Under the pieces are notes generated by a model. That model did no database searches and was not told where the DNA came from. It saw nothing but the letters and a program-made list of their open reading frames with translations. A DNA stretch of 47,561 bases from an uncultured Prochlorococcus sp. (GTDB lineage: Bacteria > Cyanobacteriota > Cyanobacteriia > PCC-6307 > Cyanobiaceae): contig CACAQP010000002.1 of NCBI GenBank assembly GCA_902534685.1, forward strand, positions 1 through 47,561, read 5' to 3'. Made by a program: the position numbers and the translations under genes. Below, piece by piece: positions 1 through 47,561 of the stretch (position 1 is the first letter of the stretch; every line of letters begins with the position of its first letter).

Positions 1-1741
1 ACTTTTTATTTTAGGTTTAGGATCTACAGGACTTGTGGATGAAACCCCCCCTTTGTTTGCCGCTGCTGCTCGGGCAATGAGTGAATCTGGTGATTGGTTA
101 ACACCAAAAGTTAATGGAATATTACGCTTTGATAAACCTCCACTAATTTATTGGCTAATGGGTTTTTTTTACTCATTACCAAAAAACGAGATTTGGGATA
201 GTTTCGGAACACTTTCAGCAAGACTCCCTTCAGCTTTGGGATCACTATTTTTAATGTTGATAATTGGAGATACGTTATTTTGTTGGCCACAAAAGGGTGA
301 TAAGCAATTTCTTACCCCAATAGTTGCATCATTAGGGTTTGCTTTGTCTCCATTAATAATTATCTGGAGTAGAACTGCGGTGAGTGATGCTCTGTTTACT
401 GGAACATTAGGGATTAGCCTGCTTTTGTTTTGGCGAAGAATGGCAAGTGAAAATAATGATCAATGCATTTCGGCGTGGATATTTTTAGGGCTTGCAATTT
501 TAACCAAAGGACCCGTTGCTTTTGTTTTAACAATATTGACCATTACATCTTTCCTATTTAGTCAAAAGGGTTGGAAAAATTTGCTTGGCAAGATAAACCC
601 TAAGAAAGGTTTATTAATAACAACTCTAATAAGTGCTCCCTGGTATATTTTAGAACTAATTAAAGAGGGAAAACCTTTTTGGGATAACTTTTTTGGTTAC
701 CATAATTTTCAAAGATATACCTCAGTTGTAAATAATCATGCAGAACCCTTCTGGTTTTTTCTTTTCATAATGATATTTAGTTCATTGCCATTTACTCCTT
801 TTTTGTATCACGGGATATTTGAAGCCTTTAAGAAGTATTTGAAAAGTTCTGAAGAAAGTTCCAAAGTCACTGAAACCCTTCATACATATTGTCTATGCTG
901 GTTATTATCAGTTTTTATTTTCTTTAGTATTTCTGCTACGAAACTACCAAGCTACTGGTTACCTGCAATTCCAGCAGCGGCAATTTTAATAAGTAATAGT
1001 TTTATAAGCTTAAAAACTTCAAATAACAGTTATTCATATTTATGGATTTTTAATATTTTAATTTTCTTTGGTGTATCTGTTGCATTCTTTTTCTCAAATA
1101 TTTGGTTAAGTTTGATAAATGATCCTGAAATGCCTAATCTTGCATCTGAACTAATAAGTTCAGGGATAATTTTTAAAGCAAAATTGCTCTTCTCTTCATT
1201 TACAATTCTTGCAATAATTTTATTTTCCCTAAAATCCAAAAATATCCTCTTTTATCTTCAAATTTTACTTTTAATTGGACAATCTTTTTTGATGCCCCCA
1301 ATTAGAAAATTAGCAGATACTTCTAGACAATTACCTTTAAGGAATATCTCAAAATTAATTTTAGATATTCGTGAGGGGAGGGAAACTTTAGCAATGATCG
1401 GGATAAGAAAACCGTCATTACATTATTATTCGAGACAAATAGTTTTTTATGAGCCAAATACTGAAGAAGGATTAATTAATCTGTCAGACAGGCTAAATAC
1501 TGATAAGAGAGAAAATTATGAGGATCAACCTGATTATGAATACAAATCTCTATTGGTTGTGATAGATGCATATTCTTCCCGCGGAAAGCAATGGTCAAAA
1601 ATTAATCATCAAAAATTGGGTGAATTTGGGATTTATAATTTATGGCGTATTAAGAAAAGCGATTTAAATAAGTATTCTAAATTTTTAGTGAATAGTGGTT
1701 ATAAATCTGATTGGAAAAATAGAAAAGTTGAAAAATTTTAA
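1..1741 (+). CDS. ArnT/PMT-like family 39 glycosyltransferase, 5'-truncated
   Basis: This is an integral membrane glycosyltransferase of the GT-C fold, expected to move a sugar from a polyprenyl-phosphate donor onto an envelope acceptor. The reading frame is open to the first base of the window, so the GTG at base 35 given by the ORF track is internal: the codons before it read LGLGSTGLV and run straight into DETPPLF, the acidic loop that follows the first helix in ArnT-like enzymes. About ten further hydrophobic segments follow, then a soluble tail with SLHYYSRQIVFYE typical of the C-terminal domain. The N-terminal helix is outside the window. Its stop overlaps by 4 bp the convergent small gene. 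The family is clear; the acceptor (lipid A, glycan or protein) is not. Confidence 0.85.
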   Translation, partial: LFILGLGSTGLVDETPPLFAAAARAMSESGDWLTPKVNGILRFDKPPLIYWLMGFFYSLPKNEIWDSFGTLSARLPSALGSLFLMLIIGDTLFCWPQKGDKQFLTPIVASLGFALSPLIIIWSRTAVSDALFTGTLGISLLLFWRRMASENNDQCISAWIFLGLAILTKGPVAFVLTILTITSFLFSQKGWKNLLGKINPKKGLLITTLISAPWYILELIKEGKPFWDNFFGYHNFQRYTSVVNNHAEPFWFFLFIMIFSSLPFTPFLYHGIFEAFKKYLKSSEESSKVTETLHTYCLCWLLSVFIFFSISATKLPSYWLPAIPAAAILISNSFISLKTSNNSYSYLWIFNILIFFGVSVAFFFSNIWLSLINDPEMPNLASELISSGIIFKAKLLFSSFTILAIILFSLKSKNILFYLQILLLIGQSFLMPPIRKLADTSRQLPLRNISKLILDIREGRETLAMIGIRKPSLHYYSRQIVFYEPNTEEGLINLSDRLNTDKRENYEDQPDYEYKSLLVVIDAYSSRGKQWSKINHQKLGEFGIYNLWRIKKSDLNKYSKFLVNSGYKSDWKNRKVEKF

Positions 1742-1989
1742 CAAAGTCTTTTTTTAAGAAGAGCGTTTTTTAGGTCATCAAGGCTGCACTTGCTTGGGAT
1801 ATCGATATTATTCAAATCTTCCATTAATTCGAGATCGATTACAGAATCTTCGGCTAAAAAACTAAAAACTTCATTAATGCTTATTCCCATATCTTTAGCC
1901 ATCTCGGAGATAAGCCTTAGAGTATCCCTCCTTACAGAAATCCTAAGATCCAAAGGGATATATTCATTTTCAGGGAATGCTGACTTCAT
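1738..1989 (-). CDS. small ribbon-helix-helix-like protein
   Basis: An 83-residue protein of unknown function. The segment IPLDLRISVRRDTLRLI followed by a helix and the turn MGISINEVFSFLAEDS resembles the strand-helix-turn-helix layout of ribbon-helix-helix (CopG/Arc-type) DNA-binding proteins, though the rest of the chain, with many acidic and Leu residues, shows no domain I recognise. Its stop codon overlaps the last 4 bases of the convergent glycosyltransferase gene. No partner toxin gene is adjacent, so an antitoxin role is not supported. It may be a small regulator; this is inferred from fold pattern only. Confidence 0.6.
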   Translation of the reverse strand: MKSAFPENEYIPLDLRISVRRDTLRLISEMAKDMGISINEVFSFLAEDSVIDLELMEDLNNIDIPSKCSLDDLKNALLKKRLC

Positions 1990-2072
1990 AACCTAAATCT
2001 TAAGACATTATTTAGTTATCAGGATATAATCTTTACAATATTCATTAATCATGCAATCATTGAAACTTTCAT

Positions 2073-2867
2073 TCAAATTGTTTGAATAAATAAATTCATA
2101 AAATTTTTTAATAGAGGAATTGTAATTAATGAAATTAAAGTTGTGGTAAAAAGAATTTTTGAAGCTATTTTTTGTTTCACACCATAAGCCTCTGCCATCA
2201 ATATTGTAGATATTGCCGTTGGAGTTGCTGCCTGAAGAATTACTGCAGATGATTGATAGAAGTTAAAATTTAAGAATTTACATACAAAAAAAATAATAAA
2301 GGGAAGAATGAATAACTTTAATAGAATTGAAAATTTGATTTCTTCATTTAGATCCAAAATCCTCTCATTTTGATTTGTGATTATTCCAAGTCTTGTTCCC
2401 ACAATTATTATTGCCAAAGCAATAACTATTCTTGCAGGAATCCAAAGATAATTGCCTAAAATTTCATCTATTTGAAAAAGATATGCAAGAAGTACGCCAA
2501 TGATCCCTCTTGATGCAGGGCTTTTTATCAATGCATTTAAAAGTCCTTTGATGTTTGGGATGTTATTGCTGTTAGATTTTTCTTGAAGAAAAAAAGGTCC
2601 AAATATCCAAGCGAAAAGTGTTGTTCCTAAATCAAATCCAATAGTGAAATTTATAGTTGTTGAAGGTAGAAGAGCTAGCGCAATTGGTATTCCAAGAAAT
2701 GATGTATTTCCTATTAGGCCTGCTAGCTGTAATGTGTGATTTGGAAGCCTCTTCTTAAATATTGGGATTATATTTATTAATGTTATTAAAAATCCAATTA
2801 CAGAGAATGCTAAAAATGCACTTTTAATTAGGTTTATATCTATACCTTCCTTTAATAGGAGACCCAT
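2073..2867 (-). CDS. AEC (auxin efflux carrier) family permease
   Basis: A membrane transporter of the auxin efflux carrier family (PF03547 type), which in bacteria exports or imports small carboxylates or similar solutes. The chain is nearly all hydrophobic helices: an N-terminal block of about four, a short hydrophilic loop near residues 165-180, then a C-terminal block with QAATPTAISTILMAEAYG, a conserved AEC signature. From the ATG used here it has 264 residues, short for the family (about 300). The same frame stays open upstream to about base 3023 and encodes a first helix plus IRFGIPLSVMG, as expected for AEC, but has no ATG, GTG or TTG. The true start is therefore probably upstream and unusual (see findings). 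Substrate unknown. Confidence 0.85.
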   Translation of the reverse strand: MGLLLKEGIDINLIKSAFLAFSVIGFLITLINIIPIFKKRLPNHTLQLAGLIGNTSFLGIPIALALLPSTTINFTIGFDLGTTLFAWIFGPFFLQEKSNSNNIPNIKGLLNALIKSPASRGIIGVLLAYLFQIDEILGNYLWIPARIVIALAIIIVGTRLGIITNQNERILDLNEEIKFSILLKLFILPFIIFFVCKFLNFNFYQSSAVILQAATPTAISTILMAEAYGVKQKIASKILFTTTLISLITIPLLKNFMNLFIQTI

Positions 2868-3072
2868 TACACTTAATGGAATACCAAATCTTATTAGAGG
2901 TATTGCTATATATTTTGAGATCTTTGGATTCTTTTTCCCCAGAAGAATACCAAAGATTAAAAAAGGGATGATATTTATAAAAAGAGAGTAGATGCTATTA
3001 ATTAAATATTTATTAAAGCAATATTAACTCCTCGTAGTGCAGTCAAAAAGTTTTTTATTATTTATTGAGGAT

Positions 3073-3297
3073 TTAAATTATTTTCCATACTGCTTTGTCT
3101 GGAATTAGAGGAGATTTATATAAATTTTCTGGTTCTTTAGTCAAAACTCTCCATGTAGGAACTCTGCAAGTTACGTAAGCAGGACTTTCTATTAAAACTC
3201 CTGGGTTCTCATCAAAGGTACAAGTAAAACCTTCTTTCCAATATCCACTATTGTTAAGGCTTCCTTTAAACCAAACCCAGCATTTTGAAGTTTTCAA
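3073..3297 (-). CDS. small conserved-looking hypothetical protein
   Basis: A 74-residue protein I do not recognise. It is rich in Trp, Cys and Pro, with three Cys (CWVWF, FTCTF, VTCRV) and several Trp, and has no hydrophobic helix or signal peptide. The composition suggests a small compact beta-rich domain, possibly metal- or disulfide-stabilised. It lies alone between the permease and the SemiSWEET/AhpC-like pair, all on the minus strand. The start is the only ATG with a sensible length. The ordered aromatic and Cys spacing and the lack of any competing frame support a real gene. Confidence 0.6.
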   Translation of the reverse strand: MKTSKCWVWFKGSLNNSGYWKEGFTCTFDENPGVLIESPAYVTCRVPTWRVLTKEPENLYKSPLIPDKAVWKII

Positions 3298-3378
3298 GAT
3301 CAGTAAACTTTTTGTTCTATTCTAATCAAGATTCAATTTATAAATCTAAAGTTTATTACTTTAAAAAATTTTTTTTAC

Positions 3379-3642
3379 TCATTTTTTGTTTTTTGAAAAA
3401 TATATTTTAGAGATTAATATCAATAAATTTAAGATCAGGGTAATTATATTTGCTATCAATATTGGTGTAGAAGAAATTTTATAACCATAAATAATCCAAG
3501 ACAAAACACCGATAATAAACATTATTAATGTTGCCAAAGAAACATCATCTGCCTTTTTTGTTTTTAAAGTTTTTATCAATTGAGGTAGAAATGCTGCTGT
3601 TGTTAGAATCGCTGCAAAATATCCAAATATATCTACATTCAT
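3379..3642 (-). CDS. SemiSWEET (PQ-loop) sugar transporter
   Basis: An 87-residue, three-helix membrane protein of the SemiSWEET/MtN3 family, which works as a homodimer to move sugars down their gradient. The first helix ends in the diagnostic PQ motif (AAFLPQLIKTLKTKKADD), the loop then leads into SLATLIMFIIGVLSWIIYG, where the Trp and Asn/Gly pattern of the family is visible, and a third helix follows before a Lys-rich tail. Length matches the family (85-95). It starts 16 bases downstream of the AhpC/TSA-like gene on the same strand, so the two are probably cotranscribed. The transported sugar cannot be read from the sequence. Confidence 0.88.
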   Translation of the reverse strand: MNVDIFGYFAAILTTAAFLPQLIKTLKTKKADDVSLATLIMFIIGVLSWIIYGYKISSTPILIANIITLILNLLILISKIYFSKNKK

Positions 3643-3658
3643 AAAAATATTTTAAAAA

Positions 3659-4396
3659 CTATTCTTTAATTAAATCATTCAAAAATCCTAAGGGATCCCT
3701 CATGTTTGATGAATATCCAAGAACATCCTTTGAAAAAAATTTATAAATAATTTGATTTTTATTATTCAATAGAAAAGAAGCCCCTCTTTGAGGAAGGTAT
3801 TCTTCATTAAGAATATAATCACTCCAATTTTGAATTATTTCATTCATATTTTTTAATCTAAATGTTGCTAATTCAAATGGTCTCAAATAACCATTCCCGA
3901 AAATCTTTCTAAAAGAATTACCTGAAAATTTTAAAAATTTTAAAATATCAATTTTGTCAAATTCTGAATAGATTTGCTTTGCTTTTCGGTCGCCGGTATA
4001 ACCTCTAATAACTTCTTTGATTGTTTTAAAAGAATTTATCCCTGATAGCATCAAAAGCATATTGATCCAACCTCCTAAACCAATATCTAATCCTCTTGAG
4101 ACTTTTAGATTATTATGGATTTGATTATCAGAAACAACTATTAAATTTTCCTTGTGAAAGCCAGTAAATTTACAGAATTTTTCTTTCCCATTTTGGTTCC
4201 CGATAGCAATTGCAAAAATATCTAAATTGTTATCTTGATTTTTATCGATAAAATTTTTCAAATTTATTGCATATTCAAAGCTATCAAAATCTCCTAATAA
4301 ACCAAATAAAACAATTAATTTGAACTTTTTCTGCCCATTAAATTTATATTCATCAATGATTTTATTTAGATTGCTATCAGAAGTTTTACTATTCAT
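3659..4396 (-). CDS. AhpC/TSA-like thioredoxin-fold protein lacking the redox CxxC
   Basis: A 245-residue soluble protein that fits a peroxiredoxin-like (AhpC/TSA, PRXL2-type) family common in marine picocyanobacteria. The order is an N-terminal strand (FKLIVLFGLLGDFDSFEYA), a central block with GKEKFCKFTGF, and a late strand QRGASFLLN where the family has its conserved G-[AG]-x-F. Where an active peroxiredoxin or thioredoxin carries CxxC after the first strand, this protein has GDFDS, so the classical redox pair is missing. The only Cys is near residue 75, in the FCKFTGF motif. A peroxidase role is therefore doubtful. It leads the likely two-gene unit with the SemiSWEET. Confidence 0.65.
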   Translation of the reverse strand: MNSKTSDSNLNKIIDEYKFNGQKKFKLIVLFGLLGDFDSFEYAINLKNFIDKNQDNNLDIFAIAIGNQNGKEKFCKFTGFHKENLIVVSDNQIHNNLKVSRGLDIGLGGWINMLLMLSGINSFKTIKEVIRGYTGDRKAKQIYSEFDKIDILKFLKFSGNSFRKIFGNGYLRPFELATFRLKNMNEIIQNWSDYILNEEYLPQRGASFLLNNKNQIIYKFFSKDVLGYSSNMRDPLGFLNDLIKE

Positions 4397-4535
4397 GCTT
4401 AAAGATTTTTGAGTAGATTATTTTTAAAAGCTTTTTCTAACAATTATTAGTATAAAATTTAACTTGAAAAAGTTTTTTTTTTGGAAATTTTTCTTTTGTT
4501 TGCTTCTATTATTTTAAAGAAAGAATTTTAAATTT

Positions 4536-5060
4536 ATGACAGTAGGAATTTTTTACGCAACTACAACTGGAAAAACTGAAGATGTTGCAGATCGTCTTCA
4601 CAACTTTATTCCTTCAGCAGAATCACCAAAAGATGTGTCAGATGTTGATGATCTTTCAGAATTTGAAAATCTTGATGGTATTATTTGTGGCCTGCCAACT
4701 TGGAATACTGGAGCAGACGAGGAGAGATCTGGAACTTCGTGGGATTCAATATTAGAAGATATAGGCAAACTAAATTTATCAGGAAAAAAAGTAGCAATTT
4801 TTGGTTTAGGCGATTCTTCTACCTATACTGAAAATTATTGTGATGCAATGGAAGAACTTCATAGTTATTTTGCAAAAGCTGGTGCTGAAATGGTTGGGTA
4901 CGTGAACAAATCTTCTTATACCTTCGACGAATCAAAAAGTGTCATTGGAGAAAGTTTCTGTGGGTTGCCACTTGATGAAGATAGTGAATCTGATTTGACA
5001 GATTCACGCCTTGAGTCTTGGGCTAAGCAATTAAAAGCTGAAATTCCCTCTTTGGCTTAA
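4536..5060 (+). CDS. fldA/isiB: flavodoxin
   Basis: A 174-residue long-chain flavodoxin that carries one electron on FMN and can replace ferredoxin as photosystem I acceptor, classically when iron is scarce. The FMN phosphate loop is at the N-terminus (GIFYATTTGKTEDVAD), the two isoalloxazine-binding loops follow (LPTWNTGADEERSGTSW near 55-70 and GLGDSSTYTENYCDA near 92-106), and the roughly 20-residue insertion of long-chain flavodoxins is present (YTFDESKSVIGESFCGLPLDED). The ATG at 4536 has an AAAG-rich leader. It is monocistronic, divergent from the AhpC/TSA-like gene. A TATAAA box about 85 bases upstream is a possible promoter, but I could not identify a convincing Fur site. Confidence 0.97.
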   Translation: MTVGIFYATTTGKTEDVADRLHNFIPSAESPKDVSDVDDLSEFENLDGIICGLPTWNTGADEERSGTSWDSILEDIGKLNLSGKKVAIFGLGDSSTYTENYCDAMEELHSYFAKAGAEMVGYVNKSSYTFDESKSVIGESFCGLPLDEDSESDLTDSRLESWAKQLKAEIPSLA

Positions 5061-5166
5061 ATTTTTGAAAAAAACCCAAAAAATAGTATGCAATTTTATA
5101 AATTAAAACTTTCTATCTCAATGAGAGATTCTTTTTTGTATTATTGCTTGTAAATCTTAAAACATA

Positions 5167-5820
5167 ATGAAAAATTTAAAAGAACATAGTTGCAAAGATA
5201 TTTTTAAGAATGCTTATGAAAAAAGATACACATGGAATACTGATTTCAAAGGATATAAAGGTAAATGTACTTACTTATTTGATGAACATGCTTATGAAGG
5301 TGAGTTCTCATTAGATGAAAACTTTAAACCTGAAGTTAAAAATATAGCCGATGAAAAAATCAAAAAAAGTATTGCCTCTCAATTGTTTGAAGTATGTATT
5401 CACAGGGTAAAAAGAGAATTTTATTCAGTTCATTCAGAAAATAATTTTAATTTACTCAAAAGTTCTGAAAATGGAATTGAAATGATTGTTTCTGGGAGAA
5501 ACGAGGGAGATAAGTACAGGGTTAAAGATGATTGTATTAATATGGTTTATAGAAAAATACATGGAACAATTATTGAGATTTTTGTTGAGGAATTTTTTGA
5601 TACTGGAGTCGGTTTTCTTAGTAAAAAATATACTAGTCAACAAATTAATCCAAAAACCCTAGAGGCAAATTCTCAAAAATTTGAATACAAAGATGATTTT
5701 ATAAATATAGGTAAAAATGATGATTGGATTTTAAATTCGAGATCAATAAAATATTTAAACCAAAATCAAGAAGATGAGACACAAAAGTTTGTTTTTGAGG
5801 ATTTAATTTTATCGAAATAA
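5167..5820 (+). CDS. DUF3386 family protein
   Basis: A 217-residue soluble protein of the cyanobacterial/plant family DUF3386, function unknown. The family signature is at the N-terminus: KDIFKNAYEKRYTWNTDFKGYKGKC, matching the usual F-x-x-AYE-x-RYTW-x-x-x-F-x-GY. The remainder is a series of short strands with charged loops, consistent with a beta-rich lipid- or pigment-sized cavity fold, but that is only an impression. No signal peptide or membrane helix. It stands alone, ending 5 bases before the convergent 81-aa gene. Confidence 0.82.
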   Translation: MKNLKEHSCKDIFKNAYEKRYTWNTDFKGYKGKCTYLFDEHAYEGEFSLDENFKPEVKNIADEKIKKSIASQLFEVCIHRVKREFYSVHSENNFNLLKSSENGIEMIVSGRNEGDKYRVKDDCINMVYRKIHGTIIEIFVEEFFDTGVGFLSKKYTSQQINPKTLEANSQKFEYKDDFINIGKNDDWILNSRSIKYLNQNQEDETQKFVFEDLILSK

Positions 5821-5824
5821 GTTT

Positions 5825-6070
5825 TTATTCAACCAATCTAAATCCTTTATCAAGTAGTTTTTGATAAAGAAGCCTAGCTCTGAAAGCTAAAATTTGTTCT
5901 TCATTCTCATTACTAATTACATGAAAATAATTATTGTCTAATTTATTTTTGCTAAAACACACGTTTGCTTCCCCTAATCTTAAAGTCCAGTTTTCTTCTT
6001 TAGCTAAATGCTGATTAGGTCCGAGATCCCAAGGACATTTTTCAGGATATTTTTCTCTTTTAGAGCCCAT
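5825..6070 (-). CDS. small hypothetical protein
   Basis: An 81-residue soluble protein that I cannot assign to a family. It starts with a basic stretch, then KCPWDLGPNQH, and has a C-terminal helix (EEQILAFRARLLYQKLLDKGFRLV). Two Cys are present, too far apart for an evident metal site. Its stop is 5 bases from the stop of the convergent DUF3386 gene. The ordered pattern of aromatic residues and the amphipathic final helix support a real coding gene. Confidence 0.6.
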   Translation of the reverse strand: MGSKREKYPEKCPWDLGPNQHLAKEENWTLRLGEANVCFSKNKLDNNYFHVISNENEEQILAFRARLLYQKLLDKGFRLVE

Positions 6071-6165
6071 ATTATTAATTTTAACTATCCAATGTTAGTA
6101 AAAATCTAAAAGTATGGCTATAGATCTTTGTTAATGAATTTGTCTTAAATATAGCAAGGTATTAT

Positions 6166-6804
6166 TTACTCTTTAGTTGCAATTAAGCAATAAAATGGGT
6201 CTTTACTAAAAAAATTGAAGATATTTAGGGCTGTTTCATTAAATTTTTTTATTATTCTTGGCTCATTAAATCCGTTTGATATTAATACTTTTCTCACATA
6301 TTTAATTCTTTCATCTTCAGTGGATGAAGTCCATATGTTAGGAGCCTTATGCCAAAATGCTCTATTTGAAAAAGATATTATGAATTTACCTCGACTACTC
6401 AAAATTCTTTCAATTTCTTTAGTTAAATTTTCTGGATATTGTAAATATTGCCATGCAGCTACCATTAAACAATAATCAACACTTTCATTGTCTAAAGGAA
6501 TTTCTTGATTTGAATTGAAATTTTGTATCCAATAAGTATCAAAAATTTTGTTTTTCTCAAGTTCTTGTTTGTTTAACCCATGCCCAATAACCTTTTTATA
6601 TTTTTTCTCTTGAGGAAGGTAGCTATCCCAACTAGACATTAAATCTAGGACAGTTGAATAACTTGAAATTTCTTTTTTATAAATATTTGATAGATATTGC
6701 CTAAAGTTTGCATCTAAATGATAAACAAATTTAGGGTCAGAATAAAATTCTTCATCATTGCTTTCATCAAGTTTTTTTCTTTGATAATTATTTAAAACTT
6801 CCAA
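6166..6804 (-). CDS. SAM-dependent methyltransferase
   Basis: A 212-residue class I methyltransferase (Methyltransf_11-like). The SAM-binding region begins with YSTVLDLMSSWDSYLP (motif I, with the glycine loop changed to MSSWDS), the acidic/strand 4 region is DNESVDYCLMVAAWQYL, and motif III appears as ILSSRGKFIISFSNRAFWHKAP. This S-[NY]-R-x-[FW] after strand 5 is common in cyanobacterial members of unknown substrate. There is a leading helical region of about 45 residues. The substrate cannot be predicted; tocopherol or plastoquinone-type small molecules are possible but unsupported. Monocistronic, minus strand. Confidence 0.75.
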   Translation of the reverse strand: MEVLNNYQRKKLDESNDEEFYSDPKFVYHLDANFRQYLSNIYKKEISSYSTVLDLMSSWDSYLPQEKKYKKVIGHGLNKQELEKNKIFDTYWIQNFNSNQEIPLDNESVDYCLMVAAWQYLQYPENLTKEIERILSSRGKFIISFSNRAFWHKAPNIWTSSTEDERIKYVRKVLISNGFNEPRIIKKFNETALNIFNFFSKDPFYCLIATKE

Positions 6805-6958
6805 AAGGGTTACTTAAGTAATTTAGTCCAAATTTAGTAAATATATATTCATATTGTGAATAAGAAATATATTTTTCATTTAATTGATTAAAGATTTTTA
6901 AAAAAGCTAGACATCTATTCAAAAAAAGTTAAATTAATAATTAATAATTTTGTTAAAA

Positions 6959-7129
6959 ATGATTGAATTCAAAAGGAGCAAAAAAAATAGATCTAAAAAT
7001 GCCCTTTTCAATCCTTATAAGAACGGAATAAGTCAATATGATATGGCATATCTTTCATCAAAAAAAGTTTTAAAAAATAAAACTTTAAATTTATATGATG
7101 ATTTTCAAAAAGATAATTTAGCAGCATAA
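6959..7129 (+). CDS. small basic ORF (56 aa), possible gene
   Basis: A 56-codon ORF not in the ORF track: it begins MIEFKRSKKNRSKNALF, has a stretch SQYDMAYLSSKKVLKNK, and ends DNLAA. It is very Lys-rich with no hydrophobic helix. It ends 6 bases before the tautomerase ATG on the same strand, so it could be its upstream partner. No clear Shine-Dalgarno is visible. The regular mix of aromatic and charged residues is more protein-like than random AT-rich sequence, but its reality is not certain. Confidence 0.4.
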   Translation: MIEFKRSKKNRSKNALFNPYKNGISQYDMAYLSSKKVLKNKTLNLYDDFQKDNLAA

Positions 7130-7135
7130 ATAAAT

Positions 7136-7468
7136 ATGCCTTATATTAATGTATCTACTTCAGCAAAAATAGAGGATAAGAAAAAATTACTTGAAGAAAT
7201 CTCAATATTAGTATCCTCCTTAACAAATAAACCGAAAACTTTTGTTATGGCTAAATTAGATGATAATTTAGAAATGTATTTTGACGATGAGACCCCTTCT
7301 TGCTTTTTAGAGATTAAGTCAATAGGCTCTTTAAATCCTTCAGAGATGGCAAAGCCAATATCTAATTTTGTTTATGAAAAAATGGGAATTCCAATAGACA
7401 AGATTTATATTTCATTCGAGGATGTGCCTGCTTCAATGTGGGCTTGGAATGGAAGAACCTTTGATTAA
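7136..7468 (+). CDS. MIF-like tautomerase
   Basis: A 110-residue protein of the macrophage migration inhibitory factor/phenylpyruvate tautomerase family. The catalytic Pro follows the initiator Met (MPYINVSTSA), the conserved Lys lies in FVMAKLDDN, the GSL-containing strand is at KSIGSLNPSEM, and the C-terminal loop DVPASMWAWNGRTFD matches the family's ASMWGWNGxTFG region. Length is standard (about 115). Enolase/keto tautomerisation is the known in vitro activity; the physiological substrate in cyanobacteria is unknown. Followed after 25 bases by the DUF1824 gene, probably as one transcript. Confidence 0.88.
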   Translation: MPYINVSTSAKIEDKKKLLEEISILVSSLTNKPKTFVMAKLDDNLEMYFDDETPSCFLEIKSIGSLNPSEMAKPISNFVYEKMGIPIDKIYISFEDVPASMWAWNGRTFD

Positions 7469-7493
7469 TAGTTATTGTTTTAGGTACTGATTA

Positions 7494-7883
7494 ATGGAAA
7501 TAAATAAATTAGCTGATTTAAACAGTTTTAGAACTGCTCCTCTTTTAAGCAGTATTCAAGAAAAAAATCTATTAGGAGAACTACAAACTAATATTTTTAA
7601 TGCCGATTGGATAACAATAGGCATTATGGCACCTTCTGATACTAATGCTATTGAAGCATTGCAATCAATTTCTAATAAATATTCTTCAATAAAATTTGAT
7701 AATATAAATTCTCTTCATGCTGATGGGAGTGTTTTCTTAAAAGCTAACCAAAAAACTGGTAAAGTTTTTGTTAGATCTGAGAATGGTCTTGGAGAAGGAA
7801 TTTTAATAACTTGCCAGTATGATGAAAATGCGGAAGATTCTAGTACTTTTGGTCCATTGCCTCTAGATTTTTTTCATGATTAA
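7494..7883 (+). CDS. DUF1824 family protein
   Basis: A 129-residue soluble protein of the cyanobacterial family DUF1824, function unknown. Family hallmarks visible are ADWITIGIMAPSDTNAIEALQSI near residues 38-60, the HADGSVFLKANQKTGKVFVR block near 75-95, and GLGEGILITCQ near 100-110, followed by the acidic tail ending GPLPLDFFHD. No signal peptide or membrane helix. It sits between the MIF-like gene and glyQ, all on the plus strand; the 25-base gap to the former suggests cotranscription. Confidence 0.85.
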   Translation: MEINKLADLNSFRTAPLLSSIQEKNLLGELQTNIFNADWITIGIMAPSDTNAIEALQSISNKYSSIKFDNINSLHADGSVFLKANQKTGKVFVRSENGLGEGILITCQYDENAEDSSTFGPLPLDFFHD

Positions 7884-8036
7884 TTTCAAATTTATGTTTA
7901 TATTGGATTAAATTTTATGGAATCTAAATACCAGATAATGCTTTTTAGAACTTAGAAATGAAAAATATTTTTTGTTTTAAGCTTTGTTATTATGTTTAAT
8001 GGCATTTATCTAAATTCTAAACTTTTTTAAAATTTG

Positions 8037-8906
8037 ATGTTTTTTCAGGATATAGTTCAAAATCTAAATAATTTTTGGGCCAAAGAGGGTTGTTTGATTA
8101 TGCAGCCTTACGATACTGAAAAGGGTGCTGGCACAATGAATCCTCAAACTTTTTTGAGGGCAATTGGACCAGAACCTTGGTCTGTTGCATATGCTGAGCC
8201 ATGTAGAAGACCCACAGACGGAAGATTTGGTGATAATCCTAATCGTGCCCAACATTATTTTCAATATCAAGTAATAATCAAGCCTTCTCCAGATGGTATT
8301 CAAGAAAAATATTTGGAATCTCTCGAATCTCTTGGAATAGAGCCTAAAAATCATGACATAAGATTTGTTGAAGATAATTGGGAGTCTCCAACTCTTGGAG
8401 CTTGGGGCGTGGGTTGGGAAGTATGGCTAGACGGAATGGAAGTTACTCAATTTACTTATTTTCAACAATGCGGGGGAGTTGATTGTCAACCAATACCAAT
8501 TGAAATTACATATGGTTTAGAGAGGATTGCAATGTTTTTACAGAATAAAGAAAGTATCTGGGACTTAAATTGGAACAAAGATTTGAAATATAGTGATATT
8601 TGGCTCCAATTTGAAAAAGGTCAATGTTCATATAATTTCACTGAATCTAATCCTGAAAATCTAAGGCAATTATTTGAGATATATCAAGATGAAGCAAATG
8701 CATTAATTGAAAAGAAGCTCACTTACCCCGCTCTTGATTATGTTTTAAAGTGTAGCCATACCTTTAATTTGCTTGATGCTAGAGGCGTAATATCTGTAAC
8801 TGATCGTGCCCAATATATAGAAAAAATCAGAAAGTTAGCCAGAGAAGTAGCTTCATCTTGGATAGAGGAGAGAGATGTATTGAATTTTCCCTTATTAAAA
8901 AATTAA
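8037..8906 (+). CDS. glyQ: glycyl-tRNA synthetase alpha subunit
   Basis: The alpha chain of the bacterial alpha2beta2 glycyl-tRNA synthetase, which carries the class II catalytic site and charges tRNA-Gly with glycine. The 289-residue chain begins [18 protein letters not shown], contains [13 protein letters not shown], the motif 2 region [17 protein letters not shown] and motif 3 region TYGLERIAM, all standard. The ORF track starts at a TTG (8034); the ATG at 8037 fits the family start (MFFQDI) and is preferred. The beta subunit glyS is not in this window, as is usual for unlinked glyQ/glyS in cyanobacteria. Confidence 0.98.
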
Positions 8907-8997
8907 AATATTTGAGTATTTTTTCAAAAATACAAATTTGTAAAATTTGTTACGTGTAAATGGATCTTATATTCCTACCTAGAAAATTTACGCTAGA

Positions 8998-9003
8998 TAC
9001 AAT
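8998..9003 (+). promoter_or_regulatory. candidate -10 box of the porin gene
   Basis: TACAAT preceded by TAGA, 43 bases before the porin ATG. Any promoter for the porin must lie upstream of the hairpin at 9010-9031, because only 14 bases separate that hairpin from the ATG. No clear -35 is visible, which is common in Prochlorococcus. Transcription would start close to the hairpin. Confidence 0.4.
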
Positions 9004-9009
9004 TTAATT

Positions 9010-9031
9010 ACCCAACTTTATGGGTTTTTTT
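9010..9031 (+). promoter_or_regulatory. hairpin with T-run in the porin leader (or glyQ terminator)
   Basis: ACCCA-acttta-TGGGT followed by seven T residues. By shape it is a Rho-independent terminator and could end glyQ transcripts, 100 bases after its stop. It also sits directly upstream of the porin ribosome-binding site, so a porin transcript from the TACAAT box would begin with it, making it a 5' stabilising stem or attenuator. Confidence 0.5.
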
Positions 9032-9032
9032 A

Positions 9033-9041
9033 GTGTGAGGT
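9033..9041 (+). promoter_or_regulatory. ribosome-binding site with complementarity to Yfr1 sRNA core
   Basis: GTGTGAGGT precedes the porin ATG by 4 bases and supplies the Shine-Dalgarno GAGG. Its first eight bases are the exact complement of CCUCACAC, part of the ACUCCUCACAC core of the cyanobacterial sRNA Yfr1, reported to act on porin mRNAs of Prochlorococcus MED4. The match is seen here; regulation of this gene is inferred. Confidence 0.5.
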
Positions 9042-9045
9042 AAAA

Positions 9046-10332
9046 ATGATACTCTTCCAACAAATGATGGTTGCAGGTGCATCTTTGAGCTTGATAGTTC
9101 CAATAGCTGCTCAAGCTTACGATGTTGTAAATCTAGAAGAAATAAATAGCTACTCTAGTAGCCGAACAAAATCTTCAAGAATTGATAGTAAAACATTCAT
9201 TAACGAAGTTAGTGAAGATATTGCGAACCTTAAAGCTCCTGTTGATGGCCTAAAGGGTAAAAAAAATGATTTTGAAGCTGGTAGCTTCTCAGATACAACT
9301 ACTTTAGATGGTAAAGCTATCTTTACAGTAGGTAGTGTAGATACCGAAGGTGCGACAAACCTATCTGAAGGATACACTGGCCAATTGATGGCGGCTTATA
9401 CATACCAAATGAACTTGAATTCAAGTTTTACGGGTGATGATAATCTTTACGTCAGACTTAAAACTGGTAACCATGACGGTTGGTCAGATATCAAAACGCC
9501 TTATAACACTTACCTAAGTGCTGGTACAGGAAAGGCTGGAGATATGCTTACTGTAGATAAGATTTGGTACACAACTCCAATCGGTGAGAATCACACTGTT
9601 TGGTTTGGTCCAAAGATCGAAAATTACTATATGCATGGAACAACTCCTTCGATATATAAACCTGTATTAAAGGCGTTTACACTTGGTGGTAATGCTGCTG
9701 CTTATGGTGCGAGCACAAGTCCAGGGGCTGGATGGGCTTATAACGCAGATAATGGTTTTGCAATAAGTTCTAACTTTACTTCTCAGACAGGTAATTCAAA
9801 TGGAATATTAAATGATGAGGTAGCAACAAGTTGGGCTACACAGGTTGGTTTTACTAAGCCACAATATTCAGTTTCAGCAATTATGAACTTGAAATATAAT
9901 GGCTGGTCTGATTCTTATTTCCAGTCAGTAGATGGGAAAGCAAGAGGTGGTGACGGTAGCAGTACCAATATCGGTTTAAGAGGTTGGTGGAGACCAGAAA
10001 GTACTGGTACAGCCACCCCTTCAATCTCTGTTGGTTATGATACTTCAGAAACTGGTGCTTCAGGTAACTCCAATACTACTGCTTACTTTGTAGGTCTTAC
10101 TTGGCAAGACATGATTAATGCTGATGACAGGATTGGTGTTGCTTTCGGTCAACCTCAAAAACATGAGGATGATACAGTTAATCCATTCTTGTATGAAGTA
10201 TATTATGACTACAAAGTAAATGATTCAGTTACTGTTACCCCCGCAATCTTTGGTGGTAAATCAAAGCATGGTTCAACAGGTAATGAAGTTGACATGACAG
10301 GATATGTATTAAATACTACATTCAAATTCTAA
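9046..10332 (+). CDS. outer membrane porin (cyanobacterial Som/OprB-like)
   Basis: A 428-residue outer membrane beta-barrel for passage of small hydrophilic solutes. It begins with a signal peptide (MMVAGASLSLIVPIAAQAYD, cleavage after AQA), then a linker with VSEDIANLKAPVDGLKGKKNDFEAGSF where larger cyanobacterial porins keep the end of an SLH/coiled segment, and a barrel region of alternating aromatic/Gly strands (LYVRLKTGNHDGWSD, GLRGWWRPES). It ends in the aromatic residue of NTTFKF, the outer membrane assembly signal. The SLH domain is essentially absent, as in short Prochlorococcus porins. A hairpin and a possible Yfr1 site precede it, and a strong terminator follows. Codon use looks less AT-biased than its neighbours, as for highly expressed genes. 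Confidence 0.9.
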   Translation: MILFQQMMVAGASLSLIVPIAAQAYDVVNLEEINSYSSSRTKSSRIDSKTFINEVSEDIANLKAPVDGLKGKKNDFEAGSFSDTTTLDGKAIFTVGSVDTEGATNLSEGYTGQLMAAYTYQMNLNSSFTGDDNLYVRLKTGNHDGWSDIKTPYNTYLSAGTGKAGDMLTVDKIWYTTPIGENHTVWFGPKIENYYMHGTTPSIYKPVLKAFTLGGNAAAYGASTSPGAGWAYNADNGFAISSNFTSQTGNSNGILNDEVATSWATQVGFTKPQYSVSAIMNLKYNGWSDSYFQSVDGKARGGDGSSTNIGLRGWWRPESTGTATPSISVGYDTSETGASGNSNTTAYFVGLTWQDMINADDRIGVAFGQPQKHEDDTVNPFLYEVYYDYKVNDSVTVTPAIFGGKSKHGSTGNEVDMTGYVLNTTFKF

Positions 10333-10353
10333 ATTCAAATTTGAACAAAAAAT

Positions 10354-10380
10354 AACGCCCAAATAAGGGCGTTTTTTTTT
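10354..10380 (+). terminator. Rho-independent terminator after the porin
   Basis: Perfect stem AACGCCC / GGGCGTT with loop aaataa, followed by an unbroken T-run, 21 bases after the porin stop. The small secreted-protein gene converges from the other side, so it may also limit that transcript, although no T-run is present on the minus side. Confidence 0.9.
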
Positions 10381-10424
10381 ACTTTTGAAAAAGATGTATA
10401 TTTGGATAAATTTATTTTAGATAC

Positions 10425-10652
10425 TTACCAGCAATTTTCTCCTTCTCCGATAGGGATACAAGTACTTGACTTAGCTGCTTCATCGGCAATCTTTTTTGCA
10501 TCTTTATCCAATATAAAATCAGCATCTATATCCATTTCTGTATTCCACTCTTTTAGACCACCCATATCATTCTCCCCACTATTAACAGATGATGAAATCG
10601 TTAATGCGCTAGTGGCAGCAATAAATAATGCAATCGAACTTTTTTTTGGCAT
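10425..10652 (-). CDS. small secreted protein
   Basis: The ORF track begins at 10736, but the leading 28 residues are a Lys-rich stretch without homology-like character; the internal ATG at 10652 gives a clean signal peptide (MPKKSSIALFIAATSALTISS), so that start is chosen. The mature part is about 50 residues, acidic (EWNTEMDIDADFILDKDAKK), with a C-terminal pair of Cys in STCIPIGEGENCW that could form a disulfide. Function unknown. It converges on the porin gene and lies downstream of the 2OG-Fe(II) oxygenase on the same strand. Confidence 0.65.
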   Translation of the reverse strand: MPKKSSIALFIAATSALTISSSVNSGENDMGGLKEWNTEMDIDADFILDKDAKKIADEAAKSSTCIPIGEGENCW

Positions 10653-10725
10653 TTCATAATTAAGATTCTTTTTGTATTTTAAATTTTTTTTTAACAATTT
10701 TCTTTTTATTGTATAAAATGATTCT

Positions 10726-11391
10726 TTAACTACCAAGTAGCCTCAAAAGATTAGAATAAGACTTGAAAATAAGATCTAATTCTTCTGACCTCCCATTTTT
10801 AGCAAGTAAGCCTTTTGCTCCTGCATCGAGATCAAATAAATATTCTCTTTCCTCGATTGATTTTATATAACTTTCTATCCAGCCCACACATACTACTCTT
10901 TCTCCATTTTTAATCTCTTTAACTGAATGCAAGTAAGTACTTGGATAAATAATTATCTCCCCTAAATTTAATTTGAATTCTTTTTCTGAATTCATATCTT
11001 CAATAATGAGTTCTCCCCCGTCGTATGTACTTTTATCAGCTAATGAAATGGTAAAAGATAAATCTGATCTACCTGTAGACATATATGGATTATCAATATG
11101 TCTTCCATATTTCATATCATTTATTGATTTCGTAAACATTATTCCATGTATTAATTTTGGTAAGGCAAAGCTTTTTATTAAAGGCATTGAAAGAATTTTC
11201 TTTTTGATTAAATAGGAGAATTTTTTCGATATTTCAGATTCTCTATTAAATTGCAAATTATTTTTTACGATTGAAGCGTGACTGCCAGCTGTTTTTTTGC
11301 CATCTTCCCAGTCTTCGTGGCATTTCTCTAATTCATTTTTTATTGAATTTATTTCTCTAGGATTTAATAACTGATAGATTAAATAGTTCAT
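10726..11391 (-). CDS. PKHD-type 2OG-Fe(II) hydroxylase (PiuC-like)
   Basis: A non-haem iron dioxygenase of the PiuC/YbiX family, often encoded beside iron uptake genes; its substrate is unproven. The iron ligands are visible: HxD in GRHIDNPYM and the distal His in PSTYLHSV, with the 2-oxoglutarate-binding Arg in GERVVCVGW. The domain runs LSFTISLADKSTYDGGELIIED then LNLGEIIIYPS, as in other PKHD proteins. The track starts at 11499, but the family start is MNYLIYQLLNPREI at 11391 (221 residues), leaving a 102-base divergent promoter region shared with futA. That arrangement and the palindrome between them suggest joint iron control. Confidence 0.9.
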   Translation of the reverse strand: MNYLIYQLLNPREINSIKNELEKCHEDWEDGKKTAGSHASIVKNNLQFNRESEISKKFSYLIKKKILSMPLIKSFALPKLIHGIMFTKSINDMKYGRHIDNPYMSTGRSDLSFTISLADKSTYDGGELIIEDMNSEKEFKLNLGEIIIYPSTYLHSVKEIKNGERVVCVGWIESYIKSIEEREYLFDLDAGAKGLLAKNGRSEELDLIFKSYSNLLRLLGS

Positions 11392-11408
11392 ATTAAATAT
11401 AAAAAATG

Positions 11409-11424
11409 ATACATCTTGATGTAT
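11409..11424. promoter_or_regulatory. 16-bp palindrome in the piuC-like/futA divergent promoter
   Basis: ATACATC-tt-GATGTAT, a perfect 7-2-7 inverted repeat 18 bases before the oxygenase ATG and 70 bases before the futA start. Position and symmetry fit a dimeric repressor operator. It is not a good match to the classical Fur box, so the regulator is left open. Confidence 0.5.
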
Positions 11425-11493
11425 ACAAGTTCGCTTTAAAAGTTTGTACCGTTTGTATGGGTATAAAGTAACCTTATAAACTATTTTTAAAAA

Positions 11494-12516
11494 GTGCAAA
11501 AACTTAAAAATTTAATTTATTCAGTGTTGACATGTTCATTTCTACTAAATGTTAATTTACCTGTAAATTCAACAGAAAAAGAAGTCAGAGTTTATTCAGG
11601 AAGACATTACAACACTGATAGAAATGTGTATAAAAAATTTGCAGAAGAAACTGGTATCAAAGTTCGATTAATCGAAGCTGCTGGGATTTCTTTAATCGAA
11701 AGACTAAAAAGAGAAGGAAGAAATTCTCAAGCTGATCTAATTTTACTTGTTGACGCAGCAAGAATTACTAATGCTTCAAAATTAGGTTTGCTTCAAAGCA
11801 TAGATTCTGCATCATTAGAAAATGATGTTCCTATTGGATTAAAAGACCCTAATAAAAAATGGTATGCATTAACTAGAAGGGTGAGAGTTATCGTGGCAAA
11901 TCCAAAGAGAGTAGATGTAAGCAAGATTAAAGATTTCACTGATCTTTCTGACCCCTCTTTGAAAGGAAAAGTATGCTTAAGAAATAGAAAAAGTCCTTAT
12001 AATCAATCTTTGGTGGCAAATCAAATCATTAATGAGGGGGAAGAGGTTACTAAAAAATGGCTTAATGGGATGATTTCAAATGTATCAAAGCCTTTTTTCC
12101 CAGGAGATATTTCTATTGTTAGAGCAGTCTCTAAAGGAAAGTGTGGTGTAGGGATTGTAAATCATTACTATGTTGCAAGAATGCTGGCAGGTGTAAATGG
12201 AAGAAGAGATGCTTTATATGCGAAAAAAACATCAGTTTTAACACCTAATCCTGCGCATGTAAATGTTAGTGCTGGCGGAGTAGCTAGATACGCTACAAAC
12301 AAAGATGAAGCTATTAAGCTTCTTGAATATCTAGCATCCCCAAAAGGAAGTAAAGGCCTTGCAGGCCCTACTTTTGAACATCCTTTGAAAGAGGTTAGTC
12401 AAAATTCAATTGTTAGAGCCTTTGGAGATTTTATCCCTGATAAAGTAACAGTTGTGGAACTTGGAGCAAGTAACTCTAAGGCAATAAAGTTGATGAAAGA
12501 TGCGGGGTGGGATTAA
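11494..12516 (+). CDS. futA/idiA: ferric iron ABC transporter substrate-binding protein (FutA/IdiA)
   Basis: A 340-residue periplasmic iron-binding protein that hands Fe(III) to the FutBC-type importer and, in cyanobacteria, can also protect photosystem II under iron stress. The N-terminus is a signal peptide (hydrophobic SVLTCSFLLNVNLPV), followed by VRVYSGRHYNTDRNVYKKF, where His/Tyr iron ligands of the family lie; further ligand Tyr are in VNHYYVARML near residue 225. Length fits. The start is a GTG; no ATG fits the signal peptide. No permease or ATPase genes are adjacent, as is usual in Prochlorococcus. Divergent from the PiuC-like gene, sharing its promoter region. Confidence 0.95.
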   Translation: MQKLKNLIYSVLTCSFLLNVNLPVNSTEKEVRVYSGRHYNTDRNVYKKFAEETGIKVRLIEAAGISLIERLKREGRNSQADLILLVDAARITNASKLGLLQSIDSASLENDVPIGLKDPNKKWYALTRRVRVIVANPKRVDVSKIKDFTDLSDPSLKGKVCLRNRKSPYNQSLVANQIINEGEEVTKKWLNGMISNVSKPFFPGDISIVRAVSKGKCGVGIVNHYYVARMLAGVNGRRDALYAKKTSVLTPNPAHVNVSAGGVARYATNKDEAIKLLEYLASPKGSKGLAGPTFEHPLKEVSQNSIVRAFGDFIPDKVTVVELGASNSKAIKLMKDAGWD

Positions 12517-12572
12517 AAATTAAGATTTAAATAGACCGTGATTTATATTTTGTTGCATACTTATAAACATGT

Positions 12573-12657
12573 GGAGAGGTGGCTGAGTGGTCGAAAGCGA
12601 ACGACTCGAAATCGTTTAATAGGCAACTATTCGTGGGTTCGAATCCCACCCTCTCCG
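12573..12657 (+). tRNA. trnS: tRNA-Ser (anticodon CGA)
   Basis: Acceptor stem GGAGAGG/CCTCTCC with G discriminator, D arm TGGCTGAGTGGTCGAAAGCG, anticodon stem AACGA/TCGTT with loop CTCGAAA giving anticodon CGA (reads UCG), a long class II variable arm (AATAGGCAACTATT) and T arm GTGGG-TTCGAAT-CCCAC. CCA is not encoded. It lies between futA and the convergent TPR gene. Confidence 0.97.
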
Positions 12658-12664
12658 TTAAAGG

Positions 12665-13924
12665 TTATTTGAGGCATATTTTTTCTTTGCCTTCTACTTT
12701 AATATAGTTAGGGCACTCAACATTATAATTAGGGAATATGGGAGGATCTTTTCTTATAGAAAGATCATTTTTTTGATTAGTTAGATCCTTTTTAAAAATA
12801 TTTTGGCAAATAGAATTTTTCTTATTTTTGAAAAAAGTTAAAGTAATTTCGTTACCTAAATTAATCGCCTCCTGAAAATCTTCACAAGCACCTTTCTCAT
12901 TACCAAGGCCTTGGCCTTTCGTAATACCACGATTATGAAAAGCGATAGAATATTTTGGATTTATGCTAAGAGCATTATTGTAGTCTTTTAAAGCGCCTTT
13001 GAAATCTCCAATTTTATTTTTAACTAATCCTCTATCTGTATAAGATGCAAAATCATCTGGTTTTTTCGCAATTGCATTTGTAAAGTCTTCAATTGCTCCT
13101 TCATATTGTCCTAATGAATCCTTTGCTAGTGCACGATTATAAAAAGATTCATTTAGAGGAAGAACATCAATTGCACTATTAAATTCTTTTATAGCTTTTT
13201 CGTAATTTCCTTTTTCAAATTCAATAACTCCTTTTGAAAAATATTCACCTGATTTATTAACTTTATAAATATAGTCAGAGGATTCTGAATAATCTAACTT
13301 AGGTTCATTTTGTAAATTATCTCCTATTGTTGAATCAACAGAGACATTGTTTGGAAGATCTGAATTACTGATATTTAAAGTTGCAATATTTTGACCTTGA
13401 TAAATATTATTGGGAATCGCAGAAATTAATATGCTTGGTATTAAAACTAAATTAAGTAATAAGATTGAATAAAGATAAGATTTTAAATTTCCTAATTCTC
13501 TCTTATTTGATTTTGAGAATAACCATCTTTGGTAAGGAAAGTTTATGGCATAAATGTAATTAAATATTTGACTTATTAGGATTGATAAATTTATATCAAC
13601 TTTGAAAGCATTTGTTAACCCGAGATCGATAAGTGCTGAAATAAAAAATAAGATGCCAGCTATCCAGAAATAACCCCAGTGTTTAATTTTTACAGCACAT
13701 AATGGTCCTATAAAATAAGCAATCCAGGATATGCCAGGTAAAGTGTTACCTTCAATTTTTTTAGATCTAAAGGGACTAAATTGAAATGTATTAACTCTTT
13801 TACCTTTTTTATCGATTAATTGATGATAAAAATCTTTTATAAATGAAGACTTAAGTACGTAACCTTGATCAATTAGGTCTTCAATTTTCTCTAACCTCAA
13901 ATTCATTTTTTTAGATATTGCCAT
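12665..13924 (-). CDS. membrane protein with C-terminal TPR repeats
   Basis: A 419-residue protein with a cytosolic N-terminus, four hydrophobic segments between about residues 65 and 170 (for example WGYFWIAGILFFISALIDLGL), and a long soluble C-terminal part. From about residue 220 it carries three or four tetratricopeptide repeats: FEKGNYEKAIKEFNSAIDVLP, LGQYEGAIEDFTNAIAKKPDD, IGDFKGALKDYNNALSINPKY and a weaker GNEKGACEDFQEAI. TPRs bind other proteins; the partner is unknown. It ends with a Cys-containing tail (ECPNYIKVEGKEKICLK). Its stop lies 8 bases from the 3' end of the convergent tRNA. Confidence 0.8.
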   Translation of the reverse strand: MAISKKMNLRLEKIEDLIDQGYVLKSSFIKDFYHQLIDKKGKRVNTFQFSPFRSKKIEGNTLPGISWIAYFIGPLCAVKIKHWGYFWIAGILFFISALIDLGLTNAFKVDINLSILISQIFNYIYAINFPYQRWLFSKSNKRELGNLKSYLYSILLLNLVLIPSILISAIPNNIYQGQNIATLNISNSDLPNNVSVDSTIGDNLQNEPKLDYSESSDYIYKVNKSGEYFSKGVIEFEKGNYEKAIKEFNSAIDVLPLNESFYNRALAKDSLGQYEGAIEDFTNAIAKKPDDFASYTDRGLVKNKIGDFKGALKDYNNALSINPKYSIAFHNRGITKGQGLGNEKGACEDFQEAINLGNEITLTFFKNKKNSICQNIFKKDLTNQKNDLSIRKDPPIFPNYNVECPNYIKVEGKEKICLK

Positions 13925-13989
13925 TTTCTTAAACTTTTAATTAATATTTTATATTTTGAACTACTAAAGAATATTAATCAATTCTGATC

Positions 13990-14335
13990 AAGAATATTAA
14001 AAAGTTTTAATTAACTGTTCTGGGATGTGTTGTGGGATTATCAACTATGAGTTGGTTTGCCCTTACCTATCTATCCTATAGCGGCACATACGGACTGAAC
14101 TCAACTTCTGACTCTCCGTAAATTTATTGTTTCTGGAGTCCTAAAAATAAATAAGAGGGCATTTATTTGCCCTCTTCGAGTCTTATGCACCTCGCTGTCC
14201 ACAAAGTCGATGAAGTGCTATTGACTCCTGAATTATTTATACTCCTAACGAATGGGAAAAGATAGTCGCTACAACCACAAAGCACTAATACTCGGGTATT
14301 AATACTCTATTCATTTCAGTTGAATAAGAGGATAA
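13990..14335. ncRNA. structured, relatively GC-rich intergenic region, candidate non-coding RNA or leader
   Basis: About 350 bases without a credible ORF, visibly richer in G and C than neighbouring spacers. I see a series of hairpins: CAACT-atg-AGTTG (14042-14054), ACGGA/TCCGT (14090-14119), overlapping GACTC/GAGTC (14110-14140), a perfect 8-bp stem AGAGGGCA/TGCCCTCT (14154-14175), a nested arm GAGTC..GCAC..TCG / CGA..GTGC..GACTC (14178-14227), AATAC-tcgg-GTATT (14287-14300) and CTCTATTCA/TGAATAAGAG (14305-14330). It does not match tmRNA, RNase P RNA, SRP RNA or the glutamine riboswitch core as I know them. It lies directly upstream of the 52-aa CP12-like ORF, so it may be its leader, an independent sRNA, or both. 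Strand is undecided. Confidence 0.5.
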
Positions 14336-14362
14336 TTAAAGAGTAGAGATATAGGAGGTTTT

Positions 14363-14521
14363 ATGAGACTAACCACTCCATTCACTGCCCTTAGAAATGC
14401 AACTTCAGATATTTGGAGAATGCATGATTTTAATTATCAACTACCAAAAGATCAAAGACAAGATTATTGGGAAAAAGAATGCAAAGACCACCCAACAAGT
14501 TCTCATTGCAAAGTTTACTAA
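14363..14521 (+). CDS. 52-aa mini-protein with CP12-like C-terminal cysteine loop
   Basis: A short ORF missed by the ORF track, preceded by a strong Shine-Dalgarno (AGGAGG, 7 bases before the ATG) and followed by a terminator. It starts MRLTTPFTALRNATSDIW and ends YWEKECKDHPTSSHCKVY. The two Cys are separated by eight residues with Pro after CKDH and a basic-hydrophobic-Tyr ending, the same layout as the C-terminal loop of CP12 (C-x3-P-x4-C-R-x-Y), the redox-switched inhibitor of GAPDH and phosphoribulokinase. The N-terminal Cys pair and AWD-VEEL core of CP12 are absent. Binding to GAPDH is inference only. Confidence 0.75.
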   Translation: MRLTTPFTALRNATSDIWRMHDFNYQLPKDQRQDYWEKECKDHPTSSHCKVY

Positions 14522-14545
14522 AGCTAATATAAAATCAAGACTTTA

Positions 14546-14570
14546 AAAAGGCCCTTTTTAGGGTCTTTTC
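14546..14570 (+). terminator. Rho-independent terminator after the CP12-like mini-gene
   Basis: Stem AAAAGGCCC / GGGTCTTTT (one G-T pair) with loop TTTTTA, ending in T residues, 24 bases after the stop of the 52-aa ORF. Its presence supports a discrete short transcript. Confidence 0.8.
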
Positions 14571-14621
14571 CTCTAAGTAAGTAGATATTAGATATTCTTT
14601 TAGTATAAAACTAAAGAAAAT

Positions 14622-15227
14622 ATGACTATTAATAATTCAATATCTAAATATGATTGGCAATATATCCTAAGCGCATCACTTTTAATTGCAGTTTTTTTAC
14701 TTACAGATTTAATTGGAGTCATTGATAAAGAATATTTTTACTTTGTACCAAGATTAATTAGTGATCAACCTTATAGGATTTTTACATCAATCCTAGTTCA
14801 TTCAGATTTAAATCACTTATTATCAAACATTGGTGGAATAATCATTACTAGATATTTTTTGATGAGACTTGGAATAGAAAGAAGATTTTTTTATCTGAAA
14901 TTTATTTTAATTTGTTCTTTTTTGAATTTTTTTATTATCTGGGTTTATGAAAAGATTTTATCGTACTTTCTTAATTTCTATCCCAACTATGCCACTTTAG
15001 GATTTAGTGGAATAATTTATGCTTTATTTGGATTCTTACTGTTAACGTCTTTTTATGGAAAGAGTCACTTTTTAGGCAAAAAAATTGGTTTAAAATCAAA
15101 TTACGAAGTGCAAAAAATGTCAAAGACAATATGCCTTATAGGTTTAATTTTCTCATTTTTGCCAGGGGTAAGTTTATTAGGTCATTTAAGTGGATTTTTT
15201 GCAGGATGTTTTTTATTCTTGATCTAA
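14622..15227 (+). CDS. rhomboid-family intramembrane serine protease
   Basis: A 201-residue, six-helix membrane protein of the rhomboid family, which cuts other membrane proteins inside the bilayer. The family HxxxN motif is seen in LVHSDLNHLLSNIGG (near residue 70), the catalytic Ser is in LGFSGIIYALFG (GxSG, near residue 128), and the catalytic His in LLGHLSGFFAGCF near the C-terminus. Together these complete the Ser-His dyad, so activity is likely. A longer loop with basic residues lies between helices 4 and 5 (YGKSHFLGKKIGLKS). Starts after the terminator of the mini-gene, so probably has its own promoter. Confidence 0.88.
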   Translation: MTINNSISKYDWQYILSASLLIAVFLLTDLIGVIDKEYFYFVPRLISDQPYRIFTSILVHSDLNHLLSNIGGIIITRYFLMRLGIERRFFYLKFILICSFLNFFIIWVYEKILSYFLNFYPNYATLGFSGIIYALFGFLLLTSFYGKSHFLGKKIGLKSNYEVQKMSKTICLIGLIFSFLPGVSLLGHLSGFFAGCFLFLI

Positions 15228-15287
15228 ATAAGATTATTCTTTTACTTTTCTTTATCTAATTAAATAATAGGTAATCTTTAGTGAAAT

Positions 15288-15539
15288 TTATTTTTCCCAA
15301 AAGGGATCTGTAGTTAAAGAAACCTTTAAAGTACATTCTTTATTTTTTTTAATTTCACTGATACAAGCCCTCACTGTTTCACCATTTACATCTATCTCAC
15401 AGGCACCGCAACTACCTGTTAAGCAGCCAGTTGGAATTTCTAAACCTGCTTTTTTTGCAGTTGAGAACCAATCATCTCCCTCAGAGACGAATGTTTCTTC
15501 ATTGTTTGGCCATATTACTTTTATATTTTTTTCTTTCAA
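15288..15539 (-). CDS. 2Fe-2S ferredoxin-like protein
   Basis: An 83-residue electron carrier with a plant-type (beta-grasp) 2Fe-2S fold. Cluster Cys are in PTGCLTGSCGACEID (residues 39, 44, 47), and the fourth candidate at residue 59 in VRACI. This C-x4-C-x2-C-x11-C spacing is nearer to molybdenum-hydroxylase small subunits than to photosynthetic PetF, where the last Cys lies about 29 residues on; Cys69 is an alternative ligand. It starts 4 bases inside the end of cobQ, so the two are translationally coupled, but a functional link to cobalamin synthesis is not established. The redox partner is unknown. Confidence 0.88.
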   Translation of the reverse strand: MKEKNIKVIWPNNEETFVSEGDDWFSTAKKAGLEIPTGCLTGSCGACEIDVNGETVRACISEIKKNKECTLKVSLTTDPFWEK

Positions 15540-17065
15540 CTTAAAAATGATTTGAGATTTAAATGTTTGTGGAATTCATTCGCAAGATTATCAATAATTG
15601 ATTGTCTCTTCTCTTTATAAGATATTGATTTTTTATTTAATATTGGTAAATTTTTACTCTTCCTTATTAAATTAATATATTCCTCTCTCCAACTATCATT
15701 TTCAAAGATCCCATGAATGTATGTTCCTGCAATAGTTCCGCCTTTATTATTTTCTTTGTACCAACCTAGATCTAAATCTTTAAAAATAGGTTTAATCTTT
15801 AATGAACTTTGAATTTCATCCAATACAGTATGACCATTATGAATTTCAAATCCATTAATTTCTGATTGGCATGGCCATATAGATTTAGAGTTGATTTGAC
15901 GTGTTAATTTTTTTTTAAAGAAAGTCGTTTTTAATGGTAGTAATCCAATCCCTTTAATTTTTTGTTCAGAATAATTTTTGGAACCCTCTTTAAAATAAGG
16001 ATCTTCAAGTGTAGTCCCTAACATTTGTAAACCTCCACATATTCCAATAATATTCCCTTTGTTATTTGAATATTCCCTTATATCTCCTGATAAGCCAGAA
16101 TTTTCAAGAAATATTTGATCTTTAATCGTTTGTTTACTGCCCGGCAGAATAATGAAGTCATACTTACTAAGGTTTTGTGATTCTCTAATCCATTCAATTA
16201 ATATTGTTTCTTCATTTTCTAGAGGGTCAAAATCTGAAAAGTTGCTTATGGAGGGCAACTTTACAATCCCAACTTTGATTTCAGGATTTTTAGAAAGTGA
16301 TTTTTTTTCTATTAAATCTAAAGAATCCTCTGGAGGAAATGAATCATTTAACCAAGGAATAATACCAATAACAGGGATTTGAGTTTTATTCTCTATCCAT
16401 TTTTTCCCATTTTCAAATAATGATAGGTCTCCTCTGAATCTATTTATAATAATTCCCTTAATAAGTTTCTTTTCTTCAGGCTTCATTAATTCAAGAGTGC
16501 CAATTATTTGTGCAAATACACCTCCCCTTTCAATATCAGTAACTAATATGCAATTCGCATTTAAATATTTTGCAATTCTTAAATTAGTAAGGTCTCTATG
16601 AATCAAATTCATCTCTACCGGACTGCCAGCCCCCTCGATAATTAAGCGGCAATTCGGATTCCTTTCATAAATAGAATTTAGACTTTTTTTAATTACTTCC
16701 CAGCCTGGAATAAACCAATCTTTATAGTAATTTTTTGCGGTTGTGGTGCCTATGCTTTTGCCAAGGTGAATCACCTCGCTTAGTGAGTTTCCTTGTGGTT
16801 TTAATAAAATGGGATTCATTTCTGTTGAGGGATTAATACCACAAGCAAAAGCTTGAAGTGCTTGTGAATATGCCATCTCTCCACCTTCCCAATCAACCCA
16901 AGCGTTGTTACTCATATTTTGTCCTTTAAAAGGTATTGGTTCTTCTCCTAAATTTTTAAGAATCCTGCAAATAGCAGTAACTGTTAAGGATTTTCCTGCT
17001 CCACTTGAAGTACCTAGGACCATTATTGGTTTCCTTATTTTATGTAATTTTGCTTCTGACTCCAT
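15536..17065 (-). CDS. cobQ: cobyric acid synthase
   Basis: CobQ amidates the b, d, e and g carboxyl groups of adenosylcobyrinate a,c-diamide using glutamine and ATP, a late step of B12 (in Prochlorococcus, pseudocobalamin) synthesis. The N-terminal P-loop domain shows LGTSSGAGKSLTVTAICRIL, with QNMSNNAWVD and EMAYSQALQA after it as in all CobQ proteins; the class I glutamine amidotransferase domain has the nucleophile elbow GICGGLQMLG near residue 345 and the catalytic His in TYIHGIFEND near 450. 509 residues, normal length. First gene of a two-gene unit, overlapping the ferredoxin gene by 4 bp (ATGA-type coupling). Confidence 0.97.
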   Translation of the reverse strand: MESEAKLHKIRKPIMVLGTSSGAGKSLTVTAICRILKNLGEEPIPFKGQNMSNNAWVDWEGGEMAYSQALQAFACGINPSTEMNPILLKPQGNSLSEVIHLGKSIGTTTAKNYYKDWFIPGWEVIKKSLNSIYERNPNCRLIIEGAGSPVEMNLIHRDLTNLRIAKYLNANCILVTDIERGGVFAQIIGTLELMKPEEKKLIKGIIINRFRGDLSLFENGKKWIENKTQIPVIGIIPWLNDSFPPEDSLDLIEKKSLSKNPEIKVGIVKLPSISNFSDFDPLENEETILIEWIRESQNLSKYDFIILPGSKQTIKDQIFLENSGLSGDIREYSNNKGNIIGICGGLQMLGTTLEDPYFKEGSKNYSEQKIKGIGLLPLKTTFFKKKLTRQINSKSIWPCQSEINGFEIHNGHTVLDEIQSSLKIKPIFKDLDLGWYKENNKGGTIAGTYIHGIFENDSWREEYINLIRKSKNLPILNKKSISYKEKRQSIIDNLANEFHKHLNLKSFLS

Positions 17066-17131
17066 TAGTAATTTATATTAATTTTAAAATTTATTAATTA
17101 TTAAATTGAATTATAATTTGGTAAAAAATTT

Positions 17132-17743
17132 GTGTTAATTCTAGCCTCTGCTTCTCAATCTAGAAAGAAATTACTAGAAAATTGTCAAATCGAATTTATC
17201 CAAATATCAAGTAACTTTGATGAAACTACTATTCAAGAAAAGAATATATTTAATTTAGCTTTGGAATTATCTTTTCAAAAGGCCAATAGTTTATCTGAAA
17301 ATATTCAAAACATTTCATTGCCCGAAGAATTTGATTATGGTCCTTTAGAAATACTTGGGTGCGATTCAATTTTTGAATTTAAAGGAGAAGCTTATGGAAA
17401 ACCATCTAATAAAGAGGAGGCATTTATTAGATGGAAAAAAATGTCTGGAGAATTTGGATTTTTACATACTGGACATACCCTGATAATTGGGGATTATGAT
17501 TCAACTTCCAAAATTTTTAAAATCACTGAAATAATAAAAAAAACAGTAAGTTCAAGAGTTTATTTTTCTAATTTGGAAGATTGGGAAATCAAGAGTTATG
17601 TAGATACAAATGAACCTTTATATTGCGCCGGAGGATTTGCCTTGGAAGGTATAGGCGGTAAATATATAGAAAAAATAGAAGGTTGTTTCAGTAATGTAAT
17701 GGGTTTAAGTTTGCCATGGCTCAGAGAAAATTTACATAGATAA
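17132..17743 (+). CDS. maf: Maf-like nucleotide pyrophosphatase
   Basis: A 203-residue housecleaning nucleotide pyrophosphatase that hydrolyses non-canonical or UTP/TTP-type nucleotides and was first linked to septum inhibition. The signature N-terminus [17 protein letters not shown], the Glu/Lys pocket [27 protein letters not shown] and the C-terminal [21 protein letters not shown] are all present, in the usual order. The start is a GTG with no ATG in a sensible place. Divergent from cobQ; its 3' end shares a bidirectional terminator with psbC. Confidence 0.95.
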
Positions 17744-17754
17744 TAAAATTGAGC

Positions 17755-17790
17755 AAAAAAAAACCCTATCAAAAAGATAGGGCTTTTTTT
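17755..17790. terminator. bidirectional terminator between maf and psbC
   Basis: Perfect 7-bp stem CCCTATC / GATAGGG with loop aaaaa, flanked by nine A residues on the left and seven T residues on the right, so it reads as a Rho-independent terminator on both strands. It lies 12 bases after the maf stop and 15 bases beyond the psbC stop. Confidence 0.92.
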
Positions 17791-17804
17791 AGATGAAATA
17801 GAAA

Positions 17805-19187
17805 TTAATCTAGATCAGGCATTTCTAGAGCTGGTTCACTCTTTCTGTCGATTCCTTTCTCGAAACCAGCAGCGGCAGCTCTAGCACGTCCAGCATGCCA
17901 AAGATGACCGATGAATGTAAACCATCCTAGGAAGAATTGAGCAGCAGCTAACCATTGTCTTAAGTTAACGAAGTTAACAGCATTTGGCTCTGTAATGATT
18001 CCACCAACAGAGTTGATAGAAGCGTTAGGAGCATGAGTCATATATTCAGCAGCTCTTCTTACCTGCCAAGGCTGAATATCATTTTGGATTTTCTCGAGAC
18101 TTAATCCGTTAGGACCTCTTAAAGGCTCTAACCATGGACCTCTGAAATCCCAAAATCTCATCGTTTCACCACCAAATATAATTTCACCAGTAGGAGATCT
18201 CATGAGATACTTACCTAGACCTGTTGGTCCCATTGTTGAACCTACGTTAGCTCCAATTCTTTGGTCTCTCACAAGGAAAGTAAAGCTTTGAGCCTGTGAA
18301 GCTTCAGCATTTGTTGGGCCATAGAATTCTGAAGGATAAGCAGTATTGTTAAACCAGATGAATGTTGATGCAATAAAGCTTGCTACACAAATTCCACCTA
18401 AAGCATAACTAAGTAGACCTTCACCGTTCCATATGAATGCTCTTCTTGCCCATCCAAATGGTTTGGTAAAGATATGGAAAAGACCACCAATTATTGCGGT
18501 AATTCCAACATACACGTGACCACCAACTATATCTTCTATTGAGTTAACACCGATTATTGAACCAGCGCCACCCCAAGGAGACCTAAATAGGTAACCAAGT
18601 ATTACTCTTGGATCTAATGTAGGACTGACTAGCCTAACTTCTCCACCACCAGGTGCCCATGTATCATAAGCGCCTCCAATGAACATCCAATCAAAAACGA
18701 AAAATAATGCACCAACTCCTAATACTATTAAGTGATAACCCAAGATATTAGTCATTTGATTCTTATCTCTCCAATCTGTTGAAAAGAAAGGAAAATCTTG
18801 CTCAAGTTTTTCTGGACCTGCTAAGGAATGATAGATACCACCAAATCCTAAGACTGCAGAAGAAATTAAATGCATCACACCAGCCACAAAGAATGGGTAT
18901 ACATCAGTAACTTCTCCACCAGGACCTATTCCAAACCCAAACATTGCAACATGAGGCATACAAATTAAGCCTTGTTCCCACATTGGTTTATCGAATGTGA
19001 AATGACTAACTTCGAATAACATCATTGCACCGGCCCAGAAAACAATAAGGCCAGTGTGTGCAATATGAGCACCAAGTAAACGGCCAGATAAATTAATTAA
19101 TCTGGCATTACCTACATACCAAGCATAACCAGTTTCTTCAATACTCTGGTTAGGGGCTCTAAGTAAACTATTAAAGGGCGTTTCCAC
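17805..19187 (-). CDS. psbC: photosystem II CP43 core antenna protein
   Basis: CP43 binds chlorophyll (divinyl chlorophyll in Prochlorococcus) and beta-carotene, passes excitation to the PSII reaction centre, and supplies a ligand to the manganese cluster. The 460-residue chain shows six helices with conserved His ([37 protein letters not shown]) and the large lumenal loop with [20 protein letters not shown], whose GGETMRFWD includes the Mn/Ca ligand region. The track starts at 19214, but the conserved start is a GTG at 19187 giving [13 protein letters not shown], with GAGGAGG 9 bases ahead inside psbD. It overlaps the end of psbD by 17 bp, the usual cyanobacterial and plastid arrangement. 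Confidence 0.98.
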
Positions 19188-20247
19188 GTGGTAGAACCTC
19201 CTCAGGGAATACAAAGTTTTCGTGTGGTTGATCCACAGAAGACATCCATGCTCTCATACCTTCGTTCAAAAGTATATTTTTTGTATAGAAAGTTTCAAAT
19301 TCTGGATCTTCAGCTGCACGAATTTCTTGGCTTACGAAATCATAAGCTCTTAAATTAAGTGCTAATCCTACGATACCAATTGAAGATGTCCACATACCCA
19401 TAACAGGTACAAATAACATCAAGAAGTGTAAGAAACGTTTGTTTGAGAAAGCGATACCGAAGATTTGACTCCAGAATCTATTCGCTGTAATCATCGAATA
19501 AGTTTCTTCTTCTTGTGTTGGGTCAAAAGCTCTAAATGTTGAACTTTGAACCTTACCATCTGTATAAATACTTGTATCTTCATACAAAGTGTTCTGTACT
19601 GTAGCTCCATGAATAGCGCAAAGTAGAGCACCACCAAGAATTCCAGCTACTCCCATCATGTGGAATGGGTTTAGAGTGATATTGTGAAAACCTTGAATGA
19701 ACAGAATATAACGGAAGATTGCTGCAACACCAAATGAAGGTGCGAAGAACCAACTATGCTGTCCTAGAGGATAAATAAGGAAAATACTTGTGAATACTGC
19801 AATAACAGCTGAGAAAGCTAATGCGTTGTATGGTCTAATTCCAACAAGGCCAGCAATTTCAAACTGACGAAGCATAAAACCAATTAGGCCAAATACTCCA
19901 TGTAATGCAACGAAGTTCCAAAGACCACCAAGTTGTAGCCATCTTACGAAACTACCTTGGGCTTCAGGACCCCATAAAAATAGAAGACTGTGTCCCATGG
20001 CATCACCAGGGGTACTTACAGCTGCTGTTAAAAAGTTACAACCTTCAAGGTATGAGCTTGCAACTCCGTGTGTGTACCAAGAGGTAACAAATGTTGTTCC
20101 GACAAACCAACCACCTATAGCAAGATATGCACAAGGAAGTAGGAGTAGTCCAGACCAACCAATAAATACAAAGCGGTCGCGCTTCAACCAATCATCGAGG
20201 ACATCAAACCATCCTCTTTGTGGGGCGCTACCAACTGCGATCGTCAT
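19171..20247 (-). CDS. psbD: photosystem II D2 reaction centre protein
   Basis: D2 forms the PSII reaction centre heterodimer with D1, binding half of P680, pheophytin, the QA plastoquinone and the non-haem iron. The 358-residue chain has the five expected helices; visible features are the cytosolic N-terminus [16 protein letters not shown], the chlorophyll/iron His in [21 protein letters not shown] and [11 protein letters not shown], and the end [22 protein letters not shown]. First gene of psbD-psbC; its last codons carry the psbC Shine-Dalgarno and GTG start. No Shine-Dalgarno is evident before its own ATG. Confidence 0.99.
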
Positions 20248-20427
20248 GAGAAATCGTTTTTAGCTTCGGGATACGCAGTGACTGTAACAAAGATTGAGAG
20301 TAATGTGGGGAAATATTTGTATATCTGAAATGCCTTGTAAAGCTTTCCTGACTTTTTTATTAAAAATTAGGTAAGAATACTCCCTTGGTTTGTTAAATTA
20401 TCTGAATTAGGCTTAAAAAAGATAAAA

Positions 20428-20985
20428 ATGAATTCAGACCTCACGTCTTTCGATAAAATCGAACAAAAAATCGGTGGATCAAGAAAAATTTCAAATTATA
20501 TTATTGGAGGAATGCTGACGATAGGAGGTATTGGTTTTCTTTTGGCCTCTATATCTAGCTACACAGGGAGGGATTTCTTACCTTTAGGAAATCCTTCATC
20601 TTTATTGTTTATCCCTCAAGGAATAATAATGGGAGCATACGGAGTAATAGCGAATTTATTAAATTTTTACTTGTGGTATTTGGTTTACATAAACTTTGGC
20701 TCAGGAAGTAATTATTTTGATAAATCATCAAAATCTGTAGAAATAAAAAGAAAAGGATTATTTAAAGATATTGAAGTTAAATTAAATTTCGATGAAATTA
20801 AATCGGTTAAGTTGGATATAAGTGAGGGATTTAATCCTAGAAGAAGGATTGCTTTAGTTTTAAAAGGTAGAAAGAAACCTCTCCCTTTAAGTGGAGCAGG
20901 TGAACTTAAACCACTGCTTCAAGTTGAAGAAGAAGGAGCGCGTCTGGCTAAATTTTTGGATGTTAGTTTGGAGGGATTAAAATAA
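20428..20985 (+). CDS. ycf4: photosystem I assembly protein Ycf4
   Basis: A 185-residue thylakoid membrane protein that helps assemble photosystem I. It has two hydrophobic segments near the N-terminus (IIGGMLTIGGIGFLLASIS and a second around GIIMGAYGVIANLLNFYLW) joined by the family sequence GRDFLPLGNPSSLLFIPQG, then a soluble domain with FDEIKSVKLDISEGFNPRRRIALVLKGRKKPLPL. Length and order fit cyanobacterial Ycf4 exactly. Its last codons (TTGGAGGGATTAAAATAA) carry a GGAGG that probably serves the next gene, suggesting translational coupling. Confidence 0.96.
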   Translation: MNSDLTSFDKIEQKIGGSRKISNYIIGGMLTIGGIGFLLASISSYTGRDFLPLGNPSSLLFIPQGIIMGAYGVIANLLNFYLWYLVYINFGSGSNYFDKSSKSVEIKRKGLFKDIEVKLNFDEIKSVKLDISEGFNPRRRIALVLKGRKKPLPLSGAGELKPLLQVEEEGARLAKFLDVSLEGLK

Positions 20986-21026
20986 AAAAAAAATATTTTT
21001 TAAAAACATTATCTTTTATACAAGTT

Positions 21027-21638
21027 TTGTTTTTTGTGCAAGCTTGTAGTTATAAAAATAAGATTGATTCAAATTATTACTGCCAAAAACTTAAATTTAG
21101 TTGTACTCAGAGTAATAAGGTGATTTACTTTAAAACTACAAAAGGTGATTTTGAGGTTAAATTATTTGGCAAAGATAATCCAGTAACGGTATCAAACTTT
21201 CTTAAAAACATTGACAATAATATTTACGTAAATCAAAAATTTTATAAAATAATAAATTATCCCCAAATAAGGTTTATACATGGCGGTATTAATCCAGAAA
21301 ATAAACCTTATATTGAACGAACACAAAACCTGAATAAGACAAATCTATCAATACCTTTAGAAATAAAATTCAAAGAAGAAATTAAACCAAGATATAACTA
21401 TCAAATAAAAAATCCTAATGAGACTAATAATTTAGTAAATACTTTCGAAAGTGGTTCAATTGCTATGGTTAAAAGAGGTAAGAATAAATCTTCATCTACG
21501 GAATTTTTTTTTGTAACTAGTAAGATCCCAGAACTAGATGGAAGATATTCGATTTTTGGAAAGATTATCAAAGGATTAGATATACTCAAAAAAATCAATA
21601 AAGATGACTACATAAAGGCAGTTCAGATAACTAATTAA
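21027..21638 (+). CDS. cyclophilin-type peptidyl-prolyl isomerase, likely lipoprotein (start uncertain)
   Basis: A cyclophilin-fold protein for cis-trans isomerisation of prolyl bonds, probably anchored outside the inner membrane. Cyclophilin features are [51 protein letters not shown] and [14 protein letters not shown]; the catalytic Arg may be in QIRFIHGG, while several other active-site residues are divergent, so activity may be low. The track starts at a TTG (MFFVQAC), but the frame continues upstream into [21 protein letters not shown], a full lipoprotein signal peptide with Cys as the lipidated residue. The only start candidates there are ATA (20982) or ATT (20976), placed just after GGAGG in the ycf4 end. 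Its last codons overlap the convergent ilvH by 4 bp. Confidence 0.8.
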
Positions 21639-22159
21639 ATTTCTAGAGAATATTTGTTTATTTTCAACATTTCTGTATTAACCCCTGAAGAGCGTTTAAG
21701 AGCCACCTTACCAGTCCTCGCTATTTCAAGTATGCCGTATGGCTCGAGTAATTTCTCTAGAGCAACTAACTTCCCAGGATCTCCAACAACTTCAAGTGTT
21801 AGGGCTATGTCTGATACATCAACAACTTTTGCACGGAAAATCTGCACTATATCAAGGATATTACTCCTGGTATCTTCTTTCGATGAAACTTTTAGTAACA
21901 TCAATTCTCTTTCAACAGCTGCGAGATTAGTAAAATCTACAACTCCCAGAACATTAAATAATTTATTAAGTTGCTTCGTCATTTGTTGAAGGGTTTCATC
22001 ATCACCTTCTACTACCATTGTTAACCTTGAAATCCCTTTAGATTCTGCAGGCCCTACTGCAAGGCTATCTATGTTAAATCCCCTTCTGGCAAAGAGACCT
22101 GAGATTCTACTCAAGGCTCCAGATTCGTCTTCTACAAGAACTGATAATGTATGTTTCAT
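21635..22159 (-). CDS. ilvH: acetolactate synthase small (regulatory) subunit
   Basis: The regulatory chain of acetohydroxyacid synthase, which commits pyruvate to valine, leucine and isoleucine synthesis; this subunit activates the catalytic IlvB and confers valine feedback. The N-terminal ACT domain is clear ([34 protein letters not shown]), followed by the linker and the second ALS_ss_C domain with [23 protein letters not shown]. 174 residues, standard. ilvB is not in this window. It sits 3 bases downstream of the alpha/beta hydrolase gene on the same strand, so the two are probably cotranscribed. Confidence 0.97.
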
Positions 22160-22162
22160 ATT

Positions 22163-23107
22163 TTAAAAGGTTTTTAATTCTCTAATCCATTCAAAAGAGA
22201 TTCTATTGAATACTGAAGGATCTTCATCATGGATACAATGGCCTGAATTGGATACTATTTTTAATTTTACCCATCTATGGAAATTTGCAATCTTTTTACC
22301 AATAAACAAAGGTATGAAATTATCTTTTTCTCCCCAAATCAATAAGAAAGGAACTTTTTTTGAGGCGCTAAGTTTTCTTAAAAGGTAAGAAGCTTGAAAT
22401 TTTTCGTCTCTTGAAGACATTCCAATACACATCGCTCTTAATGATCTAGCAGAAGTTCTCCTTAAAACTGGTTTCGTTATTATATCTATTAGTTCGCTAT
22501 CGATATTATCTTTTTTGAAATAGGCAGAATTTAGTCCCAGTTTTATAACCCCTAATTTGGTTATAAAAAATAAAATAAGCTCCAAAGGTAAAAACAAAAA
22601 AAATAATCTTATGAATTTATCTTTAAATTTTTTTAATAATCTTTGTGCTGTTATTTTTTTTTGGTTTTCCATAATTTGATCTGGTAGAGGCGATGCAATA
22701 ACCGTTGCAATCTGATCTTCAAATGAAACAGCACATGTTAAAGCAACTAGTGATCCAAGTGAATTGCCTATTAGAATGACTTTTTTAGAATTCTTCGGTC
22801 TAATAACTTGTGCAATAAAGTCTTTCAATTGATTAGACCAAATTTCATTATCTAGCTTTCCAATTTGTCTTATTCCAGGTTGATCTGAATCACCAAATCC
22901 AATTAAATCTAAAGAATAAGACGCAAAATTCCTTTTAGCAAAATATTCTAAATTGTTCCTCCAATGTTTTCTACTAGCGCCAAATCCATGTATAAAGATG
23001 ATTGGAATTTCATTTTCTTCGCCTGTTACACTCCAACAAATTTTAAAACCATTCCAGTTCCAGTAATTAGGAAAGTTAATATTTTCTTCTTTAAAAGATT
23101 TATTCAT
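22163..23107 (-). CDS. alpha/beta hydrolase
   Basis: A 314-residue alpha/beta hydrolase with no signal peptide. The oxyanion strand HGFGASRKHWRNNL, nucleophile elbow ILIGNSLGSLVA (Ser near residue 118), acid-bearing strand LLIWGEKDNFIPL and catalytic His in SNSGHCIHDEDP are all present. A long cap insert with hydrophobic residues (FIRLFFLFLPLELILFFITKLG) suggests a membrane-facing lid and a lipophilic substrate. It resembles chloroplast/cyanobacterial hydrolases near pheophytinase in sequence style, but substrate assignment is not possible. First gene of a unit with ilvH; divergent from petM. Confidence 0.85.
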   Translation of the reverse strand: MNKSFKEENINFPNYWNWNGFKICWSVTGEENEIPIIFIHGFGASRKHWRNNLEYFAKRNFASYSLDLIGFGDSDQPGIRQIGKLDNEIWSNQLKDFIAQVIRPKNSKKVILIGNSLGSLVALTCAVSFEDQIATVIASPLPDQIMENQKKITAQRLLKKFKDKFIRLFFLFLPLELILFFITKLGVIKLGLNSAYFKKDNIDSELIDIITKPVLRRTSARSLRAMCIGMSSRDEKFQASYLLRKLSASKKVPFLLIWGEKDNFIPLFIGKKIANFHRWVKLKIVSNSGHCIHDEDPSVFNRISFEWIRELKTF

Positions 23108-23199
23108 ATATTAAAAATTTTCAAGATATTTGCATTATCTACTTTTTTAACGAATAATTGTATATTAAATGTAAATTATAGTAATCATTAAATTTTACT

Positions 23200-23298
23200 A
23201 TGGCTAAAGAAATTTTTAGTATTGCTGCAGTTTTTTGGATACTAATACCAATAGGATTGGTTGGTGGCGCATTATTATTAAAGTTTCAGGGAGATTGA
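23200..23298 (+). CDS. petM: cytochrome b6f complex subunit PetM
   Basis: A 32-residue single-helix subunit of the cytochrome b6f complex, too short for the ORF track. It reads [17 protein letters not shown], then [14 protein letters not shown] and stop, which is the typical cyanobacterial PetM. The helix spans the thylakoid membrane at the edge of the complex that passes electrons from plastoquinol to plastocyanin. It stands alone between the divergent hydrolase and the Ycf39-like gene, 57 bases ahead of the latter, with which it may be cotranscribed. Confidence 0.95.
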
Positions 23299-23355
23299 TT
23301 CTCGCGAACACATCACAAATTGAGTTATTGTCTACAGGTTAAGTAAATCTTAAAT

Positions 23356-24318
23356 ATGAAGATTCTTTTAGTAGGAGCAACAGGGACACTTGGGAGGCAA
23401 ATAGCAAAACAAGCTATAGAAGAAGGTCATGAAGTGAGATGCTTTGTGAGAAACCCTAGAAAAGCTTCCTTTCTTCAAGAGTGGGGATGTGAATTAACAA
23501 AAGGTAACTTATTGAATTCTTCTGATATTGAATATGCATTACAAGATATTGAAGTCGTTATTGATGCTGCTACTAGTAAACCAGATGATCCTAAAAGTAT
23601 TTATGAAATAGACTGGGATGGAAAACTAAACTTATTTAATGCTTGTGAATCTTTTAATGTAAAAAGAGTCATATTCCTTTCAATACTTTTAACAGAGAAA
23701 TTTAGAAATGTTCCGTTAATGGACATCAAATATTGTACTGAAAAACTTCTTGAGAAATCTGGCCTAGATTATACAATCTTCAAATGTGCAGCTTTTATGC
23801 AAGGTGTTATAAGTCAATTTGCTATTCCAATTTTAGATAGCCAAGCAGTATGGATGAGCGGAAATCCAACTAAAATTGCATACATGAATACTCAAGACAT
23901 GGCAAAAGTTATAGTCGCAGCAGTCAATAATACAAAAACTTATAGAACATCATTGCCATTGGTGGGTCCTAAAGCATGGGATTCAAACGAAGTCATATCG
24001 CTATGTGAAAAATTTAGCGAAAAGAAGGCTAAAATTTTTAGAGTTTCCCCCTTCCTAATTAGCGTTACTCAAAAAGTAGTTTCCTTTTTCCAAGATTCTT
24101 TAAATGTTGCTGAAAGATTGGCTTTTGCTGAAGTAACAAGTAGTGGTGAATCATTAGATACTGACATGAGCAAAACATACGAAATATTAGAACTTAAAAA
24201 AGAAGATATGACATCACTAGAAAGTTATATAAAGGAGTACTACCAACAAATTCTTAAGAGATTAAGGGAAATGGAAGCAGATCTAAATATTGAAGAAAAA
24301 AAGAGATTACCTTTTTAA
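23356..24318 (+). CDS. ycf39: Ycf39/HCF244-like atypical short-chain dehydrogenase, PSII assembly
   Basis: A 320-residue NmrA-like Rossmann protein. The dinucleotide-binding motif is at the N-terminus (ILLVGATGTLGRQIAKQAIEEGHEVRCFVRNPRKA), followed by LTKGNLLNSSDIEYAL and VIDAATSKPDDPKSIYEIDWDGKLNLF, which are conserved in Ycf39 and plant HCF244. In cyanobacteria Ycf39 works with high-light-inducible proteins to deliver chlorophyll to newly made D1. The classical SDR catalytic Tyr-Lys pair is not evident, as expected for a scaffold role. The window also holds psbD, psbC and three hli genes, which fits that pathway though they are not adjacent. Confidence 0.9.
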   Translation: MKILLVGATGTLGRQIAKQAIEEGHEVRCFVRNPRKASFLQEWGCELTKGNLLNSSDIEYALQDIEVVIDAATSKPDDPKSIYEIDWDGKLNLFNACESFNVKRVIFLSILLTEKFRNVPLMDIKYCTEKLLEKSGLDYTIFKCAAFMQGVISQFAIPILDSQAVWMSGNPTKIAYMNTQDMAKVIVAAVNNTKTYRTSLPLVGPKAWDSNEVISLCEKFSEKKAKIFRVSPFLISVTQKVVSFFQDSLNVAERLAFAEVTSSGESLDTDMSKTYEILELKKEDMTSLESYIKEYYQQILKRLREMEADLNIEEKKRLPF

Positions 24319-24369
24319 TATTGCAATTTTAGACTAATATAGTATATTTGTACTATACAAATATTGCTG

Positions 24370-24378
24370 CCCCCCCCC
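24370..24378 (+). repeat. C9 homopolymer tract just before an ATG
   Basis: Nine consecutive C residues one base before the ATG of the 70-aa ORF, occupying the place of a Shine-Dalgarno in a genome where even four C in a row are unusual. Such tracts are prone to slippage. Confidence 0.8.
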
Positions 24379-24379
24379 T

Positions 24380-24592
24380 ATGTCTGTTTCTAGGTCTAAA
24401 AATCTTGAACGAAAACTAGATAATTTTGCAAAAGAAGCAAAAAATGAATTGAATAATGTTTGCGGATCTTCATTATGGGAAAGTCTGGGCTTTGTTTTTT
24501 TTGATCAATTAGAAGATTCTGAAAAAATTGCAAAAGCTAATTTTTACTATGGTCAACTTCAAATAATTAATGAAATTAAATTTTCAATTTGA
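24380..24592 (+). CDS. small hypothetical protein behind a poly-C tract
   Basis: A 70-residue soluble, mostly helical protein of unknown function: MSVSRSKNLERKLDNFAKEAKNEL, then CGSSLWESLGFVFFDQLEDSEK and a C-terminal helix. The pattern suggests a small two-helix domain. It has no Shine-Dalgarno; instead a run of nine C lies directly before the ATG. It lies between the Ycf39-like gene and infA on the same strand with 61- and 92-base gaps. Not recognised from any family. Confidence 0.6.
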   Translation: MSVSRSKNLERKLDNFAKEAKNELNNVCGSSLWESLGFVFFDQLEDSEKIAKANFYYGQLQIINEIKFSI

Positions 24593-24684
24593 ATTGAATT
24601 CTATATTTTTGCTTATGTAATTTTTCTTAAATCAATTTTGGCCAATCTTTTTCTGATAATATGAATTTAGTAAAAGATTAATTA

Positions 24685-24951
24685 ATGATTGAAACTTCAG
24701 GTGTAATAGAAAAAGAGCAAGGAAATGGATTTTATTTGGTTACCTTGGAACAACCTGAAGGACATCAATGTTTATGCAGAGCCGCAGGTAAATTAACTAA
24801 ATTTAGAATTAAGTTACTAGCTGGAGACAAAGTGTTAGTTGAGATAAGTCCCTATGACCTCTCTCGAGGGAGGATAACTTATAGAGAAAGAAATGCGGGG
24901 GGTTCTAAACCAACAACTAATAAAAATAACCCCAAGCGAAACAACAAGTAA
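24685..24951 (+). CDS. infA: translation initiation factor IF-1
   Basis: An 88-residue S1/OB-fold protein that occupies the ribosomal A site during initiation. It shows IETSGVIEKEQGNGFYLVTL, then CRAAGKLTKFRIKLLAGDKVLVEISPYDLSRGRITYR, the near-invariant IF-1 core (GKxRK.xIRIxxGDxVxVExSPYDLxxGRIxYR). It carries an extra basic C-terminal tail (NAGGSKPTTNKNNPKRNNK) beyond the usual 72 residues, and has Cys at CLCRA where most have AxxSG. This divergent IF-1 form is typical of Prochlorococcus/marine Synechococcus as far as I recall. Convergent with the NTRC gene. Confidence 0.93.
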   Translation: MIETSGVIEKEQGNGFYLVTLEQPEGHQCLCRAAGKLTKFRIKLLAGDKVLVEISPYDLSRGRITYRERNAGGSKPTTNKNNPKRNNK

Positions 24952-24960
24952 CCAATTATT

Positions 24961-26337
24961 TTAGATGATATTTTTTATTGCTTCTTTAAACTCGCTTCTT
25001 TGTTTAACACCTTGCCATTGTTTTTTTAATAATTTTTCTTTAAAAAGTTGAACAGTTGGTGTGCCGTTAATACCAGCTTGTTTTGCAATATTTTGATCTT
25101 TATCAATATCTATTTCAACTCCAAGCACTGCGCCATCAAGTTCTTTGATTACCCTTTTTAATTGGGGTTTTAATACATGACATGGGCCACAACTTGGGGA
25201 ACTAAAAATTACTAAGATAGGTTTTTTACTCTCGTGATAAAGTTTCCTTAATGCATAACTGCCTTTTTGCCATTCAGAATTTGAATCGAAAGTATCTTCA
25301 TTAACTTCTTCTTCATTAAAGTCTGATGAATTAAGTTTTTTTTCTGGTTCGGGTGTTTCTCTGACTATAGTTTTTGCTAAATTTTTTTCTGCTAGCCACC
25401 TTTCGGTAGCTAATGCTGCCATGCATCCAGTTCCTGCAGCTGTAACTCCTTGTCTCCACTCAGAATCAACAACGTCACCTGCTGCAAAAATGCCTTCAAT
25501 AGATGTTTCTGGTCTCCCTGATTTGCAAGCAATATATCCTTTATTATCTAAATCAATTTTGTTGTCTAAGAACTTCGTATTTGGTGTGTGTCCTATCGCA
25601 TAAAAAAGACCCTTTATATTGATTTCCCCTTTACCTTTTTGAGAGTGAATAGTTTCTATTTTCTCAAGCCATTCAGAACCATCAGCTTTATTAACTTTTG
25701 TATTCCAATGGATTTCTATCTTTGGATTAGCTTTTACTCTATCAACCATTGCTGCGCTAGCCCTTAACTTTTCTGATCTAACAATTAAATGCACCTTGCT
25801 GCCATACTTTGTGAGGTATGCTGCTTCTTCACATGCCGAGTCTCCTCCGCCTATAACAGCTAATTCTTCATCTCTGAATTGTGGAGTTGCTCCATCACAG
25901 ATTGCACAAGCACTTATTCCTTTACTCCAGAATTTATCTTCATTTATCACGCCTAATCTATTTGCACTTGCTCCAGTAGCAATAATAATTGAGTTAGTTT
26001 TTATAGTCCCTTCTAAAGTTTTTAATTCAAAGGGATGTGAATCAGTATTTATTGAGACAACATCACTTTCGTATAAATTAGTACCCCATCTTTCTGCTTG
26101 AGCCTTCATTAGATCCATTAATTCAGGACCTAGTACTCCATCTGGGAAACCTGGATAGTTTTCAACAAATGTTGTAGTCATTAATTGTCCACCAGGAATT
26201 CCACCTGAATTAAAACCTGTGACGAGTAAAGGTTGAAGATTTGCTCTTGCTGAATATATTGCAGCGGTATAGCCTGCAGGCCCTGAGCCTATTATTACAA
26301 CATTTTCAACTTTTGAAGTGTTCTCCTTATTCTCCAT
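24961..26337 (-). CDS. ntrC/trxB: NADPH thioredoxin reductase fused to thioredoxin (NTRC)
   Basis: A bifunctional redox enzyme that uses NADPH to reduce its own thioredoxin domain and then targets such as 2-Cys peroxiredoxin. The N-terminal reductase (about 310 residues) has the FAD motif [25 protein letters not shown], the redox pair SACAICDGA (CAIC) and the NADPH motif [18 protein letters not shown]. After an acidic linker of roughly 35 residues comes a thioredoxin with the active site [13 protein letters not shown] and the cis-Pro [11 protein letters not shown]. Total length 458 fits NTRC of cyanobacteria and plants. Monocistronic, convergent with infA. Confidence 0.97.
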
Positions 26338-26416
26338 TTATTTACTAATTTCACTATTAATAATAATAAACAAACCTAAATTATGTAGGGCGGATTTCAC
26401 TCGATCGATTTGTTAT

Positions 26417-26641
26417 TTAATCGTTGACTTTTTGGTCTAATAAATTTTTTAATTCCTTTGGGAAGTTTAAAACTGAATCTTTTAAATTTTCGTTCTTTTC
26501 TCCAATATGTAATATCCACTCTCTAAATTCCTCTGCAATTGCATAACTGTCTTCATATCTTTCTAAAGTATCCATTGCAGAAATTCTGTTCGTTGCCCAA
26601 CAGGTTGCAATGTCGATTCTTTTTCTAATGAAATTTTCCAT
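26417..26641 (-). CDS. small hypothetical helical protein
   Basis: A 74-residue soluble protein not recognised. It begins MENFIRKRIDIATCWATNRIS and is almost entirely predicted helix (AMDTLERYEDSYAIAEEFREWI, LNFPKELKNLLDQKV), with one Cys. It precedes the NTRC gene on the same strand by 79 bases but no link is shown. Regular amphipathic periodicity and absence of overlapping genes support it as real. Confidence 0.6.
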   Translation of the reverse strand: MENFIRKRIDIATCWATNRISAMDTLERYEDSYAIAEEFREWILHIGEKNENLKDSVLNFPKELKNLLDQKVND

Positions 26642-26795
26642 TGAAACTTAAAAGTTGTATATAGATAAACACATCAAACAGCTTATGTATTGTCTAATAA
26701 GTTACAACTTTGTACTTCCAAACAATAATTTAATCTTTAATTTATATTTGAGCCAATTTTTGGATGAATTATAAAAAAAATATAAAGAAATAAAG

Positions 26796-27374
26796 TTATA
26801 CTGCCTCGCTGTGATTTGCAAGAAGCCTTTCAACTTCCTCAAAACCTTCTTTAGCTGAATTTATTGCAAGTTCCTCGCTAACTTTTTCTTCTGATATCAA
26901 TTTTGCGGATATTTTCTTTAATAGAGTTTCTTTCTTTTCTCTTAGTGAACTAACAATTTCTTCTTCAATGATAGATTTTATTGCTTTAGAAATTATTTTT
27001 TTGTCATTTGCTTCCTCGAATGTGCCCTGAACTAATTCCTGAATAAATAATCGATGAACCTCACTACTCCTTAGAAAGCTTTCTGTGGCATTAATAATTC
27101 CTTCAACAAGAGCTTGATCAGGTTCAGAATCATTTTCTGCCAGCTTAAATTCCCAATCTAAATGCCTCCTTTGCCAACCTGCTGAGTGGAGACTGGGCAT
27201 GACTGTCTGTGAATAAGTATCAACTGACATTTCATAAATTCTCTCTGCTAATTTCTCGCACCAGTCTTTACCATGCTTTTCTAGATTTTTCTGCATAGCT
27301 TGCCTTGGAACTGCATGACCACCATGATGACTGTGGCAGACTCCATCAGGACATTCGATTGCTTTTATACTCAT
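26796..27374 (-). CDS. hypothetical protein with Cys/His-rich N-terminus
   Basis: A 192-residue soluble protein of unknown function. Its first 20 residues hold a dense potential metal-binding motif, ECPDGVCHSHHGGHAVPRQ (two Cys and four His). The rest is helical: GKDWCEKLAERIYEMSVDTYSQTVMPSLHSAGWQRRH in the middle and a charged coiled region toward the C-terminus (EEEIVSSLREKKETLLKKI). It is monocistronic, divergent from pntA. I recall similar proteins in marine picocyanobacteria only as hypothetical. Metal binding is inferred. Confidence 0.7.
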   Translation of the reverse strand: MSIKAIECPDGVCHSHHGGHAVPRQAMQKNLEKHGKDWCEKLAERIYEMSVDTYSQTVMPSLHSAGWQRRHLDWEFKLAENDSEPDQALVEGIINATESFLRSSEVHRLFIQELVQGTFEEANDKKIISKAIKSIIEEEIVSSLREKKETLLKKISAKLISEEKVSEELAINSAKEGFEEVERLLANHSEAV

Positions 27375-27501
27375 TGGATTATTTAGTACTTATATATTCT
27401 AGATAGCTATTTTTTATAGAAAAGAAAATATATTTTTAACAAAAATCCAAGACTTTTGACGTTCTTCAATTTATATTTAGTATGTTAAAAAAATAAATAA
27501 A

Positions 27502-28632
27502 TTGACAAAGATACTTATTCCTTCCGAAACAAGCTCTGGTGAAAGGAGAGTTTCAGCTACACCAGAAGCGGTAAAGAAATTAAAAAGTCTTGGATGTGAT
27601 GTTTATATTGAAAGTGCAGCAGGAAAATTATCAGGATTTAGTGACTTATCATATGAAGAATCGGGCGGCACAGTAATAAATAACTTAGATCAAAAAATTT
27701 GGAGTGAAGCGGACTTAATATTTTGTGTTCAGACTCCATCAGAGGATAATTTAACTAAATTAAAAAAAGGCGCTGTTCTTCTTGGTCTTCTTAACCCATA
27801 TGGTAATAAGGAGCTTCTTAGGATTATAAATAGTAATAAGATTTCAGCTTTATCCCTGGAGTTGCTTCCGCGGATAAGTAGAGCTCAATCTTCTGATGTA
27901 CTTTCTTCACAGGCCAATATTGCTGGATATAAAGCAGTTCTTATGGCTGCAAGTGAGTTAGATAGATATTTCCCAATGCTTATGACTGCAGCAGGGACAG
28001 TCCAACCTGCCAAAGTAGTCGTTCTTGGTGGAGGAGTTGCAGGATTACAAGCTGTTGCGACAGCAAAAAGACTTGGTGCAATAGTATTTGTATCTGATAT
28101 TAGACCTGCTGTTAAAGAACAAGTAGAGTCCTTAGGAGCAAGATTTATAGAACTTCCTGAAGTTGAGGAAAAGCCAGGAGAGGCAGGAGGTTATGCAAAA
28201 GCTGTAACACCCGAATTCCTGTCAAAACAGAAGGCAACTTTAACTAAATATTTATCTGAAGCTGATGTTGCTATATGTACTGCGCAAGTTCTAGGTAAAA
28301 AGGCCCCTGTTTTAATAGACTCTCCCATGATTGAAAAAATGAGGCCTGGTGCAGTAGTTATTGATTTAGCAGTTTCTCAAGGAGGGAACTGCGAAGGAAC
28401 AAAATCAAATCAAACTATTATTAAAGATGGGGTAAAACTTATAGGAGCGGGTGAATTACCCTCTTCAGTTCCTTATGATGCAAGTTCACTTTATGCTAAG
28501 AACTTAACATCTTTGATTACACCATTTATTAAAAATGGTGTAATTAAATTAGATAAAGAGGATGAACTCATTTCTGGATGTTTATTAAGCGATGAAGGAG
28601 TTGTTCTTCAAAATAAAGTTTTTGAAAATTGA
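27502..28632 (+). CDS. pntA1: NAD(P) transhydrogenase alpha subunit, NAD(H)-binding part
   Basis: Domain I of the proton-translocating transhydrogenase, which binds NAD(H) and passes hydride to NADP+ in PntB. The 376-residue chain starts KILIPSETSSGERRVSATPEAVKKL as in alanine dehydrogenase/PNT proteins and has the Rossmann motif VVLGGGVAGLQAVATAKRLGAIVFVSD and the RQD-like region around SQANIAGYKAVL. In cyanobacteria PntA is split into two genes, as here. The start is a TTG; no upstream ATG fits. First gene of a pntA1-pntA2-pntB operon with gaps of 12 and 8 bases. Confidence 0.97.
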   Translation: MTKILIPSETSSGERRVSATPEAVKKLKSLGCDVYIESAAGKLSGFSDLSYEESGGTVINNLDQKIWSEADLIFCVQTPSEDNLTKLKKGAVLLGLLNPYGNKELLRIINSNKISALSLELLPRISRAQSSDVLSSQANIAGYKAVLMAASELDRYFPMLMTAAGTVQPAKVVVLGGGVAGLQAVATAKRLGAIVFVSDIRPAVKEQVESLGARFIELPEVEEKPGEAGGYAKAVTPEFLSKQKATLTKYLSEADVAICTAQVLGKKAPVLIDSPMIEKMRPGAVVIDLAVSQGGNCEGTKSNQTIIKDGVKLIGAGELPSSVPYDASSLYAKNLTSLITPFIKNGVIKLDKEDELISGCLLSDEGVVLQNKVFEN

Positions 28633-28644
28633 GGTATTAAAATT

Positions 28645-28938
28645 ATGTCTTTTATAAGTCTTCTTTGGGTTCTTTTACTAGGTAGTTTATTAGGCCTCGA
28701 GTTAATTGGAAAAGTTCCTCCTACTCTTCACACACCTCTTATGAGTGGAGCAAATGCAATTTCAGGAATAACAATGCTTGCAGCCTTGACTTTAATTGTA
28801 AAAGCAGAAGGTAACGCACCACTTTTAATCATTGGTTCAGTTTCTCTTGGATTTGCTCTTTTCAACGTTATAGGCGGTTTCTTTGTAACTGATCGAATGC
28901 TTGCGATGTTTAGTCGTAAACCATCAAATAAGAAGTAA
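28645..28938 (+). CDS. pntA2: NAD(P) transhydrogenase alpha subunit, membrane part
   Basis: A 97-residue, three-helix membrane protein corresponding to the C-terminal part of undivided PntA and forming part of the proton channel (domain II). It reads SFISLLWVLLLGSLLGLELIGKVPPTLHTPLMSGANAISG, with the conserved PPTLHTPLMSG-x-NAISG signature. A GAGGT Shine-Dalgarno lies in the 12-base gap after pntA1, overlapping its stop. Middle gene of the pnt operon. Confidence 0.97.
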   Translation: MSFISLLWVLLLGSLLGLELIGKVPPTLHTPLMSGANAISGITMLAALTLIVKAEGNAPLLIIGSVSLGFALFNVIGGFFVTDRMLAMFSRKPSNKK

Positions 28939-28946
28939 TTTTTAAC

Positions 28947-30386
28947 ATGAGTCTACCTGTAATCATTAAATTTGTTATTGACCTTTTAGCAGTACTTTTA
29001 CTGGCTTTAGGAATAAAAGGATTGTCAAAAGTAAAGTCAGCAAGGGATGCCAATAGATTAGCTGCATTTGCAATGTCGCTATCAGTAGTAGGATTACTTT
29101 CTTATTATTTAGGCACTTCTGGAATTGCTATTCAGTCTTGGATTTGGATAATAATTGGATCAATCATAGGTAGTTTATTCGGAGCAATACTTGCAAAAAA
29201 AGTACCTATGACCTCCATGCCTGAAACTGTGGCATTGTTTAATGGTTGTGGAGGAATGTCATCACTTTTAGTGGCCTTAGGAGTAGCTATTTTTCCTATA
29301 TCTGGTGGCCAAGAAAATTTTGATTTTTTTAAGTCACTTATTAACGAAGTTTCAATATCTGTTTCTATATTTGTTGGTGCCATAACTTTCACAGGTTCAA
29401 TTGTTGCGATGGCAAAGTTACAGGGTTGGTTGTCAACTCCAGGATGGACTCAGAGCAAAGTTAGACATTTTGTAAATATTGTTTTTGCAGTTGCTTCCTT
29501 GATAGCTTTTTTTGATTTGATAAACGGCAATACAAGTTCTATTTGGCTTTTAGTTATAGTTTCTTCTTTATTAGGTATTGGAGTTACTTTGCCAATTGGT
29601 GGAGCTGATATGCCAGTCGTTATATCTTTATTAAATAGCTATTCAGGGATTGCAGCAGCAGCAGCAGGTTTCGTTGTAGATAGTCAGCTTTTGATAGTAG
29701 CTGGCGCAATGGTTGGAGCGGCAGGTCTAATACTTACTCAAGTAATGTGCAAGGGTATGAATAGATCATTGGTCTCAGTTCTTTTTGGAGGATCTTTATC
29801 TGCACAAAGTACAGCCTCTTCTGGTTCAGGAGAATATACAAATATAACTTCTTGCAGTGTTGAAGAATGTGCATTGACTTTAGAGGCAGCCAACAAGGTA
29901 ATTATTGTTCCTGGATACGGTCTAGCGGTAGCTCAAGCTCAGCATACTTTAAGGGAAGTGACAAAAAAACTAGAGCAAAATGGTATTGAAGTTGTTTACG
30001 CAATTCATCCTGTAGCGGGGAGGATGCCTGGACATATGAATGTACTTTTAGCAGAAGCAGATGTTCCTTACGAACAACTTAAAGAGATGGATGTTGTAAA
30101 TCCTGATTTTCCAGCAACGGATGTTGTTTTAGTTTTAGGAGCAAATGATGTGGTTAATCCTCAAGCAAAGAATGATAGCTCTTCTCCTTTATATGGCATG
30201 CCAGTTCTTGATGTGCAGGAAGCAAGAACTGTATTTGTAATTAAACGTGGTATGAGCGCAGGTTACTCCGGAATAAAAAATGATTTATTTGATCTGCCAA
30301 ATACCTCAATGGTCTTTGGTGACGCGAAAAAGGTACTGAATGATTTGATTGGAGAATTAAAGGATCTTGGAGTTGGGGAAAAATAA
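28947..30386 (+). CDS. pntB: NAD(P) transhydrogenase beta subunit
   Basis: PntB holds most of the proton channel and the NADP(H)-binding domain III. The 479-residue chain has about eight N-terminal helices with KKVPMTSMPETVALFNGCGGMSSLLVALG (conserved membrane signature) and LINGADMP-like IGGADMPVVISLLNSYSGIAAAAAGF, then the soluble domain with VIIVPGYGLAVAQAQHTLREVTKKL, IHPVAGRMPGHMNVLLAEADVPY and LVLGANDVVNPQAKND, the NADP site. Complete. Together with pntA1/A2 it makes NADPH from NADH driven by the proton gradient (or the reverse). The next gene begins inside its last 20 bases. Confidence 0.98.
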   Translation: MSLPVIIKFVIDLLAVLLLALGIKGLSKVKSARDANRLAAFAMSLSVVGLLSYYLGTSGIAIQSWIWIIIGSIIGSLFGAILAKKVPMTSMPETVALFNGCGGMSSLLVALGVAIFPISGGQENFDFFKSLINEVSISVSIFVGAITFTGSIVAMAKLQGWLSTPGWTQSKVRHFVNIVFAVASLIAFFDLINGNTSSIWLLVIVSSLLGIGVTLPIGGADMPVVISLLNSYSGIAAAAAGFVVDSQLLIVAGAMVGAAGLILTQVMCKGMNRSLVSVLFGGSLSAQSTASSGSGEYTNITSCSVEECALTLEAANKVIIVPGYGLAVAQAQHTLREVTKKLEQNGIEVVYAIHPVAGRMPGHMNVLLAEADVPYEQLKEMDVVNPDFPATDVVLVLGANDVVNPQAKNDSSSPLYGMPVLDVQEARTVFVIKRGMSAGYSGIKNDLFDLPNTSMVFGDAKKVLNDLIGELKDLGVGEK

Positions 30387-31452
30387 TAGTATATCTTTTA
30401 GTTTTTCAGATTACATAAAAAATAAGCCATTTCGAGAAGTCTTACCTTGGATAGGTGGTGACTTACAAACTTTGAGAGATACTTTTGTAATTGATTTTGG
30501 TAAATCAAAAAAAAATAAAAAAATATTCTTTCCGATTAATAAAATTCTTTCTAAAAAATTTGAATTTGATTATCTTCTAGGATTTTTAGAATTACCTGAA
30601 AACTTAGACTCACTTAGGGGTTTTGTAATCGTTACACATGGTTTAGGGGGCTCAACTAAACGGTTTGGTTTAAGAAGAATTTCTAGGAAATTAGCAAATA
30701 ATGGTTTTGGAGTTCTTAAATTAAATCTAAGAGGATCTGGATCTGCGAGATATTTAGCTAAGGGAAATTATTGTGCTAGATGCTCTAGTGATGTAATTTC
30801 AGCAATTAATTATTTTAAAAAATTCATTAATTTAGAGTTTAAAGATTTCATCAAGATGAATAATCTTCCAATTTACGGAGTTGGATTATCTTTAGGCGGA
30901 ACAATTCTTTTAAATGCCTGCTTAGATTACGATGAAAACAAAGGAGAAAAACTTTTAGATGGCCTAGCCTGTGTAAGTAGCCCTTTAGATTTATCATCAT
31001 GCAGTCTCTGTATTGAAAAATCTAGAAATTATATCTACCAAAAATGGTTACTTCATCGCTTAAAAAATCAGTTATGGGACGGATTTAATGATGAAGGCAA
31101 AATTCTTAATAATGAGAAATTAAGAAAAAAAATTAGAAATTTAAAAAGTATAAGGGAATTTGATCAGAAATTTACAGCTCCAAGTTGGGGATTTGATTCT
31201 TTAGAAGATTATTATGTTAAAGCTTCTCCAATATTTAGAATCCAAAACTCAATAAAAAAATTACCTCAAATGCTTTTTATTCATGCCAAGGATGATCCTT
31301 GGGTTCCATATAATGCAACTTTGAATTTAAGAGGAAAATTTATTGATAAATTTACTATTTTTATAACTGAAAAAGGAGGTCATAATGGTTTTCATTCGAT
31401 TAATGGCTGCTGGTCAGACGAAGTCGTGAAGAACTGGTTTATGAGTATCTAG
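30367..31452 (+). CDS. YheT-like alpha/beta hydrolase
   Basis: A 361-residue alpha/beta hydrolase of the YheT/COG0429 type. Motifs: the oxyanion strand VTHGLGGSTKRFGLRRIS, LRGSGSARYLAKGNYCARCSSD, nucleophile elbow GVGLSLGGTILLN (Ser near residue 178), acid strand FIHAKDDPWVPY and final His EKGGHNGFHS. The family start is probably one of two TTG codons near 30367-30373, overlapping pntB by about 20 bp, so it is likely translated from the pnt transcript. The 3' end overlaps the convergent ferredoxin-like gene by 14 bp. Substrate unknown. Confidence 0.88.
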   Translation: MELGKNNSISFSFSDYIKNKPFREVLPWIGGDLQTLRDTFVIDFGKSKKNKKIFFPINKILSKKFEFDYLLGFLELPENLDSLRGFVIVTHGLGGSTKRFGLRRISRKLANNGFGVLKLNLRGSGSARYLAKGNYCARCSSDVISAINYFKKFINLEFKDFIKMNNLPIYGVGLSLGGTILLNACLDYDENKGEKLLDGLACVSSPLDLSSCSLCIEKSRNYIYQKWLLHRLKNQLWDGFNDEGKILNNEKLRKKIRNLKSIREFDQKFTAPSWGFDSLEDYYVKASPIFRIQNSIKKLPQMLFIHAKDDPWVPYNATLNLRGKFIDKFTIFITEKGGHNGFHSINGCWSDEVVKNWFMSI

Positions 31453-31783
31453 GACTATTTAAAAATGGTGTTTTTTTAAAAATCCATTTTTCTATTGGCT
31501 TACCGTTAATAATATGTGAGGTAAAAATTTCAGAAATTTTTTCTGGAGAAACTTTCTCATACCAAATACCATCAGGCCAAATAAGAAGAATTGGGCCGTT
31601 CTTACATACCCTTAAACAGTCAGCTTTTGATCTTAATATATGAACGTTTTTTGCAGAGGGATCATTCTCAAATTTTTTTAAAGTCTTTTTCAGACATTCC
31701 CATGTTTTTTGACCTTCATTGCCTTTAAAGCATTTCTGTTTTGTGGGTGTTGCGCATAGTAGAAGATGCTTTTTAATATTCAC
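31439..31783 (-). CDS. thioredoxin-like [2Fe-2S] ferredoxin
   Basis: A 114-residue protein of the thioredoxin-like 2Fe-2S ferredoxin family. Cluster Cys match the family: KHLLLCATPTKQKC (C10 and C18) and ADCLRVCKNGPILLIWPDGIWY (C56 and C60, with the conserved GP-x-x-x-[VI]-x-P-[DE]-G-x-W-Y that follows). The partner is not known. It starts 2 bases after dxr on the same strand and so is probably cotranscribed with it; dxr's downstream enzymes IspG/IspH need electrons, so a redox link to isoprenoid synthesis is conceivable but only inferred from proximity. Confidence 0.88.
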   Translation of the reverse strand: MNIKKHLLLCATPTKQKCFKGNEGQKTWECLKKTLKKFENDPSAKNVHILRSKADCLRVCKNGPILLIWPDGIWYEKVSPEKISEIFTSHIINGKPIEKWIFKKTPFLNSPRYS

Positions 31784-31785
31784 TT

Positions 31786-33015
31786 TTATCCAATACTTAC
31801 GTATTTTTTCCCTTTTTTAATTTCTTGCTCAACAAAAAGTCTGGCCCAATTATCTACTTCAAGAATATCCTCCAATTCGGGACTCAAATTCAAATTCTCC
31901 ATATGTGATTCACAAGCTTTACTTATAAATGTTGGAATTTCTTGAAAAGAAATTTTTTCTTTAAGGAATTGTTCAACAGCCATTTCATTGGCAGCATTTA
32001 AAACTGCGGGCATAGTCCCAGAAGATTTTCCTGCAGCATAGGCAAGTCCCATGCATGGATATTTAAACTCGTCTGGCTCTTTAAAAGTTAATTTTCCAAT
32101 TTCACTTAGGTTTAATCTTTTCCAATTTGTTTTAAATCTCTCAGGCCAACTCATCGCATATAAAATGGGTAGTTTCATATCTGGCCAACCTAATTGAGCT
32201 AATACTGAAGAATCATCCATCTCAATCATTGAATGAATAATACTTTGAGGGTGGATAACTATTTCGATATTTTCGTAAGAAGTCCCAAATAAATAATGAG
32301 CTTCTATAACTTCTAATCCTTTATTCATAAGAGTTGCAGAATCTACAGTTATTTTTTTCCCCATATCCCAATTCGGATGTGAAGTCGCATCTTCCACTGT
32401 GACATGCTTTAAATCCTCAACAGCCCAATCTCTGAAAGCACCACCAGAAGCTGTTAAATGTATGGCTTTTAAACCTTTAGGTATTTCTCCTGTTGAAAAA
32501 TCTGCATTTTCATAATTGGGTAATCCTTGTAAACATTGAAAGATAGCAGAGTGTTCTGAATCAGCAGGTAAAAGCCTACTATTATTTTTCTTTAATGCAG
32601 GAATAACAATTGGTCCTGCCGCAATTAAAGTTTCTTTGTTTGCAAGTGCAATATTTTTCCCCGCATTAATTGCTGACATTGTTGGAATTAAGCCTGCACA
32701 TCCTACTATCCCTGTAACCACAGTATCTGCCTTATCCCATGCTGCAACTGCGTTAATCCCCTGCTTTCCACTCAAAACCAAGGGAGCACTATTCAAATCT
32801 AAGTTATTAATATTATCTTTTAAATCTTGTATGAGACTTTCATCCTCAATTGCAACTACCTCTGGTTTATGCGTTTTAACTTGTTCAGTTAATAAATTAA
32901 TATTTCTTCCTGCAGAAAGAGCTACGGCTTTAAACTTATCAGGCTGCTCACTAGCTATTTCGAGAGTTTGAGTCCCTATTGAACCAGTAGAACCGAGCAC
33001 AGTAATGTATTTCAA
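31786..33015 (-). CDS. dxr: 1-deoxy-D-xylulose 5-phosphate reductoisomerase
   Basis: Dxr (IspC) makes 2-C-methyl-erythritol 4-phosphate with NADPH, the committed step of the MEP isoprenoid pathway that feeds carotenoids, chlorophyll phytyl and quinones. The NADPH motif is at the N-terminus ([16 protein letters not shown]), NKETLIAAG near residue 125, the metal/substrate residues in [16 protein letters not shown], the flexible loop [32 protein letters not shown], and [26 protein letters not shown] follow in order. 409 residues, complete. Upstream neighbour of the thioredoxin-like ferredoxin on the same strand. Confidence 0.98.
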
Positions 33016-33097
33016 TTTTCTCTGATATTTCTAATATCTTCCCATTTAAAGGTGTATTTAAAAAACAAAAATTTAAAATTGGTTTTTTTCTTAAAAT

Positions 33098-34567
33098 TTA
33101 TATCCTTATCCATGTTGTTATTTCCTTTGATTGATCAATAAGTTCAATACCTTTTTCTTTTAACAAATTTCTTATTTCATCGGCCTTCGCATAATGCTTT
33201 CCCTTTTTTGCTTTCAATCTTTCATTAATAAGAGATGATATTTCTTCTTCTGTTATTTTACTTTCTTTTACTAAAACTTCTTTTTTAAGACCAAGTACCT
33301 CAGTCAACTTTTCAAGAGTTTTAAAATTCTCAAGTAGAAATAATTTTTCATTTAGGTCTATTTTAAAACCTTCGACCCTTTGAAATTGGTTTAAAAAGTT
33401 TTTTAATGGTTTTGCTAAATCGTAAATAATTGCAATAGCAGCTGCTGTATTAAGGTCATTTTCCAGAGCCTCGGAAAAATTAAGCTTTTTTTGAGATAAT
33501 TCAAAGCTTATTTTCTCTTTATATTCCTCTTCGATAGATTCATTTTTATCAATAGATTTAAAAGCATCTTTTGTAAGGTCCATAAAAGAAAGAGCCACAT
33601 TAATGTTTTTCCAAGCTTCTGAAGCACTCCTTAAAGCTTCTTCAGTAAAATCAAGTGGTTTTCTATAATTCACAGTCATAACAAAATATCGCAAAGTCAT
33701 AGGGCTTATACCTGAATTAATTAGTTCTCTTATAGTTTTAAAATTTTTAAGGGATTTACTCATCTTTTGTCCATTTACATTGACCATTCCATTGTGTAAC
33801 CAATAGTTCGCTAGCTTTTTGCCATTAGCTGCTTCTGATTGGGCGATTTCATTCTCGTGATGTGGAAAAATCAAATCAGAACCACCTAAATGAATATCAA
33901 TAGTATCTCCTAATTCATCTTTAACCATCGCCGAACATTCAATATGCCATCCTGGCCTACCTTTTCCCCATGGCGAATCAAAAAATGGTTCATCATCTTT
34001 GGCTTTTTTCCATAGCGCAAAATCTTGTGGATTAAGTTTTTTACTATTTTCATCATTAGCCATTCTTCCTTGCTGATTGATATTTTGTTCTTGTATATTT
34101 TGATTACTTAGCTTTCCATAATTTTTATTTTTGAAAACAGAATAATAAACATCCCCATCCCTAGAGTATGCATAACCTTTGTCCTCAAGGATTGTTATGA
34201 AGGAGCAGATATTGCATATATGATTCGTTGCTCTTGGCATGCTATCCGGACGCATTATCCCTAAAGAATCCATATCTTTATGAAATTCAATGATATTTTT
34301 TTCAGATACTTCCTTCATTGAACTGCTTTCTTCTTTCGCTCTTTTTAAGATCTTGTCATCAATATCTGTAAAATTTTGAACATACTTCACTTTGAAATCA
34401 CTGTAAATTAAGAATCTTCTCAATACATCCCAAGCTATATAACTTCTGGCATGACCAAGATGACATAAATCATAAACAGTTACCCCACAACAATAAATTT
34501 TTACTACATCATCAATAGGCTTAAAAACCTCAACTTTTTTGCTTAAAGTATTAAAAAGTTTGATCAT
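33098..34567 (-). CDS. cysS: cysteinyl-tRNA synthetase
   Basis: A class I aminoacyl-tRNA synthetase charging tRNA-Cys. The HIGH motif appears as LGHARSYIAWDVLRR, the zinc-binding Cys/His site begins with YCCGVTVYD and continues with WHIECSAM and HHENE, and the signature KMSKS is in NGQKMSKSLKNF. A helical anticodon-binding C-terminus follows (ISSLINERLKAKKGKHYAKADEIRNLLKEKGIEL). 489 residues, normal. 24 bases downstream of polA on the same strand, so it is likely part of the HlyD-like/polA/cysS run. Confidence 0.98.
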   Translation of the reverse strand: MIKLFNTLSKKVEVFKPIDDVVKIYCCGVTVYDLCHLGHARSYIAWDVLRRFLIYSDFKVKYVQNFTDIDDKILKRAKEESSSMKEVSEKNIIEFHKDMDSLGIMRPDSMPRATNHICNICSFITILEDKGYAYSRDGDVYYSVFKNKNYGKLSNQNIQEQNINQQGRMANDENSKKLNPQDFALWKKAKDDEPFFDSPWGKGRPGWHIECSAMVKDELGDTIDIHLGGSDLIFPHHENEIAQSEAANGKKLANYWLHNGMVNVNGQKMSKSLKNFKTIRELINSGISPMTLRYFVMTVNYRKPLDFTEEALRSASEAWKNINVALSFMDLTKDAFKSIDKNESIEEEYKEKISFELSQKKLNFSEALENDLNTAAAIAIIYDLAKPLKNFLNQFQRVEGFKIDLNEKLFLLENFKTLEKLTEVLGLKKEVLVKESKITEEEISSLINERLKAKKGKHYAKADEIRNLLKEKGIELIDQSKEITTWIRI

Positions 34568-34591
34568 CTTAAGTTAAGTATTTCATAAGGT

Positions 34592-37522
34592 TTATTTTGT
34601 CTCCATCCAATTGTCTCCAATTCCAATATCAACTAAAAGAGGTACATTTAATTTTACACAATCTTCCATAGTCTTCTTTACTAATTTCGTTGTAATTTCC
34701 AAAGAATCTGGTTCAACTTCAAACAATAATTCATCATGTACTTGTAAAAGCATTTTGGCTGGAACATTCATTTCTATGAATTTCTTATTTAGTTGAACCA
34801 TTGCAATTTTAATAATATCTGCACTTGAACCCTGAATTGGTGCATTAGCTGCGGCTCTTAATGACTGTGCTTCCATACCAGCCCTTCTTGCGGATTGCAG
34901 GTCAATTTCGTAAGGATCTTTCCCTATTAATCTTCCAAGTCCATTTTTATCAAACTTAAATTCTCTTTTTCGACCAAAAATTGTTTTTACATAACCTTTT
35001 GATAAGGCAAGCCTTTCTTGAAGTTCAAGAAATTTGAAGATTTTTGAATATCTTTCTTTATATTTTATTAGGAATTCTTTTGCCTCTGGAGTACTTACTC
35101 CTGTAGAACGTGCAAACTTTTTAATTCCCATACCATAGATAACTCCGAAATTTATTGTTTTCCCAACTCTCCTCTCATCAGTAGAAATTTCTTCTTTCTC
35201 AAAAATTAATCTTGCAGTCAAAGAATGAATGTCATCATTTTTATGAAATGCATTTATTAGTATTTCTTCATCCGCTAAGTGAGCAAGTATTCTTAATTCG
35301 ATCTGAGAATAATCAGCTGATAAAAGTTTCCAATTTTTTTCAGGCAAGAATGCTTTTCTGATTCTCCTACTAAATTCAGTCCTAACAGGGATATTTTGAA
35401 GATTAGGATTGCTACTACTTAGTCTCCCAGTCGCTGTAGCAGCTTGATTAAAGTTTGTATGAACTCTTCCTGTCTTTTCGTTAATAAGATTTGGAAGAGC
35501 ATCAATATAGGTGCTAAGTAATTTGCTAAGAGTTCTATGTTTTATTAAATGTTGGATTATTTCATGTTCGTCGACTAATCTTTCCAAAACTACTGCATCT
35601 GTGCTCCATCCTGTTTTTGTTTTCCGTGATTTTTTCTTATCCAAATTTAATTTTTCAAACAAGATCTCACCAAGTTGTTTTGGTGAAGATAGATTGAAAC
35701 TTTCCTCTGCTAACTCATAAACTTTACTTTCAATATCTTCTAGGGTACTTTTTAATTCTTTTGAGAGTTTATCCAAATAAGGGATGTCGATGGTAATGCC
35801 ATTCATCTCCATTTGGGACAATACCGGCTCTAAAGGTAGCTCGATTTCTTCGAACAATTTGATTAATTCATCTTTTTCCTTTGAAAAGCTTTCTTTAAAA
35901 ATTTTGACAATCTTAAAAGTTAGAAAAACATCATAACCGCAGTAAATACTTGCTTCATCAATATCAACAAATGAAAAGTCTTTATTTTTTCCAACTGTCT
36001 CCTTAAATGAAGGAGGCTTAAATCCAAATAATCTAAAACTAATTTCACTTAACCCATGTTTCTCCTGATTATTAAGAAGGTAGTCTGCTAACAAGGTGTC
36101 AAAGGTTACGCCTTTAAGATCAAGTCCATGATTAAAAAATATTTGCCTATCAAATTTAGAATTTTGGAGTGCCTTTTCTTTTTTTGGATCTTCTATCCAA
36201 TTTCTTAGCTTTGAGAAAACATCTTCAATTGATAATTGATTGGGGGTCTCCTTTTTTGTTTGATGACCAAGGGGTATATAAAATAAATCATCATTTTCTT
36301 CTCCAAGACATAACCCTATCCCAACAAGTTCCGCATCGATTGGATTCAAACTATTGGTCTCTGTATCTAAAGAAACTATTTGATTAGTCTTGTCTAATTT
36401 TTGAATTAATTTATCAAGTAATTCGAAATTATTTACAACAGTTACGTTGATTTTAGGGATTTTATTTTCACTATTTTCTAATTCATTATTGCCTGCGACT
36501 TTTGGTGCCTTCTCCTCCTCTTTAGCTACATTATTTTTGTCAAAACCACCTTTGCTGAAGGTTGAATTGAAAATATCAATTTGTCTAAGTAGTGTTGATA
36601 GTTCTAATTTTTTCAGTGACTCTGAAAGTAGTTCTTGATTTATATTTTTTAATTCATAACCGTTACTTAAAATTAAAGGCACCTCAGTATTTATTTTTGC
36701 TAAATCCCTGGAAAGAAAAGCATTATGTTTATCGTTTCTGAGCTTTTCTATAACTGAACCTTTGATGAATCCTTTATATTTCTTATCGTTGTTCTGCTGA
36801 ATCTTGTCTAAAGCCTGATAGATTCCATCAAGCGTATCGTTCTCTTTTAGTAGATTAATTGCAGTTTTTGGCCCTACTCCTTTAATACCTGGAATATTAT
36901 CAGAACTATCACCAGTTAGGGCTTTGAGATCAACTACTCTTTCTGGCGTAACACCTAATTTTTCTTTTACTCCATTTTCATTCATAAGAGTTGGATTTCC
37001 ACTTTTCGCATATGGACCACCACCCATATAAAGCACATAAATATCTTTTTGATCATCTACTAATTGAAATAAGTCCCTATCTCCAGAAAGAATATTCACG
37101 CACCATCCTTTAGAAGAAGCATCATTTGCAATTGTGCCTAGGAGATCATCTGCTTCGTATCCTGGAGATTTAAAAATTGGTAAATTAAGGCTTTCTTCTA
37201 AAATTATTTCTAGTTGTTCAATATCCTGAAAAAAAACATCTGGTGCTACATCTCTATTGGCCTTATAATTTGGATCTAATTCATGTCTGAAAGTAGGTTT
37301 TTCGGTATCAAACGTAATACAAACACCCTCAGGACTAATATTTTTACAATTATCCAGAAGGCTTTTTAGAAATCCATAAGTGACACTTGTTGGAAATCCC
37401 TCTTTGGTAGTTAAACCTCCATCAATGCCTTTGCTAAATGCATAGAAGCTTCTAAAAGCAAGTGAGTGGCCATCGACTAAAAGTAAAATTGGTTTTTTAG
37501 AGTTTTCAGATTTTAAACTCAT
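34592..37522 (-). CDS. polA: DNA polymerase I
   Basis: A 976-residue family A polymerase for Okazaki fragment processing and repair. The 5'-3' exonuclease domain (LLVDGHSLAFRSFYAF, CITFDTEKPTFRHELDPNYK, SGDRDLFQLV, GDSSDNIPGIKGVGPKTA) is intact. The 3'-5' exonuclease has DTETNSLNP with the catalytic D-x-E, NSKFDRQIF and YCGYDVFLTF, so proofreading looks functional. The polymerase has TGRLSSSNPNLQNIPVRTE, motif A DYSQIELRILAHLADEE, the O-helix RRVGKTINFGVIYG (family usually RR-x-A-K-x-INFG) and motif C QVHDELLFEV. Its start overlaps the end of the HlyD-like gene by 4 bp. Confidence 0.98.
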   Translation of the reverse strand: MSLKSENSKKPILLLVDGHSLAFRSFYAFSKGIDGGLTTKEGFPTSVTYGFLKSLLDNCKNISPEGVCITFDTEKPTFRHELDPNYKANRDVAPDVFFQDIEQLEIILEESLNLPIFKSPGYEADDLLGTIANDASSKGWCVNILSGDRDLFQLVDDQKDIYVLYMGGGPYAKSGNPTLMNENGVKEKLGVTPERVVDLKALTGDSSDNIPGIKGVGPKTAINLLKENDTLDGIYQALDKIQQNNDKKYKGFIKGSVIEKLRNDKHNAFLSRDLAKINTEVPLILSNGYELKNINQELLSESLKKLELSTLLRQIDIFNSTFSKGGFDKNNVAKEEEKAPKVAGNNELENSENKIPKINVTVVNNFELLDKLIQKLDKTNQIVSLDTETNSLNPIDAELVGIGLCLGEENDDLFYIPLGHQTKKETPNQLSIEDVFSKLRNWIEDPKKEKALQNSKFDRQIFFNHGLDLKGVTFDTLLADYLLNNQEKHGLSEISFRLFGFKPPSFKETVGKNKDFSFVDIDEASIYCGYDVFLTFKIVKIFKESFSKEKDELIKLFEEIELPLEPVLSQMEMNGITIDIPYLDKLSKELKSTLEDIESKVYELAEESFNLSSPKQLGEILFEKLNLDKKKSRKTKTGWSTDAVVLERLVDEHEIIQHLIKHRTLSKLLSTYIDALPNLINEKTGRVHTNFNQAATATGRLSSSNPNLQNIPVRTEFSRRIRKAFLPEKNWKLLSADYSQIELRILAHLADEEILINAFHKNDDIHSLTARLIFEKEEISTDERRVGKTINFGVIYGMGIKKFARSTGVSTPEAKEFLIKYKERYSKIFKFLELQERLALSKGYVKTIFGRKREFKFDKNGLGRLIGKDPYEIDLQSARRAGMEAQSLRAAANAPIQGSSADIIKIAMVQLNKKFIEMNVPAKMLLQVHDELLFEVEPDSLEITTKLVKKTMEDCVKLNVPLLVDIGIGDNWMETK

Positions 37523-38580
37523 TTTCTCTTCTTAGCCCAAGGTGGAATATCAATAAAGATTTGCTCTCCAGGTTCTAATCCATCAATTACTGAAGTTTTA
37601 TTTCCACTACTAATACCAATTTCGATTTTTTCAAATTTGGGAGAATTGTTTTTATCAACTTTCAAAATTCCTTTTTCACCTTTTTCAGTAACAATAGAAA
37701 CTGTTGGTACTAAAATTTTTTCTTCATTACCTTCGACTCTAAATTCAAGATCTGCAGTCATTCCAATTTTAATTTCTTCAGAAATATCTTTAAAATTTAA
37801 AGTTACTTCGAATGAGGTTACATTATTATCTTTTACAGCTCTTGTAGCTATTTTTTTAACTATGGCAATATATTTTTTTGAGGGATAAGCCTCAATTCTT
37901 ACTGAGGCTTCTTGACCTATTTTTATTCTGCCAATGTCACTCTCAGGAACTTTAGCAACAATTTCTAGGCCCTCTGATAGTTCAAAAATAAAGTTTTTGG
38001 TTTTAGGGTCTGAACTTAAGTTTGTACTTGGTGTGACATAAGATCCTATCTCAGCATATTTTGCAGTTATCTTTCCTCCATAAGGAGCTTTAATTAGATA
38101 GAAACTTTTTTCAGCTTTTGCATCATTAAGTTTTGCGCTACTAATGCTGTATTTATTTTTATAACTTTCATAGTCTTCTTTACTTACTGCGCCTTCTTGA
38201 TATAAATATTGCCTTCTTAAAAATTCAGATTTTTGTTTTTCTACATTTAATTCAAGTTCTTCAATTTTATAGATAAAATCTTCATCATCAAGAGAGGCTA
38301 AAACCTGATCTTTTTTTACAAGATCGCCCTCATCTACTTTGATTTCTTTTATTACGCCTTGCTTCCGAGGCCCAATATTGCTTGTCCTTATAGCTTTTAC
38401 TTCACCACTAGTATTAATTGAATCTGAGAGGATTCCTTTTTCAACTTGAACTACAAAATCAGAAATATCTTTTGACTTATTTTTCTTGAAGGAATTGGTT
38501 ATAAAAACGAAAAATATAGTTAGAGAAAGCAATATAATTCCACTTCTTAGATTTATATTTTTTTTTATTAAATCAAACAT
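37519..38580 (-). CDS. HlyD/RND-type periplasmic adaptor subunit
   Basis: A membrane fusion protein that would bridge an inner membrane exporter to an outer membrane channel. Residues 10-28 form an N-terminal membrane anchor (GIILLSLTIFFVFITNSF), then a lipoyl half-motif GVIKEIKVDEGDLVKKDQVLASLDDEDF, a short coiled-coil hairpin (VEKQKSEFLRRQYLYQEGAVSKEDYESYKNKY), the second lipoyl half LIKAPYGGKITAKYAEIGSYV, and a beta-barrel and C-terminal domain (KIGMTADLEFRVEG, GLEPGEQIFIDIPPW). No exporter or OMF gene is adjacent. It overlaps polA by 4 bp, an odd pairing that probably reflects genome compaction. Substrate unknown. Confidence 0.88.
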   Translation of the reverse strand: MFDLIKKNINLRSGIILLSLTIFFVFITNSFKKNKSKDISDFVVQVEKGILSDSINTSGEVKAIRTSNIGPRKQGVIKEIKVDEGDLVKKDQVLASLDDEDFIYKIEELELNVEKQKSEFLRRQYLYQEGAVSKEDYESYKNKYSISSAKLNDAKAEKSFYLIKAPYGGKITAKYAEIGSYVTPSTNLSSDPKTKNFIFELSEGLEIVAKVPESDIGRIKIGQEASVRIEAYPSKKYIAIVKKIATRAVKDNNVTSFEVTLNFKDISEEIKIGMTADLEFRVEGNEEKILVPTVSIVTEKGEKGILKVDKNNSPKFEKIEIGISSGNKTSVIDGLEPGEQIFIDIPPWAKKRK

Positions 38581-38724
38581 TTCTTTTTAAAAGCAGAATT
38601 AGAGAATATTTAGGAACTAAATAAATAATCAAGACGATTATAATTAACTTATCCAAGATTGGTTAAGTAAATACTATATTACTAGAAGATGTTTTCTTGA
38701 TAATTTTTCCATAAGTTTTTTCAA

Positions 38725-39816
38725 ATGTTAAAAGCAGGTATTATTGGATTACCAAATGTTGGAAAATCAACTCTATTTAATGCACTTGTAGAAAATGCTA
38801 AGGCCCAAGCGGCTAATTTCCCCTTTTGTACTATAGAACCTAATAAAGGCATAGTTTCAGTCCCAGATCAAAGGTTGCAAGAGTTAGGTAATTTAAGTTC
38901 TAGCCAAAATATTATCCCAACAAAAATTGAATTTGTAGATATCGCAGGATTAGTAAAAGGAGCTAGTAAAGGCGAAGGTTTGGGAAATAAATTTTTATCA
39001 AATATTAGGGAGGTTGATGCAATAGTTCATGTTGTAAGGTGCTTTGAAGATAGTGATGTAATTCATGTTTCTGGAAAAGTAGATCCCTTAGATGACATTG
39101 AGATAATTAATCTGGAATTGAATTTAGCTGATTTATCTCAACTCCAAAAAAGAAGAGAAAGAATTAAAAAACAGGTTAGAACTAGTAAAGAGGCAGCTAA
39201 AGAAGATACCTTACTAGAAAAAATTGAAGAAGAGCTAGAGAAAGGCCTTTCAGTTAGATCAATATCTTTGAATGAAGAAGAAAATTTAATAATTAAGCAA
39301 TTAGGCTTCCTTACTGCTAAACCAATTATTTACGCAACTAATTTGAATGAAAATGATTTAGCTGAAGGTAATGATTTTTCATCAACAGTTCAGAGTTTTG
39401 CAAGCAATGAAAATACAGAATGTATAAAAATATCAGCGCAAGTCGAATCAGAATTAATAGAGTTAGAACCAGAAGATAAAAAAGACTACCTTATTGGTTT
39501 AGGAGTAGAAGAAGGGGGATTAAGTTCTTTAATTAGATCAACATATAAATTATTGGGATTAAAAACTTATTTCACCACTGGAGAAAAGGAGACAAAAGCA
39601 TGGACCATAAAAGATGGGATGACTGCGCCACAGGCAGCAGGAGTAATTCATACTGATTTTGAAAAAGGATTTATAAGAGCTCAGACTATTTCGTATCAAA
39701 ATTTAATTGATTCAGGTTCAATTGCCAATGCAAAAACTAAAGGTCTTTTAAGAAGTGAAGGTAAGGAATATATTGTTAACGAAGGTGATGTAATGGAGTT
39801 CTTATTTAATGTATAG
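38725..39816 (+). CDS. ychF: YchF/Ola1-type GTPase (ATPase)
   Basis: A 363-residue Obg-family P-loop NTPase that binds ribosomes and is involved in translation or stress responses. The Walker A is GLPNVGKSTLFNALVENAKAQAANFPF, the switch/G3 is DIAGLVKGASKGEGLGNKFLSNIREVDAI, the helical A-domain lies in the middle (LSQLQKRRERIKKQVRTSKEAAKED), and the C-terminal TGS domain contains YFTTGEKETKAWTIKDGMTAPQAAGVIHTDFEKGFIRA. Complete and of normal length. Two small minus-strand ORFs lie immediately downstream and converge. Confidence 0.97.
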   Translation: MLKAGIIGLPNVGKSTLFNALVENAKAQAANFPFCTIEPNKGIVSVPDQRLQELGNLSSSQNIIPTKIEFVDIAGLVKGASKGEGLGNKFLSNIREVDAIVHVVRCFEDSDVIHVSGKVDPLDDIEIINLELNLADLSQLQKRRERIKKQVRTSKEAAKEDTLLEKIEEELEKGLSVRSISLNEEENLIIKQLGFLTAKPIIYATNLNENDLAEGNDFSSTVQSFASNENTECIKISAQVESELIELEPEDKKDYLIGLGVEEGGLSSLIRSTYKLLGLKTYFTTGEKETKAWTIKDGMTAPQAAGVIHTDFEKGFIRAQTISYQNLIDSGSIANAKTKGLLRSEGKEYIVNEGDVMEFLFNV

Positions 39817-39824
39817 TAAGTCTC

Positions 39825-39983
39825 TTAAGGCTTACTATTTTGCTTTTTGAATTTAAATTCAAAAAATGAAATTAATAAAATTAAGATACATCCTAAGCAA
39901 CTTCCTATTAACCCAAAAACAATGGTTGTAAAGCCATCATCGTAGCCATATTGTAATTGTGGTACGTGAGGGGGTATTGGCAT
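39825..39983 (-). CDS. small one-helix membrane protein (52 aa)
   Basis: A 52-codon ORF missed by the ORF track. It starts MPIPPHVPQLQYGYDDGF, continues with one strong membrane helix (TTIVFGLIGSCLGCILILLI) and ends with a basic tail (FEFKFKKQNSKP), giving a predicted out-in topology. It overlaps the stop of the upstream 53-aa ORF in a TAATG junction and lies 8 bases from the ychF stop. The Pro-rich lead-in and single helix resemble small photosynthetic or respiratory subunits in style, but I cannot match it to a known one. Confidence 0.6.
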   Translation of the reverse strand: MPIPPHVPQLQYGYDDGFTTIVFGLIGSCLGCILILLISFFEFKFKKQNSKP

Positions 39984-40144
39984 TATTTTTCAACAGAATT
40001 TTCAATATCTTCCAGTAAATGTTTAGTTGATCTACTAAACCCATTGGTTTTTAAATAGTTTTGTGCCTCTCTAAATTTTTCAGCTACTCTTTTTGCATAA
40101 GGAGTATTCATGGAATTTTGAGTCATGTTGAAAATGCGACTCAT
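39983..40144 (-). CDS. small soluble helical ORF (53 aa)
   Basis: A 53-codon ORF missed by the ORF track. It begins MSRIFNMTQNSMNTPYAKR and is then a charged helical stretch (VAEKFREAQNYLKTNGF, STKHLLEDIENSVEK). Internal Met codons at residues 7 and 12 are alternative starts. Its TAA shares one base with the ATG of the next ORF (TAATG), so both are probably translated from one short transcript. Not recognised. Confidence 0.55.
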   Translation of the reverse strand: MSRIFNMTQNSMNTPYAKRVAEKFREAQNYLKTNGFSRSTKHLLEDIENSVEK

Positions 40145-40288
40145 TACATAATCTGATTTAGGTAACCCCTTGATAAGTATTCAAAAATACAAGAATATAA
40201 AAATAGGATTTTTTACTTACTAAGAAATTTATTGTGAAAAGTTCTTGATTCTCCAAAATAAAGTTTCTTCAAATTAGAAAAATTGACA

Positions 40289-40573
40289 ATGTCAAATATA
40301 TTATTAATTCTTTTTTTTGTACTTTTATTTTTATTATTTTTTTATTCAAAACGAAAAAATAAGTCAGCAAAAAAAGCAACAATTATTCCAACTTATGCAC
40401 CTTTCTTAAAAGATCAAGAATTTAATCCTGACATAAGTACTGATAATTGGGATTTACATAAACTTAGATTAGATAAATTTAAAAGATCACAATATAAGGG
40501 ATTAACTTTCTTCGTTAGTTCAGAAAATAAAATTTACTATCTTTCTGAAGAAGGGTATAAGGTTTATTGCTAA
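40289..40573 (+). CDS. small membrane-anchored hypothetical protein
   Basis: A 94-residue protein anchored by an N-terminal helix (ILLILFFVLLFLLFFYSKR) and followed by a basic linker and a soluble domain (AKKATIIPTYAPFLKDQEFNPD, TFFVSSENKIYYLSEEGYKVYC). The track starts at a TTG, but the ATG six bases on (40289) gives the same helix and is preferred. The C-terminal part could fold as a small beta hairpin domain. Function unknown; it leads three consecutive small membrane genes on the plus strand. Confidence 0.65.
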   Translation: MSNILLILFFVLLFLLFFYSKRKNKSAKKATIIPTYAPFLKDQEFNPDISTDNWDLHKLRLDKFKRSQYKGLTFFVSSENKIYYLSEEGYKVYC

Positions 40574-40626
40574 CAGCTGAAATTAATTTTATAAATAAGA
40601 AAAGCGGATAGAAATTAATAATATTA

Positions 40627-40878
40627 ATGAAGTATTTTTTTTTATTATCAGAAAAGTTCTATAGGTTTATCGAATGGGAGTGGAATACCTTAAAGAATCT
40701 AAGAAGAACAAAAAGAAAGAACTTTTTTCTAAGAGGATCATTTGCGTTATTTAGTTTATTCTCTATTCTTTTTTTAGTATTTTCTCCTCCTATCGCTTTT
40801 GGATTATTATTTGGAGAGGGATTGAAATTTAGTACTTTTTTTATTTGGATATGGATTTTAAATTTGAAGTTTTTTTGA
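40627..40878 (+). CDS. small membrane protein, hypothetical
   Basis: An 83-residue protein with an aromatic, basic N-terminal half (FIEWEWNTLKNLRRTKRKNFFLRG) and a hydrophobic C-terminal half likely forming two helices (LFSLFSILFLVFSPPIAFGLLFGEG, FFIWIWILNLKFF). Not recognised. It lies 53 bases after the previous small membrane gene on the same strand. Confidence 0.5.
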   Translation: MKYFFLLSEKFYRFIEWEWNTLKNLRRTKRKNFFLRGSFALFSLFSILFLVFSPPIAFGLLFGEGLKFSTFFIWIWILNLKFF

Positions 40879-40935
40879 AAATGTATAATTTATTTTCCGA
40901 GATTATTTAAAATTAAGAATATAAAAAATTACCTT

Positions 40936-41151
40936 ATGCCAAAAATATTTAAACAAAATAAGTTAGCTTTGTTGGGAGCAAATATATTAATAATTTTACT
41001 TTGGGTAACCATATCTTCCTTTTTGATGAATTTATTTCAAAGTGAAAATGCCCCATTTTATATATATAAAATTTCTTTTTTAATAAGATTTCTCCCTCCT
41101 ATTTGGGTCACTTGGTTCCTTTGGATAAAAAGAGATGGTTTAAAAAGATAA
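40936..41151 (+). CDS. small two-helix membrane protein, hypothetical
   Basis: A 71-residue protein with a basic start (PKIFKQNKL), one long helix (ALLGANILIILLWVTISSFLM), a short loop with NAPFYIYKISF, and a second helix (IRFLPPIWVTWFLWIKRDG). The ATG has no obvious Shine-Dalgarno. Third of a series of small plus-strand membrane genes ending near a possible terminator. Not recognised. Confidence 0.5.
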   Translation: MPKIFKQNKLALLGANILIILLWVTISSFLMNLFQSENAPFYIYKISFLIRFLPPIWVTWFLWIKRDGLKR

Positions 41152-41189
41152 ATAACTAAATTATTTTTACGTATTTACTATAAATATAA

Positions 41190-41290
41190 ATCAGTTAAGC
41201 TTTGAGAGCTTATTTGAAATTTTCATGTAAGGATTAGGTAATTGAGAGAGTGTTTTTAGCTGGGAGACAATCTCTTTTTTTTTCTCATTA
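41190..41290 (+). ncRNA. possible small RNA or 3' UTR ending at a weak terminator
   Basis: The spacer from 41152 to 41346 holds no ORF. On the plus strand GAGA-caa-TCTC (41264-41274), or alternatively AGAGA (41245) with TCTCT (41271), is followed by nine T residues (41275-41283), a weak Rho-independent terminator. It could end the preceding membrane gene transcript or a separate small RNA; I cannot define a 5' end. Confidence 0.25.
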
Positions 41291-41325
41291 AAAAGTGTCT
41301 GTCAGTATCCCTATTGACAAACACT
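41285..41325 (-). terminator. Rho-independent terminator of the hli operon
   Basis: Perfect stem-loop AGTGT-c-TGTCA / TGACA-a-ACACT (41294-41325, 10-base loop). Read on the minus strand it ends ACACTTTTTAATG, placing the T-run 3' of the stem, 22 bases after the stop of the 59-aa ORF that closes the hli operon. Confidence 0.85.
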
Positions 41326-41346
41326 CATGACGATAAATTCTTAAAA

Positions 41347-41526
41347 TTAAACAGGTAATCTATTATCGATTTCTAATTTGCCAGAATCCATAAGACGGCC
41401 AATTTTGATAACTAAAGACATATCTAACCTTGAAAATTCGGATTGATGGTTAGTTATCCAATCAAGTTCTGAAAGGGTTATTACTCCTAAAGTATTTACT
41501 TTAAGAAAAAGTAAACCTAAATTCAT
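41347..41526 (-). CDS. small protein (59 aa) closing the hli operon
   Basis: A 59-residue ORF missed by the ORF track: MNLGLLFLKVNTLGVITLSELDWI, HQSEFSRLDMSLVIKIGRLMDSGKLEIDNRLPV. It is soluble, probably helical, with a compact alternation of Leu/Ile and charged residues as in small DNA- or protein-binding domains. Its ATG begins one base after the stop of the third hli gene and a terminator follows, so it belongs to the hli transcript. I do not know its function; its fixed place suggests a role in the same light-stress response, which is inference. Confidence 0.7.
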   Translation of the reverse strand: MNLGLLFLKVNTLGVITLSELDWITNHQSEFSRLDMSLVIKIGRLMDSGKLEIDNRLPV

Positions 41527-41527
41527 T

Positions 41528-41656
41528 TTAAAAGATTCCTGGGATAATCCAGCCGAATAAGCCGTAATTTACAACTAATGCAAATAAGCCCATCATTGCC
41601 ATTCTTCCATTGGTTCTCTCGGCATTTTGCCAATAAGTTGGTTTTGAATTTTCCAT
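41528..41656 (-). CDS. hli: high-light-inducible protein (42 aa)
   Basis: A minimal HLIP, missed by the ORF track: MENSKPTYWQNAERTNGRM, then AMMGLFALVVNYGLFGWIIPGIF. HLIPs are one-helix relatives of LHC proteins that bind chlorophyll and carotenoid and dissipate energy around photosystem II, often with Ycf39. The motif here, AExxNGRxAMxGL with the C-terminal GxxIPGIF, is complete, although the Tyr-Gly insertion replaces the usual GAYxTTGQ. Third hli gene of the operon, 34 bases after the previous one. Confidence 0.92.
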   Translation of the reverse strand: MENSKPTYWQNAERTNGRMAMMGLFALVVNYGLFGWIIPGIF

Positions 41657-41690
41657 TTTATCTGGGTTTAAAGTTAATAAATAGTGTAGT

Positions 41691-41951
41691 TTAAACGAAG
41701 CCAGGAATTATTTGGCCTGTTGTTAGATATGCTCCAAGAGCAGCAATTAATCCAAGCATTGCGAATCTACCGTTAAGTGTTTCAGCAACAACTTTCTCTT
41801 TCTCGATTGTTTTGATTTTTGTATTTGTGTTTTTCATTTGATTAGAAGATGAATAGTTTAAATTTTCGTTTTGAAATTGCTTGGTTAGATAAGCAACTAG
41901 AATGGCTGTAAAGAATACAACTACGGCTAAAAAACCTGAGAGTGGACTCAT
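41691..41951 (-). CDS. hli: high-light-inducible protein with extra N-terminal helix
   Basis: An 86-residue HLIP. The track starts at 42026, but the extra 25 residues are read from the preceding gene; the ATG at 41951 (MSPLSGFLAVVVFF) is chosen because it shares its A with the stop of the preceding hli gene (TAATG). The N-terminus forms an added hydrophobic helix (GFLAVVVFFTAILVAYL), then a polar linker, then the HLIP core AETLNGRFAMLGLIAALGAYLTTGQIIPGFV. The two-helix form is unusual among HLIPs; the first helix may serve for dimerisation or anchoring, inferred. Confidence 0.9.
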   Translation of the reverse strand: MSPLSGFLAVVVFFTAILVAYLTKQFQNENLNYSSSNQMKNTNTKIKTIEKEKVVAETLNGRFAMLGLIAALGAYLTTGQIIPGFV

Positions 41952-42157
41952 TAAAAAATGCCAGGAATAATTTGTCCGGTTGAAACGTAAGCACCTACTA
42001 GTGCAACAAGCCCAATCATCGCCCAACGACCATTAACTTTTTCTGCATTTTGTGGATAGCTGTCGTAAGAAACAGACTCATCTATGTAAGGACGTGTCTC
42101 AGTAGGAAACATATTCTGTCTGCCACCTGATTCAGTAGTAACGTTTGAATTTGCCAT
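41951..42157 (-). CDS. hli: high-light-inducible protein (68 aa)
   Basis: First hli gene of the operon. The track starts at 42220, but the leading 21 residues fall in the promoter; the ATG at 42157 (MANSNVTTESGGRQNMFP) gives the usual HLIP form. A polar 37-residue N-terminus leads into AEKVNGRWAMIGLVALVGAYVSTGQIIPGIF, with all chlorophyll-binding residues (E, N, R) of the LHC motif. Upstream lie a TATAAT box, two direct TTACATT repeats and a palindrome. Expected role is photoprotection of PSII. Confidence 0.93.
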   Translation of the reverse strand: MANSNVTTESGGRQNMFPTETRPYIDESVSYDSYPQNAEKVNGRWAMIGLVALVGAYVSTGQIIPGIF

Positions 42158-42179
42158 TGAAGTTGTGTAATTGTTAACT

Positions 42180-42208
42180 AATGTAACACTACTATTAACA
42201 AATGTAAA
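42180..42208 (-). promoter_or_regulatory. two direct TTACATT repeats upstream of the hli operon
   Basis: GTTACATT (42180-42187) and TTTACATT (42201-42208) on the minus strand, start to start 21 bp, about two helical turns. Each matches the half-site of the HLR1 element bound by RpaB, (G/T)TTACA(T/A)(T/A), but HLR1 spaces its halves by 2 bases and here they are 13 apart. They lie between the TATAAT box and the ATG. Confidence 0.35.
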
Positions 42209-42219
42209 GTAATAGGTCA

Positions 42220-42225
42220 ATTATA
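42220..42225 (-). promoter_or_regulatory. -10 box of the hli operon
   Basis: A consensus TATAAT on the minus strand, 62 bases before the first hli ATG. At 17 bp spacing the -35 position (TAGCAA) falls inside the palindrome at 42245-42260. Confidence 0.55.
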
Positions 42226-42244
42226 AGTTATTTTCAAGACATTT

Positions 42245-42260
42245 GCTACATTTATGTAGC
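42245..42260. promoter_or_regulatory. 16-bp palindrome at the hli operon -35 region
   Basis: GCTACAT-tt-ATGTAGC, a perfect 7-2-7 inverted repeat overlapping the inferred -35. The position suits an operator or activator site. It contains TAC-N6-GTA, the opposite orientation to the NtcA site GTA-N8-TAC, so NtcA is not indicated. Confidence 0.5.
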
Positions 42261-42322
42261 ATTTTCATTACATATAAAGTTAAATAGTTGATTTTCTTGA
42301 GTACTTTCTTGATGGGGAATCC

Positions 42323-42592
42323 TCATCCGTAATGGTAATAGACCTCCGTCCAGCCTTTTTGGTGAAGCTCGTTCCACTTTTCCCAAGCTGCATCTATGTT
42401 AAGTTTTTTTGAGGATTTGTACCCTTCAGGTTCCCCAAGGTGATTTGCATAAAAAAGATGAGTATGAATTTTTAGATTAGGTTTAGGGGAATTTTTGCAT
42501 TCTTCGAAAAAGATCATTCTGCTACCTTCAGGATTTAGTAGGCATCCGCTTGGTCTGCTAGTGCTGCATCCGAATGAGTACTTAGGCTCCAT
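42323..42592 (-). CDS. small hypothetical protein, DUF1651-like
   Basis: An 89-residue soluble protein. The segment SGCLLNPEGSRMIFFEEC followed by DAAWEKWNELHQKGWTEVYY resembles the picocyanobacterial DUF1651 layout (GWLxxP...F......AWxxWxxLxxxGWxxV), so I place it there with moderate confidence. It has three Cys in the N-terminal half. Upstream of the hli operon on the same strand with a 165-base gap; several DUF1651-type genes in Prochlorococcus lie near stress-response genes as far as I recall. Function unknown. Confidence 0.6.
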   Translation of the reverse strand: MEPKYSFGCSTSRPSGCLLNPEGSRMIFFEECKNSPKPNLKIHTHLFYANHLGEPEGYKSSKKLNIDAAWEKWNELHQKGWTEVYYHYG

Positions 42593-42738
42593 GATTTCCT
42601 TTAAAGTTCAGTTGGCTTTAATACATTTGTACTATAAATTATATTCTTATTGTTTCGCTGTCAATCCTTTTAAGGTTAAGTACTTATTTACTTATAATTA
42701 TTTTGTTTTTTAATAGAAAAGATAATTTATCTAAGCTC

Positions 42739-42921
42739 ATGAATTACAGGGAAGATTTAGAAATCAAACTACAAAAAGTAACACTTGCAATGCAGGAAGT
42801 TGTAGAGGATATCTATAAAAGTGACTACGAGAAACAAAGGATAATATCCAAACTTATTGAAATTAAAGAAACAATCATTTCAAGGGGTATTGAACTTAAT
42901 ATTAAATTAGATGCAGCCTAA
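42739..42921 (+). CDS. small helical hypothetical protein
   Basis: A 60-residue ORF from the ATG at 42739; the track starts 12 codons earlier at a TTG. MNYREDLEIKLQKVTLAMQEVV and KQRIISKLIEIKETIISRGIEL form heptad-like amphipathic helices, so a small coiled-coil hairpin is likely. No Shine-Dalgarno is visible. Not recognised. Confidence 0.5.
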   Translation: MNYREDLEIKLQKVTLAMQEVVEDIYKSDYEKQRIISKLIEIKETIISRGIELNIKLDAA

Positions 42922-42994
42922 AAATATTGAATATCTCATGAATGTTTTATAACTTTTAGAATAATGTTATTAAAAATGATGGTTTATTTATCAA

Positions 42995-43156
42995 ATGCAG
43001 CCTGGTACTTTTGAATTATTGATTCTAGTATTTATCTTTTTAGGTCTTCAAGCTTGGTGGATTATCCCAATAATAAATAAAAATAATCAATTGAATAAGA
43101 GAGGTAAGGATTTAAGAGAGGAAATTAATCAATTAGAAAAATTATATAAAAAATAA
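42995..43156 (+). CDS. small membrane-anchored coiled protein (53 aa)
   Basis: A 53-codon ORF missed by the ORF track. It begins MQPGTFELL, forms one hydrophobic helix (ILVFIFLGLQAWWIIPI), then a basic linker and a charged helix (LNKRGKDLREEINQLEKLYKK). The layout, helix first then a short cytosolic coiled coil, is that of a small membrane scaffold. It lies 73 bases after the preceding small ORF on the same strand and 50 before the cupin. Not recognised. Confidence 0.6.
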   Translation: MQPGTFELLILVFIFLGLQAWWIIPIINKNNQLNKRGKDLREEINQLEKLYKK

Positions 43157-43206
43157 ATAAATTTATTATTTTTAAACTAGTTATTATAAATGTAAAAAAA
43201 TACCTA

Positions 43207-43629
43207 ATGAAATTAAAAAAAATTATTGCATTCATATATCTTTTTATTGGGACTTTAGGATTAATACAAATTTCTTTTGCTGAAGAAAAGATTGAAGTTA
43301 TACCCCTTATTCAAAGTTCCAGAGGACTAAGTGGTAAAAATTTTAATTATCTCGAGGGTAAGCCTGAATTAAGACTTTTAAAGGTAATGATTCCTGTTGG
43401 CTTGAAAACTCCAATTCATACGCATCCTTCTCCAATGTTGATTCATGTCACAAGAGGAAGATTAAAGCATGTGAGGGGTGAAGAAATTAATTTCTTTAAA
43501 GCAGGTGATGCATTTATAGAGAGTAATAATGGGGGCGCCCACTATGTCAAAAATGTAGGAAAGAAGCCAGCTTTACTCCATGTGGGAGTTATATCAGTAG
43601 TTGGAATGCCTACAGCAATAAATAAATAA
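43207..43629 (+). CDS. secreted cupin-domain protein
   Basis: A 140-residue protein exported by an N-terminal signal peptide (IIAFIYLFIGTLGLIQISFAEE, cleavage near SFA). The mature part is a single cupin: motif 1 is IHTHPSPMLIHVTRGRLKH (H-x-H with the downstream strand) and motif 2 is GDAFIESNNGGAHYVKNVG, with His that would complete a metal site. Cupins of this size may bind metal or act as isomerases or dioxygenases; which one cannot be told. Monocistronic, convergent with selO. Confidence 0.85.
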   Translation: MKLKKIIAFIYLFIGTLGLIQISFAEEKIEVIPLIQSSRGLSGKNFNYLEGKPELRLLKVMIPVGLKTPIHTHPSPMLIHVTRGRLKHVRGEEINFFKAGDAFIESNNGGAHYVKNVGKKPALLHVGVISVVGMPTAINK

Positions 43630-43673
43630 GATTTTTTCAAAGTTTTTCAATCTGCATTTTGAGGATTCAACTT

Positions 43674-45377
43674 TTATGAAGAACAGCTGTAATGAGATAT
43701 GCCTCCGTAGTTAAAATATTGGCTTGGCCTTAAACGATTATATTTTTGATCTATTTCTGGGGCTTGTTCTATATATGGATTGTTAAAAACATCCTGTAAC
43801 TCCTTTATTTTTGTGTAATTTCCTGTTTCGGCCTCTTCATATGCGGGAACTATCATCCATTCTCGCCATGTATAAACCGGGTTAAGAGATTTCATTGATG
43901 CTGATTTTGTTTTAAAATCTACCTCATTCTTTAAGATTGATTGCCAGTTTTTAAGCCAGACTTCCCATCTATTCTTGAGCTCATCATTAATTGGTAAATA
44001 AAAACTGTCTTTTAAAGAATCTAAGTTATCAGGTATGTCAGAAAGTTTACGGAAAAAAATTGTATAGTCTGCTTTTGAAATGAGCATAAGATTAAACAAT
44101 TCATTAATAAGAGCTCCGTTGTAATTATCTAAACCAAGTTTGCTCGCCCACATTTTCTTCAAGTCTTTGTTCATCAATTCTGAAAATTCCTTGTCGATTT
44201 GATCTAACTTTTCTTGAGCTTGTTTGCTTTCTGAAAGTAAGGGGCTAAGAGAAGAACAGAATGTTTTAAAGTTTATTGCCGCAGCATAAGGTTGGTTGAA
44301 AAATGAGAAATGTTCACCTCCACCTGTCCATGGTTGAAATCTTGGGTCAAATAATTCACAGAATCCAAAGGGGCCATAATCCAAGGTATTACCTCCAGCA
44401 GCGCAATTATCACTATTGAAGTTACCCTGGCAATAACCAACTCGCATCCAGTTAGCTACAAGAGATATTAGTCTCGATCTATATAAAGAAGCCAGTTTTA
44501 TTATTTTGCTTTCAAATGAAATTTCATATTCAATTTCATCTTTATAGTTTCTATCTATAAGGTGTTGAACTATCATCTTTAGTTCACTGAGGGCCTCATC
44601 ATGCGCATTATTGCGAACGCGTCTTGCAAAAAGTTCAATCTGGCCTACACGTAAAAAAGATGGAGCGACTCTCGTTGTAATTGCTGCTTGATTATCAATC
44701 ATGATGTCAGGTTCAAAATACCTGGACCCTTTGGAATACCATGGTCTTCTAACTATTTCTGAACGTGAGACATAAAGTGTTAAAGATCTTGAGGTAGGTA
44801 TTCCCAAGGCATCCATTAATTCCTGCGCAAGAAATTCTCGTACGCTAGACCTTAAGACAGCTCTACCATCCGCTCCACGACAGTAGGGAGTTGGACCTCC
44901 TCCTTTAAGTTGCATTTCCATTCTTTCCCCATTGAATATGCCTTCAAAAACAGAAATTGCTCTGCCATCGCCATAACCATTGCCAGTGCCAAAGGGACAT
45001 TGCTGGGTATATTCAGTACCGTAAATTGATAATGCATAACCTGTCGCCCAACCAACAGGACTCATTGGATAATCAGCAACAGAAATATCACCTGAGAAAA
45101 AACGACAAAAATTATTGTCTCTAGTAAGATCTGAGCTTAGCCCTAGTTCTTTAAAAAGTTTCTTGCTATGGGAGATATATTCTGGGTCTGGAATAGCAGT
45201 TGGGAGAATTGGTACGTAATGGCCTGAATATACCGAACGCGGCTTATGATCATTTCCATCTTTTGTTGATTGAGGATCTGCTTTGAGATAATTCATAAAA
45301 GAATAGTCAGAAAGTTGAGAAAATTCAGAAAAATTTTCCGTAAGCTTTTCTTTTAATGAATTGGAATTGGTTGACAT
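43674..45377 (-). CDS. selO: protein adenylyltransferase SelO
   Basis: A 567-residue pseudokinase-fold enzyme (YdiU/UPF0061) that AMPylates proteins, linked to redox stress. The family hallmarks are GYALSIYGTEYTQQCPFGTGNGYGDGRAI (nucleotide loop), MQLKGGGPTPYCRGADGRAVLRSSVREFLAQELMDALGIPTSRSL, and the catalytic/metal region FNSDNCAAGGNTLDYGPFGFCELFDPRF. Length is slightly longer than E. coli YdiU (478), mainly through inserts in the C-terminal half. The C-terminus ends in SHYSCSS; SelO in other bacteria carries a near C-terminal Cys or Sec, as here. Convergent with the cupin gene. Confidence 0.93.
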   Translation of the reverse strand: MSTNSNSLKEKLTENFSEFSQLSDYSFMNYLKADPQSTKDGNDHKPRSVYSGHYVPILPTAIPDPEYISHSKKLFKELGLSSDLTRDNNFCRFFSGDISVADYPMSPVGWATGYALSIYGTEYTQQCPFGTGNGYGDGRAISVFEGIFNGERMEMQLKGGGPTPYCRGADGRAVLRSSVREFLAQELMDALGIPTSRSLTLYVSRSEIVRRPWYSKGSRYFEPDIMIDNQAAITTRVAPSFLRVGQIELFARRVRNNAHDEALSELKMIVQHLIDRNYKDEIEYEISFESKIIKLASLYRSRLISLVANWMRVGYCQGNFNSDNCAAGGNTLDYGPFGFCELFDPRFQPWTGGGEHFSFFNQPYAAAINFKTFCSSLSPLLSESKQAQEKLDQIDKEFSELMNKDLKKMWASKLGLDNYNGALINELFNLMLISKADYTIFFRKLSDIPDNLDSLKDSFYLPINDELKNRWEVWLKNWQSILKNEVDFKTKSASMKSLNPVYTWREWMIVPAYEEAETGNYTKIKELQDVFNNPYIEQAPEIDQKYNRLRPSQYFNYGGISHYSCSS

Positions 45378-45544
45378 TAAATTAGTAATCTATTGTTGAG
45401 TGCGTTGTAATTTCTTTAAATTCAACATCTAGATATATCTTATATATTTTTTTTTTAGGGATGTTTTCTGTCGTTACTTTTGAGATTCAATAGAAGTTAA
45501 AATTTAATATTTACTTAAAAAAAGGTTCCGCAGTAAAATGTTGT

Positions 45545-46900
45545 CTAACTTACCCAGCCTTTCAGCAAATCAAACAAACTTATAAATAGTCCAAAACCAA
45601 TAATTGGGGGCGCAACCCATCTTGTCATGAATTTTAAATAACGTGTCGTTTTGATCCCAACTTTTGAATCACTAAGTTCTTCATTAAATTTTCTAGGGAC
45701 TACCCATCCCATGAAGAAAGTAACCAAGAATCCACCAAATATTAGTAATACCCCTCCAAAAATCGAATCAACTGTTCCAAGAATATTTAAATTTAATGCA
45801 GAAGGGATGCCTGCTAAGAACAAGAATAGCGTTATCAACCAAACCGATTTTTCTCTTTTAAAGCCAAATTTATCCATTAAAGAGGAAACTGGAACCTCTA
45901 ATAATGAAACAGATGAAGTTATGGCTGCAATATAAGCTAGTGAAAAAAATGCAACAGCCACAATTCTTCCTGCTGCACCATATGAACCTAGACCTGTTGG
46001 AATTGAGATGAATAAAGCACCAACAGTGGATTCAGAGATAGCATCACTTAACCCGAATGTTAATACTATTGGAAAAGTTATAAATCCAGCCATCAGCCCA
46101 ACCAAAGTATCTAATGATGCAACTCCAACACTTAGTTTTGGAAGATTACTTTTTTTATTTAAATAGGATGCGTAGGTAACCATAATTCCAATCCCTAAGC
46201 TTAATGAAAAGAATGCTTGTGTAAATGCGTTTCTTATTGTTTGAGGATTTCTTAATTCATTAAAATCAAACTTAAGTAGAAATGTTTTATATCCTTCCCA
46301 TGCACCTGAAAGTGAAGTAGCCCAAATAGCAAGAATAACAATAATTATGAATAGTATTGGCATGAAATATTTAGTAACCTTTTCTATACCTTTTTTTATA
46401 CCTGATGAAACTATGATTGCTGTAAGTACAAGACTTAATAGGTGGCCCAACAAAACACTGCTGCCACTACTAATCGAACCAAAGAAGGTTTCTGCTTCAG
46501 TTAAATTTTTCGGTAATCCAAAAAATAAAGAATGGAACAAGGTATCTGCAGTCCATCCCATTATCACTGAATAATATGATGCTATTCCTAGTGGAGCTAT
46601 GAAGAAAAGAATTCCTAATGGATACCAATTTCTCCCAGCCAGCTTAACAGGAGCAAGCAATGTGCTTGCCATTGCGTTTCTCCCTAGAGCCATTTCAGCA
46701 ACAAATACCGGAAGACATACAATTAAAACGATCAGTATATATAAAAGTACAAAAGCCGCACCTCCACCTTGAGATGCTCTGTAAGCAAAACCCCAAAGGT
46801 TGCCTAGACCTACTGCACTACCAGCAGCGGCGAGAATGAATCCTAGCTTACTAGTCCATTGTTCTCTCTGAGAAATTTTTGAGTCCAAAATTAAAATCAA
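45545..46900 (-). CDS. sodium:neurotransmitter symporter family transporter (LeuT-like)
   Basis: A 451-residue Na+-coupled amino acid-type transporter of the NSS family with the LeuT fold. TM1 carries the unwound sodium/substrate site GSAVGLGNLWGFAYRASQGGGAAF, followed by EMALGRNAMAS at TM2, a TM6 region with AFFSLSLGIGIMVTYASYL, and TM8 around AAITSSVSLLEV with the sodium-binding Ser/Thr. About 11-12 helices. The substrate (amino acid or osmolyte) is unknown. The start given is a TTG; a second TTG lies four codons on and the conserved part begins at REQWTSKLGF, so the true start may be a few residues later. Confidence 0.93.
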   Translation of the reverse strand: MILILDSKISQREQWTSKLGFILAAAGSAVGLGNLWGFAYRASQGGGAAFVLLYILIVLIVCLPVFVAEMALGRNAMASTLLAPVKLAGRNWYPLGILFFIAPLGIASYYSVIMGWTADTLFHSLFFGLPKNLTEAETFFGSISSGSSVLLGHLLSLVLTAIIVSSGIKKGIEKVTKYFMPILFIIIVILAIWATSLSGAWEGYKTFLLKFDFNELRNPQTIRNAFTQAFFSLSLGIGIMVTYASYLNKKSNLPKLSVGVASLDTLVGLMAGFITFPIVLTFGLSDAISESTVGALFISIPTGLGSYGAAGRIVAVAFFSLAYIAAITSSVSLLEVPVSSLMDKFGFKREKSVWLITLFLFLAGIPSALNLNILGTVDSIFGGVLLIFGGFLVTFFMGWVVPRKFNEELSDSKVGIKTTRYLKFMTRWVAPPIIGFGLFISLFDLLKGWVS

Positions 46901-47023
46901 TTTTTATAGTTGATTTATAACTCATAAATGAAAATTAGTTAACACTTTGCTTAAAAAAAAACTTATTTTTTTATATTAATTATTTTGATAAAGATCTAGA
47001 ATTAAAAAACTTTAATTATTCTT

Positions 47024-47305
47024 ATGACTATAGAAACGACTATTTTAGATTTTCAACTAAGTAATAACTATGAGGAGTACGAATCATATATGAATGCAAA
47101 AGAACAGCAGACGATGTTTAAAGAGATGGGAGTTAAAACATTTTATATTGGTAAATCATTAGATGATCCTCAAAGGGCAACTGTAATTTTTCAAGGACCA
47201 GAAAATGTTTTATACGATATTTTTATTAATCCTGCAACAAAACCAATAGTTGAAGCTTCAGGTCATATTTATACGGGAACAAAAATCACTCGCTGGATTT
47301 CTTGA
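47024..47305 (+). CDS. DUF3764 family protein
   Basis: A 93-residue soluble protein of a family found mainly in marine picocyanobacteria, function unknown. The pattern is TTILDFQLSNNYEEYESYMNAKEQQTMFKEMGVKTFYIGKSLDDPQRATVIFQGPENVLYDIF with a closing strand HIYTGTKITRWIS, compatible with a dimeric alpha-beta barrel (ferredoxin-like) fold. It is followed 12 bases later by a truncated ORF on the same strand. Confidence 0.8.
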   Translation: MTIETTILDFQLSNNYEEYESYMNAKEQQTMFKEMGVKTFYIGKSLDDPQRATVIFQGPENVLYDIFINPATKPIVEASGHIYTGTKITRWIS

Positions 47306-47317
47306 AAAAAATCTTTT

Positions 47318-47561
47318 ATGAATTATCAACTTTTAATTGAATCATATTCTTTTGGGGCACCCCTATCTGAGCAAGAAATAGAACTGTTAAGTCTGGAACT
47401 TGAAACTCAAATCATGAACTTTAATATATCTACAGAATTTGGCTGTTTTAAATCAGCTCCCTCCCATATTTGCGAACGTCTTAATTTAAAAAAAGATACT
47501 TATTGGATAATGTGCCTTGCTGAAATATTAGATTTACATAAGCCCCCGAAATTTGGGAAAA
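47318..47561 (+). CDS. unknown ORF, 3'-truncated by the window end
   Basis: An open frame of at least 81 codons running off the window. It starts MNYQLLIESYSFGAPLSEQEIELL, continues with LETQIMNFNISTEFGCFKSAPSHICERLNLKKDTYWIMCLAEILDLH and is still open. The body is rich in Cys and Leu with helical character. No domain recognised from this part. It lies 12 bases after the DUF3764 gene and may be cotranscribed with it. Confidence 0.55.
   Translation, partial: MNYQLLIESYSFGAPLSEQEIELLSLELETQIMNFNISTEFGCFKSAPSHICERLNLKKDTYWIMCLAEILDLHKPPKFGK

Follow-up and report, generated by a model that had tools for sequence, protein, structure and literature searches.

A structured, multicopy element precedes a small open reading frame in the stretch of DNA that we analyzed (the window, 47,561 nucleotides from an uncultured Prochlorococcus sp.), and we read the pair, with a probability of about 0.5, as a two-gene cassette: a small RNA (sRNA) of ~160–185 nt on the minus strand and, divergent from it on the plus strand, a protein of 48–64 aa that in two of its families, A and C, carries a tail like that of CP12. 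The element keeps a fixed distance from its ORF, its helices are conserved and it has the anatomy of a terminator on the minus strand. Prochlorococcus is the most abundant phototroph in the ocean. Multicopy non-coding elements are seldom retained in its streamlined genomes, yet this one persists in most of them.

The initial annotation had treated positions 13990–14362 as a single GC-rich spacer of 350 bases. The region is in fact composite: a short ORF remnant (14016–14121) that DNA comparison finds again elsewhere in the genus, a repeat of the 3′ junction of tRNA-Ser(CGA) (14109–14138; the tRNA itself lies at 12572–12658), and then the conserved element, confined to ~14142–14362. The excess of GC is present (0.365, vs 0.319 for the whole window) but modest: of 945 windows 350 nt long, 104 have a GC content at least equal to that of 14012–14361. 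Between the tRNA and the cassette lie ~1.5 kb (12659–14118) that hold a TPR-protein gene on the minus strand and the short ORF remnant, with a repeated CTCTCCG at the right end. Since the cassette sits 32–35 nt from tRNA-Ser(CGA) in many relatives, this segment looks like an insertion at the 3′ end of the tRNA.

The structured core spans 14147–14307 on the minus strand, where it matches our models R1 and R2 with E values of 7e-36 and 5e-37. At its 3′ end on that strand is the stem P1, with arms AAGAGGGCA and TGCCCTCTT (14153–14161/14168–14176) and a 6-nt loop (14153–14176 in all); it had been described as a perfect 8-bp stem at 14154–14175, and the stem is there but has 9 bp. Next to it, at 14143–14152, an A-run on the plus strand becomes a U-tract after P1 on the minus strand. 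The nested arm reported at 14178–14227 is also real, with GAGTC/GACTC outside and GCAC/GTGC inside: it consists of P2 (14178–14182/14223–14227) around P3 (14187–14193/14212–14218). A further hairpin, P5 (14280–14307), has 12 bp on the minus strand. The likely sRNA would extend 5′ of the core towards ~14330 and end near 14146. A spacer at 14308–14352, of fixed length in nearly all copies and presumably the divergent promoter region, leads to the plus-strand gene, which begins directly 3′ of the region, as noted earlier: a Shine-Dalgarno sequence AGGAGG (14353–14358), conserved in copies, a 52-aa ORF of family A (14363–14521) and a hairpin with a T-run (14544–14569), probably the mRNA terminator, which we read from the sequence and which a simple scan did not flag.

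That this is a functional RNA had been proposed from its hairpins, and conservation across copies supports the proposal. The fold of 14144–14329 beats dinucleotide shuffles on both strands (z −5.20 minus, −3.65 plus), and over 40 copies the mean z is −3.24 on the minus strand vs −1.78 on the plus strand. Among 36 diverse copies P1, P2 and P3 persist, and two-sided changes in these helices exceed both shuffled and slid controls. Once P5 is included, 88.9% of the 33 pairs of the minus-strand set are kept, vs 40–49% after sliding the columns by one to three. P1, P2/P3 and P5 all retain pairing through compensatory changes, and in distant copies (genus g56 and other genera) P1 differs in sequence yet still pairs. 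Among unpaired stretches, conservation is highest in GACUAUCUUUU and UGUGGUUGU. RNAalifold recovered only P1 from the full mixed alignment because low-light copies misalign, and a tree-aware G-test on pairs was confounded, its top pairs being misaligned 3′ columns.

Copies of the element are common. A DNA search finds the region in 88 of 101 genomes of the same genus, often at several places in a genome, and absent from phages; R1, a covariance model, finds it in 125 of the 148 genomes of the genus that are at least 80% complete, at up to five copies per genome. R1 also matches genus g56 and a few other genera with weaker scores; R2 matches mainly in g1 and g56. The upstream flanks of the copies are unrelated (p-distance about 0.5), and in nearly all of 105 copies the ORF starts 49–60 nt past the end of the model. 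Some arrangements are elaborate. One genome (L057, G077) has a tandem array of three element copies within about 3.5 kb, another (L058, G088) an array with several ORFs of the family, and in genus g56 (L083, L085, L087, L088, L091) two copies on opposite strands converge and overlap next to a small ORF, MTRKRDKIW. MED4 and two related genomes carry one ORF-less copy (L045/L192, MED4 1348242–1348397) adjoining the poly-Lys terminus of a gene that converges on it. We considered whether this copy might be an sRNA in its own right, terminated on the plus strand, and rejected the idea, the T-run being the poly-Lys end of that gene. The copy is probably a relic, since the ORF is present at a locus of another genome (L112) whose upstream flank is similar.

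A DNA repeat that moves or recombines, its copies spreading or being homogenised by gene conversion, would also be multicopy. Its hairpins would then have a role at the DNA level or none. Such a repeat would suit the existence of tandem arrays and relics, the lack of strand preference among changes (see below) and a divergence between elements that is about the same whether the protein families that follow are different (0.19–0.21) or the same (0.17–0.21), near synonymous divergence in either case. Against it stand the compensatory changes, a higher conservation at paired than at unpaired positions (0.87 vs 0.76), a spacing to the ORF that is always the same, and the element itself, where we saw neither terminal repeats nor a transposase or a target duplication. 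We consider a mere repeat unlikely.

Which strand, then, carries the RNA? The terminator scan found one terminator-like site in the region, P1 with its A-run, and it faces the minus strand. The U-tract is conserved, as plus-strand A, across 64 unrelated upstream contexts, with A at 0.72–0.95 at several positions. P5 is paired in 90% of cells on the minus strand vs 65% on the plus strand, mainly because three near-fixed positions form G-U pairs only on the minus strand and are A·C mismatches on the plus strand. Folding, too, is stronger on the minus strand, as the z values above show. Events counted on the tree from Watson–Crick pairs to wobbles allowed only on the plus or only on the minus strand number 71 vs 70, which gives no sign of a strand preference among recent changes. 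A hexamer search found no clear minus-strand promoter common to all families, which counts against a minus-strand sRNA, and −10-like hexamers in the spacer did not discriminate between strands. With four observations for the minus strand and one neutral (the wobble events), an sRNA of ~160–185 nt on the strand opposite the ORF is likely, not proven. Of the earlier suggestion of one or two small RNAs, the small RNA is therefore favored, and its place is opposite the ORF.

The other suggestion had been a riboswitch-like leader, that is, a plus-strand structured 5′ region that acts in cis on the translation or the stability of the small ORF, perhaps alongside an antisense RNA from the other strand. 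Its fixed place before the Shine-Dalgarno sequence of nearly every ORF speaks for such a leader, as do the significant plus-strand fold and the equal wobble events on both strands. It fares less well in the details. Sequestration of the Shine-Dalgarno sequence, which we tried as a mechanism, falls away: its predicted pairing is 0.69, not above the 0.76 obtained with shuffled leaders, and is high because a GC-rich Shine-Dalgarno sequence stands in an AT-rich RNA. Upstream of the block no promoter-like motif is conserved over the 64 different contexts, the hairpin with its U-tract faces the wrong way, P5 has its three A·C mismatches on the plus strand, and in other genera and in MED4 the ORF family is found with no detectable element. 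A riboswitch-like leader is not supported, and a plus-strand leader of any kind is rather unlikely.

The annotation had found no known RNA identity, and a search of Rfam (4227 families) agrees, giving no match at gathering score and nothing credible at E 10. The Rfam Yfr models do not match the element in the window; in MED4, Rfam places Yfr20 at 1336435–1336523, its published position (PMC2518516). Conversely, R1 performs at chance on MED4 Yfr regions: among 14 regions, 13 of them published Yfr loci, only the relic copy scores. Elsewhere in the window Rfam matches IsrR, the antisense RNA of isiA (18590–18773), and Yfr19 (41208–41290). We did not find a description of the element in the literature on PRE1 and tycheposons. 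The cassette thus provides a testable RNA family absent from Rfam; published tables of transcription start sites and sRNAs may already list some of its copies.

CP12 is a peptide that switches off carbon fixation, and the C-terminus of the protein from the plus-strand gene resembles its GAPDH-binding tail. The ORFs that follow the element (48–64 aa) fall into related families: family A (52–54 aa, including that of the window), family B (48–64 aa) and family C (60 aa), with a fourth family in genus g56. A and C, the two commonest, both end in a CP12-like tail, which in the window's family reads ..WEKEC..HP....CKVY. Searched against 177,635 PDB sequences, a profile built from families A and C gave two matches at E < 10, both CP12 (3b1j, 0.27; 3zdf, 0.49). 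When members from other genera were added (found by profile search, with a motif filter in the choice of ORFs that introduces a mild bias), the PDB matches were again only CP12 chains, the best at E 3.4e-4. Comparison of the extended family with CP12 by hhalign gave 93% and E 3.4e-7; a CP12 model scored the window protein at 3.8e-5, where the best among 1100 shuffled proteins reached 3.2e-4; and the family profile recovers the true CP12 gene, weakly (E 0.03–0.05), in seven of the eight genomes searched. Single-sequence searches of Pfam, NCBIfam and PHROGs gave no credible match for the window protein, and in four members CP12 is the sole Pfam match, below cut-off (E 0.02–0.08). Two points count against a CP12-like role for the cassette as a whole: the likeness spans about 20 residues, and the motif is absent or altered in the g56 family and in family B, which has the amino end MKL-TPF of the family but not the tail.

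The protein travels beyond the element. Cyanophage P-TIM68 encodes a full-length homologue of 65% identity (KM359505.1 129293–129448; L255 1501–1656), flanked on one side by a heat-shock protein gene and on the other by a run that leads to DNA polymerase, and we did not find the RNA element beside it. In other picocyanobacterial genera the CP12-like tail occurs on several unrelated amino-terminal parts of small proteins (L231–L250), some with a second Cys pair. CP12-tail microproteins with no Pfam or NCBIfam assignment are present in 18 of the 37 sampled genera of the family. This widespread group, one member of which a phage has taken up, may act as regulators of carbon fixation in the picocyanobacteria of the sea.

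How might the cassette work? Most genomes of the genus hold one to several copies, and in the two-gene reading divergent transcription from 14308–14352 would produce two products. One, most likely from the minus strand, would be an RNA of three hairpins ending at the P1 terminator; the other would be the mRNA of a small brake that, to judge from its tail, may bind GAPDH and restrain carbon fixation. The RNA would act elsewhere, the cassette's own mRNA offering it no pairing partner. One may go further and propose a horizontally shuffled, multicopy cassette in which a trans-acting sRNA is joined to CP12-tail microproteins that can stand in for one another as brakes on GAPDH and carbon fixation, one such protein having also been acquired by a cyanophage; that extension is tentative and, we think, rather improbable.

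Several known systems invite comparison. Type I toxin–antitoxin loci of the tisB/istR type pair a small RNA gene with a small ORF that diverges from it, an arrangement that the cassette shares, and a divergent antitoxin RNA acting against the mRNA of the small protein would also fit a small RNA that adjoins a small ORF in many copies. For two MED4 pairs, Yfr8/Yfr9 and Yfr6/Yfr14, roles of the toxin–antitoxin type have been proposed (PMC2518516). The cassette differs, however, in that complementarity between sRNA and mRNA does not exceed that with shuffled mRNAs (over 70 copies the mean z is −0.52), for which reason we discarded pairing with its own mRNA, and in that a hydrophilic protein ending in a CP12-like tail stands in place of a hydrophobic peptide. 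A toxin–antitoxin role is accordingly very improbable. The element can also be set beside the Prochlorococcus Yfr sRNAs (Yfr8/9, Yfr10, Yfr19 and Yfr20), which are likewise structured, lineage-restricted picocyanobacterial RNAs, some of them adjoining or overlapping small ORFs and variable in location (Steglich 2008, PMC2518516). Yfr103 is also multicopy, with seven paralogues of 290–328 nt in Synechococcus CC9605 and a presence in NATL strains; in a comparison of length and phyletic range it differs in both, being longer and described in Synechococcus and low-light but not high-light Prochlorococcus (PMC5069720).

For the protein the comparison is with CP12 (PF02672), above all CP12-C and the cyanophage CP12-like proteins (PMC3906501). 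CP12 has been described with an N-terminal Cys pair and an AWD_VEE core (PMC3906501); the alignment of families A and C has neither, and so we call the family CP12-tail-like. Its MKL-TPF amino end is distinct, and its best member reaches 15.9 of the 22.7 bits of the Pfam cut-off. What the two share is the C-x8-C tail, a P at C+4, a Y at C+3, an ending in YDD or YCD in many members, and a homologue carried by a cyanophage.
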